A stretch of 64,000 bases of DNA, taken from the NCBI GenBank assembly GCA_956465555.1, contig OY101123.1:1984001-2048000 (forward strand), given 5' to 3'. This DNA is from Nitzschia sp. pyKryTriq1. Lineage: Eukaryota > Bacillariophyta > Bacillariophyceae > Bacillariales > Bacillariaceae. The notes beneath the pieces were generated by a model that did not search any database, had not been told where the DNA came from, and was given only the letters and a program-made list of their open reading frames with translations. The translations under genes and the position numbers were made by a program. Positions 1 to 64,000 of this stretch are shown here, in pieces (position 1 is the stretch's first letter; every line of letters begins with the position of its first letter).

Positions 1-748
1 TGTAATCTTCCATCAAAATACTCTTGGTGGGATCTTCCAACAAGACCAGTACTTCCACATTGGCAAATCCTTCTTCCAATAGTTTGCGGGTACTAAAACA
101 TTTGCGGACCTGCAAGGGCTCTTCATCCTCAAGGTTACTTTCCACCACATAATCGACGAGTGTATGATAGATTGGAATTCCCGTCCCATCCGGATCTTGT
201 CCCAACGTGACCTGCAAGACATTGCCGAATATTTTACTACGAGATTCTTCCGATTCAAAAATCGATGGTTCGACTTGCGACGCATTCCGTGTCGCGCTGA
301 CCAACCATACCGTCCATCCCACGGCGCATGCCAAACACAACCAAATGTCCGAAAGGGAGGAATAGACGTTGGCACGTCGGTTCCGATCGCGTTCATACTT
401 GTAGCCACTACCCGATTTGTAATGATCGTATCGTCTCAAGTCCCGCTGCCGCATACGCATAATATTCTCATCCTCGTCGTTTTCGACCGGGAATAGCAAA
501 TCCCATAAGTTCCCACTGATATCGTCACTCGATGTATCAAAGTAGTGGGCCAAAAAGGGACATTCGGCAGAAGCACCAGCATCCATAGCAGCATCCATAG
601 CAGCATCCATAGCATCATCATCAATAGCAGTAGCAGCAGCATGAGCAGGAACGGCCTCGGCGTAAGAAACCAAACTTCGACTACTACTACTACTCCTGCT
701 ATTACTACAGGTAGCGACGATTACTAGCAGCAATAGCCGCATCATCAT
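1..748 (-). CDS. Signal-anchored membrane protein, 3' part beyond window edge
   Basis: The frame opens with three successive Met codons (748, 745, 742) and stays open to the first base of the window, so about 249 residues are visible and the C terminus is missing. Residues 1-14 (MMMRLLLLVIVATC) look like a signal peptide. A Ser-rich stretch and an Ala/Asp tract built of DAAM repeats, encoded by a 12-bp tandem repeat near 580-616, follow. A second hydrophobic segment (IWLCLACAVGWTVWLVSA) lies near residues 133-152 and would span a membrane. The part after it (QVTLGQDPDGTGIPIYHTLV) looks like a folded soluble domain. I do not recognise the family. The frame reads as real protein because charged and hydrophobic residues alternate sensibly over the whole length. 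No function is proposed. Confidence 0.7.
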   Translation of the reverse strand, partial: MMMRLLLLVIVATCSNSRSSSSSRSLVSYAEAVPAHAAATAIDDDAMDAAMDAAMDAGASAECPFLAHYFDTSSDDISGNLWDLLFPVENDEDENIMRMRQRDLRRYDHYKSGSGYKYERDRNRRANVYSSLSDIWLCLACAVGWTVWLVSATRNASQVEPSIFESEESRSKIFGNVLQVTLGQDPDGTGIPIYHTLVDYVVESNLEDEEPLQVRKCFSTRKLLEEGFANVEVLVLLEDPTKSILMEDY

Positions 749-1755
749 GATACAGTTGCTACTGCTACTACTACTATCACTTCTTCTTTTCCTGGATGTC
801 ATTGTCATTTATACTATTCATGTGAATAAGGAAGAAATATTCCTCTCTATTATTATTTATTTGCTCATCGTGATGATACCGCGATATGGTACGGTGCTAC
901 CGGTACTGACACGACGTAGACGAGTAAACGTGCTGCTGAAAATCACAAGAAATCTGTACGCATACTGTACCGAGCGAGCGAACGGAAGGATAATAATGTC
1001 GAAATCCGATACAACGGAATGACCGCCTGGCGTGTAACATTGCAATTTATCCAGGAATGAAGAAGAATACTATAAGTAAAACTCTGTGGTGGGTTGCGAG
1101 CCGGCCACGTCCGAGAGCTCATTATTATTATTTGTGACGTCCTTCCGTCTACCGTTCCATCCGAACCCTTCTTGCCGCCGAGACGAGAGATCTTTTCTCC
1201 ACTAACTGCGTACTAAAATACTCGTTCTGTACTCTACTATTATACGTATGTATGATGACGAATACGATGAATAATACTCGTTCCGAACGGGTTGGTTGTT
1301 CGGGCGATTATTGTGGCCGCGAACAACACCCGCAGATCGTGCTCGGCTTTGATACGGCACGCAAGGCTACGTTTGCGACTTTTAGTCATCCGCTGGATGG
1401 ATCCGTTTGTCAAAATATACTTTCAGGATCGCATGAACCAAGACGAGGAGGGAACGGCATGGGTTCGGGATCGGAACTCGCACGAACTCAATGGATCTGT
1501 ACGTGAGAACCAGACAAGCCTTCGGCGGCATTTTGGCATTCACTTGGTGTCACTGGAAGACGGGGCTCTCGAAGCATCGGATGGCGTTCAACGGGAACAG
1601 CAAGAAGAGAAGAAACAGCGATCCAACATCTATCGTCCGATGATGTGGTAGTCTATACATCGCAATTTCATGTTGAATGTTGGAAGGCGAACAAAGCTCA
1701 CATTTCGTGGCCATACATATCCCCAGTAGAAGAAACTGATGGCACCTCCTCTTTT
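749..1755. other. Intergenic region with no confident gene
   Basis: This spacer lies between the divergent start of the membrane protein and the 3' end of the FkbM-type gene. A plus-strand frame at 1252-1506 starts with ATG and an overlapping frame ends at 1651. The second, with stretches such as PFVKIYFQDRMNQDEEG, reads somewhat like protein but has no ATG at its opening. They might be pieces of one decayed or spliced gene. I do not annotate either. A TACCGGTA palindrome lies at 898-905. Confidence 0.4.
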
Positions 1756-3018
1756 TTATGGATGAAAATCACTTTTGGTAATACGATGCTCTCGAATTTC
1801 TTCCGGATATTGTTCGACCCGTTTCTTTCCTTCTTCATAAACCGATTCGTGGGCCCACAGTGTATCACCACGACGAAAATCCATGACATGTTTGTAGCGG
1901 TGTTTTTCCAACAAGGCTTGTAGGTCGGGTTTGGGTCGTTCTACCGACAATGTCAGAAACTGGTACTTGTCAAAGGGAAAGTCTTTCATAATGAACGATT
2001 CGGCTCCCTCCACATCCAAACTCAAATAGTCAATGATGGGTGGAGCTCCAAAGGTTTTTAATATAGTTTCCAAGGAGACGGTATATCGCTTGGTAGGTTC
2101 CGCTCCTGCTGCCGCACCAGGATTCTTTTTCGCAACACCTTTTTTATTATCAAATTGTTCTCCGACAATCCCTCCATATGGTCCCGCATTCGTCGTTTGT
2201 CCCAAAACCACTTCGACTTCTTGATTATCTTTCGCTCCGATGATAGCGCCTACTACATGACAGTTGTTTCGAAAGGCTAAGCGTTGCCAATAAATCGGAT
2301 TCGGTTCAATGCAAATCCCCTTCCAATCCAAATTTTGTTCCAATCCAAACGTATTGGATGCCCATACCGCATCATTGGCTGCCAAGTCGACAAAGAACTT
2401 GCCGTGGCCAAAGTCGAAAAATTTGGCAATGGCTACATCTTGTCCATGTTGTCCGAACCATTCACCCTTTATATCCGTCTTGTGAAGGGGTGATGTTTTC
2501 AAATACCACTTCAATGGAATGCCTTGGGACAAATGATCAAACTTTCCGTAATAGGAATAAATGGGATGAAATCCTGTTGGTAATGAATCAAGAATATCAA
2601 TCTTCTTTGCAGTAGTTGTGACTGCTGCTGCTGCTGATGATGATGATGATGAGGAGGAGGAGGATGCGGATGATAAAGGCGGAGGACATCGTAGATTGTT
2701 GTTATTCAAAGAAGATGAAGGCTGATGCTGATGGTCCAACGTCGTCACCACCATCATCCATATTATACCCAAAACGAATCCTGTCAAGACGAGTAAGAAA
2801 TCTCGGAACGTAAAGCTGCTGATGAACGAGGATGAGGATGAGGATGAGAATGGCCGTGATGCTGCTCGTCCAGCAGAAGAAGAATTATTACTGACAGCAG
2901 GCCCTGTTGGTCGGCGCGGTGGTGCGGCCGATGTAGTAGTATTAGAGGATGAGGAGGGCCGTGATTTGAGACTATTGGCCATGTTGTTGTTGTTACTGTT
3001 GTTGTTACGTATATGCAT
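1756..3018 (-). CDS. FkbM-type SAM-dependent methyltransferase, type II membrane protein
   Basis: This 420-residue protein has a low-complexity Asn/Ser N terminus, one membrane anchor near residues 74-93 (FLLVLTGFVLGIIWMMVV), a Ser/Ala linker, and a C-terminal Methyltransf_21/FkbM-like domain from about residue 185. The domain shows GQHGQDVAIAKFF at its start, the SAM-binding strand KFFVDLAANDAVWASNT, an acidic strand end ICIEPNP, and the family's late motif YLSLDVEGAE. The topology suggests a Golgi or ER membrane enzyme with a luminal catalytic domain, which would fit methylation of a sugar or other secretory substrate. That role is inference, because FkbM-family members act on many substrates. 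The start is the first ATG in an uninterrupted frame, and no intron is needed. Confidence 0.8.
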   Translation of the reverse strand: MHIRNNNSNNNNMANSLKSRPSSSSNTTTSAAPPRRPTGPAVSNNSSSAGRAASRPFSSSSSSSFISSFTFRDFLLVLTGFVLGIIWMMVVTTLDHQHQPSSSLNNNNLRCPPPLSSASSSSSSSSSSAAAAVTTTAKKIDILDSLPTGFHPIYSYYGKFDHLSQGIPLKWYLKTSPLHKTDIKGEWFGQHGQDVAIAKFFDFGHGKFFVDLAANDAVWASNTFGLEQNLDWKGICIEPNPIYWQRLAFRNNCHVVGAIIGAKDNQEVEVVLGQTTNAGPYGGIVGEQFDNKKGVAKKNPGAAAGAEPTKRYTVSLETILKTFGAPPIIDYLSLDVEGAESFIMKDFPFDKYQFLTLSVERPKPDLQALLEKHRYKHVMDFRRGDTLWAHESVYEEGKKRVEQYPEEIREHRITKSDFHP

Positions 3019-3429
3019 GGCTTTGTTGGGGCGTTCAGTTCGAGGTGTCTTGGGTCGCTACTAGTGGCATGCTATGTTGTACTATGTTGACATCTAACGA
3101 TGCGATAGGTGAGACGAGCGCGGTGATGGCGGGATGGGCAGCATGAAAGGAGAAAGGTCACAAAAGAAAAGTAAGTGTAATATAGTCATCACATCATACA
3201 AGTACGCGGTATTTTACGCGGGCAGAAGATCTTTTTTTTCATTTGATGCATTATTTTTTGGCTGGACGCGCGATGCGCAAGCAGGACGACAACGATCGAC
3301 GACGACTGAGACTGAATGAATGACTTCTCACTCCCCGTTTCAAAATGCACGCGTGCGTCCTCGACCATAATATGGCGCACATACTGCAGCATTGTTTTGC
3401 GATATTAACACAGTAATATGCGTCTTGCA

Positions 3430-3464
<35 letters not shown>

Positions 3465-3658
3465 CTCTTGATAATCTATATGTATTGCATCGCAGCCACG
3501 ACCCCTGGCATTTATTGGATTTCCTGTCGTGGATGTCCACCGTACAGTTACGAACGAGAGCAGGTTGGCAAGTGGCTGATTCATTGTTCGGAATCGAATG
3601 TCGATGAAACATGGAGTCGTATTCAAACCGCCGTACAAGTACAGCAGGGGCATCATGA
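3019..3658. other. Intergenic region containing a (TC)n microsatellite
   Basis: This spacer separates the FkbM-type gene from the bacterial-like TPR gene; both are on the minus strand. It holds a perfect (TC)n run at about 3432-3461 and no convincing reading frame. The overlapping frames here are repeat translations (REREREREC and similar). Confidence 0.6.
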
Positions 3659-4789
3659 TCAGCAGCACGAGACTACTCGTAGTAGTAGTAGTAGTAGTAG
3701 TAGTACTGGGCAAGAAACAGCAGGAAATGCTTTTGTTCCTGCGGTCGCCGCCAAAGTCGCCACGAAACTCTCCGCAAGATTAATAGCGTAAATCTGGTAC
3801 AGGTTGGGTTGAAGCGCTTCTTTTTCTCTTTGAATGGAATAGGATTTTCTAAGGTAGAAGATGGCGGAATCATACATTTTATTTTGAAGCACGAGCGTTC
3901 CCATATTGTTAAGGATGGCGGTGTGGACATAGGAGTTAGTTTCCAAGGTGCCCTCAATGGTTGACAACGCCCTGTGCCAATAGAACAATGCCGAATCGTA
4001 TGCTTCGAGATTATTATATACACTGCCTAGATTTTCTTGAAGTGCGTGCACACGTTCGGCTGTACGCCGGTCTTTGGTCAGTTCATAATAATGGAAGGCG
4101 TACGCTTTGGCAGATTCTAGATTCATCGCCTCATTATTGTAAGTGAAGAGGTTATTGATGGTGGTATGATAGTCCCTTTGAGATTGATAAGTATCCGGAT
4201 AGAGTTCCATGAAGATTGGAACCTGAGACTCCAATAATTGGATGGCCTCATCTATTTGGCCAAGGCGATGATGAACTGCAGCATCTTCACTGTTTACAAT
4301 TAGATAGGAGGCCTCAATTGAATAGAAGCTGGTGTCATAATGTGATCTGTTCTGCGTGGGGATAGCCAGGTACACAGATTTTGCCATGTTGACGTAGTGT
4401 TGCGAACTATCATACACACCTAATCGGGTGAAGGTTTTGGCGAGTTCTCCCAACGCTTGTATCTGGCTCTCATGCGGCCGTTCATAAACATCAAAACAAA
4501 TGGTGGCTGCATCTTTATAATGGCGAAGCGCACTTAGGTAATCACCCAAGGCTGTTTCGGAATAGGCTTTGTTGGTTAGACTAGATGCAAATTCGATACT
4601 GTTGGCGCCATATTCAGTTTGTGCTGCATCCATGCAGTGCTTCTCATATTCTCCTGCGCGGTAGGCGGCAATGCTTCCTTGGTTTAATGCTTTCCAGTTT
4701 TGGCCAGATGTAGTAAACGAAACTACAACAAAGAAGACAATCTGAATACGCACCATTTCCATAAAACTAATGAAATCTTCAAATACCAT
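3659..4789 (-). CDS. TPR-repeat protein of bacterial type, truncated at its C terminus
   Basis: The predicted 376-residue product has a signal peptide (VRIQIVFFVVVSFTTSG, best started from the internal Met of MVRIQ), then tetratricopeptide-type helical repeats. Examples are AYRAGEYEKH, SLTNKAYSETALGDYLSALRHY, ALGELAKTFTRLGVYDSSQHY, LGSVYNNLEAYDSALFYWHRAL and ILNNMGTLVLQNKMYDSAIFYL. The style, including AYRAGEYEK and EYGANSIEFASSL, is that of Bacteroidetes TPR or TPR-CHAT proteins. The last 30 or so residues (beginning near ATLAATAGTKAF and ending in a Leu run) translate a diatom-like triplet repeat, so the bacterial homology appears to stop near 3770. The coding sequence lacks the Gln, Asn and Ser homopolymers common in neighbouring genes. 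It starts 30 bp after the DUF1801 gene on the same strand. It is either a transferred fragment or an assembly chimera. Confidence 0.65.
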   Translation of the reverse strand: MVFEDFISFMEMVRIQIVFFVVVSFTTSGQNWKALNQGSIAAYRAGEYEKHCMDAAQTEYGANSIEFASSLTNKAYSETALGDYLSALRHYKDAATICFDVYERPHESQIQALGELAKTFTRLGVYDSSQHYVNMAKSVYLAIPTQNRSHYDTSFYSIEASYLIVNSEDAAVHHRLGQIDEAIQLLESQVPIFMELYPDTYQSQRDYHTTINNLFTYNNEAMNLESAKAYAFHYYELTKDRRTAERVHALQENLGSVYNNLEAYDSALFYWHRALSTIEGTLETNSYVHTAILNNMGTLVLQNKMYDSAIFYLRKSYSIQREKEALQPNLYQIYAINLAESFVATLAATAGTKAFPAVSCPVLLLLLLLLRVVSCC

Positions 4790-4819
4790 TTTGCACTATT
4801 GATCTCAGAACTGCTTATT

Positions 4820-5176
4820 CTATTTTGTAGACAGCTCGTTTACCCTGAACTTCACAATTCTGGAGATTAATGCCAGGGGCATCGGCTGATCTAGCGGAAA
4901 TTGTACTGATCCTTTTCCTTGCTTGTATTTAGAAAGCTCCCCTGAGAAAGCTTCATGCCCGGTAGGGGTGGCGTAGAAACCGATGTGTTTTTTGAATGCT
5001 GCAAAGTGAACGAGATTTCCATTTTGCGCGAAGGTGGGAATGCCGTAACTGATTTTTTCTTCCGCTTCGGGAGCAGCCTTACGGATGGTTTCGCGTATTT
5101 GACTCAGTATCGCCTGGATGTCTGCAGGGAAGCCTGCAATGTAGTTATCGATATTTTTTGGTTTTTGCTGATGCAT
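4820..5176 (-). CDS. DUF1801 (YdhG-like) small protein of bacterial type
   Basis: A compact 118-residue protein starts at an ATG and carries the family hallmarks: an N-terminal helix with DNYIAGFPADIQAILSQIRE, the central EEKISYGIPTFAQNGNLVHFAAFKKHIGFYATP, and the C-terminal KGSVQFPLDQPMPLALISRIVKFR. It is full length for DUF1801. The family is common in bacteria, including Bacteroidetes, and its biochemical role is poorly known; some members are annotated as iron-chaperone-like. It lies just upstream of the TPR gene in the same orientation with 30 bp between stop and start, which is bacterial operon spacing and unusual for this genome. No intron, leader peptide or homopolymer is present. The pair is best read as one bacterial segment. 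Confidence 0.75.
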   Translation of the reverse strand: MHQQKPKNIDNYIAGFPADIQAILSQIRETIRKAAPEAEEKISYGIPTFAQNGNLVHFAAFKKHIGFYATPTGHEAFSGELSKYKQGKGSVQFPLDQPMPLALISRIVKFRVNELSTK

Positions 5177-5544
5177 TCTTACCGCACTTGTTGCTTATTA
5201 AAGGTAACAAATACGTGTAATAGTAACTCAGTTCCTACGCGAATCTGTGTTGAAACAACGTGGAAACAACCAGACTATTGTATCGATAAGATAACAAAGT
5301 CAGCCTCAGTTGAACACACCGTGTAACAGTAACCTTCGTATTGTTAGATTCGTAGACAACAATGAGATCAAGGGATGATACTCATTGTTGCTACTTTATT
5401 CAACCATTTAATAGAAGAACGAACATCTGTTGAAGAGGGACTTCGATCGGAGGAGTCCAACACCGAACGAAGGACAGACGCTAGTGATTCGATCAAGGAC
5501 TTAGAATGTACGGTGTTACGAAATCAATAGATTCCAATTTTATA
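5177..5544. other. Spacer between bacterial-like pair and LINE fragment
   Basis: I see no gene here. The right-hand limit of the bacterial-like segment must fall in or near this stretch. The part from about 5390 (starting GAAGAACGAACATC) could belong to an unrecognised repeat. Confidence 0.4.
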
Positions 5545-6355
5545 ATAGTTTAGTCTGGACTCACGGTCTGCTCATTGAGTCCAAACTCAAGGCGGGCGAG
5601 CTCAAGGAGGCCTGGGGAGCCCTCCAAGCATGGTACCGCCACGCTGGAGACCGCCCCCAGAAACCCTCGAGACAAGACCTCGACATGATGACGGCAGAGC
5701 GCGTCGACCTGTATCGGAAGCGTGACGATTGGCCTGCCTTGTACCGAAACCTCTCCCGCGCTCGCCAGAGATGGGGACAGGTCCGCCGCGTGTTAACACG
5801 GGACGGCGCAACACCGAGAATCTCAGGGATGTTCTACAAAGCCATCGTACAGTCGGTCTTACTTTATGGGTGCGAGACGTGGACCATCACGCCGAGGATG
5901 TTGAATGCCCTCCGGGGCTTTCACCATCAGGTAGCGCGCAGGATTGCGGTGCGCCTCCCGAACAAGCTCCGAGACGGTAGTTGGGACTACCCGAGGATCG
6001 AAGTTGCCCGTAGTGAAGCAGGGCTTTACACCATCGAGCATTACATCGCAATCCGACAGAGCAATTTCGTCGACAAAGTGGCAATCCGCCCAATCAAACA
6101 GTTATGTGACAATGCAACCCGCCGGAGTGGAGACTCTAGTAGACTCTACTGGTGGACTCAACCAACCCTGGAGCTAGACGAAGAAGCACAGGCGGCCGTG
6201 GTATCCGACCAGGAATCCGACGGGGAACAAGAGTAGGTAGTCTAAGAACGCACTTAGTAGTCTAGTCTAAGTGCCTGCGAGCCTCTGGTGGGATTGATAT
6301 CCCGTTCTAACCACGCTCAATGGGACTAGAGACAGTTAACAACAACAACAACATA
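5545..6355 (+). mobile_element. LINE (non-LTR retrotransposon) 3' fragment
   Basis: An open frame of about 226 residues, ending at a stop at 6234-6236, begins without an ATG near 5559. Its first part (LKEAWGALQAWYRHAG, then DLDMMTAERVDLYRKRDD) resembles the linker before a LINE reverse transcriptase. From about 5730 it reads as the end of the reverse transcriptase: RNLSRARQRWGQVRRVL, SGMFYKAIVQSVLLYGCETW and MLNALRGFHHQVARRI. That order is typical of non-LTR elements, in which the thumb region carries the LLYGCETW-type motif. The catalytic palm (FADD-type motif) is absent, so the copy is 5'-truncated and internally deleted. About 100 bp after the stop there is an (AAC)n run at roughly 6338-6353, which may be the element's simple-repeat tail. 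Its GC content is visibly higher than that of the flanks. No target-site duplication could be fixed by eye. Confidence 0.75.
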
Positions 6356-6517
6356 CAGTATTATTAGCTCTCTTGAGGAACGAGCAATCCAGTCGACGGT
6401 CAGTGGCGGGTATCCATTGATTTATTGTATTGTTCTTGAAAAGACTGCGCGTCGTCGAGTCTGTTTCAAGTACAGTAGTGCTACTACTCTAGTAGTAGTA
6501 CTCGTACCTACTACTAG
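6356..6517. other. Short spacer rich in TAC/GTA motifs
   Basis: Only repeated tactactagtag-type motifs are visible here, downstream of the apyrase stop codon. Confidence 0.4.
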
Positions 6518-8719
6518 CTAGTCGCAACCGCTGGTAATCGAAGGAATGACTTGGTAGTCCTGTCGATTCCGTCGGGTGCTGCTACGCGTCACTACTTGAC
6601 GTCGTACAGCGACCCATGCCAAACCAAGGACCAATCCAACAGTAACTGCCACAATATAGGGAGTCTCAACAGCAAAGCGGGAGGATCCGCCTCCTTCTGG
6701 TCTGGACATTCCAAGAAAAAGAGGCTTTTCAGCCTTCTTGTGGGGGTGGTGTTTGCTGCTGCTGCTGGTGGTGGTGGAATAGCCGCCGTGATCCTTCTTG
6801 TTTTTACTATTCTTTTTGGATTCCGATTCCAGTTGAAATTTACCACCAAAGTCCCAAGGCAAGGTGTTGATTTCATACAACACGGCACCCAATGCCCACC
6901 CTAGCTTTTGTCCGTTGACGACATCGGCAGCTTCAATTTCATAGTCCAGTGGAAAGCCATAACCGATATGAAGCATCTCAAACGTCAAAGTCGCACGGAA
7001 ACAGAATTGATAGAGTTCGTCATCCTTGACTGGGTTTTCCGACAAGAAATTGTAGTCTTCGAGTTCACGTTTATTCATGTTGCAAATCCGCCGGGCTCCT
7101 TCTTGGACTTGAATGACTTTGGCTCGCGAGGGGAGTTGCAAGAACATCCACACATCGTTGTAGTTGGATGTTACAATGAACTCGTCGTCCACGGAATTCT
7201 CCTTGGGCAAGGGGGGTTGATACACTCCCGCAAAGGAACAATCTCCATCGTGCGAAAACTCGACCCAGTCTTTATTCGCGTCTTTTCGTAACAAGGCACG
7301 TGTCAATAGGCTACAAGAATCAAAGTCCGCTTTATTGTTGGACATGATGACATTGTAGGGTGTCGAATGCGGATCACTACGTGGCAAGGGTCGCCCTTGA
7401 TCGTCAAAATGAATCCAAGAGGTAAAGTTGACCTCGGCATGACTCGGAAGACACGGATTGATGGTCGTACTGTTTAATCCACGTTTGTAGAGACGCGCAT
7501 TCAATCGGGACCATGCTCCATTGACTCCAAAGTACAAGTAGGAGTGGGCATAAATGTTCCAATGTCGGGCCCCACCGATCTGCAGCTTCACCAGATTGGC
7601 CATGACATCGCCGTCATTTTGGAACCATGCTATTTGAGTCGATGCTCCTCCCATTTCTAGAAGAAAAAAAAGCAAGAACGACAAACGACAAGCAGGCGAT
7701 GAGATGAATGGCGTGGCTTTTCTTATGATCATAATCATCATAATCATCAGCAGCATCCATTTGAAAATGTCCAACTTACCCAGCATCCCCCATGTCCGAT
7801 GAGGGTTGAGAACCACTCCCTTTCCTTCCGTATCCTTGACCAATTTTCCCATGGCGAAATTGACAGCGGCCCAACCGTACATGGCCTCTTCCTCGCCCGA
7901 AATGACCCTAGCACGTTCGGGATCCTCAAAGTTAAAGGGATTGAACGTCGTATTCTTTTGAAACAACTCCTGGACGGCATTGATCAAACGGACCCGCATA
8001 GGGGTCGGCAAGGTTCGTAATCCACCGGTAGCCTTGAGATAGATGGGATAGCGATGCCAATCGTCTTGTTTGTCGGAAAGGACTGTTCGGGCAAAATCAA
8101 GCAGAGGACCCAAATAATGAATCAGTTCTTGTTGCAGCAATTCATCAGTCGGAATAAAGGCGAGATTGTCCAGTCCCGGCTTGAGACGATTCGTCCATCG
8201 GGTATTGGTGGTCGGCAGGCTGATCTTGAAGCCATTCAGTGCTTGGGTAAGTTCTTCGGCCGTGTAGAGAATGCGGCGTTCAAATTCGTAGATATGAATC
8301 CGAGTACCTTGCGATCCCGCATCAATCATCAAGGCTTGCATGGTCTCTCTGTCGGGTGGTGGCAATCCCCTTTTGTTGTACTTGGATTGGTGAATTTGGA
8401 GTTTCTTGGGCACTTCTTGTTGCCGTGCTGCGACTGCTGTTAGATTGGTAATATTTTGGCCTTCTGCCATATCCAAAGCCTCATTCTCTTCTTCATCCTC
8501 TTCTTCTCCGTCGTCGTCGCCGTCGTCGTCCTTGTGATGACAATGATGATGACTTCGACAACGGTGATGTCGTCCCTTGTGCTTTCTCTTTAATTGCCGA
8601 TGTTCTGGTGGTGCTTCGTCCTCGACACCTTCTTCCTGTCCTCCGCCTGATGCTCGTTGGAGACTCAGCTCCCAGGACTTGCGATCTTCCAAGGGATGCA
8701 TCATCATACCAGTGGTCAT
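6518..8719 (-). CDS. GDA1/CD39-family apyrase (nucleoside di/triphosphatase)
   Basis: All five apyrase conserved regions are readable: ACR1 LMIDAGSQGTRIHIYEF, ACR2 YLKATGGLRTLP, ACR3 VISGEEEAMYGWAAVNF, ACR4 EMGGASTQIAWF and ACR5 NGQKLGWALGAVLYEIN. The enzyme hydrolyses NTPs and NDPs to NMP, typically in the ER/Golgi lumen or at the cell surface. A single membrane helix (PYIVAVTVGLVLGLAWVAV) lies near the C terminus. The N terminus is His-rich and acidic (KHKGRHHRCRSHHHCHHK) with no clear signal peptide. One intron at 7657-7779 (GTAAGT...TTCTAG on the minus strand) interrupts the codon before ACR4; removing it gives GMLEMGGASTQ and a protein of 692 residues. The intron is 123 nt with no in-frame stop, so the unspliced RNA is also open. 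Start ATG at 8719. Confidence 0.88.
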   Translation of the reverse strand: MTTGMMMHPLEDRKSWELSLQRASGGGQEEGVEDEAPPEHRQLKRKHKGRHHRCRSHHHCHHKDDDGDDDGEEEDEEENEALDMAEGQNITNLTAVAARQQEVPKKLQIHQSKYNKRGLPPPDRETMQALMIDAGSQGTRIHIYEFERRILYTAEELTQALNGFKISLPTTNTRWTNRLKPGLDNLAFIPTDELLQQELIHYLGPLLDFARTVLSDKQDDWHRYPIYLKATGGLRTLPTPMRVRLINAVQELFQKNTTFNPFNFEDPERARVISGEEEAMYGWAAVNFAMGKLVKDTEGKGVVLNPHRTWGMLGKLDIFKWMLLMIMMIMIIRKATPFISSPACRLSFLLFFLLEMGGASTQIAWFQNDGDVMANLVKLQIGGARHWNIYAHSYLYFGVNGAWSRLNARLYKRGLNSTTINPCLPSHAEVNFTSWIHFDDQGRPLPRSDPHSTPYNVIMSNNKADFDSCSLLTRALLRKDANKDWVEFSHDGDCSFAGVYQPPLPKENSVDDEFIVTSNYNDVWMFLQLPSRAKVIQVQEGARRICNMNKRELEDYNFLSENPVKDDELYQFCFRATLTFEMLHIGYGFPLDYEIEAADVVNGQKLGWALGAVLYEINTLPWDFGGKFQLESESKKNSKNKKDHGGYSTTTSSSSKHHPHKKAEKPLFLGMSRPEGGGSSRFAVETPYIVAVTVGLVLGLAWVAVRRQVVTRSSTRRNRQDYQVIPSITSGCD

Positions 8720-9533
8720 GATTTTCGGAGTGTATAGACTCTCTACTCTGGAGGAGTCTCAGTATGTCGATGATTTACTTGTGTGCCTGCTCTGATGAGG
8801 AGAGCGAACCGAGAACCGATCGAAAGAAAGAAAGGATCGGATATTTCCCACTCCGATCCGTCCCGTCCGTGCATAGTCCCGTATCTTTTCGACACATCAT
8901 GTACCGGTACCGTATGCGTACCAGGTACCGCTACCGGCAGATAGACAGCAACACACACATACGTACGCGTTGTTGTTTGTTTGTTGGTGCCGGCCGACTC
9001 GCAAAGGAACCCGGAGAGAGTTAGTTGCCATTACGCGCGATCGCGAGGATCGCGCAGCATCCCGCAAACATCGGAGGACCACAAAAAAAAATTTGAAAAT
9101 TCGGATGTCGAGCGCGACGCGCATTGACACCCAGCGTAGCAATTCTACCAAGGTTTACGTACCGGTACAGTATTCATCAGCCCCGAACTCCCTCGAGGTC
9201 CAATGAGAGGTCCCTACCTGGTACAGCGTACGAAAAAGAGACGTGCTGGCTGGCATCGCCGCAAAACATCGTGATGAAAGCAAGAGGTAATCGCGATGCT
9301 TTCACCGCGTTGTTATTGTGCGTGGTCGGTGTATGGCGAAAACAAAAGCAAGAAGAGGAGGACCAAATCCGCCCAAGCACGGCGAAAACACGCACTAACC
9401 AAAACACACTACGTGTGATCGCACTTATCATCATCATCGATCCTCGCTCTCTCACCAGCATCGTCGCATCGATCATCTTTTCTCGTCGGTACAATAATAT
9501 AATCGCCTTTGAGGGCAAACGTGCCGTTGACGA
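8720..9533. other. Divergent promoter region with GGTACC/ACCGGT palindromes
   Basis: This 0.8-kb spacer lies between the divergently transcribed apyrase and DUF6824 genes. It holds GTACCGGTAC at 8901-8910, further GGTACC-type motifs up to 8935, and TACCGGTA at 9160-9167. The open frames seen here are short and lack coding character. Confidence 0.45.
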
Positions 9534-10115
9534 ATGCAAAAAGACCGTCTATTATCATCGTCCAGTAAAGCCTCCTGTGTCATGGTAGCGAAAAGAGAGG
9601 ACGAAAAAAGTGCCAGTAGTAGTAGTAGCGTCAGCCAGAACCCGCGACGAGAACTCCTCGAGTCGGATGGTGGAGAAGCGGCTCTCGTGAAAGCCACAGT
9701 GTCCGCAAATATCAATGTCGAGGATATCCAGCCCTTGACTGATCATCATCATCCTCATCATCATCATCATCATGACAATATCGTGACATCCAAAGAGGAA
9801 GCAACGGGTAGTGGTGAAGCCATCTTGGTCCTGCCTCCTCCAGCTACTAGTAGTAATCGTACGAGTCAGCCAATCGTGGAAGAAGGATCTTCTGAAACGA
9901 AGGATCATGATGATGATACTATTGTCAAGACATCATCCGATCCCGCCGAGATAGGAGCAACAGCAGCTGCTCCTCATAGCGTGGTTGTCAACCAAGAAAC
10001 GTCGGTAGCGTCCACCATTCCGTCGTCCTCCATCATCAATCCTACCGATATCGAGTAAGTGATGCGTCTTTTCATCCATGTTCTTGATTCTTCGCTTGTT
10101 TGCTTGATTGTTTGC

Positions 10116-10148
<33 letters not shown>

Positions 10149-11814
10149 CTCACCAATTCATCGTCTTCCTCTTATCAATTCTACAATAACTCTTTTTTTA
10201 AATAGTGTCATTTTCGGTCGCGGGGAACCGACTCGGAAACATCCCGGAAATGTTGTATTGAGAGATCATGTCCGGCGATGGCTCGAGGAGTACATGAGAA
10301 GTACCAAATCGGCCAAATCGGCCATCATTCGTCGGGTCATTCACGAAATGATAGAGGGGTCGGGAGCACGGTATTTGGTCCCGTTAGATCCGAGCTGTCG
10401 ACAAAGCATCTTTTCTGGTGGATGTCGAGAGGCTAACAAAACAGAAGTGCGGAGCAAAGTGTCGCATGCGTTTCGGGATGGAGAACGAAGAGCTCTACTT
10501 GTATTGCAACAGCAACAACAACAACAACAACAGAAAAACGAACGTGATGGCGGCAGCGAGCAGGACCATCATCATCATCATCATCATCGCAGCAAAGAAG
10601 CCTCACCACCACCACCACAAGTCCTCGCTGCTACTGCTAATACGAGTTCTGATGGTTCCGCTGTTACTACTCTCACGCCGACGACGACGTCTCGACAGCA
10701 GCAGCAGCAGCAGCAGCAGCAAGATAATCGTCACAACGACGAGAAGAATAGCCAAAGAGACGTCGTCATTCGTCCAATGTCGTCCCTCTCATCCGCTAAA
10801 GCTGCGGCAACAACAACCGCCCCGACAGACCTCTTATCCTTTGCCAACATTTTGACCAGTCTCAAGAATACCTCTCCCTCTTCCAACAAACCACCACCAC
10901 AAAAATATCCTCAGTCAGCAGCAGCAGCAGCAGTATCCACGCCCGTGCCCACCAATCATCGAGGACTGGATGCTTTGACTCAACATGCTACAACCAGTCT
11001 TTCCGCTATACATATCAATAACAAGAAGAAAGCAAAGTCAAGAAAAGCAGCAGCACCATCCACCACCAGCAACAACAAGCGAGGCAGGAAATCGAAAAAG
11101 AATAGTGAATCCTTGTCGCCGTCGTCCTCTTCCAATAAGCAGCAACAGCAAAATATGAATACTTCCAGCAACGTCAACATTAGCACTACCAGCAGGATTG
11201 TGGAAAATTTAGAAAAGTATTGTCGCAAAATCGATATTGTCTTTGGACGTGGTGCACCCTTACGACAACATCCGGGAAATATCCAATTTCGGAACATGGT
11301 AAGTCGGTACAATGAACGATATGGAATGGCCTCCAAACATGAAAAAACCGTCATTATTCAACAAGTGATTCGAGAAATCCAAGACACGCCAGGAAGCCCT
11401 AAATTTCTCATCATGGCGGATCAACCACCACAACATGATACTGATGATAACAACAACAACAACAACAACAACAACAAAATGGAGAATGGAGGAGTGACCG
11501 AAGCGTCGTGTGATGAAATTCGAATGAAAGTGTCACATCGATTTCGGGACTTTAGTAAAGGAGGAGGAGGAGGGAAAGGAAAAAAAGCGTTGGCTGCAGC
11601 AACAGCAACAGCAACAGCAACATCAGCAGCAGCAGCAACATCCGCCAAACAAACAAGTAACACCAAGGCAAAGCACAAATCTACAGCATCAGTGGTGGTG
11701 GAAGGATCTCGTCCGTCGCCATCATCCGTACCAGCAGAACCATCACTTACTACTACTGGACCAAAGAATAATCCTTCGACAAAACATCCTGGTGTACTGG
11801 CAATTGAAGTATGA
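9534..11814 (+). CDS. Two-domain DUF6824 (HPGN) protein, putative diatom regulator
   Basis: Exon 1 (9534-10054) encodes a Ser-, His- and Asp-rich N terminus. A 151-nt intron (GTAAGT...AAATAG, 10055-10205) joins it to exon 2 (10206-11814), giving TDIDVIFGRGEPTRKHPGN at the junction and a protein of 709 residues. Two DUF6824 domains are present. The first begins at DVIFGRG and runs to VRSKVSHAFRDGER; the second (KIDIVFGRGAPLRQHPGN, then FRNMVSRYNERYG, VIIQQVIREIQ and IRMKVSHRFRDF) lies about 340 residues later. The FGRG...HPGN...R signature with the downstream KVSHxFRD is the domain's hallmark; it is widespread in diatoms and of unknown biochemical role. The linker holds poly-Gln, poly-His and basic stretches (KKKAKSRKAAA, KRGRKSKKN) that may be nuclear localisation signals. 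A regulatory role is inference. Confidence 0.82.
10118..10148 (+). repeat. (GATT)n microsatellite inside an intron
   Basis: About seven tandem GATT units sit within the single intron of the DUF6824 gene, upstream of its T-rich acceptor tract. Confidence 0.8.
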
Positions 11815-11998
11815 TGAACATCAAACAAAAACTGGTGGTGGGTTTATTTTTTCATTCATTGTCATGTTTTGTATAACACAACTATCTAGTTGACTACGAT
11901 TTCATACGAGAGCCACAACTCAAAACTTCTTCGATCCATAAAAGCTAGCTACAAGCTAGTCTAGAGAGGGTATCATATCTATCATATCTATTTATCTG
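11815..11998. other. Short convergent spacer
   Basis: The DUF6824 gene and the membrane protein gene converge here. Nothing beyond AT-rich 3' flanks is visible. Confidence 0.4.
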
Positions 11999-12994
11999 CT
12001 ACCATTCTTCTACTAACACTTGAATTGTCAGTACAATCGCAAATAGAGTCACAACACCATACATTTTGACATGTGTATCCAACCAATCAATCAAGGGCTG
12101 GCAGGGTGCCAAACAAATCGTGACAATCCCCACCATGATAAGACCTGCCAGTACGGATGCGATACACAATTCCAAGGCCGAAAAGATGCGACCCAAAATC
12201 AAGGAAGGAAAGTAGGCGACTTCATCCAAAAAGCCTAAACCTGTCAAGGACAGGACCATTCCAGGTTTGGCGGCGGATGCTGCTGCCGCTGGAGTAGTAG
12301 TAGTAGTGGCATCGTCGTCGTCATCAAATAGACCACTTTCTTCCTTGTTGTTAGGAGTAATGGGTGTTGTGGCAGGAATGGTCCCGTAGTCGGATAGTGA
12401 TGCTGATGCTGATGCTGTTGCTGTTGTTGTTGTATTAGATGTGTTTTGTTGTTGCTGATCTTCTTCTTGCTGTCGTCGTTGCCGCTTTCGTCGTTTGAGC
12501 TTTTGGCATCTTTTATATATCAAATATCCGGCCAATATCCAACATAGAATCGCCGCAATGATCGCCAACATCGGGTCTTCTTGTTCTTGGTCTGATGCTT
12601 CTCCGCTAGTCGTAGTACTACTGGTAGTAGTAGTAGTGTTGGTGGTGATCGCGGCAGTGGTGGTCTCATTGATGTCAGCCCCACCACGAGCCCCACCACC
12701 ATCAGCCCCACTATCAGCTCCCAAAACTACTAGAAAAAATAATGTTCCAATCGATAATAGAATTGCCAATCCTTCCAATGTCAACAAGAATGCGACGGCA
12801 TGAAGAGTCGCAATCCGTCGTGTCGGGGCGGCCGCTACAAAGGGTACCAACCACACACAATCGTCCAAGGTCGTCAACAATACCAACCCAGTCGCTTCGA
12901 TGATCCCCTTCCAAGAACAAGAAAAAAACAACGACGACAACGACAACGACATCAGCGATAAGGATGATGATGATGATGATGATGATGAAGACAT
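11999..12994 (-). CDS. Multi-pass membrane protein with two similar halves, possible transporter
   Basis: The 331-residue frame begins at an ATG with a Ser run. The first hydrophobic half contains IIEATGLVLLTTLDDCVWLVPFVA and then HAVAFLLTLEGLAILLSIGTLFFLVVL. A Thr/Asp linker follows, then an isolated helix (MLAIIAAILCWILAGYLIY) followed by a very basic stretch (KRCQKLKRRKRQRRQQ). The second half, after a poly-Thr linker, has LTGLGFLDEVAYFPSLILG, ELCIASVLAGLIMVGIVTICLA and VVTLFAIVLTIQVL. The LDD and LDE motifs sit at matching places in the two halves, which suggests an internally duplicated fold like that of small cation or LysE/TerC-type transporters. I cannot name the family, so transport is inference. 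No intron is needed. Confidence 0.6.
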   Translation of the reverse strand: MSSSSSSSSSSLSLMSLSLSSLFFSCSWKGIIEATGLVLLTTLDDCVWLVPFVAAAPTRRIATLHAVAFLLTLEGLAILLSIGTLFFLVVLGADSGADGGGARGGADINETTTAAITTNTTTTTSSTTTSGEASDQEQEDPMLAIIAAILCWILAGYLIYKRCQKLKRRKRQRRQQEEDQQQQNTSNTTTTATASASASLSDYGTIPATTPITPNNKEESGLFDDDDDATTTTTPAAAASAAKPGMVLSLTGLGFLDEVAYFPSLILGRIFSALELCIASVLAGLIMVGIVTICLAPCQPLIDWLDTHVKMYGVVTLFAIVLTIQVLVEEW

Positions 12995-13070
12995 ATTGAT
13001 GATGATGATGATGATAATGATAATGATAATGATAATGATAATGAGGATGATGATGATGATGATGATGTAG
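12962..13070. repeat. (GAT/GATAAT)n triplet-hexamer repeat at a gene start
   Basis: Runs of GAT and GATAAT cover the first codons (the poly-Ser N terminus) and the 5' flank of the minus-strand membrane protein gene. The repeat therefore both encodes the N terminus and occupies the proximal promoter. Confidence 0.7.
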
Positions 13071-13490
13071 TAATGATGTACTTATAGTGAAAATAAAGGA
13101 TCTTTGAAAATTATTGTCGATGACGTGTTTTGTAATCACACAAGTCAAACGCGATAGAATTCGGAATTTCGAAATTTGGATTTTGAATGCGGTGAAAGAA
13201 ATAATAATTGTCTTTCTTGGATAAATAATAATACGCCGCAAGATCTGAAATCTTTGGTTGATGATGATGCCCGCACCATCCGATACCTAGCATCACCGCA
13301 CCTCTACCGGTAGTACTCATGGCCATCGCCTTTCACCACATAAATATATTTGGAGGAGCGTACGAGTATACAGGCGGCTTCGACAACAACTAGCCCGAAC
13401 CTCCATTGTTTGTTTGTTTGTTTGTTTGTTTGTTGAAGAAGGCAAGGAGGATCTCCTCGTGGCCTCACGATCATTGATTCGAATTGTGGA
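13071..13490. other. Divergent spacer with (GTTT)n and TACCGGTA
   Basis: This short bidirectional spacer lies between the membrane protein gene and the translin-like gene. It has TACCGGTA at 13305-13312 and a (GTTT)n run at about 13406-13434. Confidence 0.45.
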
Positions 13491-15101
13491 ATGTTCCTCC
13501 GTTTCCCGGCGGTTTCTGGTACGATCCGAAAGGCATTGCAGATCACAAACAATAATAATAAGAAGAAGAATACCCACCCAGGTCGGGCGGCAATTATTTC
13601 TCCTCCACTGGCCCATCCCTACTTGACCGTAAGCAGCAAGTTTACTCCTACTACTAGTATTCAACAACAAGTCAAATTGTTTTCTGCAAAAATGCCGAGT
13701 CCACCCTATCAATACAGATCCACGGACGCTCCTGCATTATTTGACATCAGCAGCTTGGGCGCCCAGATCAATGAGGTAGAAGAGAAACGGCAAGAAGCAT
13801 TTGACGCCTCTAGAAAGATACACGCTCAGTTCGTCAAAGCACGATTTGATATGGAACTTGCTACTACGACAACTGATCAAACCTCGCAAACTCTCTTGGC
13901 TATCTGCAAATCCCTGCAAGAAGCTGCTAATAATACAGGAAAAAATAATAATGTGGGCTCGAACAACGATCATCGTACGCCACGTGAGGCCAATTTGAGT
14001 CACCGAGTAGAAGAGTATGTGCGCCTGTTGGCGTTCCATCACTTTTTGGCGTCGGGGACCTTGATTGATCCTTCACAATGTTGTTGTGACGACTTTGTCA
14101 CGGATGAAGAGTATTTGGCAGGAGCTTGCATGGGCCTCTGCCAAGATTTGGCGAGATACGCGATAGGTAGGGCTACGGCTCGAGATCTTGCGTCGGTCAA
14201 GACAAGTCGTGATTTGGTACAAGAAATCTTGGACTATCTGCTCAAGTTTGACTTTCGGAATGGATATCTACGTCGAAAATACGATGGGACCAAATACGCA
14301 TTAAAAACGGTAGAGACATTGCTGTATGAGCTCGCTGTGACTGGAGCAGAGGATGATGATCCAGAGGAGGAGCCGGATAAAACGAATAAGCGATCCAAAA
14401 CGATCATGCTGTTGTCGAACCAAGAAGAACTTGAAGCTATTCGTAAGCGTATGGAGCACCGCGATGAACTGCGTGAAAGGCTCATTAAAAAGAGTCGAGA
14501 CGGCCAGAAGGCTGCCAAACAGGCCATTTATGCACTTCACCGTGGGGACCAGGACCGAGCACAGCAATTATTGAAAGAGTGTGAAGAATGTATTGTCAAT
14601 GAGCTTCTACCAATTGTCAATGAGGAGCCACCGCTTCGATCTGGGAGTTGCTCCAATGTTCTCGAGGAATTCGCGGAAGCCAAGCTGTTTTACGTGTGGC
14701 TACTTGGCAAGGACGATGCCAATAAGCCTTCTGATAAATGCAGTGGCATTTTGCTCATGCCTCACGAGTTTGGTATCGCGTTAGAGTCTGATGAATATCT
14801 TGGAGGTCTCTGTGATCTAACTGGAGAAATCGGACGCTATGCAGTGCAGCGTGGTACATCCCGCGACTTTGATGGGGTAAAAATGTGCCTGGAGGCCAAC
14901 TCCGCAATCCTCTTGGCAATTCAAACGCTGGAGAGACTTCCTAGTGGAATTGGCAAAAAGATGGACCAGCTTCGGCGAAGTCTGGAGAAATTGGAACGGA
15001 TGACGTACGAGCTATCCTTGTCAGAAGCTACAGGTAGAAAGATTCAGAGTGAAGCGATAATAGAGGCAGCAGCTGATGCATCGCAAGAGGAGGAGGAGTA
15101 G
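13491..15101 (+). CDS. Tandem translin/TRAX-like protein (two translin domains)
   Basis: A 536-residue frame contains two translin-family domains in a row. The first (about residues 80-300) has SRKIHAQFVKARFDME, DEEYLAGACMGLCQDLARYAIGRAT and LRRKYDGTKYALKTVETLLYEL. The second (about 325-525) has RLIKKSRDGQKAAKQAIYALHRGD, SDEYLGGLCDLTGEIGRYAVQRGTSRDF and LRRSLEKLERMTYELSL. Translin and TRAX normally are separate proteins that assemble into the C3PO ribonuclease, which degrades small RNA strands and tRNA fragments. The second domain keeps the DLTGE motif carrying acidic residues used by TRAX; in the first the motif has become MGLCQD. The first 67 residues (MFLRFPAVSGTIRKALQ...) could be a mitochondrial presequence; alternatively translation starts at the Met at 13692 (MPSPPYQYRS). 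Confidence 0.75.
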   Translation: MFLRFPAVSGTIRKALQITNNNNKKKNTHPGRAAIISPPLAHPYLTVSSKFTPTTSIQQQVKLFSAKMPSPPYQYRSTDAPALFDISSLGAQINEVEEKRQEAFDASRKIHAQFVKARFDMELATTTTDQTSQTLLAICKSLQEAANNTGKNNNVGSNNDHRTPREANLSHRVEEYVRLLAFHHFLASGTLIDPSQCCCDDFVTDEEYLAGACMGLCQDLARYAIGRATARDLASVKTSRDLVQEILDYLLKFDFRNGYLRRKYDGTKYALKTVETLLYELAVTGAEDDDPEEEPDKTNKRSKTIMLLSNQEELEAIRKRMEHRDELRERLIKKSRDGQKAAKQAIYALHRGDQDRAQQLLKECEECIVNELLPIVNEEPPLRSGSCSNVLEEFAEAKLFYVWLLGKDDANKPSDKCSGILLMPHEFGIALESDEYLGGLCDLTGEIGRYAVQRGTSRDFDGVKMCLEANSAILLAIQTLERLPSGIGKKMDQLRRSLEKLERMTYELSLSEATGRKIQSEAIIEAAADASQEEEE

Positions 15102-15446
15102 CAACTCAATGGCATTGTCACGGCACTATACTACTCTATGACCAGAGGAGAGGAGAAAGATAGACAAAGAAAAAACGATACATACTAAAATGACATGAGT
15201 ATCCTACCATGTACGACTATACTATACCGGTAGTACAGACAGTACAGTAGTACCAGTACTTGTACTTGTACCTGCTGGAAATGGGTACAAGAAGTACTTA
15301 TATGCTGCTGAGATTGAAAGTACTAGTGTACGGCATTGCAGCTTTTGAGTCTGAGCCGGTACCATCCACCACGGAAGGAGCAAAAGCTATGAATTATCAG
15401 CAGGACTTACTGTATCATAGTGCTATCATCGCGTGAAAGATTTCTA
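15102..15446. other. Spacer with dense GTAC-type motifs
   Basis: No gene is visible. The stretch 15205-15300 is packed with GTAC, AGTACT and TACCGGTA (15225-15232) motifs. Confidence 0.45.
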
Positions 15447-15866
15447 TTAGAGAAATAATGTGCGTTGGCAAGGGGATAGATCGCTTGTCAAGTTGTCTGT
15501 TTCGTTTGTGTAGTAGAATTGTAGCGTAGGGTCTTGCAATTCGTTGTCTTTTTGGATTTCTGAGCTTGTCTCTTGCGGTCTCTTTTTGGAGTTGTGTTTG
15601 TAGATGATGTTGCGCTTCTCGTTCATAAAAGATCTTGTCATACCGGGTCTGCCGTCAACGAGAAGGCGCCGAATAGCTTCCCAATCAAGGTAGTGAAACA
15701 ATATAGTCGACCCCTGCGAGTTCTTTGACTTCCTGGACTCCTCTCTGTGAGTGGTAACCTGTCGATTGGTGCGTAAGCGCTGAGATGAACACGCGGAATT
15801 TTCGCCAACGACGAGAAATGCGCTCGAAATAAGCAGCGCAAGGAAAAGATATTCTATGCGGTACAT
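15447..15866 (-). CDS. Small secreted protein, unrecognised
   Basis: From the ATG at 15866 the frame encodes 139 residues. The start region MYRIEYLFLALLISSAFLVVG is a clear signal peptide. The mature part is polar and basic, with HYLDWEAIRRLLVDGRPGM in the middle, KHNSKKRPQETSSEIQ after it, and a possible N-glycosylation site (NETD) near the end. A longer upstream in-frame extension (to 16145) is mostly low-complexity and carries three palindromes typical of spacers, so I chose the inner start. I do not recognise a family, and codon-level evidence is limited. The open frame could be fortuitous, but the sharp signal sequence right at an ATG favours a real gene. Confidence 0.45.
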   Translation of the reverse strand: MYRIEYLFLALLISSAFLVVGENSACSSQRLRTNRQVTTHREESRKSKNSQGSTILFHYLDWEAIRRLLVDGRPGMTRSFMNEKRNIIYKHNSKKRPQETSSEIQKDNELQDPTLQFYYTNETDNLTSDLSPCQRTLFL

Positions 15867-15899
15867 ACGAGGAGTAATAATTGAGTACAACGGTAGGTA

Positions 15900-16051
15900 T
15901 ACCGGTAGACATGAGATGTATGTGTTGATGCTGTGCATTGTCCATGCTTTATTATTCTTCGTATTCGTACCGGTACGAGCACGTCTTTGTACACACACAC
16001 ACAATTCAAGTGGAGGAAGAGTAGTATTACTGGTACCACCATATACCGGTA
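15900..16051. promoter_or_regulatory. Cluster of three TACCGGTA palindromes
   Basis: TACCGGTA occurs at 15900-15907, 15968-15975 and 16044-16051, spaced 68 and 76 bp apart, between the small secreted protein gene and the alpha/beta hydrolase gene. The position in a divergent spacer fits a cis element, but no factor is known to me for it. Confidence 0.3.
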
Positions 16052-16185
16052 GTAGGAAGTACAAGCAGTAGGATAATACTTCGTACTTCGTACTTCTTGT
16101 ACGCATTGCATCGCAGGCAGCAGCAGGAATCATCAGTAAAAACAATCAAGCAAGCAATAACAAGAATATATATTAGTAATATAAT

Positions 16186-18723
16186 ATGGGTTGGACGTCC
16201 ATTACGGATTACTGCCAAGGCAACGCGATCGCCGCTGCGGCTGCCAATGCGGCGGCATTGACGTTTCCGGAATCGACGCGAGACTTTTTGGCGGCTCTTG
16301 ATTTGCCCACCTTGCATCCCTTTTGCGACAATGATAATGATGTGGAGTCGCGTTTTGCTTCACCATCAGGAGGAGGAGGAGGAGGAGTAGTTCCGCCGAT
16401 GGGAGCCTTGGAGCATCGGTTTGAAGAGGAATCCATGTTCGAACAGTTGGTCACACTATGGTTCATGGTGGCGCCACCCTTACTGGCCATGGCCGAATTG
16501 TGGTTACGACTCTTTGCCGGAATCATTGCGAATCTGGGTTGTATCTATTTGTTGACTCTTTGGATATCCTTTTCAAACAGTCAGGGAGGACACAAATCAT
16601 CATCATCATCATCATCGTCGTCAGAAGAAGAAGATCTATTGTCATCATTATCCAACACCATCATCAGACAACGACAACGAGGACGACGACGAAGTAATAA
16701 TAGACGAACAACAAGACTTGGATGGGTTTGTATCTTGACTGTCGCTTCGGCATTGGTACTCATGACGGATACCTATTATGTTTTGAACAATGGTCCTGTT
16801 GTGGGAGTGTTGATCTTTGGGCTGTCCTTGGGTTTGGCCGTTCGTACGGCCGTCCGGTACCATTTGACCACAGTGGCCGTAGCTCTTTGGATGTTGGTAC
16901 TCTTGGCGATTCATTTGGTATGGGATCACAACAACAACAACAACAGCAACAACATGAATAATCATTCACTGAAATTTGGAAGTCCCATGGAACAAGTAGA
17001 TCCAAGAACCATTTCGGAAGGATTGTATTTGGATGCCTCCAACCCATTCATTCAATCCGTCGTGAATTACTGGCCGGAACATTCTCGCACCTATTCCGTG
17101 GCCACGGGGGCCACTCCATGGATGCCATCCGGAGATTCTCGTACGGGAATTCCTTTCCTCCTCCATCATTGGCCCGACCCTCACTGGTATCGTGTCTTTT
17201 TACGAACCTTGCCCGAACAAGAAAATGACGAACACGAACACGAAAACGAAGAAGAAAAGGAGGAGGAGGAGTACGTGGCGTTGGACATTGCCTTTCCGCC
17301 CAATGGAGGATTTCAAAAATCACAGCCAGTGTACATGATTCTACATGGCCTCAATGGTGGAAGTGCCGAAGAATATATTCGAGATTTCACCTTTCGACGA
17401 TTGGAAGAAGGGTGTACCGTAGTGGTGATGATTGCTCGAGGATTGATGGATCTTCCAGTGCGAGGGTAAGTAGGTATAGTCTACTAGTAGAGAGTTCATT
17501 CGTACGGCAAAAAGCGGAGGAGTCGTTTTCATTCACTCATTCGTTCGAGTGAGTCGATTGAACGATCGATTGAGATGATTCGATTACTTCGATCCCAAAT
17601 TTTCATTCATTTCATTCGTGACTGACAACTTGCATTCTATCATCTCGATCGACACTGCTGCCTCTCTACTACTGCTACTACTACTAGATGGAACATTTTC
17701 CATGGAGCTCGGACGAGTGATGCTCATGCCGCCGCAATGGCTTTGCAAAAGGTACTGGTACAACTAGGCGGCGGGGATCCAGAAGAACCACCACCGCCAT
17801 TGATTGGAGTAGGATTTAGTATGGGAGCCATTGTTCTGTCCAATTATGTCGCTTCGTACGGGAAGGAGTGCGCATTGGATGGAGCGATCAGTCTTTCGGG
17901 AGGCTTGGATATGCGATTCCAAGAAAATTTTGAACGAGCGAAACGACTATGGCAACCCATGCTGGCCGAAACGTTGCGTAGTGATTTCCTGTTGGGCAAA
18001 TGGGGAAAACGAGTCCAAGCGCGCCTTTCCAAGGACGAAATGTTGCGAATGATGAGAGCCACACATATAACGGTACGATTCAACAATGGAATGTGGATCA
18101 GCAGTCTTTTGGTTTGTCTGCACGTTCGTAATCTCATACTCTTGCATCGCTCGCTCGTCATTGTTGTTCTTACTACCACTCTCGAATAATGCCACTACTA
18201 CTACTACTACTACTAGGAGATCGATCGCTATGCGGTTGTACCGTACAATGGTTTCCGTGATCTACGCGACTACTACGCCTCCATGAGTGCCCTTGGGGAC
18301 ATCCCAATGAACAAAGACGGTCTGCTAGAAGAAGAGAACAATGGAAAGATTCATTCCGTCGCCATTCCCCTTTGTGTAGTCCATTCTTTTGATGACCCAC
18401 TTGTTACATGGAGAGCGACGGCAAGCAACAAAGGATTTATGCATCCTGAAAATCTGGTCAAGAGTGGGAACGGAAATGTCATGTTGCTCTTGACCAAAGC
18501 GGGTGGCCATGTCGGATGGCCGCTAGGTGTCGTACCAATTTTTTACAAATGGAAGTGGATGAGCGATGTAGCCATGACTTTTGGTCAGGCAGTGGCATCT
18601 GCCAAGCGGAATCACTACAAAAAGCAGCATACGCAGCCCGCAATAATGGAGACTTTGGAAGAGGATGCCGATGGGGTTGAGGAGAAAATCCGAGCGAACG
18701 AACAAGACGATTCTGTGCAATAG
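16186..18723 (+). CDS. Membrane-anchored alpha/beta hydrolase (YheT/EMB8-like)
   Basis: Three exons are inferred: 16186-17465, 17688-18072 and 18217-18723. Introns 17466-17687 (GTAAGT...TACTAG) and 18073-18216 (GTACGA...TACTAG) restore RGWNIFHGARTSD and THITEIDRYAVVPYNGF. The product is about 723 residues. The first 300 carry several membrane helices (LFAGIIANLGCIYLLTLWIS, LGWVCILTVASALVLMTD, LWMLVLLAIHLVW). The hydrolase part has the oxyanion region MILHGLNGGSAEEYIR, the nucleophile elbow GVGFSMGAIVLSNY, the acid loop HSFDDPLV and the histidine motif AGGHVGW, so the Ser-Asp-His triad is complete. This order matches the YheT/EMB8 branch, whose members are lipases or esterases of uncertain substrate. 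An acidic insert (HEHENEEEKEEEEY) precedes the catalytic domain. Lipid hydrolysis at a membrane is inference. Confidence 0.83.
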
Positions 18724-18891
18724 ATGATACTATGTGATTTGCTATAGCACTAGTACGAGACAAGTGTTTTCTGTGTAATCCATGATCATAGTGGCTAGCT
18801 AGCTTTTTAAAAATCAACAAATGAATCGAATATCATTCATGTTTTGATGATGCCGATCTATCTATTCCGGGGCGTTTCAAACAACGACTCC
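18724..18891. other. Short convergent spacer
   Basis: Only the 3' flanks of the hydrolase and the Cys-motif regulator are present; nothing else is seen. Confidence 0.4.
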
Positions 18892-21330
18892 CTAATTGGA
18901 TGATTTCTTTGCCGTCGTCTTGGCTCGTTTTCCCTCCCTTTGAGGAGGAGGCAGAGAGGAAGATGAAGAAGAAGCAGATGAAGAATTGGTGACTTTTCTT
19001 CCTGCGCTTTCACTTTCGTCAGTGCTGTCAGAAGCAGAATCTAAAGACGACGTCATTTTTCGCTTTTTCCTTAAAGAGGAAGCTGCCGAAGAAGGCGATG
19101 GAAAAGCCATTTGGTAGGGCTTGTTGTCTGTAGAGGCTTTTGCTGGGGGCGGTTTTAGTTCTTCATCTTGGTGCTCTTCTTGATCTTCTTCCAGAGATGG
19201 AACGTTTGGAGTAAATTTCAGAATCGAATCGTCCTCGAAAATACCCAACTTCTTCGCGGCATCTCTCCAATATTGTTTGCCGCCTGACCCACGATTGAGA
19301 TTCCTCTGAAGCTTGGCCAGCGTGTCTTTCACGTCCTGTGGAATGTGTTCGCATCGGCTCAAAAAGTGGGTCTTGCACATGTTTTGAGCAATCTGGTACA
19401 AGCCACCCAGTGTTTGCGAGTAGAAGATGGACCCACTCGTTCGTTCTGCGTAGTGTTTCTTGGAGCAATGCTTGCATTGAATTCCAATTTGTCCGGCAAC
19501 AATGGGAGTGTTCCGCCCTTGAGCCTTACCACCGACGTGTTCTGGTGCAGTCTCAAACACCTCAATCTGTTTCCGAAGATAACATTGATAGGGTGACAAT
19601 GTACCTTCATCGGTATCGATAGCAAGCAGAATGGGAGGTCGATTTGTTAACTTGAATGGTTTTGGCTGCGGTTTCTTCTTGAGTTGTTCCCCCCTGCTTT
19701 CAGCCTTCTTGTTCTTTTGAGAAGGCCTGCTGTTACCACCAGGATCAGACGATGAGTTCTTGCGTCGAGGCGACGAGGGTTCCGATCGTTTGCTCTTGTT
19801 GTTCTTGGAGGAGGTCTGTGTTTCTGGCTCTCTCGCACCAGCCTTTTTACTCGTCGTTTGGGTTTTGGTCTTCTTTCCTGAAATCGATTCGTTTCTCGGT
19901 GCCGCTGTGCTAGTAGCGGCGGTCGTCGAGGCTGCTGTTGGCACTACAGCAGCAGCAGGAGGATGGTGATGTGCTGCGTTCAACAATGCTGCTGCAGCAT
20001 TATGTCGCGCGATGGTCCGGGAATCCTTGGAGAAATCTGTCGTCATCAAGTGGGGAAGTGAGGATAGTATGGCGGTGCTACTGCTACTACTACTAGTAGT
20101 AGTACCCCCTTGTTGCTGTTCCTGTAGTAGTAGGAGCCTCGCTGCCGATAGGGCAGCAGTTGCAGCAGACATACTGCTATTAGAGAGATCTGCAACAGTA
20201 CCTCCTCCTTGTGTTGGTGGCTGACGGGGGGCACCACGCATCAATAGTGCTATCAGCAAATCGGCATCCAGACTTGTGGCGGTGGGCGGCGCCGGCGGTG
20301 GGGGCGGTGCGGCAGGTGGTGGGGGAGGGCCCGGCGGGATCATGACCCCACCGGCAAGCCTTTGCAGCATATCTGCTGTAAGACCAGATGATTGCTGATG
20401 TTGCTCCCTTTGTTGAATCAGCAAGCTTGAAAGAAGCAACGAAGCAATATCAGGAGAGGGATTTGCTGCCGGAGGAGTAGTGCCACTGCTGTTGGTGGTG
20501 CTAAAAGAAGGGAATAACGAAGAAACAAGGTGCTGACCACCACTGTCACCGGCACCGGCACCACGCAGCAACAATGCGGTCGCGGCTGCGGGTGTCATGT
20601 TGCCGTTTTGTTCTTGAAGAAGCGACAACCCCGTCCGCGGCCTCTGGTGATCTTGGAGGAGAAGAAGGGCAGAGAGCAGATCAGGAGGCTGGTGATGGAC
20701 GAGTTGTTGTTGCGGTCCACCTCTCGCCGACGAGGATGAATTTTGCTCTTCAAGTCCTCCTCCTCTCCCAGGAACACCAGAATGACTAGCCCAGTTGAGA
20801 CCAGCAGCGCCATAATGTTGCTGTAGCGCAGCCAGTATCGGCGCGGGCAGCCGTACATCTTGTTGCTGGCCAGGAGCCGTCGTAGTAGTATCAATGGGAG
20901 GTGTTGTCAGGGCAGGAGATATCGTCTGGAGTCGATTGTTGTGTTCTTGCTGCTGCTGCTGCTGCTGAAGTGCAAGAAGAAGGAGATAGTCATTATTCGC
21001 TGTTGCTGTTGCTGTTGCTGCTGATACTGACGTTTGATGAGCTGGTACTGGCGGTGGTGCAGCTGCTGCAATCAAGTTACCACCCGAGGCATTGTTGGGA
21101 GGAGGCAGTAGGCTTATTATTGGTCCTGGCGCTACGCCCCCCCGGAGAAGAATCTCCTGAAGGTATCTGGTCATTTCTCGACGATGCTCCTCATCAGTTG
21201 ATCTACGATGTTGCTGCTGCTGCTGCTGCTGCTGGGGGTGGTCTTGAGCGTACAAGGAGAGAGGGATCGCGTTGTTGTTCATGCCGTTCGGTCTCGTTGA
21301 GTCGTCGTACTGCTGTCTTCCTTCATTCAT
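18892..21330 (-). CDS. Diatom-type Cys-motif (CKHC) protein with long Gln-rich N terminus
   Basis: The start chosen is the ATG at 21330 (MNEGRQQYDD); the frame upstream of it has no ATG. The product is 812 residues. Residues 1-560 are low complexity: poly-Gln, Pro-rich (PPGPPPPPAAPPPP), repeated LLLL stretches and a basic tract (SGKKTKTQTTSKKAG, RRKNSSSDPGG). A compact domain at about 565-710 has YQCYLRKQIEVFETAPE, GRNTPIVAGQIGIQCKHCS, SGSIFYSQTLGGLYQIAQNM, HFLSRCEHIP and GKQYWRDAAKKLGIFED. I know this arrangement (GQxGIxCxHC, then YxxxLxGLYQxAQNM, then YWxDAAxxLGxxED) as a recurrent diatom domain without an established name or function. Its Cys and His residues suggest metal binding. The C terminus is Ser/Lys-rich. 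A nuclear regulatory role is inference from the basic tracts and Gln-rich region. Confidence 0.75.
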   Translation of the reverse strand: MNEGRQQYDDSTRPNGMNNNAIPLSLYAQDHPQQQQQQQQHRRSTDEEHRREMTRYLQEILLRGGVAPGPIISLLPPPNNASGGNLIAAAAPPPVPAHQTSVSAATATATANNDYLLLLALQQQQQQQEHNNRLQTISPALTTPPIDTTTTAPGQQQDVRLPAPILAALQQHYGAAGLNWASHSGVPGRGGGLEEQNSSSSARGGPQQQLVHHQPPDLLSALLLLQDHQRPRTGLSLLQEQNGNMTPAAATALLLRGAGAGDSGGQHLVSSLFPSFSTTNSSGTTPPAANPSPDIASLLLSSLLIQQREQHQQSSGLTADMLQRLAGGVMIPPGPPPPPAAPPPPPAPPTATSLDADLLIALLMRGAPRQPPTQGGGTVADLSNSSMSAATAALSAARLLLLQEQQQGGTTTSSSSSSTAILSSLPHLMTTDFSKDSRTIARHNAAAALLNAAHHHPPAAAVVPTAASTTAATSTAAPRNESISGKKTKTQTTSKKAGAREPETQTSSKNNKSKRSEPSSPRRKNSSSDPGGNSRPSQKNKKAESRGEQLKKKPQPKPFKLTNRPPILLAIDTDEGTLSPYQCYLRKQIEVFETAPEHVGGKAQGRNTPIVAGQIGIQCKHCSKKHYAERTSGSIFYSQTLGGLYQIAQNMCKTHFLSRCEHIPQDVKDTLAKLQRNLNRGSGGKQYWRDAAKKLGIFEDDSILKFTPNVPSLEEDQEEHQDEELKPPPAKASTDNKPYQMAFPSPSSAASSLRKKRKMTSSLDSASDSTDESESAGRKVTNSSSASSSSSSLPPPQREGKRAKTTAKKSSN

Positions 21331-22880
21331 TTCTGTAATATATGGTTCGTTTGTTGCAGTCTCCTCAATCCCAACCAACAACTTTGTTGTTTTAGTAGAT
21401 AGACTATTGTGAAGTTGCGATGAGGCGAGCAAATTTTACCAAAAACAAGAATATGCCGTACAAAAGCCACGTGAAAAATTAATTTTTGGTTTCAAAAAAA
21501 AAAAGAAGCAGAAGAAGGAGCTATAGCGCTCTACCAGGCACGATGACTTTAACATCACACGTGTTGGTGGTCGGTGTGTCCCGAAGCATCCAATGTTTTT
21601 TAATTATAGATTGTGATATTTTAATGCCCTTTTCAGTTAGCAAATACAGGTACAAGTTGGTCTCTGTTAAACAAAAATAGGCCTGTTAAGCAAAAATTAA
21701 CCGGCACATAAGGGACTGCGAGCCTAACTTGAAGGAGAAGTTGCACCCCGGCGACCACACTACTTGTTGTTCCGCGTTCGCAGACCATAATTTAGAAAGG
21801 CGACGTCATCCGGCGATCGAACTGGACCCTGAACGTTGTGTGCTGGCATTTTTTCGCAGCGATCACAAAAGTCATGTCGCCGCCAACTAAATAATAATAA
21901 TAGTCTACGAAGAAACAGTTCAAGTACGCACTATTCTACGGTACGTCCTGACTGTTCGTTGAAGAACCAAGAACAACAATAAATAATTCGGAGAAGGCCC
22001 CGCCCGCCGCCGCCGGGCGGGAGAAAGCGCTGCGGAAAAAGGTGACGCGGCACTCTTTAGCTATCGGCTGATGTACAGACGCAAGAGTCCGTCCGTCGTT
22101 ATAAAGATCCCCAAAGGGTACCCCCGGTCTGTACGTCAGCCGATAGCTAATGAGTGGTTGACGCGGTACTGTGGTACTATCCCTGTGCAGCGTGCAATAC
22201 CAATACTGGTACTGTACCAGGTACTTGTACTGTACAAATACATTTCTTTTCTGCTACCAGTACTATTGTACACGCGGTGTACACGGGTCTGCCCTACCTC
22301 CGCGCCCGCCCGCCTGCCTGCCTGCCTGCGCGCGGTGGGATGAACACGTCCGTACTGCGTACGACACACAAAAATTGAATTGAATGGATGGCATGCGTTT
22401 GACGCGTGCAACATACGCTATGGCCGCCAAATCGATTTCTCTGCCTGGCCGTCCACCGTTCCAGCCACGGCATCATCATCTTGAACCGCACGCACGCATA
22501 CCGACCGCTTGCGCATCTTTATGGCCTTTGGCCGCACCAATAAACCACGACAAAACAAACTGCGCATATGGTGTCGTCGTTTCTTTTTGCTTTGGGCTTT
22601 TTTGCGGGCTTTTTTTCTTCATTTTCTCTCAACTCTATATCGCGATATCGATACACCACAGCATCACCGCGAGCGCCGATAAAAAGCAGCAACGGCCACA
22701 GAAGAACATCTTCTCCTATTATCCTCCGCCGCCGGCCGCAGCATCTCTATATTATCGTCTCTGTATCTCATTGTGCTCTACTACTGAACTAGACTTCGGT
22801 ACGCCGCGGCAGCAAGATATCAATCCTATTACCTATTACCTATATATTCTTTTTTGGCAGAAAGAAGAAAATCAAATAAT
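21331..22880. other. Large divergent spacer with a foldback repeat
   Basis: This 1.5-kb spacer separates the start of the Cys-motif gene from that of the poly(A) polymerase. It holds a GC-rich near-palindrome around 22000-22022, the inverted repeat described separately, and GTAC-rich DNA near 22195-22285. A plus-strand frame at 22384-23256 overlaps the polymerase in another frame and its protein looks non-coding. Confidence 0.5.
22057..22150. repeat. Inverted repeat (24-bp arms, 46-bp loop)
   Basis: Arm 22057-22080 is the reverse complement of arm 22127-22150 with one mismatch; both contain TTAGCTATCGGCTGA at the outer end. The 94-nt unit could fold into a long hairpin. No target duplication flanks it, so a MITE, a structured RNA or a regulatory cruciform are all possible. 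Confidence 0.75.
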
Positions 22881-25800
22881 ATGGCTCGGACGAAGCAAAC
22901 AACATCGAAGAAACGCGCACTACTACACGTTGGAGCTGCTGCTGCTGCTGCCTCTGGTGCTGGGAAGAAAAAGTCACCAGTTGGCAAACAAAAAGCAGCA
23001 AAGAAACCCGGCAGCGGCATCAAACACAAAAGGCCAGGAGGAGGAGGAGGAGGAGGCACTCCCAAGCACCACAAACCGAAGAACAATTCTAGCAACTATG
23101 GACCGATATCCGTGCAGCAGCATCATCAGCAGCCCAGGGGAACCAAATGGAATTTATCAGCTAGCATGGGCGGAGATTCTTCCTCGTCTGGAAAAACCAA
23201 CAAGAAGAAGAAAACGAACAACAACAACAACAACAACAATAGGAGGAATATTCTGAACTCCCGTGCGAATCATAGCAGCAGTAGCAGCAGCTACAACAAC
23301 AACAAGTCGTCACAAACATTTGTTCTGAATATGCCCGTGGTATCCCATTCCGATCCGGTGGTACCCTGGCTGTTGCTAAATCAGCAGAGAGGGGTAGGTG
23401 GAGGTGTCCGACAGTCGCCCTCCAAGCAGCATCAACAACAGTCATCAAACACCACCACCACCAACAACAACAACACCAACACCAACAACAATGGTCTTCG
23501 ACTTCTGGCACAACACAAGGCACTTGCCTTCCCCGCCGCGTCGCTCGAAAAACTCAATCTCGAGCTTGAAGGCTTTGCCGATTATGTTCGTTTGAATGAA
23601 ACGGAAATCGCCTCGAGACGTTCGCTGGTGGAACAAATTCAAACCCACTGTCGACAGTTGTTTGGAATTTCGAGCGAATGTTGCCAAGTCTTTGGATCCT
23701 TTGCCTCTCTACCCGTCTGTACATTTTCCAGTGATGTCGATTTGGCCATTCACAATGTGGTCGTGGTCGAAAAAGCCGAAGCACCACTAGCAGCAGCAGC
23801 AGCAGCACACAATAGGGCGGAGAACGAAAGTGATCAAGTGGTAGATGCCGACGCCACACCCAGACGAGCCACCAAGCGAATCAAAACAACGGAACCATCA
23901 TCTCTTCCCCAGCATCAGCCACATCCCAACCTCAAGCGTCAAGAACGAGTTCTGAAATGGAAAGCGTTAATCGAAGAGGCAGCAGAGGACGAAGACGAAA
24001 AGAAGCAACAAGCTACGATTAATAGTGATGGCAACCAACAAGGAGGTAAAGGAACGATACTATCCACCGATACTACTACTTTGGTAATACAGGAAAACGA
24101 AGCAGTCGAGATTTCGTCGACTACAAAAAACGATAAGCCCTTGCCGATGATGATACAAACAACACCCACAACCACGACCACAACCACGTCCACGAAACGC
24201 CAAGAATTGGCAGAATCCAGAGAACTACCGGTCACGGCCGAACCAAGCCAGGACGGGGCTCCTTTGTTTGTGATTGATCGAGAGGGGTGTCCCGATGATG
24301 ATAATCGTAATGAGGAGGAGGATGACGTTGCTGCTGCTGCGGCTGCTCTTACCGACGATATCACAGTTCCAACTGTCACTGATATTTCAAAGGATCCATC
24401 TATTCTGGACGACGATGATGATGACGATGGCGAAGAAGAAGAAGCAGAGACGACGAGCGAGCCTACTTCTGAGGATGTGGATACTGCTGAAGACGGCAAG
24501 AATAATGTCAATGTTACGAAACGCGTTCATGCCGAACAGGGCGATTCGGCAAAACGACTGGAAGATTCGGGTGATGAGGAAAGCTATCGGGGAAGTGGTG
24601 GTAACAATGGCGGCGGCGACGACGACAACGACGAATCTGATGCGGATTCTGCAGACAAGTTGGCGGCCCTGAAAAATAGGAAAACGACCGGTGCTTCTAC
24701 TGGTGTTCCCGAACGCTCCTTTCGGGCGACCCCCGATCCAGAGGCGTCAGCACAAAACGACGAAGATGGTGACGGTGACGATGACGAGGAAGGTGAACAG
24801 GACGAAAAGTTGAAGGTGGAGAATCGACCGCGAAGCCGGAGTATCATCAGCCTTTGCTCCGCTACCACATGCAGTGATACGGAAGAAAAGGAATGGGATG
24901 ACTCGGGCATGGAAGTATCGTTTGTTTTGAGCAAAACATCTACTTCGAGGTCACGGAAGGCTGAACTCCCTGCTTCCATTGGACCCACAGGTGAAACCAG
25001 AGTCAAGGTTGTTCGAGCTTTGAATGCGTTGTCACGAAGATTACGCAGGGAGGGCTTGACAGACCAGGTACATGTACGAAAGTGGGCCAAAGTACCCATC
25101 ATCAACATGGAAACCCATTCGGGATACGAATGCGATATTGCTATTGGAGGCCACAATGGTACTGATACGAGTAGCTATGCCTCCTCGCAGTGCTCACGAT
25201 TCAAAAGGTAGATAGTAGTTGTCGTCAGCCCTTGTGCTTGATCGCCGGGTGCTGCTGAAAAAATGGACTCACAGTCAGTGGAATATGCTATTCTCGATTT
25301 CTCCTGCAGTTTTCCAATTGTGGTTTTGGTTCTGAAGATCCTTTTGAATCAGCATGGACTAGACAAGCCATTCACTGGTGGACTTGGAAGCTTCAAGCTC
25401 TACGTTTTGGTGGCTAGCCACGTAAGTTTTCATTTCAGATGACGGCCGGGCATTCCATCTTGCAGGTAATATCTGACTGACGAATGGTTTCAAATTCACA
25501 GATTGAACAGCACTTGCAGCTTGGCGGTGATGACAATGCAGCGGAAATGTTCGTCACATTTCTTTTCCGCTATGGGAAAGCAATGCAAGGACATCGAAAC
25601 GAATCGGAACGGAAATTTGTGACCCATCTCTCCCAAAATTCGGTGGTAGAAAGTGGGGGACGTGGTTTTGCAACGGGAACAGCAGACATGGGTGGGGTAT
25701 ACAAACTTGACAGTTGCATACACGTATTTCAAGCATGTTTCTTCAAACTTCGAGACAAGCTATTGAAGTTTTCAACAGATCCCTCTCACTCTATTCTGGG

Positions 25801-26206
25801 CTACATCATCGACTCTCAATGGCTGAAGACAGAGCGTCAAAATTGCCAGCGGAAACTTCCACCACTGTCATCGTACCGAAACTCGAGCGCGATACCTTCA
25901 GGTTTGCCCTTCAACTGGACTGAGAATTCCACTCCACACCAGGGAGCGGCCGGTGGGAACAAACGTAAGGCTGAGGCCATGCTCAAGAGCCATCGCGCTT
26001 CCAGTAACAAACAACAGTCGGGCCAGAAACGATCAAATCACCAGATCAGTTCACCGAACAGGGGAGACGAGACGATGGACACTGATGAAGAGGCGGAACA
26101 ACTCAAGGCTGGCTATGGACTTGGTGCAGCCTCTCGAACGCCCTCTAAGAAAAGGGCTAGGTCATCAACGAAGAAGAAAGCACGAATGGGAAAGAAACAA
26201 AAATGA
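22881..26206 (+). CDS. Trf4/5-like non-canonical poly(A) polymerase with histone H3-like N terminus
   Basis: Three exons are inferred: 22881-25207, 25310-25421 and 25502-26206. Introns 25208-25309 (GTAGAT...CTGCAG) and 25422-25501 (GTAAGT...TCACAG) join FKSFPIVVLVLKILL and VASHIEQHLQLGGDD, giving 1047 residues. The nucleotidyltransferase motif is FGSFASLPVCTFSSDVDLAI (about 270-290, first two catalytic Asp in DVD); the third Asp is in GYECDIAIG near residue 750. About 460 residues of acidic low-complexity sequence separate them, far more than usual. The central domain FPIVVLVLKILLNQHGLDKPFTGGLGSF and the PAP-associated region match Trf4/5 enzymes, which oligoadenylate RNAs for nuclear exosome decay. 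The first ATG gives MARTKQTTSKKR, whose first seven residues equal those of histone H3. The basic N and C termini suggest nuclear location. Confidence 0.85.
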
Positions 26207-27263
26207 GCCGATGGAGTCTCGGCGAAAATATCCGGGTTTGAATTCCCCGCATCCTCGCATTTTCTTTTCGTGTTACCCCCGTTCGTCTTTGGTTATTCGA
26301 CTGCCCACCATCGTCTATTTGTGACCTACAACTAGTAGTATACTACTAGTAGTAGTAAGAGAAGTACATAAAGTCAACTTGACAGCTCGTATTGTTGTAC
26401 TCTGGCGGAGAGTATCAGTTGAGAATTCTGTTTTTAGTGGGTCGGTCCTGGATGGAACTTTCCCTCTAAAAAAGAACAAAATAACGAACCAGCCTCAACC
26501 ATTATTTCGTTTTATCTTGATTGCGAACGCCATCGAATTGATTCTCTTGAATTCTCTTGAAGAACATCCAAGTAGTGTTTGTATGTAGCTACGTAGCTGG
26601 ATGGATGATGATGATGATTGATTGATTGATTGATTGATTCTGATTGAAATTAGGAGTTCTTGATGCCAGAAACCACACCATCATCATTCGCGTTTCCCGT
26701 TCGGCGGGAGCGGGCGGGGAAGAATCATCATCTCAAGTTCAAAGTAGTATTCTCGTGTGTCTTGAAGTTGTGCAGTGCAGTACAGTACCGGTACGAGTAG
26801 CGCCGAAAGCGAAGGCCAGAAAGAGGTAATCGTTAATAGGCGGGAGATCGCGATGATGGGTCTTGTGACGTGTGACCCTTGCGCTGATATTTATTATGGT
26901 CATTTTGGGAGACGTCATCCAACGCGCGATCCACGGTTCTCCTTCGGAGTTTTCGTTAATTAAAAAGGCCGCAATTCTCTCTATATATATTGGTTCGTTG
27001 TGTTCTTTCCTTGGGCCTTCTTGAAAAAAGCATTACTTGGAATGGTCATATCGGCCAGTATATTCTACTGCTATTAAGTGAGTGGAAATTTTCGATGTAC
27101 CTCATTAATGAAAGAAGGGAGGCCGGGTCTGGATCGTCGACACGAATCAATCACCGTTGAAAAGTTCGTGAACCGTGCTGCGGACCTGCACAAAGAGACG
27201 TTCAACGTCGGCATGCACAGCTGACATTTTTTTACAAACTTTACAACAATAAGAAGCAACGAA
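26207..27263. other. Spacer upstream of unrecognised gene
   Basis: No gene is seen. The spacer holds a (GATT)n run near 26613-26640, TACCGGTA at 26786-26793, and TGACGTGTGAC near 26866-26876, which resembles a CRE/bZIP-type site. A TATATATAT stretch lies near 26985. Confidence 0.4.
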
Positions 27264-28586
27264 ATGGATATCATGGAAGCAACATCTGCCACTGGCGACG
27301 ACGAAGAAACAACAAATATATCGATCGACCAAGCATCATCAGGATTAGACCAGCGATTGCATGTCGAACGACGAGGCCCGAGCATTGCTCCTTTTCTCCA
27401 AATGGACAAGCTAATGTCTTCATCGTTGTTCGATATGAACAGCCCAGTCGGAAGCAAGCGAAAGGCAGTGGCCAGTCCAAATACACGAGGGATCCTCCTC
27501 GGTTCGTCACAACGGGAGGCGACCCCACACGAGCCACAACAAGATGAAGCCAAAAGGACGACAACGACAAGTAGACCGAAGAAAACGGAGCTTTCGGCCC
27601 TCAGTACTAGGCTCGGCTACGGGGATCCAGTGAGCCCAAGAAGCAAGAAGAGTGGTGCTTCTAGTAGTACTATTACTAGACAAGCCTCACCAAGAAGCTG
27701 GCCCCTACAACTAACGGCGATGGATGATCTTGATGGTGCTTCTCTGCATAGTCAGCATCAGCAGGGACTTCCAAAGAAACGCCAGCGATACCAACGACGC
27801 AACTCGTTCCTTGTGCACAGAGATTCAACCGGAAGACTTGCGGCTGCATCCTCCGTCCTGCTGGAAGACATTCGTCAAGCGTGTTTTGATGTGCTGAACG
27901 ACGAAGAGTCTGAAGATCACAGTAGTAGTAGTACAACAGCAGCCGCGGAACGAATCCCACCACCAAGTAGCGGCACCACGTCGTCGTGGTCACTGAGAAG
28001 AAGAGATACAGCAAACAAGAACTACCAAGAAGAAGGACGAGTACTGCTACGTGAAGGAGATTTGATGAAGTCCTCGCCTTCATCTTCGGTCGTCCCATCC
28101 GCAAAGAACAAGGCGGATGGTCGTGAAGAAGATGTACTACTAGTACAAGCCAATGATTGGGGCGGGCACGCATCTTGGTCGAATTCGGATGACACACGGT
28201 GGTATTCCGAATTTTCGTCATCCTTGTCCTTTTCGTCCAAGACTACTCTTCCACCTCCTGCTCTCCCGCTAGCAGATCGTCATCATGACTACAAGAAGAA
28301 GAATACCAATGATCATGACAACAGCACTAGCATGGAAACGACAAGTATGCTCCCACCACCTCCGCCGCGGCCTGTGCCGCATCAGCACAACTACCAGCAC
28401 CAGGAGCAGCATGGCATGATGATGATGATGACAGAACAACAAGATGATCATCAAGAAAGGGTATTGCCTACTACTAGTAGTATCCAAAGCACCAGCAACA
28501 ACGAATCATTCTCCGGCGAAGACGAGGAGGAAGAATGGGGAGAAGAAACAAGAGCTAGTACTAGTAGTATTACTTCTAGCAGGTAG
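27264..28586 (+). CDS. Unrecognised low-complexity Ser/Gln/His-rich protein
   Basis: The 440-residue frame starts at an ATG. It begins with an acidic segment (MDIMEATSATGDDEE), then GPSIAPFLQMDKLMSSSLF, a basic segment PKKRQRYQRRNSFLVHRDS that includes an RRNS basophilic-kinase-type site, a short ordered-looking helix SSVLLEDIRQACFDVLNDEE, and a long Ser/His/Pro tail with poly-Met. The order of short conserved-looking motifs between disordered linkers resembles diatom regulatory proteins, but no known domain is recognised. The frame ends near a possible splice donor (GCAGGTAGCG at 28580), so further exons in the repeat-rich DNA downstream cannot be excluded. Confidence 0.55.
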   Translation: MDIMEATSATGDDEETTNISIDQASSGLDQRLHVERRGPSIAPFLQMDKLMSSSLFDMNSPVGSKRKAVASPNTRGILLGSSQREATPHEPQQDEAKRTTTTSRPKKTELSALSTRLGYGDPVSPRSKKSGASSSTITRQASPRSWPLQLTAMDDLDGASLHSQHQQGLPKKRQRYQRRNSFLVHRDSTGRLAAASSVLLEDIRQACFDVLNDEESEDHSSSSTTAAAERIPPPSSGTTSSWSLRRRDTANKNYQEEGRVLLREGDLMKSSPSSSVVPSAKNKADGREEDVLLVQANDWGGHASWSNSDDTRWYSEFSSSLSFSSKTTLPPPALPLADRHHDYKKKNTNDHDNSTSMETTSMLPPPPPRPVPHQHNYQHQEQHGMMMMMTEQQDDHQERVLPTTSSIQSTSNNESFSGEDEEEEWGEETRASTSSITSSR

Positions 28587-29728
28587 CGATGTGGTGGCTT
28601 TTCACGACAGGAGCCATAATGATGACATGGAAGAAGAAGACCATGATACTTGGTAGACTACTACACCCGATGAAGACGAGGACGAGAACGATGATGTCTT
28701 CTTCTTCTTTTTCTTCTTCTTCTTCTTGGTAGTTTTCTTTATCGTAGTACTGCCTCCTTCAACCATCATCACCGCAATACGCACTTCTTCTTGCACAACA
28801 ACAACGCCTATTATTCGTTATGGAAGGCTAATACTACTACTACTACTACTAGTGATATCGGTGAACTTTTAGTACTTCTTTATCCCCTATTAAGGCCCGG
28901 AGACGCCTCCTAGTACTGTACTGCTGCTGCTGCTGCTGCACCACAACCCTGCTCCTCCTCCCGCCTTCACTACCACCACCACCACCACCAGCCAGCAACA
29001 ACAAGGTTGAGGATGATTATCAGGAGTCGGTACTAGTAGTAGCTACTACTACTAGTACTACTACCACCAGCGTCTTCTTGTTCCATCATCGCGGGGGCCT
29101 TCTCTACTACTCATTTTGCTTCTTCTCTACTACTAGTAGTAGTAGCTCTCGAGTACTACTAGTAGTACCTAGTACTCTACTACTAGTAGAGAGTGGAGCA
29201 GGAATTCAAACCATACTAATTTTGGTGTGGACCAGCAAAACAAGGCAAGAATATTCTATTAGTACTGGTCCATTATTTCTCTTCTTCTTGAACTACTACT
29301 ACAGCAGCAGTAGTACCACCACATCAGGTCTCACCAGGTACTACCCGTAGTAGTAATAGCTGTACAGTACATAGTACTACTAGAGTATCGGCGTATGGTC
29401 GATGTGGACACGCCGGAACCTTTTGTACTCTTGCCGGGTTTCGAAAGAAGTTTCTCCGAAAGCCGTGAAAAAAAGGTCTATTGTAGTACCAGGTACAGTA
29501 CATACGTCTGCAGGGTCTGGACGTCTCCCCAACCATCGATCACCATGACCACGCAATATAAATCAGTCTCTTTTCTTCGCTGATGAGATTCTGCGCACAT
29601 ACGGCACATCAATATTCTTTTCTTTCGTCCCACGATGACGAGAGATATTATTATGCACCACATGCATCCCCTCCTCTCGCGATCCTTCACAATATAACAA
29701 TACAACAGTACTACACTACTAGTAGGAC
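28587..29728. other. Triplet-repeat-rich spacer
   Basis: The 1.1-kb stretch is dominated by TTC, CTG, ACC and TAC/GTA repeats, for example a TTC run at about 28699-28727 and dense TACTAGTA-type motifs from 29030 to 29190. Open frames here are repeat translations. A 3' exon of the preceding gene may hide in it. Confidence 0.45.
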
Positions 29729-32155
29729 ATGTTGTTGTTGAGATTCGTCTTCGTCTTCCGCACGAGTATTATTATTTGCAGCATCATGATGGTGATGTTC
29801 TTGGCGTTTTGTTCTGGCTTTCGAACGACGGCTCCGGTCGCATCACTGCGGCACCTTCCTCGTAATAATATACTATCCTCCAGTAGTACCAGCACCACTT
29901 TGACTTCCTTGCGACGACGAGGAGGAGGAGCCGTCTATATGACGACGACGACGACGACGGATGATGATGATTATGATGTGATTGTGATTGGGGGTGGCCA
30001 TGCGGGTTGCGAGGCTGCGGCGGCCGCCGCTCGGACCGGCGCCAAGACGGCGCTCGTCACCCAACGCTTGGACACGATTGGAGAATTGAGTTGCAATCCT
30101 TCGATTGGGGGGATTGGGAAGGGACATTTGGTACGGGAAATTGATGCTCTCGATGGATTGATGGGCCGTGTCGCCGATCAGGGAGGAATTCATTATCGCA
30201 TGTTGAATCAACGCAAGGGACCTGCCGTCCGAGGACCGAGAGCACAGATGGATCGGGATTTGTACAAACAAGCCATGCAAACTGCGTTGAGGATGAACGA
30301 TTTACCAAATTTGCATTTGGTCGAAGCGAGTGCTCAAGATTTATTGTTAGATGAATCTTCCAAGAAGTCCTCTAGTAGTAGTAATTTGGAATCCATGGCG
30401 CCCATGGAAGCGAGTGAGAAAGTCGAACACATTCCCGATCGTACCGCACGGATTCGAGGAGTTGTGGTGGAAAAGCCCGATGGGACCACTCAGGAAATCA
30501 TGACTCGTGCGGTCATCATTACGACCGGGACCTTTTTGCGAGGAGTCTTAATGTTGGGCCATGACCGATACAGCGGAGGGCGGCATTTACGAGATTCCGA
30601 ACAGGTCGAACCTCCCTCTGTGGGACTTGCCCAAACCTTGGCACGCCACAATTTTGCCTTGGGTCGTCTCAAGACGGGGACTCCGGCTCGTATCGATGGA
30701 ACGACGATCGATTGGGATCAATTAGTGGCACAACCGTCGGACGATCCGGCCACGCCCTTTTCCCATTTGCTTCAATTCCATGGTCAACAGCCTCCCATGA
30801 TTGCTCAAAACAAGTTGATTACGTGTTATCAAACTGCCACCAACGAAGAAACACACAAATTGGTAATGAAATATGAAGACACATTACCAGTCTACGATGG
30901 AATGGATGGGGCTGGAAATGGACCGCGGTACTGCCCCTCCATTTACAAAAAAGTTCAACGCTTTCCCGACCGCACCGGCCACAACTGTTTTCTGGAACCC
31001 GAAGGTCTCAACACGAATTTGGTATACCCCAACGGAATGAGTGGTCCGTATCCAGAAGAGATTCAACAACTTATTTTAAGAACCATGAAGGGATTGGAAA
31101 ACGTCGAGATCATCCGACCCGGATATGATGTCGAATACGATTTTGTCAACCCTCAAACACTCACGCATACCTTGGAGACCAAACAGATCGGGGGACTCTA
31201 CCTGGCAGGTCAAATTTGTGGCACCACCGGCTATGAAGAAGCCGCTGCCCAAGGGATCGTGGCCGGGGCCAATGCGGGACGAGCGGCGGCGGCCGCATCC
31301 GCTGGTTTGGCCAAGCCTCAGCCCTTTGTGGTCGGCCGAGACGAAGGATATATCGGAGTTCTGATTGATGACTTGGTCACACGAGGGACTACCGAACCTT
31401 ATCGAATGTTTACCTCACGAGCCGAATATAGAATCAGTTTGCGGGCGGACAATGCCGATCTGAGATTGACTCGCAAGGGTATGGAGTTTGGTTTGGTGCA
31501 GGATGAAGAGCGTATGGCTGCTTTGGAAACACGAGAATACATGATTGACGACCGGATTGAAAAGTTGAAGAATTTCGACCTCAAAGTGACAAAATGGGCC
31601 GAACTGGGCGGCAACGCCCTAATGGGTGGAGCCCAAATGAGCAAAAAGTCTGGCAATAAAAAGACGGCAGAAGAAGTGTTGCAAATGCCACACGTTACGC
31701 TCAAAGATGTCGAGGATATCATGATCGCGGTGCAAACTCAAGAAAGGGAAGAGGCAACGACCACGGAGGATGATGAAGACAAAGTGGATACTAATGGTAG
31801 TGTCATGGCACCCACTCCGTCGTCTGTCTACGACACTGTCGAAGCAGCCGTCAAGTATCAATCCTACGTTCAGCGCCAGTACCGAGACATGGAAAGTTGG
31901 AGAAAAGCACAGGGAATGCGCATCCCACCCACCCTGGACTACAAACACGAGAATTTCCCCACCTTTAGCAAGGAAGAACTGGAGAAACTGGATAGGTTGC
32001 GACCTACTACGTTTGCCGAGGCATCGCAAATCAGTGGAGTGACACCACAAAGTTTGGTCTATTTGTATCATCATGTGACGGGACGAAATCGGAAACGAGA
32101 TGGAAGGAGTGACTCTAAGCTGTTGGCGACGGAGGGTTCCGGAGGCCCAAGATAA
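29729..32155 (+). CDS. mnmG: MnmG/GidA tRNA-modification enzyme, predicted plastid-targeted
   Basis: The 808-residue frame contains the whole MnmG fold: FAD-binding VIVIGGGHAGCEAA (about 84-98), CNPSIGGIGKGHLVREIDAL with the first conserved Cys, GPRAQMDRDLYKQAM, GRLKTGTPARIDG, RYCPSIYKKVQRFPDRTGHN with the second conserved Cys, GLYLAGQICGTTGYEEAAAQG and SRAEYRISLRADNADLRLT, then the C-terminal MnmE-binding region FAEASQISGVTPQSLVYLYHH. With MnmE, MnmG installs the 5-(carboxymethyl)aminomethyl group on U34 of certain tRNAs. The leader has a long hydrophobic signal (IICSIMMVMFLAFCSG) followed directly by FRTTAP, with Phe at +1, the diatom plastid-import pattern. A Ser-rich insert (KKSSSSSNLESM) and an acidic insert (EREEATTTEDDEDK) interrupt the usual spacing. 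Plastid location is inferred. Confidence 0.9.
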   Translation: MLLLRFVFVFRTSIIICSIMMVMFLAFCSGFRTTAPVASLRHLPRNNILSSSSTSTTLTSLRRRGGGAVYMTTTTTTDDDDYDVIVIGGGHAGCEAAAAAARTGAKTALVTQRLDTIGELSCNPSIGGIGKGHLVREIDALDGLMGRVADQGGIHYRMLNQRKGPAVRGPRAQMDRDLYKQAMQTALRMNDLPNLHLVEASAQDLLLDESSKKSSSSSNLESMAPMEASEKVEHIPDRTARIRGVVVEKPDGTTQEIMTRAVIITTGTFLRGVLMLGHDRYSGGRHLRDSEQVEPPSVGLAQTLARHNFALGRLKTGTPARIDGTTIDWDQLVAQPSDDPATPFSHLLQFHGQQPPMIAQNKLITCYQTATNEETHKLVMKYEDTLPVYDGMDGAGNGPRYCPSIYKKVQRFPDRTGHNCFLEPEGLNTNLVYPNGMSGPYPEEIQQLILRTMKGLENVEIIRPGYDVEYDFVNPQTLTHTLETKQIGGLYLAGQICGTTGYEEAAAQGIVAGANAGRAAAAASAGLAKPQPFVVGRDEGYIGVLIDDLVTRGTTEPYRMFTSRAEYRISLRADNADLRLTRKGMEFGLVQDEERMAALETREYMIDDRIEKLKNFDLKVTKWAELGGNALMGGAQMSKKSGNKKTAEEVLQMPHVTLKDVEDIMIAVQTQEREEATTTEDDEDKVDTNGSVMAPTPSSVYDTVEAAVKYQSYVQRQYRDMESWRKAQGMRIPPTLDYKHENFPTFSKEELEKLDRLRPTTFAEASQISGVTPQSLVYLYHHVTGRNRKRDGRSDSKLLATEGSGGPR

Positions 32156-34612
32156 CGTCCAAAGTTACAGAAACTATATTAGCAAAGATGTAAACGTAGT
32201 CCGTTTACGATACTCCTACCAGTATATATAGAGTAGTACAGTAGAATTAAGTTTGCCAGCAGCAGGCTTGATTACTCTAGAAAGCGTCGTTTGCATATAC
32301 TAAACGCGTTGAATAGCAGGTTATCGAAACTCTGCTACCAGTGCGTGCTCGTAGGTAGAGGAGGAGGAGTCTGACCTCTTCTCGCGCCATCGTCCATCGA
32401 AGTAGTCTACGGTAGCTAGTAGTAGGGACCTCTACTACTACACTACTAAGAGTAGTATATCGTAAAGCAGCGAAAAAGTGTAGTAGTAGAGTCCGTTTTT
32501 ATTTTCATTCTTGTGGAGGGTAGTTTTCGTCGACGATCGGCGATTGGTTGACTAAAACGACTCACAAAAGAGGCCGACGCGCGCGACAACGGATAGAAAT
32601 TACCGTCAACGCTCGACAATGGGCGCGCAATCCGAACTGAAGAATCGACGTTGCTCACATATTTCGGCCATGATCGGGGTCTTGTTTGGCTTCGCCGGCC
32701 GACGAGCGAAGGCCATGCTGCTGCTTCACAAGATCAAGATTGAGAGCATGTACCCAGCATTGCTTTCACAACGCGCACAATGCAAACCAATACACAACAA
32801 CTTTCGCACGAGTTTGCACACAGTCTTACGCGCCACACAGGGCACGTGTGTGCTCGCTCGGAGACGCCATTCCTAAAAAGCCCGCCGAGTTTTGCGGAAT
32901 GATAAACACGAGTATTTGACGACGGCTAATACTGTACCATTACCCGATGAAACTAGTAGAACTACCACTATGATACCAGTACTCTCATCCTATGATACCA
33001 GTACTCTCATCATCTCTCTCTCTCTCTCTCTGTGTGTCTCTCCTCTCTAGTAGTCTACTCTAAAGAAAGCTGGAGTAGAGATTGAACAATGCTGTGTGAG
33101 CATATCTTACTTCAGATGGCAGAGTGGAGAGAAATGGAATTCTCCACTTTCGATACATATCCGTACTATGATTCTAGTAGTAGTAATTAAGACAAGCCTA
33201 CTCCTACAAGAAGAAGAAAGAAACTGGTGCTGCTAACTGAACCGGAAAGAAAATGAGCATCTGCTCTCTAGTAGTTTAGGAATAATGCTCTTCACTGTAG
33301 CTTGAGTCCAGGGTTGTGGGCTACTACTCTACCAGTACTACCGGTACTATCCTAGTCGTAAAGCAGCGAGTGTGCTTCCCGCCCTCCCGACCACGCACAG
33401 CCAACATCGTCATTTGCGTCAGTTCATCCTTCGGCTTCGGTGCCAGAAGCTGACCGGCGCGGCAACGAGTATCGAGTCAAAAGAAGGCACGCACGTCCGC
33501 CAAATATTTTTAATTTGATGCTCTATTAGAGTAGCTTTACTTTGTCAGTCTTCAAACCCGCTACAGAACAGTACCAGTACCGCAGACTACCTCGTGTCAC
33601 TGCACAACGCGAAGTCATCCCCGGCTTCTCGTTAGTTCCGTCTGTTGTCTCGAGCCTGCCGTTCGTGCATACTTTCGTCCATCATTGCTGTCGCACTTTC
33701 TCCGCTCGTCTAAAAAAAATCGCAGATTCGACCATAACTAACAAAATTGGCGTCGTTCGACCGACGACGAGCATGTGATGTCGAGATTTCGCTTACTAAT
33801 TGGCCGATAAAAAACCAATAGACGGATTTGCTATCACGATACACCCACTGAACGGAAACTATGACACATATAGAAATCTCATGAACGTCGATTCGGAGTT
33901 TAACAAAAATGGAGGGAATCGCAATACTTTCATCAAAGTTGTATGCTTTTAATTTCATTCGTTTAGGCCCAATTCTTGGAAATTGCATTTGTCCCAGTTT
34001 TTTCCCTAAGTAAAAAATTGGGGGAAATGTCGAGCTTCGCCTAAGTACGTCGGGAGGGCGCGCTACTGAAATTTTTGTCAGTATGGCGCCACATGGTCCA
34101 TTACGGGCCAAGTACGGCCAAGCATTCGTGTAGACCCAAAGTACCGAAAAATTTCGGCCCATCCATCGGACGCCATTAAAAGGCAGCACTTCTCTCAGCC
34201 ACAACAACAGACTCTCTCACTTTTTTGCTTCGTAAGACAAGATCAGTGCACTATTGATCTGTCCCAAGGTACGATGATGAAACAACATGACAACAATGCC
34301 CCTCGGATAGACGAATCTAGAGACGATGATAGCTGAGCTCGGTAGTGGTGGCAGCTCCCTCGGTGGTAGATTTCCGGATCCTATTTCGCGAGATTTCCCG
34401 CTTGGCGCCACTTTCCCATACATTCCACTTCCGGCAAACATCGGCATGCATCACATCGGCATCGCATCGCTGGACTCTGGAACGCTCTATCATCTCTCTG
34501 CTTCGTCTTTCCTGCGGTTATCGTTGCGGGGCGCTCGGTTCTGTATTCCTTCATTATTTATTCAACTCATTTTCTCACTTCTTTCTCGTTCGTTCGTTCG
34601 TGCGTTTACAGA
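32156..34612. other. Long spacer upstream of silaffin-like gene
   Basis: The 2.4-kb region has no confident gene. An 85-codon ATG frame at 32619-32876 (GVLFGFAGRRAKAMLLLHK) is possible but unsupported. A (CT)n run lies near 33012-33031 and TACCGGTA at 33339-33346. From about 33780 to 34200 the DNA changes character and carries a minus-strand open stretch without ATG (YNFDESIAIPSIFVKLRID), perhaps a dispersed repeat. Immediately before the silaffin-like ATG a long pyrimidine tract ends in TTTACAG at about 34604-34610, a likely 3' splice site of a 5'-UTR intron. Confidence 0.4.
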
Positions 34613-37096
34613 ATGATGAAATATTTAGCAGGAGCGCTACTGTTAGTGGGCCTCTGTGCCGTTGGCGCCGATGAGGCCAAGGTTAGAGGTGCCGTCGCCG
34701 AGACACAGACGCTAAAGGAACCATTTCTTGTAATCCCAGCTGGAACGGACCGCCGACTTTTGGACGAGGACATTCAGAGACTGCTATCGGCCTATGGCGA
34801 TGGTGACGACATGGACTGCTCGTGTCATGACGATGAAGGCTACAAGGCCCGATACTGTGACTGTTGGCCAAAGGACGGCTCCTCCAAGGGCTCCAAAGGA
34901 TCCAAGGGCTCCAAAGGATCCAAGGGCTCTGGTTCATCCAAGGTCTCTGGTTCATCCAAGGGCAAGGGATCCAAGGGATCCGGATCCGGATCTTCCAAGG
35001 GAAGTGGCTCTGGCTCTGGTAAGGGGTCCAAGGGATCCGGATCTAGCAAGGGATCCAAGGGTTCCAAGTCAAGCGGCAGTGGAGACTACCCCTTCCCTCC
35101 TTACCCGTGCGATCCATATGGTGGCTCTTCTGGCAAGGGGGGCAAAAAGGGAGGATCTGGTCTTCCCCCATGCTACTACCCTGTTCCTTGTTACGAACCA
35201 GACTCCGGAAGCAAGTCGAGCAAGGGTGGTAAATCCGGGAAGGGCAGCAAGTCGAGCGGATCGTACGACTATCCATACCCATACCCCCCGATGCACTCTG
35301 GCTCTGGCAAGGGATCCAAGGGTTCCAAGGGAAGCGGCAGCGGTGACTACGGCTACCCTTATCCATACCCTGACTACGGTTACGGCGATGATTCCGGCAA
35401 GGGCAAGGGCTCCAAGAGACGTCTAGGAGTTGGAGAACCAGCACCAGCACCAAAATCAGGAGAACCAGCACCAGCACCAGCACCAAATTCACCATCCGGC
35501 TCCAAGGGTTCCAAGGGATCCAAGGGCAGCGGTGATGGCGACGATGATGATGACGACGACGACTACCACTATCCCTCTGGAAGTGGCTCTGGCAAGGGAT
35601 CCAAGGGTTCCAAGGGAAGCAGCAGTGGCGACAACGGCTACCCCTACCCTCCTTACCCGTGCGATCCTGGATACGGCAAAGGAGGCAAGAAGGGAGGCTC
35701 TGGTCTTCCTCCGTGCTACTACCCCCCGATGGACTCTGGTAAGGGCGGAAAGTCCGGCAAGTCCGGAAAGGGCAGCAAGGGCAGCAAGTCAAGTTCATCC
35801 GGCAAGGGCGGCAAGGGCAGCAAGTCGAGCGGATCGTACGACTACCCTTACCCCCCGATGCCCTCTGGCTCTGGCAAGGGATCCAAGGGTTCCAAGTCAA
35901 GCGGCCCAGACTACCCTTCGTATCCTGCTTACCCCGATTCCAGTGGATCCGGTAAGGGGTCTAAGGGAAGTGGCTCCGGCTCTGGCAAGGGATCCAAGGG
36001 AAGTGGCTCGGGCTCTGGCTCTGGCTCTGGCAAGGGATCCAAGGGAAGTGGCTCCGGCTCCGGCTCCGGCTCTGGCAAGGGATCCAAGGGTTCCAAGTCA
36101 AGTGGCGACTACGGCTACCCCTACCCACCTTACCCGTGCGATCCTGGATACGGCAGCAAGGGAGGAAAGAAGGGAGGATCTGGTCTTCCTCCATGCTACC
36201 CACCACCACCGTGCGGTTACCCCCCGATGAGCTCTGGCTCAAGCAAGGGATCCAAGGGTTCCAAGTCATCCGGATCCGGATCCGGATCGGGCAAGGGCTC
36301 CAAGGGAGGATCGGCGCCTACCCCATACGCAAACTGCCCTGAAGGATGCGATGGCACCTGCACTCACTACGGAGGTGATACCTACTGCGACTGTGACTGC
36401 CCTATCTCCGGCTCTAGCAAGGGATCCAAGGGATCCAAGGGTTCTGGTGACATGTACGAAACTTACCCTGCCGATTCTGGAAAGGGATCCAAGGGCTCCA
36501 AGGGTTCCAAGGGATCCAAGGGCAGCGGTGATGGCGACGATGATGATGACGACGACGACTACCACTATCCCTCTGGAAGTGGCTCTGGCAAGGGATCCAA
36601 GGGTTCCAAGGGAAGCAGCAGTGGCGACAACGGCTACCCCTACCCTCCTTACCCGTGCGATCCTGGATACGGCAAGGGAGGCAAGAAGGGAGGTTCTGGT
36701 CTTCCTCCGTGCTACTACCCCCCGATGGACTCTGGTAAGGGCGGAAAGTCCGGCAAGTCCGGAAAGGGCAGCAAGGGCAGCAAGTCGAGTTCATCCGGCA
36801 AGGGCAAGGGCGGCAAGGGCAGCAAGTCGAGCGGATCGTACGACTACCCTTACCCCCCGATGCCCTCTGGCTCTGGCAAGGGATCCAAGGGTTCCAAAGG
36901 AAGCGGCAGTGGCCCAGACTACGTCTACCCATACCCGTCCCCCAGTGGATCCGGCAAGGGCTCCAAGGGCTCCAAGTCGAGCGGATCCACAGACGAAAAT
37001 GGCTATCCCTACAAGTACCCTGATTATGGATACGGAGATGAGTCACATCCATCCTCAGGTGGCAAGGGCAAAGGAAGCAAGCGAAGAGCAGTATAG
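34613..37096 (+). CDS. Secreted Lys/Ser/Gly repeat protein, silaffin-like (putative silica-associated)
   Basis: The 827-residue product opens with a signal peptide (MMKYLAGALLLVGLCAVGA) and an acidic pro-region containing an RxL-type site (GTDRRLLDED near residue 46) and a Cys-rich patch (DCSCHDDEGYKARYCDCW). The rest is built from (KGS)n blocks, KSSGS linkers, Tyr/Pro modules (DYPYPYPP, GYPYPPYPCDPGYG, SGLPPCYYPP), two Asp8 clusters, and a second Cys-rich patch (NCPEGCDGTCTHYGGD). KGSKGSKGSKGSK gives five lysines at three-residue spacing, the pentalysine-cluster pattern known from silaffins, whose KxxK lysines carry polyamines. A similar end motif, GKGKGSKRR, occurs at about residue 262 and at the C terminus, which suggests fusion of duplicated units. 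A role in frustule assembly is inference; another extracellular-matrix role is possible. Unlike known silaffins it is Tyr/Pro-rich. Confidence 0.72.
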   Translation: MMKYLAGALLLVGLCAVGADEAKVRGAVAETQTLKEPFLVIPAGTDRRLLDEDIQRLLSAYGDGDDMDCSCHDDEGYKARYCDCWPKDGSSKGSKGSKGSKGSKGSGSSKVSGSSKGKGSKGSGSGSSKGSGSGSGKGSKGSGSSKGSKGSKSSGSGDYPFPPYPCDPYGGSSGKGGKKGGSGLPPCYYPVPCYEPDSGSKSSKGGKSGKGSKSSGSYDYPYPYPPMHSGSGKGSKGSKGSGSGDYGYPYPYPDYGYGDDSGKGKGSKRRLGVGEPAPAPKSGEPAPAPAPNSPSGSKGSKGSKGSGDGDDDDDDDDYHYPSGSGSGKGSKGSKGSSSGDNGYPYPPYPCDPGYGKGGKKGGSGLPPCYYPPMDSGKGGKSGKSGKGSKGSKSSSSGKGGKGSKSSGSYDYPYPPMPSGSGKGSKGSKSSGPDYPSYPAYPDSSGSGKGSKGSGSGSGKGSKGSGSGSGSGSGKGSKGSGSGSGSGSGKGSKGSKSSGDYGYPYPPYPCDPGYGSKGGKKGGSGLPPCYPPPPCGYPPMSSGSSKGSKGSKSSGSGSGSGKGSKGGSAPTPYANCPEGCDGTCTHYGGDTYCDCDCPISGSSKGSKGSKGSGDMYETYPADSGKGSKGSKGSKGSKGSGDGDDDDDDDDYHYPSGSGSGKGSKGSKGSSSGDNGYPYPPYPCDPGYGKGGKKGGSGLPPCYYPPMDSGKGGKSGKSGKGSKGSKSSSSGKGKGGKGSKSSGSYDYPYPPMPSGSGKGSKGSKGSGSGPDYVYPYPSPSGSGKGSKGSKSSGSTDENGYPYKYPDYGYGDESHPSSGGKGKGSKRRAV
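35498..35896 (+). repeat. Internal duplication, copy 1
   Basis: This roughly 400-bp segment of the silaffin-like gene recurs at 36494-36898. By eye the copies differ at only a few positions plus one 6-bp in-frame insertion in copy 2. It encodes a (KGS) block, the Asp8 cluster, a YPYPPYPCDPGYG module and a KGGKSGKSGKGSKGSK block. Confidence 0.9.
36494..36898 (+). repeat. Internal duplication, copy 2
   Basis: This is the partner of 35498-35896, offset by 996 bp (1002 bp after the 6-bp insertion). The near identity, including third-codon positions, points to recent duplication or gene conversion. Confidence 0.9.
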
Positions 37097-38449
37097 AGTG
37101 AAGTGATGCCACATGCTTCATCTGAGGTTGTTGGGTTACGATCATGATCGTGCGCATGCTATTGTTTGCGCTGTCGCGGTGATGAATCGGATCAGCTGTG
37201 TTGCCTTTGGTGCTGCGTGTCGCAAGCAAGGAATGAACTAGATGTAACTGTATCATAGCCAAGGTTCAAAACCAAGTCCATTTTAATTAAGATTATACTT
37301 TTGACATCAATCTTTGTATCGTAAAGTAGTACAGTAGGTCTTCTCTGTTTGTTGTTGCCGGTCAACGTGCTTTGTCAACTGTACGCCGTGGCTGAAGATT
37401 CTGCTGTCGGAATAAGGCTTTGGCATACTGTCAGACATCTAACCGGACCGTCGTGTACTTGAGCAAAGCAAAGGCAGCGAGTGATAGATTCTATTTGTAC
37501 GAAATCGATCAAACAGTCCTCCGCCTGCCTTGCTGGGATCGCCTTTATGTTTATTTGGTGGATGCGAGTTTTTGACTGTCGGGTTTCGTCTTGTTCACAG
37601 CAGCAGTTCTCCCTTGGAGACGAGTTCAGATTTCATGTTTTCCCCCCTTGTTGTTGTTGTTGTTGTTGTTGTTCCTTGTTCTTACAGTATGATCATTTCT
37701 TCGATATAGCGCAGGTCGACGACGACACATCATGGCGGCGGGAACAAGTGCTGCTGTTGATGATGACGAGGATGCGACGGCAACCTGCTTCCGAGCGAGT
37801 TGAGATGTTTTGGACTGGACAAAAAATAAAGATATTCTGCTGGATAAGTAAGGATAGACGATGATGCGTCAGAATGAACAGACCAGGAAGAATGAATGAT
37901 GTTGTTGTTTTTGTTCTTGGTGGTGTTGGGTTCGCCATGAGAAAGATACGTGGTAGATATCCATACGTGATTCAGTTCGGCGAGCCTTTTTTGGATCATC
38001 TTGCTTTGATTTTTCGCCCGCGCGCGGGAGGATTGAATTGCTCATGCATATTGTATGTGTTGGTCTTGTTCGTACGTACCGACTTGAGCGCGCGCGTGCA
38101 CTACTTTATCTAGAGAGGGGCCATTCCGTAGATCAATGCGCCCGTCCAACCAAAAAGCGAGCCCGCCCGCCCTCTCGACTTTGTTCAATTTTTCAGTCGG
38201 AAAACACATTGTACGTCCGTCCCCGATCCGGGAGATGAATCCGACTAAATCGAATGCCAGTTTGAGTCAGCTGTGTCATGTCCCGAGTCGTCCCAACAAC
38301 TGTGAATGTAGTCGAAAAATAATCTACCATAAAATCTACTAACAATAACACGGGGTTCTCATCTCCGCAATCGTACCGTACAAGTCCTCCCGCGCACGAA
38401 TAACCAGCAGAGTACGCACAAACACTTTAAGACAAAAAGCACGTAGTTT
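37097..38449. other. Spacer downstream of silaffin-like gene
   Basis: No gene is seen. There is a (TTG)n run near 37648-37672. The plus frames at 37481-38113 lack coding character. Confidence 0.45.
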
Positions 38450-38590
38450 TACCGCGGTATTAATAAAGTACTTACCGCGGTGAGAGTACGAGTACAAAAA
38501 ATAATGGGGTACTTACCCCAGTGGGGGTACTTACCCCAGTGAGAGTACGAGTACAACAATAATGGGGAGTACGAGTACAGTACAACAAGA
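38450..38590. repeat. Decayed tandem repeats with GTACTTACC core
   Basis: Units of the form GTACTTACCSCRGTG, followed by GAGAGTACGAGTACAA, recur four to five times with variation between ACCGCGGT and ACCCCAGT cores. Each ACCGCGGT core is itself a palindrome. The array lies just beyond the 3' end of the Crypton-like domain, so it may belong to that element. Confidence 0.6.
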
Positions 38591-38615
38591 TAATAAACAA
38601 TAATAATACTGTTCA

Positions 38616-39000
38616 TTACACACGTAGTAGTGGGTTTCCCCCAATCTTTTTGTCATTGGCCAGCATTCGCAAAATAGTGGTCACTGACTCGTCCCCATAG
38701 ACGTCATATATTTTATCTATTGCTGATGATGCCATCTCGCCACTTCTTACTAGCTCGCTGACTTTATCCCAAAATACCTTTCGTTTGCTAAAAACATGCT
38801 TGCTTCTGCCCCTCTCCCGGATTGTAAATAGTCTTGCAGGCTTGTTGCCACTGATACCATTTGTCCACTCATCCCACAAGAGATGGAGTGTTTTCGAGAT
38901 TTCTTGTTCAACTACTGTCCGAAATCTACTTTCTCCAGTCACCGTAGATCTATTTCTACATACGGGAAATCGACATCTGGTAGAAAAGTACGACTTTGGT
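38616..39000 (-). mobile_element. Crypton-like fragment: GCR1_C-type DNA-binding domain
   Basis: The minus frame from about 39000 down to the stop at 38616 encodes roughly 127 residues: STVTGESRFRTVVEQEIS, then KTLHLLWDEWTNGISGNKPA, RKVFWDKVSELVRSG and ASSAIDKIYDVYG. The LWDEWTNGI...W...I...V.S order matches the Gcr1 C-terminal (GCR1_C) DNA-binding domain. In stramenopiles that domain is found mainly behind the tyrosine recombinase of Crypton DNA transposons. No recombinase domain is visible upstream, so this would be a 3' remnant. The frame continues upstream to an ATG at 39173, but that part (RSLRTFRRSARARRAV) looks like spacer DNA. A domesticated single-domain gene is the alternative. Confidence 0.5.
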
Positions 39001-39350
39001 AGATTTTTCAGGGTTATGTACCGGTATGTGACAGCTCGTCGAGCTCTCGCCGATCGGCGGAAGGTTCGTAGACTACGAACTGTACTCGTATAGTACCGTA
39101 CGTGTAGCATTCCAACAACAAAAATACGGCAAGACGCAATAGACCGCGGCCGCGCGTGGAGCGAAACGACCATGGTCGTTGCAGAATACGGTACAAGTAC
39201 CGTACCTGGTAGGTATATTGTGCATACTTGTACAGCACTGCGTCATACCATATCACGACTGCAAGTATTACTCGCTCGTACTTCAGTACACCACCACTTG
39301 ACGCCCTTGGTACTACTACAAGATAATATACAGTACAGTACAGTAATAAT
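39001..39350. other. Promoter-proximal spacer of PRP38 gene
   Basis: The spacer holds TACCGGTA at 39019-39026 and many GTAC motifs. No gene is seen. Confidence 0.4.
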
Positions 39351-40472
39351 ATGGCCAACTTGACCGACCCATTGATCCGAGCCGTTCAGGGCTCGGACCC
39401 TCAGAATCTCATGGAATACATTACGCGTCAAAAGATTTACGATTCGAGATTTTGGAAGGAAGAATGTTTTGGTTTGACCGCGGCCGATGTGTTGGAAAAG
39501 GCGGCCAAATCCTTGACGTGTATTGGTGGAACGATGGGTGCCAATCAACAACCGACCAAATTTTTGTGTCTGACGCTGAAACTATTGCAACTCCAACCGG
39601 ACCTCAAGGAAGTGATACAAGACGAATTCATTCATCAAAATCACTTTAAATATGTCCGAGCTTTGGGAGCGTTTTATTTGCGATTGACGGGACGACCTGC
39701 CGATATTTACCAAACACTCGAACCGCTGTATTGCGATTATTCCAAACTCAAAGTCCGAGAACGCAATGAATGGAAACTCACGTATATGGATCAAGTCGTT
39801 CAGGAATTGTTGACGGAAGGATATTTTGTCGGAATCACCCTGCCACGATTGCCTGCCCGAGAAACCTTGCAACAAGAAGCGTATTTAGAAGAAGGTCCAC
39901 GAAACACGGCCTTGGAAGAAGCTATACTGAAGGCGGGGGGATTGGAAGAATATCTCCAACACAAGGCTCATGTGGAAAAAAGTCCGGCTGCCATTGAATT
40001 ATGGAATGAACGGACAGGAAAATCAGTAATACCAACAACTAGCAAGAACAAAGAAGAAAAGGAAGGACATCATGATGATGATGCGTCCGAACCAGCCGGC
40101 GTATCGGGTGTAGTACGAAGAATAGAAGAAACATCGCAAGAAGAACCTTATTCCTCGTCGACCATCATCAGCATCAAACGCAAAGAAACAACAAGGAATC
40201 ATCACGATGAGGATGAGGACAAAGATAAAGATGAAGAACAAGGCCCCCAAAAGAAGAAGCAACGAAAATCGTCCAAAAAAGAAAAGGGATATGGTTCCTT
40301 GTTCAAAAAAGATAAGAATAATAAGCAAGGAGAGAAAGAACGACAGTCCACTTCGTCGTCGTCATCATCATCCAAGAACAAGAATAATACCAAAGCTCCC
40401 GAGGAGGGATCCGAAGAGTACTGGAACCAAGAACGAGCCAAGTTGGGACTCAAACCTCTCAATAGCAAATAA
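39351..40472 (+). CDS. PRP38: Pre-mRNA-splicing factor Prp38
   Basis: The 373-residue frame is intronless. Residues 1-185 form the Prp38 domain: DPLIRAVQGSDPQNLMEYITRQKIYDSRFWKEECFGL as its start, then IGGTMGANQQPTKFLCLTLKLLQLQP, VRALGAFYLRLTGRPADIYQTLEPLYCDYSKLK and the TYMDQVVQELLTEGYFVGITLPRLPAR end. Prp38 joins the spliceosomal B complex and is needed for its activation. The C-terminal half is charged: KNKEEKEGHH, KDKDEEQGPQKKKQRKS and a poly-Ser stretch, taking the place of the Arg/Ser tail of animal PRPF38A. It ends in EYWNQERAKLGLKPL, a motif shared with spliceosomal proteins. Convergent with the GAF gene 200 bp downstream. Confidence 0.92.
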   Translation: MANLTDPLIRAVQGSDPQNLMEYITRQKIYDSRFWKEECFGLTAADVLEKAAKSLTCIGGTMGANQQPTKFLCLTLKLLQLQPDLKEVIQDEFIHQNHFKYVRALGAFYLRLTGRPADIYQTLEPLYCDYSKLKVRERNEWKLTYMDQVVQELLTEGYFVGITLPRLPARETLQQEAYLEEGPRNTALEEAILKAGGLEEYLQHKAHVEKSPAAIELWNERTGKSVIPTTSKNKEEKEGHHDDDASEPAGVSGVVRRIEETSQEEPYSSSTIISIKRKETTRNHHDEDEDKDKDEEQGPQKKKQRKSSKKEKGYGSLFKKDKNNKQGEKERQSTSSSSSSSKNKNNTKAPEEGSEEYWNQERAKLGLKPLNSK

Positions 40473-40673
40473 CAGAAGTAAAAGTAATGACTACACTGTA
40501 CCTGCGCTACAAGTATGATACTGATATAATACGTTTAGGACTAGAATTATTCAGCATGGTCATTTCCAGTTTCACCAGTTCCAATTCCATATAAAAATTC
40601 TGGATATGGCGACGACAACTCGTTTCGTCCACTATGGGTTTCATGCCATTTTTTTATATTTCTCTTTTTCCTT
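40473..40673. other. Convergent spacer
   Basis: AT-rich 3' flanks only. Confidence 0.4.
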
Positions 40674-41375
40674 TTAGGCACTCGCTCTTCGATGAATAGG
40701 GCGGGGCTGCTTTTGACGAGTAATGATCAAAAAGACGGCCTCTTGCGCAAAGTCTTCCAACCGACGAATCTGTGCCGCCGTCAACGTGCGGGGCTTGAAA
40801 TCAATCACACAAAAGCTTCCCAGAATATCTCCCTCGGGAGTACGAAGCGGCGCTCCCGCATAAAACGTCACATTGGGCGGACCGGACACCAAAGGATTGT
40901 TCTTGAATCGATCGTCTTCGTTGGCATCTTCAATCACCATCGGCCCTAATCGTTCCTTTCGCTTGACGACGTGCTGACAAAAGGAAACACATCGTGGAGT
41001 TTCGGTGGCGGGAAAGCCTTGGACGGACTTGAACCACTGACGGCCGACATCGACCAGGGTGACGACGGCGACTGGAATGTCGAAATAGGCTTGGGCTTCT
41101 TTGGTCAGGTCGTCAAAGTCGGTTTCGTTTCCGGAATCTAGAACGTTGTAGGACTTGAGAGTCATTAATCGGCGCGCCTCCGCTCGGACATTGTTGATAT
41201 CTCCCTCGGTCGTCTTGGCATCCCACACGGGGTACTGCCAGTCGGTCAATTTGGCCGCACGGAGAGCCTCGGCCAGAATATCTTCTGTCTCGTAGTCTTG
41301 CACGGTGGTCGCCTTTTGAATAATGGGAACTTCTGCTTCTGCTTCTGCTTCTTTTTCCTGAATTTGAGCCGTCAT
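40674..41375 (-). CDS. Single-domain GAF sensor protein, bacterial type
   Basis: The 233-residue protein has an acidic N terminus (about 70 residues) and a single GAF domain: RLMTLKSYNVLDSGNETDFDDL, AYFDIPVAVVTLVDVGRQWFKSVQG, ETPRCVSFCQHVV, VIEDANEDDRFKNNPLVSGP, VTFYAGAPLRTPEGDILGSFCVID and PRTLTAAQIRRLEDFA. This is the GAF subtype usually found at the N terminus of bacterial histidine kinases or diguanylate cyclases, where it senses small molecules or redox state. Here no output domain follows, so it may act as a soluble ligand binder or a subunit. There is no targeting signal, so the cytosol is likely. The small-molecule ligand cannot be told from sequence. Ancient acquisition from bacteria is plausible; the N terminus shows diatom-like Glu/Ala repeats. 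Confidence 0.82.
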   Translation of the reverse strand: MTAQIQEKEAEAEAEVPIIQKATTVQDYETEDILAEALRAAKLTDWQYPVWDAKTTEGDINNVRAEARRLMTLKSYNVLDSGNETDFDDLTKEAQAYFDIPVAVVTLVDVGRQWFKSVQGFPATETPRCVSFCQHVVKRKERLGPMVIEDANEDDRFKNNPLVSGPPNVTFYAGAPLRTPEGDILGSFCVIDFKPRTLTAAQIRRLEDFAQEAVFLIITRQKQPRPIHRRASA

Positions 41376-42208
41376 ATTCTTTTTGATATATATATATTAT
41401 TTGTATTATAGAATTGCACTTGAGATCGAAGGAAATGGATAAAGTGTAGCGAGCCTTGGGCGCACTTTGTCTTGGAATACTATTACCGGTATGGGTATTA
41501 GTAGCCTCTATTATTTGTGGCTGGTGAACTTCGAAATGCACTTGCTTGCTGCTATTATGCTTCTTCGTTTGTGATGTTGTACTCGTACATACCTGCTGGT
41601 CGTACGTATTGTTTTGTACGTACTGAGTACTGGTAGTGAACTTCGCATATTGCGTCGCTTTTGCCTTTTGTGGTGATCTTCACTAACTGCATGCATTTTG
41701 CGGCATGCGTGCATCCATGATCCCAGTAAACTCGTAATACGTACGTGTTTTGGTTCGATCCACCCTTGCTTGCCGGTCATTGTAATAAGTATGATTCTCT
41801 TAGTACAATGTCATAGGGCATATTAATGAGGTTCGCGAATCTCAAAAACCTCCATAAGACATTTTGAGCATTTATGATCCTCCACGTCAATGGGTGTGAC
41901 GTGGTAACTGGTTGAACTAGTACAGGACGTTGCAACATCAGCATGATGTACTACAAACAACTGCGCGTGCGCCCCAAATAGAGAACGTCAACAAAACTTC
42001 AATCCATCCATCACGCCGCTGCATTATCCATCCGTCCGACAATCGCATCAGCAGCGACGAGACTACTAGTAGAACTTTACCGGCACATACGTAAAACGAT
42101 GAGACCATGCTTCGACGATGATGACCTACTAGATTTCTGAATCGGCTATTGACATGATGACCTGGTGGTATCCCCCCACCCCCACCTTCTTGCTGCAAAT
42201 AAGGCGAT
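41376..42208. other. Divergent spacer between GAF and SDR genes
   Basis: TACCGGTA at 41484-41491 and several GTAC motifs are present. A box resembling a tRNA T arm at about 41752 has no matching acceptor stem. No gene is seen. Confidence 0.4.
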
Positions 42209-43192
42209 ATGCCGCCACCAGTCTCGCGCACAATCCTCTTGTTGCTACTACTAGTAGTATTACTCGCTCCAACAAGCGTTTCGACAATGACATTACAAGG
42301 CAAACGAGTCCTTGTGACGGGCGCAGGACGAGGCATTGGTCGAGCGATTGCTTTGATTTGTCAAAAACAAGGAGCACAAGTGGCAATTGCTTCGAGGACA
42401 GCCTCCCAGCTGGAGGAAACTGCAGCGTTGGCCGCGTTGACGACCACGGCGGCGGCGGCGGCGGTGGGCAAGGAGGAAGTTTGTGATACTACTACTAGTA
42501 CCAAAAAACAACAACAAACAATGCTGCAACTGACGTGCGATGTCACCAATCCAACGCAAGTCGAATCGATGGTTCAAGAAATTGTGGACCAGTGGGGTGG
42601 TTTGGATATTCTCATCAATAATGCGGGAGGCGCCCAACCCTCGAAAGGAACCGTCGATTCTTCTCCTCCGACCATGATGGATCCCCAAGAGTTCCTGCAT
42701 TTGCTACAGTTAAATGTGGTCAGTGTCCATATCGTCACGTCGGCGGTATTGCGTTTGGCCATGACGCAAGATGATGGTGGCGGGGGGGCGGGGGGACACA
42801 TTTTGAATATTTCCAGCAAGGCGGGAAAGGTGGGGCTTGCCAACATGAGCTTTTATGTCGCTTCGAAATTTGCGTTGGAGGGACTGACGGCAACGTGGGC
42901 CAAAGAATTAAAAGAACGTAATATTGTCGTGAATTCTATCAGTCCTGGTATGGTCGATACGCAATCTTTCCCAAAGGCTCCTGGACGACCGGGGGTACGA
43001 AGTGCCGAATCGATTGAAGATGCCTTGATCATGGCATTAACGGCTCCCATGAAGTTTTCAGGCCACTATATTCATGTGGACGAGCTTGATATGACTAGAA
43101 AACACAAATTGCCCGACTCGGCCGCTTGGAAGAAAATCGACGAGGATCCAATCGAAGATTTGCTACCATCTACTGGTGGTGCCGGCGTTTGA
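42209..43192 (+). CDS. Short-chain dehydrogenase/reductase with signal peptide
   Basis: The 327-residue frame begins with a hydrophobic leader (SRTILLLLLLVVLLAPTSVS), then a classical SDR: the cofactor motif VLVTGAGRGIGRAIAL (about 34-49), a basic residue after the second strand (IASRTASQ) that suggests NADP(H) preference, the structural motif DILINNAGG, the catalytic Ser in HILNISSKAGKVG and the Tyr-x-x-x-Lys pair in SFYVASKFALEG, and the closing VVNSISPGMVDT. The substrate cannot be told; classical SDRs of this form reduce 3-oxoacyl groups, steroids or sugars. A Thr/Ala-rich loop (about 75-103) is inserted after the second strand. The leader suggests entry into the ER. An inner Met (MTLQGKRVL) could give a cytosolic form. 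Confidence 0.85.
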   Translation: MPPPVSRTILLLLLLVVLLAPTSVSTMTLQGKRVLVTGAGRGIGRAIALICQKQGAQVAIASRTASQLEETAALAALTTTAAAAAVGKEEVCDTTTSTKKQQQTMLQLTCDVTNPTQVESMVQEIVDQWGGLDILINNAGGAQPSKGTVDSSPPTMMDPQEFLHLLQLNVVSVHIVTSAVLRLAMTQDDGGGGAGGHILNISSKAGKVGLANMSFYVASKFALEGLTATWAKELKERNIVVNSISPGMVDTQSFPKAPGRPGVRSAESIEDALIMALTAPMKFSGHYIHVDELDMTRKHKLPDSAAWKKIDEDPIEDLLPSTGGAGV

Positions 43193-43486
43193 GTTTGTTG
43201 TACTACTTTCTTAAATAATGATACTACTAGTACTACTAGTTCTCTGTTTTTGCGAGCTCTACTAGAGTAAACTGATAGTACTACTAGTAGATGCTGCCCG
43301 CCCCTGTCCCCCCATATAATACTGGACAGGCGAGCAGCACCTTCAAGTATCAATAGTGCTGTTACCGTAGAACGAGCTCTCTCAGGTCTATACACGTAAC
43401 AAACCTAGTAGTATAATCCTCTTGACTAGTGTATGCACAAGCGAGATCCCGATCTTGGATGTCAAGGAAAGGATCGGTCGTCATAG
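43193..43486. other. Spacer before the pseudokinase fragment
   Basis: No exon encoding a kinase N lobe is visible in this short interval, which contains TAC/GTA repeats. Confidence 0.5.
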
Positions 43487-44320
43487 TACAAAAATTTGAA
43501 TCCCTCCATGATTGGTTTTGACGCCGATGGCAGAGCCAAAATCTTGATTGAAGGTGGATCCTTTGTCAACGCTCCTCCGAACGGGAACAGCAAGACAGTA
43601 GGCGAAGATCTCCTTTGCTACCAAGCCCCCGAAACGTTGTCGGGGGGGATGACGCCCCAGGCAAGCGGTGATGTCTATTCTTTCGCAATGATTTTGTGGG
43701 AGATTTCTACCTTGGAATCACCATATGAATCAATTGTTGGAAGTCGGCAGAAGGTTTCTAAAGACAAATTCGAGTCTCTTGTTGTTTCCAGGAAGCGACG
43801 CCCCAATCTATCCAAGGCTAGTATCCCCTCTGGATCCCTTCGCCAACTCATCGCCAGCGCCTGGGACCCCAACCCGGATGCCCGTCCTTCGTTTACGCGA
43901 GTGTGGTTAAACGTGGTGAAAGTATGCGAACAAGGAAGCTTGGATAACAAGACTGTTCCTTCCTCCTCTTGGAGCCTTGGTATTCGTGTGGCCGCCCACT
44001 TGAAGGCATTTCTCGGGAAGTCTTCCTCATCCAGCGAAGAACCGGGCACCACCAGCAGCCAGCGATCATTCTCCCAGAAGTCTGCTGTCTCAATGTCTTC
44101 GAGGGCAGGTAGCGAGAGGTCGCTCTCCCAGAGGGCTGTCTCAATGTCTTCGAGGACTAGTGGCGAACAAGACGATGACGCCGACTCCGTCTATTCGGAC
44201 GAAGAAGAAGAATCTGAACCATTCAGCATTCATTCCCACCGCCCGGCTCTCTCTGCCTCCTTCGTCCTGAAGCAAAAACAAGAAACCAAGCTGTCAACTG
44301 TTCTTTTCCTGAAGGCTTGA
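43487..44320 (+). pseudogene. Truncated TKL-type pseudokinase (C lobe only) with Ser-rich tail
   Basis: The open stretch begins at 43487 without an ATG; the first ATG is at 43508. It aligns with the back half of a tyrosine-kinase-like kinase. YKNLNPSMIGFD stands where HRDLKPxNIGFD is expected, so the catalytic Asp is Asn. KILIEGG stands where KIFDFG is expected, so the DFG Asp is lost. YQAPETLSGG, SGDVYSFAMILWEISTLESPY and LIASAWDPNPDARPSFTRV keep the APE, subdomain IX and XI motifs. The N lobe, with its glycine loop and Lys, is absent. A tail of two Ser-rich repeats (KSAVSMSSRAGSERS and RAVSMSSRTSGEQ) follows. It is either a decayed gene or a truncated scaffold. A short protein from the ATG at 43508 remains possible because the frame is open for 270 codons. 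Confidence 0.65.
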
Positions 44321-44751
44321 TCGATCGGCCTCGTCGATCATCAGGACGCATCAACAACCAACTTGGTGCACCACCGCCACCCTTTCTTGTTGTTGTTCTT
44401 TGATTGTATATTAGGAACCCGTATCTGCTACTAGAAACTGCCACATAACTTGTACCACGATGCATCCGTTGCCTGAGTATTCTGTGCTACTACACTAGTA
44501 GAGTAGCTACGACTGTATAGTTGTCCCCATCGATCTTCAAACTTTGACCATCCGGCAGTACTAATCTTTGAGTCACAAGATTTGGATTACGAGTACGAGT
44601 ACAGATGATTACCATATAGTGTAGACTATTACGCGACGCGATGAGTATTATTTGTTCAAAGCTGGACTCACGCTCATACGAAGTAGCGAGAGAGTGGTCA
44701 AAGCTCATCTTTTCGAGGCAAAAGTTGGGCTACTCACGGATGGTCGCGCAT
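44321..44751. other. Convergent spacer
   Basis: No gene is seen between the pseudokinase stop and the IRE1 stop; TACTAGTA-type motifs are present. Confidence 0.4.
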
Positions 44752-47700
44752 TCATGTAGCCCTCGCAGGAGCGGGGCTTTTCTTTTTGGCCCCATCAGCT
44801 GGTTCTTTCTTTCCCTTCCCTTTCCCAGTGTTCCACTTGCCTTCTACTTTGCGGGTGACCTCGATGGAACGGGCCGCTCCGTACGTGTCTTCGCCACCCG
44901 AGTGTCGTGGATTTTTGCTGTCGCCATTTTTATCCACTAGCTTACCCCACCTTCCCTTCTTGCCTTCTTTCACTCGTAGTTCTACCGGACCATGGGCAAA
45001 CACACATTTGTTTCGCTTTCGCATAGGACAGAACGTACCCATGCTTTCGTCCCAGTGATTGCAGAGCCGAGTTCGAAACTTTGGATCTTCCGCAGCGCGC
45101 TTGAGATTTTGATCTTTCTTACGAAACCCGGGATCGATTCTTCGAGCCCACTCTGCATCTGATCTGCTCCATCCACGACAGTTGAGCTCCTTGGCGGCTG
45201 TGCTTCCTTCCCATGCGATGACATCTTGTGCGGCCTCTGGCTGGGTTGGAGCATCGACTAACGAGGGTTCCAAACCTTCCGCCAAGGCTGCTTCGTTTGC
45301 TTTCCGTGTTTCAATGGTACTACGCTCTTGCACAATCGCGATTGTTGAGTCAACGTCCTTGGTATCAGGTAGAACCATCTCGTCTGTGTCCTCTCCTGTC
45401 CGACATGTGCTGTCACCATCTTCCGATTCCGGAAAGTCGTGTGGCTGAGGACTATCGCTCTCGTGTTGAACGACAAAAGACTTGGGAGTTGAAACAGTGG
45501 GCGTTGGACGCTTTGTAGGTTCTGGTGTTTGTGGTAGTGGTGGAATATCATATTTTACCATGAGAGGATCGTCAACGGTAAGTGCCGATCGGCTACAGTT
45601 CCAGCAATGCATCAAGAGGCGCGGAAATTTTTGTTCAAAGTATTCCAGGAGAGTATCTTGATTGGCGACCATGGCTGCGCGAAAGTCTTCTGGTAGCTCA
45701 TCAAAATGATGGTGCTTATTTCGAATCAATCGAAGTAAGTCACGTACCGACGATGGGTCGTAAGTACGGAAGCGCTGCATGTTGCTTATCAGTGGCTCGT
45801 CCAGTCTTTCGTCCCAAGACGTGCCCACCACATCGACAGCGCCGCGTTCAATCGCCAGGCTGCTGATCAGTTGAATAGATGTAGGCACTGTAGCGTCAGT
45901 TTCAAGCCGGTCTGAAAATTCACAGAGAAAGGACAGCTTCTTCTGAGACGCCCAGAAGAATGGATGCTCACAAATTTGCTTGGCAGTCGGTCGACGCGTG
46001 GGGTCGCGACTTAGCATGGATCGCACTAACTGATAAGCGTCGGGAGAAATCTTGTCCAAGGCTTCGATCGCTGGACGATTGTGCACAATATTTGCCTCTC
46101 GTTCGTACCATTCACCAAAGGGATGATAACCTGGAACAAGTGTCGAGTAAAAGATGCACCCAAGCGAAAAAATATCGACGGAGCGGCTAGTTCGAAGGTT
46201 TGGGGTGGGTAGATCGATAGGAGAAGCATCAGGATTGGCCGAGTTGCTCTCCCCTGACCGTGCCGAGGCGTCCGAGGCAACCCAACGCAGCGCCATGACC
46301 TCTGGAGCTTGCCATCCCACGCTCCCAGGCCCAACTCCAACAGAACTCGTGCCCCCTTTCGTTCCCTGGAATGAAGAAGTGGCCATCATGCTGCCACCGA
46401 GACTACTCTGCCCAGCGATTTGTTTCCCCAAACCCATGTCTGATATCTTGGCAATATAGGAACCATCGAGAAAAGTTTGGTAAGTATTAGTATCTTCTTT
46501 TTTCGCCTTCTTCTTCCCATTCTTGGTGATAGCCAGCAATATGTTTGCTGGCTTCAAATCCCGATGAACAATTCGAAGACTGTGCAAGTGGTGCACTCCA
46601 GATACAATTTGCTGCAACACTAGCTTGGTGGCGGTCAAAGGGATCATGGGCGCTTGCCTAGAGAGAACAAGGTCAGATGATGCTGGTTCGTTGGCTCGTA
46701 GCACACCAATCATATCATGAAGTGATAGATCACAGAGCTCTAATGCCAAGTAAACAAAATCTCCACGAACTTCCTTGAGGAAGTATCGAACCACATTGGG
46801 GTGACCATCGCTTTCGATCAAGAGTCTAATCTCACGATCAGCACTAGCATGGTAGGCCTTGAGCATTCGCTTGACAGCCACGTCACGCCCGTCCAATACA
46901 CCCTTGTAGACCACGGTTCCTTGACCACCGAAACCAAGTACCTGATCGCTGACTTGAATGACATGTTGCTGCTGCAACTGAACTTGTTGAGAGGGTTGCA
47001 CAGTCTGTATGGCGACTGGTACCGAAGCCTCGGTCATTGCTGCTCCATTTTGTTTGGAAGTATCCTTGATTTCGCCGTCTGGACCTTTCAAGATCCCTGG
47101 CGGGGTGGTGGCACCATTTTCCGTGGAGGATGATTCGTCCTGTAATCGTTTTCGGCGTCCTAGCTCAAAGGATAGTACGAAGATCAAGGCGATCGTAGGC
47201 GGAAGCCACGAGCCCAGGATTTTCAATATTTTGGAGTATCGAGATTTCGGGCGTGGATTTTTGGGCACAAAGTGATTGGTATTCACATATCCGTAGTCAG
47301 GATGATACACCACGGCTGCGGGTTGTTGCTGCTGCTGCTGCTGCTGCTTGTTTTTGCTGTGAGATATCAATGCCATTTCATGAGAGTTTCGTTTGATATC
47401 ATCAAAAGGTGGAAGACCTTCCGATTGAAATCGATTGTCGTTTCCCCTCGCAAAATAGTCGATTCTTGGCGGTTGATGTTTGTGGTGATCAACGAGACAT
47501 GAGGGGAAATTCGATGAGGTTGGGTGACAGGGCTTTCGGTGAGAGGACGACGTTTCGTGATGGTGATGGTGATCGGACGTGTGGGAGGACAGGTGGGTTG
47601 CCCCACGCCCTCCCGACAACTTGGGCACAGTCTTGTGTTTAGACGCAGCAGTGGAGGCTATTGCCGCGGCGTGATGATTCGATGAGTGAAGCACTGACGA

Positions 47701-49479
47701 TGTTCCTTTTATTGCTGATGAAGCCGATCGCCGTTTCCCAAGAGGAAGTGCATAGAGCTGGCCACTTCCTTCTAGTCGACCGACGATAGTTTGGTCGGCC
47801 TCACCACCATCTCTAGAGCCAACATGATCTTCCGAATACGCTGTGTTGGCGGCATCCAGTAATTCCACCTGCCTTTCCAATTCTCTACTCAAATAATCCA
47901 TATCATTGGAGGATGGAAGGGTTACGTCGGGAATGATATCCACCTCGACCGCTCTTCCCGTCGTTGCATCCATGGCAAAGGCAATCGGCGTCTTGAACTG
48001 TTCCTGGGCCACCCATTGGACCGTACCCGAATCATCGGGGTAAAGAAGAGCCAGATTCCCACTGGGTGTCGAAATGAGTCGAGCTTGTGCTTGGTGATGA
48101 TGATGATGCAGGAGGGAGGAAGGTCCATCCTCTGCTGTTGTCGAGGCAACATCAGCTGCAGCAAGGGATCCATCGGGGAGTGCCTTCCATTGCTCCGCCC
48201 AAGGATTCAATCGGTCGCTCTTTCCATTAGCTTGAGAGGCCTCTCCACCACCACCACCACCACCACCACCACCAGTGGATGAGCTCAATCGCATGTCCTC
48301 TACATTCATGATTTCCGAGACACTGAATTGTACATTACGGATCCCCGTCCGAGCATCTTGTACTGTTACCGAGTAATCCACTCGTCCCATCCAAAAGACT
48401 GATGATTGGGGTCGACCATCAGCACCACTCCCCCCTTTCAATATGGAATCTTGAAATTTGGGATCATCCTCATCTTGTTTGATGCCGCCGCCGCCGCCGC
48501 CGCCACCGGCAAATGACGACGACGACGACGATGACGATACGACACTCAGTATTTCTCCGGTATATTTGTCAATGGCGGCCGCTGTGGTATGCCGACTGCC
48601 GACATAGAATCGACCTTGTGGGTCCAAAAAGGGCGCTCGTTGGACCAATTCCTTGACACTGGTACTGACCGTGATGGGGGCAGTTGAAGTAGTACTCGTA
48701 GATCCTTCGGATGTGGATGCGGATGTGGATGTTGTCAAATAGACATTGCCATCAATACTTGGAACAGCGGCAGTATTACTCGAAGCTGCCGTCTGTGTGG
48801 TGGTAGTGGTTGATAATAAAGGTCGAAGGAGCGCTGATGCGTCACTGCGTGTGCCACTTTCTTCTCCGCCTAGTGATACGTGATGGTGATTGTTGCTGTT
48901 GCTGTTGCTGTTGCTGTTTCGTTTGTGGTTTTGGCTCATCGGTTGCATTCTTCCCGAGGGCGTCGTACCGACGTGATGGTCTTGATCGGAAGACTGCTTC
49001 CATAACAGAGCCCCCGTGGCTCTTGAAATTCCAGCCAGGGTACCGTCTACCGTCATGACCACCAGAATGCTGTCCTCCTCATCCGCTCCTACTACTCGCT
49101 GCCTCGGGCGGTTGTTGTTTTCGTTGGATGATGATGATGAGGATGATTCCTGATTATGACTATGATGACTTCTTGATGACGAAGGCGCCTCAATCTCGGA
49201 CGGTGCCAGTCGATCTACGGAATGATCGTTGCCTTGCGCTGTCGTTGCAGCTGTTGCAGCTGCTTGCACCACAACTTGATACCTCGGATGGGTCAGGGCT
49301 GCCAAACTAAAAGTCAAGACCAACAAATAGGCAAACGTGGATAGTTTTTTAAGTCTTCCAAGTTTCAGTTTTTGGGATATTCGATTGGTGCTGTTGTTGC
49401 TGTTGCTGTTGCTGTTGTTGTTGTTGCGAAAATTCCCACTGATGGTGGCCAAAGTGGATAATGCCGCCTTCATCGCCAT
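44752..49479 (-). CDS. IRE1: IRE1-type unfolded-protein sensor (kinase/RNase) with C-terminal CCCH zinc finger
   Basis: An intronless 1575-residue protein. An N-terminal hydrophobic signal anchor (LSTFAYLLVLTFSLAAL) is followed by a luminal beta-type domain (ILVVMTVDGTLAGISRATG, GRFYVGSRHTTAAAIDKYTG), a membrane helix near residues 745-770 (WLPPTIALIFVLSFELG), a kinase (about 845-1180: VLGFGGQGTVVYKG, VAVKRML, IVHRDLKPANIL, SDMGLGK, SVGWQAPEV), and the KEN ribonuclease domain (about 1180-1295). In the latter TYDPSSVRDLLRLIRNKHHH keeps the Tyr, Asn-Lys and His of the human active site, so it should cleave RNA during ER stress. After a 180-residue acidic linker comes a CCCH finger (LCNHWDESMGTFCP, then CVFAHG) near 1473-1500 and a basic Gly/Lys tail. 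Yeast and human IRE1 end at the KEN domain; this finger is an added RNA-binding candidate. Confidence 0.9.
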   Translation of the reverse strand: MAMKAALSTLATISGNFRNNNNSNSNSNNSTNRISQKLKLGRLKKLSTFAYLLVLTFSLAALTHPRYQVVVQAAATAATTAQGNDHSVDRLAPSEIEAPSSSRSHHSHNQESSSSSSSNENNNRPRQRVVGADEEDSILVVMTVDGTLAGISRATGALLWKQSSDQDHHVGTTPSGRMQPMSQNHKRNSNSNSNSNNHHHVSLGGEESGTRSDASALLRPLLSTTTTTQTAASSNTAAVPSIDGNVYLTTSTSASTSEGSTSTTSTAPITVSTSVKELVQRAPFLDPQGRFYVGSRHTTAAAIDKYTGEILSVVSSSSSSSSFAGGGGGGGGIKQDEDDPKFQDSILKGGSGADGRPQSSVFWMGRVDYSVTVQDARTGIRNVQFSVSEIMNVEDMRLSSSTGGGGGGGGGGEASQANGKSDRLNPWAEQWKALPDGSLAAADVASTTAEDGPSSLLHHHHHQAQARLISTPSGNLALLYPDDSGTVQWVAQEQFKTPIAFAMDATTGRAVEVDIIPDVTLPSSNDMDYLSRELERQVELLDAANTAYSEDHVGSRDGGEADQTIVGRLEGSGQLYALPLGKRRSASSAIKGTSSVLHSSNHHAAAIASTAASKHKTVPKLSGGRGATHLSSHTSDHHHHHETSSSHRKPCHPTSSNFPSCLVDHHKHQPPRIDYFARGNDNRFQSEGLPPFDDIKRNSHEMALISHSKNKQQQQQQQQPAAVVYHPDYGYVNTNHFVPKNPRPKSRYSKILKILGSWLPPTIALIFVLSFELGRRKRLQDESSSTENGATTPPGILKGPDGEIKDTSKQNGAAMTEASVPVAIQTVQPSQQVQLQQQHVIQVSDQVLGFGGQGTVVYKGVLDGRDVAVKRMLKAYHASADREIRLLIESDGHPNVVRYFLKEVRGDFVYLALELCDLSLHDMIGVLRANEPASSDLVLSRQAPMIPLTATKLVLQQIVSGVHHLHSLRIVHRDLKPANILLAITKNGKKKAKKEDTNTYQTFLDGSYIAKISDMGLGKQIAGQSSLGGSMMATSSFQGTKGGTSSVGVGPGSVGWQAPEVMALRWVASDASARSGESNSANPDASPIDLPTPNLRTSRSVDIFSLGCIFYSTLVPGYHPFGEWYEREANIVHNRPAIEALDKISPDAYQLVRSMLSRDPTRRPTAKQICEHPFFWASQKKLSFLCEFSDRLETDATVPTSIQLISSLAIERGAVDVVGTSWDERLDEPLISNMQRFRTYDPSSVRDLLRLIRNKHHHFDELPEDFRAAMVANQDTLLEYFEQKFPRLLMHCWNCSRSALTVDDPLMVKYDIPPLPQTPEPTKRPTPTVSTPKSFVVQHESDSPQPHDFPESEDGDSTCRTGEDTDEMVLPDTKDVDSTIAIVQERSTIETRKANEAALAEGLEPSLVDAPTQPEAAQDVIAWEGSTAAKELNCRGWSRSDAEWARRIDPGFRKKDQNLKRAAEDPKFRTRLCNHWDESMGTFCPMRKRNKCVFAHGPVELRVKEGKKGRWGKLVDKNGDSKNPRHSGGEDTYGAARSIEVTRKVEGKWNTGKGKGKKEPADGAKKKSPAPARAT

Positions 49480-50310
49480 ATATAATATTCAAATAAAGGA
49501 GGCTCTAGCCAGTAGTAAGAGTATATAGTTTGGATGTTGTTCGATACTTTTTTTCTCCTCTTATATAATATGAATGGAAACTCGGGAGACGCGTTCTCAA
49601 TGAATGATGTTCCACGAATGCATCAGTCGAATACTGATAGTATATTATTATATGGAAATGAACGATGATGATGACGAGAGGAGGCGTCAAAAGAGCGATC
49701 GACACACACTCGTACATAATATCAAAATGGGTCGGATCCCGCGGTCGCGGATGTCGGAAGATGTGCCTTTATTGGTGCCTTTCCGCGTTGCATTCTACGT
49801 GGCGCTGGTACTGCGGAAATTAAGTGCGTAGAATGAGCTGGTTTTGCTGGTCGTGGTGGCGCGGCGGCGTGTCATGTCTCCTCTCGCGCTGGCGGGAGAG
49901 TGCGAGTGAGATTAGAGTTTTGAGACGTTAGCATTGGATAAGTAGGTACGATACGGACGGTGGAAGGACCTGGTATAATTTCTACAGGAAGTTCTACTTG
50001 CGAATGGAGATATGATACTCTATGGCTTCAACAGGATGGACATATACCTACCTTTGTTCACATGTGGCGCGCCCGTCTGTCCGCGTGCGTCGGGTCGCGG
50101 GTTTCAGACGATGTTTTGTGTTTTAAGATTGTTTGATGCGTCGTCGATCTTGAGACGATTAATACTCCTCTCCTTGAGATAATTTGTAATAGCCCATCAT
50201 CATTGCATTGAACAGTTGAACAGTATACTGCTCTTGGTACTCCTGGCGAGTAGACATTATCTACTAGTACTCGTAATCACCATAACAAGCAACGGCACAG
50301 CAGCAACAAC
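49480..50310. other. Divergent spacer upstream of IRE1 and the glycine-zipper gene
   Basis: No gene is called. Frames at 49604-49831 and 50216-50554 have weak coding character; the latter overlaps the next gene in another frame. A TATATAA stretch lies just before the IRE1 start (49479-49486 in plus coordinates). Confidence 0.4.
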
Positions 50311-51885
50311 ATGTGGAGGCGAGCAGCAGCTCGAACAACAATATTTACCACCAAGCCATCTTACACGTACACGTACAGCACATGCCATAAGAAAAGTTTC
50401 CGCCGAAAAGATGCTGTCGAATCATCATCATCATCGTCATCATCGTCATCCGCATCCTTCTTCTCGACTTCATCTTCATCTTCATCTGCTTCCGCCGATA
50501 AGAACCAAAACTACAAAAGAAGCGGACCATGGCCTGCCGGCGGGGCCGTCCTAGCTGCCGTGTTGGCGGGAACCGTATCGGCCCGATATCTCTACAACCA
50601 CGTCCTCCACTACGACGACGACCAGCAGCAGCAGCAGCAAGGTCATCATTCCTCGATAACGTATTCTCCCAAGCGAGATTCTTCCAAAGCTACTGTTCGA
50701 ATCAAACACATTCCTGCTACTCCTCCTAAAGCTATTTCACAAAACAATGCTACTCCTTCTTTACATACAAAAGGCAGCAGCAGCAGCAACAACAGCAGCA
50801 ACAACGCCCATCAAGAAGGAGAACAATTATTAGTGGTGCTGCTGGACGCCCAACAATTTGCTGCCTTTGTCGAACAACAGAGGGTCATGTTGGCACGGGC
50901 CCAAGAAAACGACCGGACTTGTGCACGGGAAACTTTGCATACGGAATTACAGCATGCCTTTCAGGATGCTCATGATCATCGAGTATCTCTCTTTGCCGAT
51001 TGGTACTTTGCCTATTCGACTACCTATAAACTATTGAGTCGGGCCATGTCGTCGGCGGTCCAACATGCCGTGACTTTTCGAAAACAACAAACTTTGCAGC
51101 AGCGTGTGTCGGAGGATCTTCAAGACTATATTCGGGACAAGTATTTGAGTATTGTGTTACGACCGGCACTGATGGATCCCAAGATTCATCGAGCCTTTGT
51201 CAAATCCTTCGAAGTCGCTCATCAAAACTATCAAACGACGCTTCAACAAACTCTGGATCAATCCGTTCAACAATTTGTCACAGATCAAGCCGAACCTTAT
51301 TTGGCTGCTCCACCATCCGCTTCCGACGTGACTGTCGATTTGGATTGGACTGCGCAATTGCAAAAGGTACAACACGTTCCCATGCAATACGAAAAGTTTC
51401 CAGAACGTACCGTCGTCTTGGTGGCCAGTGGAGCGGCGGCGGGAAAACTGGCGGGAGGTGCCACTTTTGGAGCGGCGGTCAAGGCCATGACTGCTAAATT
51501 AGCGGCACCGTTTGCGACCAAGGCAGCTGCATCCGCATTGGGAGGCAAAGCGGCGGCGGGGGCTGCTGCCGCTGCTGCTGGGTCAGCATCAGGAGCTGCT
51601 GCCATGATCTTGGCAGGCCCTCTTGGTGGAGCCGTGGGTGCAGCCGCAGGTGCAGCCCTTGGCATTGGTGTGGACATGGGCGTAAATGCGGGTATTTCGT
51701 TGTTGCAACGGAGTACGTTGGAAGAGGACCTTCATGGATCGCTAGATGCTACCTTGCTCGAGTGGGAAGAACGACTCTGGCCCGAACTCTTGCAAGTACA
51801 AAACACGTGGTACAGTCACGCCAAGGAAATTTTGAAAACACCTGCAACAACAACAGCAACAACAACAACAACAACAACGTCATGA
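50311..51885 (+). CDS. Putative mitochondrial membrane protein with glycine-zipper region
   Basis: The 524-residue protein starts with a basic, Ser/Thr-rich presequence (MWRRAAARTTIFTTKPSY) of mitochondrial type, then poly-Ser, then a helix (GGAVLAAVLAGTVSARYLY). A helical soluble region (residues about 175-345) contains QLLVVLLDAQQFAAFVEQQ, SLFADWYFAYSTTYKLLSRAMSS, LQDYIRDKYLSIVLRPAL and SFEVAHQNYQTTLQQTL. From about residue 370 an Ala/Gly-rich stretch with GxxxG spacing (GAAAGKLAGGATFGAAVKAM, then AGPLGGAVGAAAGAALGIG) could pack as several membrane helices. It ends in a polar helix (TLEEDLHGSLDATLLEWEERLW) and a poly-Thr tail. I do not recognise the family. Glycine-zipper repeats occur in membrane channels and assembly factors; mitochondrial inner-membrane location is inference. 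Confidence 0.7.
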   Translation: MWRRAAARTTIFTTKPSYTYTYSTCHKKSFRRKDAVESSSSSSSSSSASFFSTSSSSSSASADKNQNYKRSGPWPAGGAVLAAVLAGTVSARYLYNHVLHYDDDQQQQQQGHHSSITYSPKRDSSKATVRIKHIPATPPKAISQNNATPSLHTKGSSSSNNSSNNAHQEGEQLLVVLLDAQQFAAFVEQQRVMLARAQENDRTCARETLHTELQHAFQDAHDHRVSLFADWYFAYSTTYKLLSRAMSSAVQHAVTFRKQQTLQQRVSEDLQDYIRDKYLSIVLRPALMDPKIHRAFVKSFEVAHQNYQTTLQQTLDQSVQQFVTDQAEPYLAAPPSASDVTVDLDWTAQLQKVQHVPMQYEKFPERTVVLVASGAAAGKLAGGATFGAAVKAMTAKLAAPFATKAAASALGGKAAAGAAAAAAGSASGAAAMILAGPLGGAVGAAAGAALGIGVDMGVNAGISLLQRSTLEEDLHGSLDATLLEWEERLWPELLQVQNTWYSHAKEILKTPATTTATTTTTTTS

Positions 51886-52049
51886 TAGCAAGCAACGACT
51901 AACTATAGAATCAGCACTCTACTAGAGTATTAGAGCTAGAGCAGATAGGTTGGAGGTAGCAAGCGTTGGTTCCGCATTCAGTAGTAGTTCTTCGACTCAC
52001 TCATCATGTACGATCGATTGACTTCCTCGACCTCGCGTCCTACCACCCC

Positions 52050-52362
52050 TGTTGCGAAGTCTCTAGTCTTATGAGTCGTACGAGTTACGAATGTTTCGTT
52101 TTCCAAATTATGATCCTATTTTATCTCTCTACTTTCTGCTTTTATGAATGTTCGAGATGGCCCCATGGGCCTGTTACACATGGTTTCCATGGGCCTTTAA
52201 CTCGTGCTTCGTTGGGCCTTTAACTCTTGCTTCATTGGGCCCAGAGCTCTTGATCTATTGGACGTATAGTCCTCGGTCTCGTAATAGTATTGAGTAACGA
52301 GTCGAGTCCTATATCGTCCGTACGTCGTTCGTTGTACGTCATCATGAGAACGTTTCTCAACA
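52050..52362 (-). repeat. Copia LTR (3' LTR of the element)
   Basis: Left-hand LTR of the minus-strand Copia element; 313 bp, TG...CA ends, no difference from its partner seen by eye. Confidence 0.9.
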
Positions 52363-53349
52363 TCCTCCCTTGACGTGCAGTCGAACGATTCAATTCTACT
52401 CGTCCTTGACGATTTCTCTACTCGATTGTCCGTCGCGGTGTAGAAAGTCCTTCTTAGCGACGTACGTATCTATGTGTCGTTCGTGCGTTTCGCTCGTCAC
52501 ATTTTTTGTAAAAATATCGCTTCTATTCTCTTCTGACTTTACGAAAATCAGTTTGAAGAAGCCGTCTTCACAAGCTTTAGTGATCCATCGCGTTTTCATG
52601 TCGATGTGCTTCGTACGTCCAGTGGTCGTTACGTTCTCGGCCATAAAGATGGCGCCGATGTTATCCACTCTACATATTACTGGTAGCTGTACCGGTACTC
52701 CCATCCCTTGAATCCGACTTCTCGTAGTATCGTTATCATTTTCTTCCAGTACTGACGGCTTCCTTGTACAAGCCCGTAAGTTGCTTTATTGAGCTTGACG
52801 CATTCGTCGTCTTTGGCATTTATGCCTTGTGGGCTGTTCAGCGTCGGGCGCGTCGGCGTCCGACGCTTCACTTTTCCAGGTCGAGAGCTCGGCGCCCACC
52901 CTGGGGCTTACCACCATTCCTCGGTCCTGCAAGTACCGGAACTTGCAGGCCTCGATGTGATCGAGGTTTGGGGAAGAGTTGGTGGTCCGGGACGGACTCG
53001 AAGTGACGGTACCGTCCTCGTTTTGACGGTCCAAGGTGGTTTTTGTGATGTATCGATGAATATCTTGCGTCCTGCCTTGCTCGATCGTGCACGAGCAAGG
53101 TACTTCTCCTTCCAGGTCGGCCAATCGGTGGCCTTACCTTCAAAAAGGAGTATGTAGATTCTCGTCTCCTTGTTGGTCGAGAATTCGTCGGTCTCGGCGT
53201 CGAGTAGCGCCGCGTTCGTCATTTTCCTTTTCGTTGTTCGTTCTAGCTAGTCTTACGGCCGGTCGTTCGATAATCTGGGCTAGCAGAAGTAGTGTATCGT
53301 TTACTGTTTCGATGTACTAGTAAGCTTCAGGCTTTAATACCAATTGGTA

Positions 53350-53662
53350 TGTTGCGAAGTCTCTAGTCTTATGAGTCGTACGAGTTACGAATGTTTCGTT
53401 TTCCAAATTATGATCCTATTTTATCTCTCTACTTTCTGCTTTTATGAATGTTCGAGATGGCCCCATGGGCCTGTTACACATGGTTTCCATGGGCCTTTAA
53501 CTCGTGCTTCGTTGGGCCTTTAACTCTTGCTTCATTGGGCCCAGAGCTCTTGATCTATTGGACGTATAGTCCTCGGTCTCGTAATAGTATTGAGTAACGA
53601 GTCGAGTCCTATATCGTCCGTACGTCGTTCGTTGTACGTCATCATGAGAACGTTTCTCAACA
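53350..53662 (-). repeat. Copia LTR (5' LTR of the element)
   Basis: Right-hand LTR, next to the primer-binding-site-like sequence. It lies 440 bp upstream of the start codon of the plastid coiled-coil gene and points away from it. Confidence 0.9.
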
Positions 53663-54102
53663 CACCCCAATGAAAGCGGCACGGACAGGGGGACAGACCT
53701 CCGATTATTTTCGACCATTTCGAACCAAAAAACAAGGAAACAACGAATGAGAATCGCTTGCCACGTCACCCCTTTGGGCTGACGTGTGTTGACGCGCGAC
53801 TTTTCGTTTTCGCGGGCTTTTCTCACTACGTAAAATACACGTACAAATAATAATAATAAAAAGAACAAAATAAGCCAACGACATCATTGCATCACCACAA
53901 AAGGAAACGGAACGCGCTGCGACAATTTCCCGACTTCTCGTCTCTTTCACCATCGTAGATGTCATTATCATCGTCTTGATTTGCTGAAATACAATATCAT
54001 CGCATCAAGAGTAGTTCAGCAATAGTCTAGTAGTGTCTGTCTGCACTGGAAGAACAACAATCACCAGTATTCAACCACCACAGCCTGCAGCTCCTCGCCA
54101 CC
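53663..54102. other. Promoter region of plastid coiled-coil gene, displaced by Copia insertion
   Basis: The 440-bp interval between the LTR element and the ATG carries no gene. It includes CCACGTCACC near 53761 and TGACGTGTGTTGACGCG near 53781, which resemble bZIP/CRE-type sites. Confidence 0.4.
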
Positions 54103-57063
54103 ATGAAGTTCTTGACAGCAGCCCTGTTGGTGTTGTCCCAAACGACATCAACATGTCACGGGTTCCTTTCGTCCCAGCAGCAGCAGCAGCAGCAGCCCGC
54201 GCAGCAGAGATCTTGGAAGAAGAAGAAGAATCCGCAACAGCAACTTTATGCCGAAAATAATAATCATCATGATCATCATGTACTACGAGGGACGTCTCCA
54301 GAAATTGCCGAGTACATGCAGAGCAAGCTGGGAGGCACGACCGCTAGCGAGAATGTGGATGCACGAGTGGAAGAAATCCGGAGAAAACGAGCAAAGTACA
54401 TTCGACTGGAGAGAGAACAAGAGATGAAAGAGGCAGAAAAAGCCAGGGTTCTTTCGCCAGAAGTTGCCGAATATCTTCAAAGTAGGAGAGGTCATAATAC
54501 TATTGTTGGAACACAACCACATCTTCAAACGACAGAAACCACATCAGTACCGCGCACCAAGGTGGAGGATAAAATGTCACTACCAGCCCAAACATTACAA
54601 GCTCCAACTTCCTCCAACGACCCTGCTCCACCCGAATTGGCACCATCATTTCCCCAGGTGAAGATAGAATCAGAAGCAAGAAGGATACAACGCGCTCTAC
54701 TAGGAGGTGACTTTGTGCCATCATTTTCACCCTGGGAACCACCAACCCGAGGAGAAATAATGGATGAGGATTCAGATGATGAGGATTCAGATGATGATGA
54801 TGATGATGATTCTCCCATCAGACAAGCCCTCTCCTTCTCCTCCGCCTCTGAAGATTTACTACGGACCAAGGAACTACGAGTAATCCTAGAAGAACAGCTT
54901 CGTGCTGCCAAGCAGAATAAGGCACTACTAGAAGAAAAGCTTCGTGCTGCTACCACGCAGAATAACAACAAGGCACGGCAACGACACCGTGAGGAAACGC
55001 CGCAAGAAAAAGCGGTCGCTCGTGCCCTTCAATGGGAAGAATCGAAACGTCGAGCCGAAGAAAAGGTGAGAATGAAACGACTAGAAGCGACCACAGCGAT
55101 GACCAGCATGACCAGCAGCATGAGTCGTAACGTGGCGGCAATGCAAGAACTAGTGACCAGAAGAATGGACCCAAGGAATAATATCTATGGCAATGATGAT
55201 GATGATGATGATGATGATGGTAATTCTCCAAAGTCATCGGCCCAAGGAGACGATAATATTGGTACCAAGTTCAACGACGTCATGGCGCGATTCCAATCTT
55301 GGAAGGAAGCAAAAGAAGAGGCTGAAGAAAAAGAACGCCAAGCAAGAGAAAAGGACAAACAAGTCGAGCGACAAAAGAAGGAGGCCGTGGAAAAGCTCAT
55401 CTTGGCTCATGCAAGAGCTCACTCGGAAGAAATCCGTAAAACAAAAGAACAACAGGAAAGTGGTCGTCGTCTTATTCGTCAGGTAGAAGAACCGAAACGA
55501 GCGGAAGCCTCCTCCTTGAGCATTGACGAATTGACAATGGACGAGGAGGCAATGACCCGCTATGAGGCGTGGAAAGAATCAAAGCTGCAAGAGGAAAGAT
55601 TGGCCTTGATGGTGGATACCCACATACCTGCTGTGCCTGAAGAAACCTTGGTTGCAGCCGCTGTGCCTGAAGAAACCGTGGTTGCATCTGAAACTGTGGA
55701 CACGCCACCTGTCTCATTTACTAGTAGTAGTAGTAGTAGTAATAATGCAGGCTCTATTGGGGAGCAACCACCTGTCTCAAAGGAGGCTGATGCACGTGTG
55801 GTACCCCCAAGAAAAGTAGTGGCATGGCCGGCATCATCACCCGAATCATCCTACCAACCCATGGACCCACGGAGGGTCCCTACTGTGCCACAAAGAACCG
55901 CAGCGGGACGGCAGTCATCACCACCGACATTCGAAACAGTGGAACCACGATATCAACCCATGGACCCACGGAATGTCGCCACTATGCCACCAAGACCAAG
56001 AACCGTAACGGCACGGCAGCCATCCCCCCCGAAATTCGAAACAGTGGAACCGAGATCTTATCATCAACCCATGGACCCACGGAATGTTGCCACTATGCCA
56101 CCAAGATCAAGCACCGTAGCGGCACGGCAGTCATCACCACCACCACCACCACCACAATTCCAAACCGTTGTCGACCCACGCACCGCGAACCCAGACGCCT
56201 ATGCGGAGCAATCTCCAACCCGGGGCCCTATTGCGGTCAAAAGTGTTCGTATCAGCCCTCCTCCTCCGTCCACTGAACCCTTCTTGGATCAACCACAGCC
56301 GGTAGTACGGGGTAATAACGGCGTCGGTAGGGAAACCAGCGGCGCACCGTTAAAAGGACCGCCAATGGAAAGACCCTTTTTTCTTCAAAGGCCCGACGAT
56401 TTGTACTTTATGGTAAGTGGCGGGGCGGTTGGTGGTTTTGTCAATATGACATGACTAAAACAAAAATGAGAAACTTATTGTAACAAAACTCTGACGTATA
56501 TATGTTATTTCTCTCTTACACAGGAGGTTGGCGAAACCGCCAATATGCTTCTTTCCATTGAAGCGGAAATGAGTTGGCGACCAGAAGAAGTTATGGGGCG
56601 AATGAATGCCTGGGATGCCTGGAATGAGGTTTCTCAAAGACAACAACCACAACAACAGCAATGGCAACAGCAACAACAATGGCAACAACAACAACAACAA
56701 CAACCGCCCATTTTTGGCAGACCACCAGTATCCCGCGTTGGCGGCGACCGTTATAAATCATCATCATCGTCCTCATCATCAACATCATCATGGATGGATA
56801 ATGCCTGGGCTGGGTTTCGTCGCAAATACAGTGGTACTACTACTAGTAGTAGTAGAGGAGGAGTTCCAGGCGTTGGTAGAAGTCGACCAGCACCCGTCCG
56901 GTCCACAAACTTGAGTCCTTTGTCTGCTCGACGAAACATTAGTAGTAGCAGCAGCAGCAGCAGCAGCAGTAGGAGTGCAAGTCGGCGGAGACCTGGGTTC
57001 CAACCATCACCTTTGAATGAACGAAGATCAAGCGGTGGTTACGAGTATCGCGACGGATTTTAA
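54103..57063 (+). CDS. Predicted plastid protein with coiled coils and MDPR repeats
   Basis: Exon 1 is 54103-56412 and exon 2 is 56524-57063; the 111-nt intron (GTAAGT...ACACAG) joins DDLYFM to EVGETANMLLSIEAEMSW, giving 949 residues. The leader MKFLTAALLVLSQTTSTCHG followed by FLSS fits the signal-plus-Phe plastid import pattern. Two similar motifs (SPEIAEYMQSKLGG and SPEVAEYLQSRRGH) lie near the N terminus. Charged coiled-coil segments fill the middle (ELRVILEEQLRAAKQNKALL; SWKEAKEEAEEKERQAREKD). Three repeats of about 35 residues with QPMDPRNVATMPPR and SPPxFETVEPR follow. Exon 2 ends with WRPEEVMGRMNAWDAWNEV, a Gln run and an Arg/Ser-rich tail. I recognise no family. It looks like a structural or scaffold protein of the plastid. 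Confidence 0.72.
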
Positions 57064-57164
57064 TTTATAAAACCACATGCATGTTTTTAGTAATTTTTTT
57101 AAAAAAAGTACTTGTAGTCGGAATTCTGTGTACGAGTACAGCGCTTGATTTACAGTCAGTGTGT

Positions 57165-58319
57165 CTACATCATAATGTCTCCCAAATATTCACGAGCACC
57201 TTCTCCCCTTCCACTCTTGGCAACTGGCGATGCCCATCGTAGACTGCTTTTGGATTTCATACTCTTGATGATCGCTCCCGGATGTTCATTGACGGAATTT
57301 CCAGCCTTGTACAGGGCATCGGAAATCCAAGCACAATTAAATCCCTTGTCACGGCACGCCCAAGCTTCCTCTACCTCTTCCAGTCCCTTGTCCATTCGTG
57401 CGATAATATTGGCAATGGTGGTAATGGTACGTCCTTCGGGAATCACAAGGTCTAGAATGACCTCCATCTTTCCATCGATGCCATTGACATTGACGACACT
57501 CAATATTTTGGCTCCAAGATCGACCGCCTGCTGCGCTTCTTCCTTGGTACTGACAGCAACAATCGCCTCAATGTTGACTGCCTGGCATGCCTTGAGTAGT
57601 GTCGTCATCACGTCGTTGTTACCGACAATTCCTAGAGAAATGACTGCCGCATGGGCTCCATACGCGGCAGTCCGAGCAATTTGCAATTCATCAATAATGA
57701 TATCATTATTAATGACCTTGATGGGTCCGGGCACTTCATTGCGATTGCGTCGTTGATCTTCCACAAAGACTTTCAGGTCGTCATACGTGCATCCTCCCAT
57801 TCGTTCATCGCACATGACCGCGACGGCGGACGCACCGAATTCTCGAAATTCATTGGACAAAATGGCAGGTTCAAAAATTTCCTTGATATACCCCGAATCG
57901 ACCAACTTGCGCTTGTATTCGGCAATCACAGTAATCGTTCCCTTTCGTCGCGTCAAGTCTTCTTGGAGTGGGCCCATGATCATCATGCCTTCTTCCGAGG
58001 ATGGCACAACGAAGGGCTGTCCTTCTGTCGCCGACAAGGCGGCCTTGATGATTTGGTATTGTTCCATCACCTCGTCTTCAATGCCACCGGCCACGTACTC
58101 GCGGAGGGACGCTTCTTTGGCCTTTTTCACCAAGGCACCCACCGCATTCAACTGAAAGGATAATGCCGATCGTCGAGCATAACTGCTACTAACTGGAAGA
58201 GGGACCATGAATGCATCAGTGACCGTCGCCGCCATCACCATCACCATCACCACCATAAGAAGCAGCACCAGCGAAAGTGCCATATTCGTAGAATTACTAG
58301 TAGTAGTAGTTCTTGCCAT
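57165..58319 (-). CDS. Plastid IGPS-like (TrpC family) protein, catalytic acid and base missing
   Basis: The 384-residue protein has a hydrophobic signal (ALSLVLLLMVVMVMVMAAT) ending VTDA, then FMVPLP, a diatom plastid leader. The body matches indole-3-glycerol-phosphate synthase, the beta/alpha barrel of tryptophan synthesis: TVIAEYKRK (usual E-x-K kept), GASAVAVMCDE, INNDIIIDELQI where the family has CKDFIIDPYQI, AIVAVSTKEEAQQAVDLGAK where it has LTEVSNEEE...LGAK, and SVVNVNG where it has GINNRDL. Thus the catalytic Lys is Asn and the catalytic Glu is Ala, while the barrel is intact. The loop that normally has SESG reads TIAN. It should be impaired in, or have lost, IGPS activity; a regulatory or new function is inference. 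Convergent with the coiled-coil gene 100 bp away. Confidence 0.8.
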   Translation of the reverse strand: MARTTTTSNSTNMALSLVLLLMVVMVMVMAATVTDAFMVPLPVSSSYARRSALSFQLNAVGALVKKAKEASLREYVAGGIEDEVMEQYQIIKAALSATEGQPFVVPSSEEGMMIMGPLQEDLTRRKGTITVIAEYKRKLVDSGYIKEIFEPAILSNEFREFGASAVAVMCDERMGGCTYDDLKVFVEDQRRNRNEVPGPIKVINNDIIIDELQIARTAAYGAHAAVISLGIVGNNDVMTTLLKACQAVNIEAIVAVSTKEEAQQAVDLGAKILSVVNVNGIDGKMEVILDLVIPEGRTITTIANIIARMDKGLEEVEEAWACRDKGFNCAWISDALYKAGNSVNEHPGAIIKSMKSKSSLRWASPVAKSGRGEGAREYLGDIMM

Positions 58320-58867
58320 TATTATTTTCGTTTGCTTTGTGTTTTTTTTATAGGTTTCTATATGAGTTCTTGGATTATCGACGCGTTATGGTACAGTAGT
58401 TCTTCTTCTTCGAGTTAGTTCTGCTCTGCGTCTTGATGATGTGAGTGATTGATGGCTGTGATGCATGATGGCCCTCCTCTCCCCTCTCCCTCATGCGCAC
58501 GAAAACGTACGTTGTGAGTGCACTGCTCTACTGTACCGGTACACCGTACTGCAAAAAAGTAATTCTGATGGGCGGCCGAAAACCCCACAGAAGGGAGGAG
58601 CGCCGGCCGGTCGTCTTCCTCCTTCGTGCGTCACTCATCTTTTGCGCGGGAAATGAAAAGGAATCTGGAATTCAAAATATTTTGGTCAACTAAGTAAGTC
58701 TCATTGGAACTCCACTCATAATGATGTAACGCCTCTGATAGCAATAGAGCTCACACCACACCATGACCATTCTTTGCTTCACAACATCATTCATTCATTC
58801 ATTCGCATGCTGCTGCCTGCTGCCATATCATTATTTCTTCTCTTTCTTTTACTCTACCTACGACACC
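58320..58867. other. Divergent spacer
   Basis: TACCGGTA at 58534-58541 is the only notable motif. In-frame sequence upstream of the ankyrin start (58763-58867) is Phe/Ser-rich and judged 5' UTR. Confidence 0.4.
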
Positions 58868-59422
58868 ATGGCATCTTTTGGATTGGGCCGGCCTGCCACC
58901 ACTGCCACAAATACTCCACAAACAACAGCAACTACTACTACTACTACTACTAGTGGTAGTGGTGGTAGCAGTAATATTGACTCTTCGACTCCTTGGATGG
59001 CAGCATCAGAAGGAAATTTGGCTCTGCTGCAATCCTCCCTCGCTGCTTTGAATCTTCCCGCCGGCGCCAATGCTGCCGATGAGAATGGATATACGTTGGT
59101 ACATGCGGCGGCCTCGTACAATCAACTTGAAATATTGCAGTTTCTAATCTTGAACCAAGGTGCCAATGTCCATGCGGCCGACAATGATGGAGATACCGCC
59201 TTGCATCATGCCGGAAACGTCCAGTCGGTCCAATTTCTCATCCAACACGGCAAGGCGAATCCCCACCAAACCAACGGACAGGGAAAGACGGCCTTGCAAG
59301 CCAAACAGGAAGAACTCGAAGAAATGATGCAAGATGAAGATATCGAAGACGATGATGATGAGTTAGAGGCGCTCCGAGAAGTGGTCCAATATCTAACATC
59401 CATACTACTTGTTGCTGCTTAA
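58868..59422 (+). CDS. Small ankyrin-repeat protein
   Basis: The start chosen is the ATG at 58868, in the strong context CACCATGG; the upstream in-frame extension to 58763 looks like UTR. The 184-residue protein has a Thr-rich N terminus, then ankyrin units: TPWMAASEGNLALLQSSL, ENGYTLVHAAASYNQLEILQFLILNQGANVHAA, DNDGDTALHHAGNVQSVQFLIQHGKANPHQ and NGQGKTALQAKQEELEEM. The brief unit with DGDTALHHAGNVQ and the short length resemble the conserved small ankyrin proteins of fungi and protists (yeast YGL242C type), whose role is unknown. The end is acidic (EDIEDDDDELEALREVV). It probably acts as a cytosolic or nuclear protein-binding adaptor, by analogy only. Confidence 0.8.
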   Translation: MASFGLGRPATTATNTPQTTATTTTTTTSGSGGSSNIDSSTPWMAASEGNLALLQSSLAALNLPAGANAADENGYTLVHAAASYNQLEILQFLILNQGANVHAADNDGDTALHHAGNVQSVQFLIQHGKANPHQTNGQGKTALQAKQEELEEMMQDEDIEDDDDELEALREVVQYLTSILLVAA

Positions 59423-59873
59423 AAAAAACATAAGATGAACAATGGAAAGACGACATCATTACTTTTAATTGAGTGAATGGAGCAAGGACTCTATAGAGCA
59501 AGGACGCGATCGGACCATTGAAAGGAGTGGAAGGAATGATATGTTGTATGCCACCACCACCCCCGCCCGGCAAGTCCAAAAATTACTACTACTAGATCGG
59601 GCAGGTGAAGAGCTGCCGGTAGCAGGCAGCACCATGATGCTATCTTGTCGTCTGTGACGAAGCATAGTCTACTCGCATCCACAAGTGGGTGTTGCAATAT
59701 CCATATAGTCTAACTGTCCTTCCTCTGCTCTACTCTTTACTCTAATGTATTATATTATCTGCAACTCTCTCTCTCTCTCTAGTAGAGAATAACTCTAGAG
59801 TAGAAATGATTTCAGTTATTTTCATTGTATTATTTTAAAAAGTATACTGTAGTAGCTGTAGTAGCCGATTAGT
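59423..59873. other. Convergent spacer with (CT)n
   Basis: No gene is seen; a short (CT)n run lies near 59766-59780. Confidence 0.45.
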
Positions 59874-62800
59874 CTACGATACTTCATAGTTAGGATGGAC
59901 TGCCAATAGCGTCTTTCCTTGTTCCTTTTTGCTCTTGGGAGCTTCCCCTACTGTAACCAGAATGCGGTCCACATCAATCAGTCGTCGAATGACCAAGTTT
60001 ACCTTTCGCTTGATTTCTTCGAGTCGCTCCAATGAATCTCCGATATCTTCGAGGCACTGATTCAAATACCATTCCATCGCCTGATCCCAGGTAAGGTAAT
60101 TGGTCACCTCTTCGCCTTCAAGCGCCCGCAAATGACCAGCAATAGCATTCGTAATGGCCTCGTACTCTTCAAAGGAGATCTTGGTCTTTTTCTTTTCCTT
60201 CTTTTTCTTTTTTCGTGGCGGCTCACCACCAACATCCGCTGCTGCTGCTGCTGCTGCTTCTACCTTGGGCTTCTGCTCGCCTTCGTCCGTCTCCATTGCT
60301 TGCGGGCCGCTCTCGTGTTGCTCTCCACCGGCACCCTCACCCTCACCGGCAGCTGCAGCCGCAGCCGGTGCAGACTCTTCACCCATATATTCTCCAGGAT
60401 TGATCATTGGTTGAGTCTCGAGATGGCGATCTGATTCTTGAGACTCGTCTCTATCATCATTATCGTCGTCGTCGTCGTCGTCATCATCATTGCCAGTTCC
60501 TTCCATGGCCGTATCCGGATGTTGGTCATCGTCGTCGTCATCCTCTACTTCGACATCCGACGTTTCGACTTGAATAATACTCGTTTTGAGGAGTCGGTAG
60601 GCTTCGCGGACATAGGAGGGCTGAATTTCATCCGAACAATGCAAGCGCGCCAAAGCTTCCGACAATCGAATCATGGACTCTAATTGACGGACCGTAATCC
60701 GATAGGCCGATCGAGATCGTCCCAGAGTATCGCCTTGTCGTAGTTTGCGATAACAATCCACCAGGACACGTTGAGTTTCAGGTGTGAGCTTGGGATTGAG
60801 CGTACGGGCAAATCGAATGTATCGACGCATTTGCTCCAAGGTAAAGGGTGTCTTGACCTTCTCTTGGTCTTGACAACGGTGGACCTTGAGAATATGTTGG
60901 GCTACTTGACGATCCGAGTCCGGATTGCAGTCGTCTAGGACGACAAAGAAGAGATCGAATCGACTCAAAATGGGCGCTGACAGTGCAACATTCGACTTGA
61001 GAGTTTTGGTGCGATCGTAGCGACCATAAATGGGATTGGCCGCGGCCAAAATGGATGCCCGAGCATTCAAAGTGGCTTGAATACCAGCCTTGGTAATGGT
61101 AATTGTCTGTTGTTCCATCGCTTCGTGAATCGCTACTTGATCGTGTGGGTCCATTTTGTCAAATTCGTCCTGTGAAAACAAGGTAAAACAAGGTTTGTAG
61201 AGCCGAGACACAAATACACAATCCGTGAGAAAAGACAGGGCAAGAGAATCACCAGCATCATCACCATCACCATCAAGACTTGACTTGACTTGACTTGACT
61301 TACAATACAACAAATACCATTATCCGCCAACATGAGAGCTCCGGCTTCAATGCAGTATTCCCCAGTATCTTGATCCCGTTGCACGGCTGCCGTCAAACCA
61401 GCAGCGGACGATGCCTTGCCCGAAGTATAGACGGCACGATTGGGCAAAAATGCGTGAACGTATTTCAAGAACTGCGATTTGGCCGTGGATGGATCTCCAA
61501 TGACGCACACGTTGATATCCCCTCGTAGCTTGATTCCATCTTGTGCGGTTGTTTTGTGAACACCCCCCAGCAGCATGAGTAGAATTCCCTTTTTGACTTC
61601 GCGATGTCCAAAGGTATTGGGGCAAATGGAGTCGACCATTTGTTCGTAGAGGCGAGGGGAGGTTTGCATGGCCCTGATTTCGGACCGTTGGGCCGATGTG
61701 AATTCCATGGCGACTTGTTCGGTGGTGGGATCATCCTGTTCGACTCGTGCCGTGGGACTGTTCCCTCCAAACAAAGTGGTCGCCAAGACTTGTTCGTTCC
61801 GATTGGCATGTTTCAAGGAATCCGCAGAAAGCACCGAGGTGGCCACGAAGCAGGTGCGATAGGTCAATTCCCTTACTCCCAATCCCTTGAGTCCTTGGAC
61901 TCCTCCCCCACCCCCCGTGGCGGCATCGCTCGGGCGAGTCTTGCTGACGGGAGCTTCTCCCGCCCGTGCCAAGGCACTTCCATCGGGCAATACCACAAAG
62001 GTTCCTGTAAAGACGCACTTGTCACCCGCCTTGCATCGTTCTACCATTTCGTTTCTCAAGATGATATCCATGCTACGGGGCATACTTCCCGCGGGAATTT
62101 GATTGGAATTTTCCTGGACTCGTAATTTTTGCCAGTCCACGAATTCCGATTGAGGCACTTGCAGTGTGAATTGCATCGGCGAAGCATTCTTGCAGCGAGG
62201 ATTTCGGCAAATAGTGGGGCGGGTAAAGTGAAACTGCTGGGCAATCTTGCCGGCCAGCAATCCGCATTTGTTGCATCGAAAGGAGGCCGAGACGAGTTCG
62301 GGTCTGACATCGGAGGTTCGAGTGACCGTGGCAGTGACCGAGGTGAGCGATCCGACATCTTCCATTTTCAGCTTTCGTATCGAGCGAGGCTGCGTGGGCA
62401 AGTTGTAAATGGCTACAAAAAACGTCAGTTGGTCCTCCTTGGCTTTGAGCTGTGGGTGCCGATCCAAGACAAAGGCCATCGCGGCACCGCGCAAGTACGG
62501 CTCGAATCGATAAAATTCCGATTGAATCGCGTCCGCCAGTTCGGCATCGACTTGGAGCAAGTGCTGAAAATTGACAAAGAGCGTGCTCGAAAAGCCCCGT
62601 TTGCTGCTCTCTTCTTCATCGTCGTTGTCATTGTCATTGTCCACGTCGGCGATTCCCAATTGTCGCATTAGAATTTCTGCCATTCCCTTGGCTTGATCGT
62701 GATAGGGCTGCATGTACGTGTAGCGCTGCTGCTGCTGCTGCTGTTCAGAGGAAGAAGAACCGAGGGACGCTTGGTCGTTGTTATCATCGTCTCGGTCTTG

Positions 62801-63341
62801 TTGCACTTGCTGCTGACTAAGGAAACGAGTATGGAAAGGAATCAAATGGAACGGAATGGAATGGAATGGCATACAAGGAAAGAAGGCAGCGGTGAGTTGG
62901 TGGATGGATGGATGGATGGATGGATGAATGCGATCGATCTTATCCGTGTACATGTAATATTTATATATTCACTCACTACTGCTGGAGAAACTTGGTGAAC
63001 TCTTGTCGCACCAGTTCTCCATTTTCATCCGTCGCCTCCAATCCTTCGACATTTCCGTCGTCATTGTTGGCACCCATCAACGCTTGGTCTCCCGTGGGAT
63101 CACGATGCCGACCGTTGGTGTTGCCATTGCCGGCAGCAGCGGCAGCAGCGTTGCCTTCCATGGCGGCTGCGACAATGTCCTCGACGTCGAGCTGCTGTTG
63201 CTGTTCGGGCGTCAACGCGGCGGCAGCGACGACCTGCGGTTCTCTGCCTCCTCCTCCGGCGGGAGATCCGGTGGCCGGTCCAGTATCGGGCAGAGAGTCA
63301 TTGTCGCTGATATTCCCGTCCATCATCATCATCATGACCAT
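59874..63341 (-). CDS. MCM6: DNA replication licensing factor MCM6
   Basis: Three exons on the minus strand: 62977-63341, 61304-62816 and 59874-61169, with introns 62817-62976 (GTGAGT...CCTTAG) and 61170-61303 (GTAAGT...TCACAG). The spliced CDS is 3174 nt, 1057 residues. It reads KFLQQYQQQVQQ at the first junction and GICCIDEFDKMDPHDQ at the second, so intron 2 splits the Walker B region. Features are the zinc finger FRCNKCG...CRNPRC, the MCM6-type DWQKLRVQENSNQIPAGSMP and GVRELTYR, Walker A GDPSTAKSQFLKY, the arginine-finger region LSRFDLFFVVLDD, and the MCM6 C-terminal winged helix (EYEAITNAIAGHLRALEGE). MCM6 is a subunit of the MCM2-7 helicase. The acidic linker between AAA+ and winged helix is unusually long. 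Intron 2 begins with tandem AAGTC units from its donor; intron 1 holds a GGAT repeat near 62902-62926. Confidence 0.94.
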
Positions 63342-64000
63342 CTTATCGTTTGTTGTTTGTCGCTAAGAGAGATACTGTAGTACGGTAGAATGCATAGATG
63401 ATGTACTTTATGTGGAGATCGGTACTGTATTATATTCAATGATTGTCGTGGTTCTTGCGCCTTCATTGGAGGCAGTCGACAGCAGAGCCGATGATGATGT
63501 TGATTCTTGGTCAAATGCACGTATGTATATCGTGCGACCAGTAGATTTCTACGATATCTTTCTACGACGGAGACCAATGCTGCCGCCGCCATAATAATAA
63601 TAATATCATCTTCTCTTCGCGCCAAAAACCAAGTCATGGCATCATACCTTCGATCACGTACATTCTACATTTTTCAGTACCAGTGTAAGTCTACTGTTAT
63701 ACCTATCCACAATAACTATAGTAATACGCATCTCTACTGTATCCGATCCGCGCCGGGCGGTGTGGGCGCGGGCCGGTTGAAACCAAACTCGTCGCGACAA
63801 ACGCACACAATACTGTAATACACGAGAAGAATGCTGGGATAGGTAAAACAGTAGCACAAAACCACATATCTTCCGAGCGCATAATAATCATATCTTCCAT
63901 CTTCCACATTCACCATCATCATCCTTCCTGCAAAGTCGCATCTATTTATTCTACTCATCGTACCACTCACTGCAGTATCATCATGGTGCCCCCCGGCCCC
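63342..64000. other. Spacer upstream of MCM6 to window end
   Basis: No confident gene is seen. The short frames are overlapping and lack coding character. The neighbouring gene may start beyond the right edge. Confidence 0.4.

Follow-up and report, generated by a model that had tools for sequence, protein, structure and literature searches.

An IRE1 gene with an extended C terminus

The window analysed here, a 64,000-nucleotide stretch on contig C9 of a 40.65 Mb genome, carries on its minus strand a standard-code open frame of 1575 codons plus stop (44752..49479). This frame, P0001, is an IRE1 with a signal-like segment, one transmembrane helix, a kinase and a KEN domain; the coordinates of its features below are all on the minus strand. 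A hydrophobic segment near the N terminus, likely an ER signal (residues 46-64; 49288..49344; hydropathy 1.57), is followed by the lumenal region (47230..49287) and by the transmembrane helix (residues 751-769; 47173..47229), which is the top hydropathy window at 1.89. Both segments were called by hydropathy, and the one other window above 1.3 lies inside the kinase. The lumenal region is weakly similar to IRE1 lumenal chains: phmmer against the PDB returned 2hz6 at E 0.0018, 6shc at E 0.021 and a third at 0.72, with unrelated chains interspersed from E 0.072, and Pfam returned PQQ_2 at E 0.015, under its cut-off.

The cytosolic part is far better defined. The kinase domain (residues 845-1180; 45940..46947; PF00069, E 6.7e-36) contains HRDLKPAN and DMG motifs, and directly after it comes the KEN ribonuclease domain (residues 1181-1300; 45580..45939; PF06479, E 8.5e-34), both matches standing above cut-off. 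IRE1 kinase-RNase chains in the PDB match P0001 at E 4e-82, and the 16 best PDB sequences are, without exception, named IRE1. The active-site stretch of KEN reads RNKHHHF in the diatom, RNKYHHF in 2rio and 3fbv, which we take to be yeast IRE1 structures, and RNKYHNF in 3sdj, presumably a catalytic mutant of IRE1. In the alignment to IRE1 chains the active site retains its R, the following polar N and its H, residues whose roles are given in PMC3710099. P0001 is the single IRE1 detected in this genome: a genome-wide KEN search at E 0.001 returned its KEN domain as the only match. The kinase motif at window position 46443 is DMG, where the compared IRE1 chains have DFG. On the opposite strand lies a convergent open frame (43487-44320, plus) that is kinase-like by eye; its end and the stop of the IRE1 frame are about 430 bases apart.

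Behind KEN the frame runs on to residue 1575 without a stop, so that KEN and finger share one uninterrupted frame, as a preliminary description of this DNA had stated. It passes through an acidic linker (residues 1301-1440; 45160..45579) to a CCCH-like finger with its lead-in KFRTRL (residues 1467-1502; 44974..45081) and ends in a basic tail (residues 1503-1575; 44755..44973). Charge counts bear out the acidic and basic character that had been assigned to linker and tail: 12 K/R against 28 D/E in residues 1300-1440 (141 residues), and 21 K/R against 10 D/E in residues 1497-1575.

The finger is atypical but stands above chance

The finger reads KFRTRL-C-x10-C-x7-C-x3-H-GPVELRVKEGKKGRWG, after which the basic tail begins. 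Its presumed zinc ligands (44992..45063) are C1473 (codon 45063-45061), C1484 (45030-45028), C1492 (45006-45004) and H1496 (44994-44992). The preliminary description gave the spacing as x10-x6-x3; the first and last intervals stand, and residue positions correct the middle one to x7. This is longer than the C-x8-C-x5-C-x3-H of Pfam. Likeness to tristetraprolin (TTP)-type fingers is visible in the PDB alignment rows, in the lead-in ahead of the first Cys, in CxFAHG and in the ELR that follows. The lead-in is shared with the fingers of tristetraprolin/BRF2 and Unkempt, as are, in several rows, FAHG and an LR motif; the diatom protein differs from them in its spacing, in having a single finger and in lacking YG between the second and third Cys, where it has RKRN.

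How far can such a sequence be trusted as a finger? With phmmer, the best PDB chains were 9y10 (E 6.5e-6), tristetraprolin (1.2e-4) and BRF2 (9.7e-4), each value being summed over two fingers, and the best single-stretch match reached E 0.0047. A profile of nine PDB fingers scored 22.0 bits on the tail, against a maximum of 7.1 when the same 276 residues were shuffled 20,000 times; the profile rows were picked for having matched the finger, and the shuffles were scored with the identical profile. The bare ligand pattern C-x4-15-C-x4-8-C-x3-H is weaker evidence, because 20 of 20,000 shuffles contain one, whereas none contained the pattern together with lead-in and FAHG. We conclude that this is an atypical CCCH-like finger whose ligands lie above chance. 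Zinc and RNA binding would follow from what is known of the family.

Pfam's own CCCH models did not reach their cut-offs. The finger fragment scored 9.7 bits with PF00642 (cut-off 20.5) and 15.7 bits with zf-CCCH_UNK (cut-off 31.1), a scan of the whole protein at E 1 called no finger, and the P0001 finger was absent from the matches of genome searches with these two models. The claim of a CCCH finger holds for the three Cys and the His, the lead-in and FAHG, and not for Pfam recognition; the earlier interpretation is supported as to a single-frame IRE1 with a CCCH-like finger, whose spacing is non-canonical and which has RKRN in place of YG. Confidence was low in two single-sequence AlphaFold2 models, with a mean pLDDT of 40.8 in one and 53.4 in the other.

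Sequence so far off consensus might also mark a decayed or neutral C-terminal addition confined to one lineage. We consider this distinctly improbable, since the finger has its four ligands together with lead-in and FAHG, and the region has retained its coding character (see below).

Searching the genome with the finger at E 10 gave one other match, a TTP-like gene at E 0.045, so the finger is no repeated module at the sensitivity tested. The zf-CCCH_UNK search of the genome gave three matches, none over cut-off: L140 is this TTP-like gene (L003) and L141 a different multi-finger protein, and L139 has no suitable frame on either strand. Elsewhere, the genes at C1:3942469-3942897 and C3:2798145-2798573 carry three zf-CCCH matches each, with identical scores, and are perhaps a recent duplication. 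Four scans of viral contigs found no relatives. A scan of genome contigs used two kinase motifs as patterns, a design poorly aimed at KEN or finger, and the best 80 of its 365 confirmed stretches were all labelled as bacterial.

The finger and KEN lie in one coding frame

An open frame can join two genes merely for want of a stop. We therefore scored codon usage with a model trained on 10,666 codons, taken from the 20 other frames in the window that reach 300 codons; these frames were delimited mechanically and are not verified genes. The in-frame score was positive throughout the lumenal part, kinase, KEN, linker, finger and tail (0.08 to 0.26 bits/codon), with 0.08 in KEN, 0.19 in the linker, 0.16 in the finger and 0.26 in the tail; the other frames gave -0.46 to 0.08. 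On the same strand, the 350 bases downstream of the IRE1 stop scored -0.07 to 0.03 in the three frames. A scan for GTRNG donors found none from residue 1246 to residue 1442, and the scanned stretch held neither AATAAA nor ATTAAA.

Because linker, finger and tail score as coding in frame and no GTRNG site occurs between residues 1246 and 1442, a separate gene for the finger is unlikely. The wider proposition, that the finger belongs to another gene or transcript or is spliced out, could draw on in-frame ATGs at residues 1307 and 1368 and on GTRNG sites, two just before the finger (residues 1443 and 1453) and five within or behind it (1481, 1492, 1510, 1512 and 1532). Against this proposition stand the in-frame coding scores, the lack of GTRNG sites from residue 1246 to 1442, the lack of AATAAA and ATTAAA in the scanned stretch and the genome search with the finger, which at E 10 gave the TTP-like gene and no further copy; we judge it highly improbable. 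A separate transcript, the outcome that the preliminary description had set against fusion, is accordingly disfavoured by the in-frame coding scores. The donor-like sites at 1443 and 1453 remain, and the latter, GTAAGA, could permit a splice form without the finger.

Relation to known proteins

Like yeast and animal IRE1, the diatom protein has one transmembrane helix, a kinase and a KEN domain with a matching active-site stretch, together with a putative lumenal region; it differs from them in its DMG in place of DFG and in what follows KEN, namely the acidic linker, the CCCH-like finger and the basic tail. Regnase-1/MCPIP1 is a PIN-domain nuclease and is not known to have a kinase, KEN or lumenal sensor. 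The Pfam scan of P0001 at E 1 showed no PIN or NYN nuclease, a Regnase-1 feature, and no ankyrin repeats before the kinase, an RNase L feature. What Regnase-1 shares with P0001 is the presence of an endoribonuclease and a CCCH finger in one protein (PMC6805641).

This class of architecture had been noted earlier. The KEN row of Table 1 in a survey of HEPN domains reads 'Fused to S/T/Y-Kinase, along with ankyrin repeats, CCCH in some' (Anantharaman et al., 2013; PMC3710099), and by virtue of this phrase the KEN-CCCH fusion is already on record. The proteins so described combine a KEN-kinase fusion with CCCH, as P0001 does, and P0001 may belong to that set, which the table phrase alone defines for our comparison. 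Beyond this phrase, among the matches listed from the open-licence PMC literature, we found no description of a KEN-CCCH IRE1 or of what such a finger does, and no characterised diatom IRE1; a kelp transcript is labelled ERN1/IRE1 in a figure legend (PMC6742357). The preliminary description had added that animal IRE1 stops soon after KEN, which was too strong, as a figure legend in PMC4279078 speaks of animal Ire1s with C-terminal extensions. What stands is that the single-frame IRE1 variant is real.

A possible docking site for mRNA

The way in which IRE1 chooses its mRNAs varies by lineage and is partly understood. In yeast, HAC1 mRNA docks on a basic element of the cytosolic linker of Ire1 before it is cleaved, and splicing needs this docking (PMC4279078). 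The same paper describes that a U1A RNA-binding module, inserted into yeast Ire1 deleted for this [+]-box, considerably restores splicing. The fungal [+]-box and the diatom extension have in common a basic element on a flexible tether near the kinase and RNase; the fungal element sits between membrane and kinase and docks mRNA (PMC4279078), whereas the diatom finger lies behind KEN and its docking is what we propose. By eye, the diatom membrane-kinase linker holds a juxtamembrane RRKR and scattered lysines, with no other basic cluster in residues 777-846, and a fungal-type basic box is absent from it. By analogy, finger and tail could dock mRNA in place of that box.

We envisage that stress sensing in the lumen would cluster IRE1 and that the kinase module would then activate KEN. 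Carried on a tether of some 165 residues, acidic for the most part, the finger and the basic tail would dock mRNA beside the RNase, and such docking would raise the local concentration of substrate and add selectivity. RNA recruitment by the finger is plausible, in view of its TTP-type closest solved relatives and the yeast precedent. TTP-type fingers bind RNA. Alternatively, the finger might be a zinc-dependent protein-protein or regulatory module, serving oligomer control, autoinhibition or partner binding, and no RNA dock at all. Its atypical spacing, the missed CCCH cut-offs and the RKRN where TTP-type fingers have YG would suit such a module, but its best solved relatives are TTP-type fingers and both finger and tail are basic; we rate such a role as unlikely. 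Docking of mRNA beside the RNase, by analogy with the fungal [+]-box, is the likeliest role, and we lean modestly towards it.

A candidate substrate among the bZIP genes

The preliminary description had suggested a search for a diatom mRNA spliced by IRE1. This yielded one candidate, the bZIP gene L091, with mixed support from RNA structure, and a weaker second bridge in L104. The loci searched, 55 in all and 27 of them distinct, came from 30 of the 32 bZIP_1 matches and from the matches to bZIP_2. IRE1 substrate loops are 7 nt long, follow a rule of C1, G3 and G6 and are cut after G3. Strict and relaxed scans for such loops covered the plus strand of each locus, and genes were missed where loci came from minus-strand matches (15 of the 30 bZIP_1 loci). 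The strict scan, which required 4-bp stems, found four pairs where shuffles predict 0.05; every span was a multiple of three and the sequences were, by eye, repeats of the CAG/CTG type, and these pairs were set aside. Relaxed loops gave two extensions of at least 50 codons: L103 (22 nt, adding 100 codons), which was rejected on its coding score (0.05, -0.12), and L091 (71 nt, adding 76).

A bridge test on coding scores was run over the 27 distinct loci and over the window, on both strands in each case, with frames of at least 120 codons, spans up to 300 nt and coding filters fixed after L091 was known; only L091 passed. With looser limits (frames down to 80 codons, spans to 500 nt, both strands of the 55 loci), there were 11 distinct bridges of at least 50 codons, and at unchanged coding thresholds both flanks were positive in two, L091 (0.19, 0.22) and L104. 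The latter, a 240-nt bridge on the minus strand of its locus (1139-1379; C16, near 225035), has flanks of 0.11 and 0.34 and lies ahead of the bZIP. Learning ordinary donors from coding scores placed GTRNG in 12 of the 65 best bridges, against about 8 expected.

In L091 (C7:1075172), the bZIP frame stops at base 1896, a short way past the loop CAG^CCGT (1883-1889), and a second loop, CAG^CAGT (1954-1960), lies 71 nt further on; both conform to the C1, G3, G6 rule. Joining the cuts adds 76 codons of an acidic C-terminal frame that ends in DIDESELGEFLLDTFDAMEAQGNLLAQLEMPI. The stretch from about 1750 to 1884 scores as coding (0.21), that from 1885 to 1956 as non-coding in every forward frame and that from 1959 to 2195 as coding again (0.24). 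The model trained on the window alone agreed, with 0.20, then -0.70, -0.02 and -0.30 in the middle, then 0.22. Only one GT-AG join at these borders preserves the frame, AGCC/GTGTCA with GTGAAG/AT (slashes mark the join), and it removes 77 nt; a GC-AG join is also present. Other in-frame joins, such as CCAG/GTGCGG with TTCCAG/CAG, would remove a stretch that scores as coding.

The predicted structure is less uniform. A 160-nt segment around the sites folds better than each of 200 shuffles (z -3.5), and in this fold a 13-pair stem links the two exons and encloses the pair of sites; a 130-nt stretch gave z -0.3, and the two hairpins alone z -0.9 and 0.1. For the 5' loop, the probability of closing is 0.82 to 0.87 when 160 nt are folded, 0.91 to 0.96 with 37 nt and 0.22 with 55 nt. 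For the 3' loop it is 0.14 to 0.15 with 160 nt, 0.04 with 35 nt, where the outermost pair has 0.01, and 0.01 with 50 nt. Rfam gave no match on L091 up to E 5, and a PDB search with its bZIP protein gave none at E 0.01. A second bZIP match, C7:1076545, lies on the opposite strand about 1.2 kb from L091. From these sequence features, L091 is a tentative candidate for an IRE1 substrate, at appreciably less than even probability.

RNA ligation and implications

A search for RtcB at E 0.001, which was positive in 9 of 14 control genomes, did not find it in this one. A T4-type RNA ligase domain scored over cut-off (1.9e-8) at C3:1554788 (L142, L145), in a frame of 1105 codons that also contains VYVPGIPGCGKSS, by eye a P-loop; Pfam, run on 893 of the 1105 codons, returned the ligase domain only. 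This putative layout of ligase and P-loop recalls Trl1/RLG1, the enzyme that seals HAC1 and plant bZIP60. The genome also holds eight silicon-transporter family matches over cut-off, of which seven span almost the whole family model at E <1e-260. With these eight matches the genome fits a diatom; other silica-scaled algae carry silicon-transporter genes too.

A fuller scheme would have the finger replace the [+]-box and L091 serve as the main substrate, its 71-nt non-spliceosomal intron being cut at CAG^CCGT and CAG^CAGT and its ends sealed by the Trl1/RLG1-like ligase. Taken as a whole we hold this scheme to be quite unlikely. If docking by the finger, cutting of L091 and sealing by the ligase all proved true, they would make up a complete diatom arm of the unfolded protein response. 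With a candidate substrate in this genome, the question of how the enzyme picks its mRNAs can be put to the test and, if docking is true, an IRE1 with a tethered finger would be a natural counterpart of the synthetic docking bypass built in yeast.
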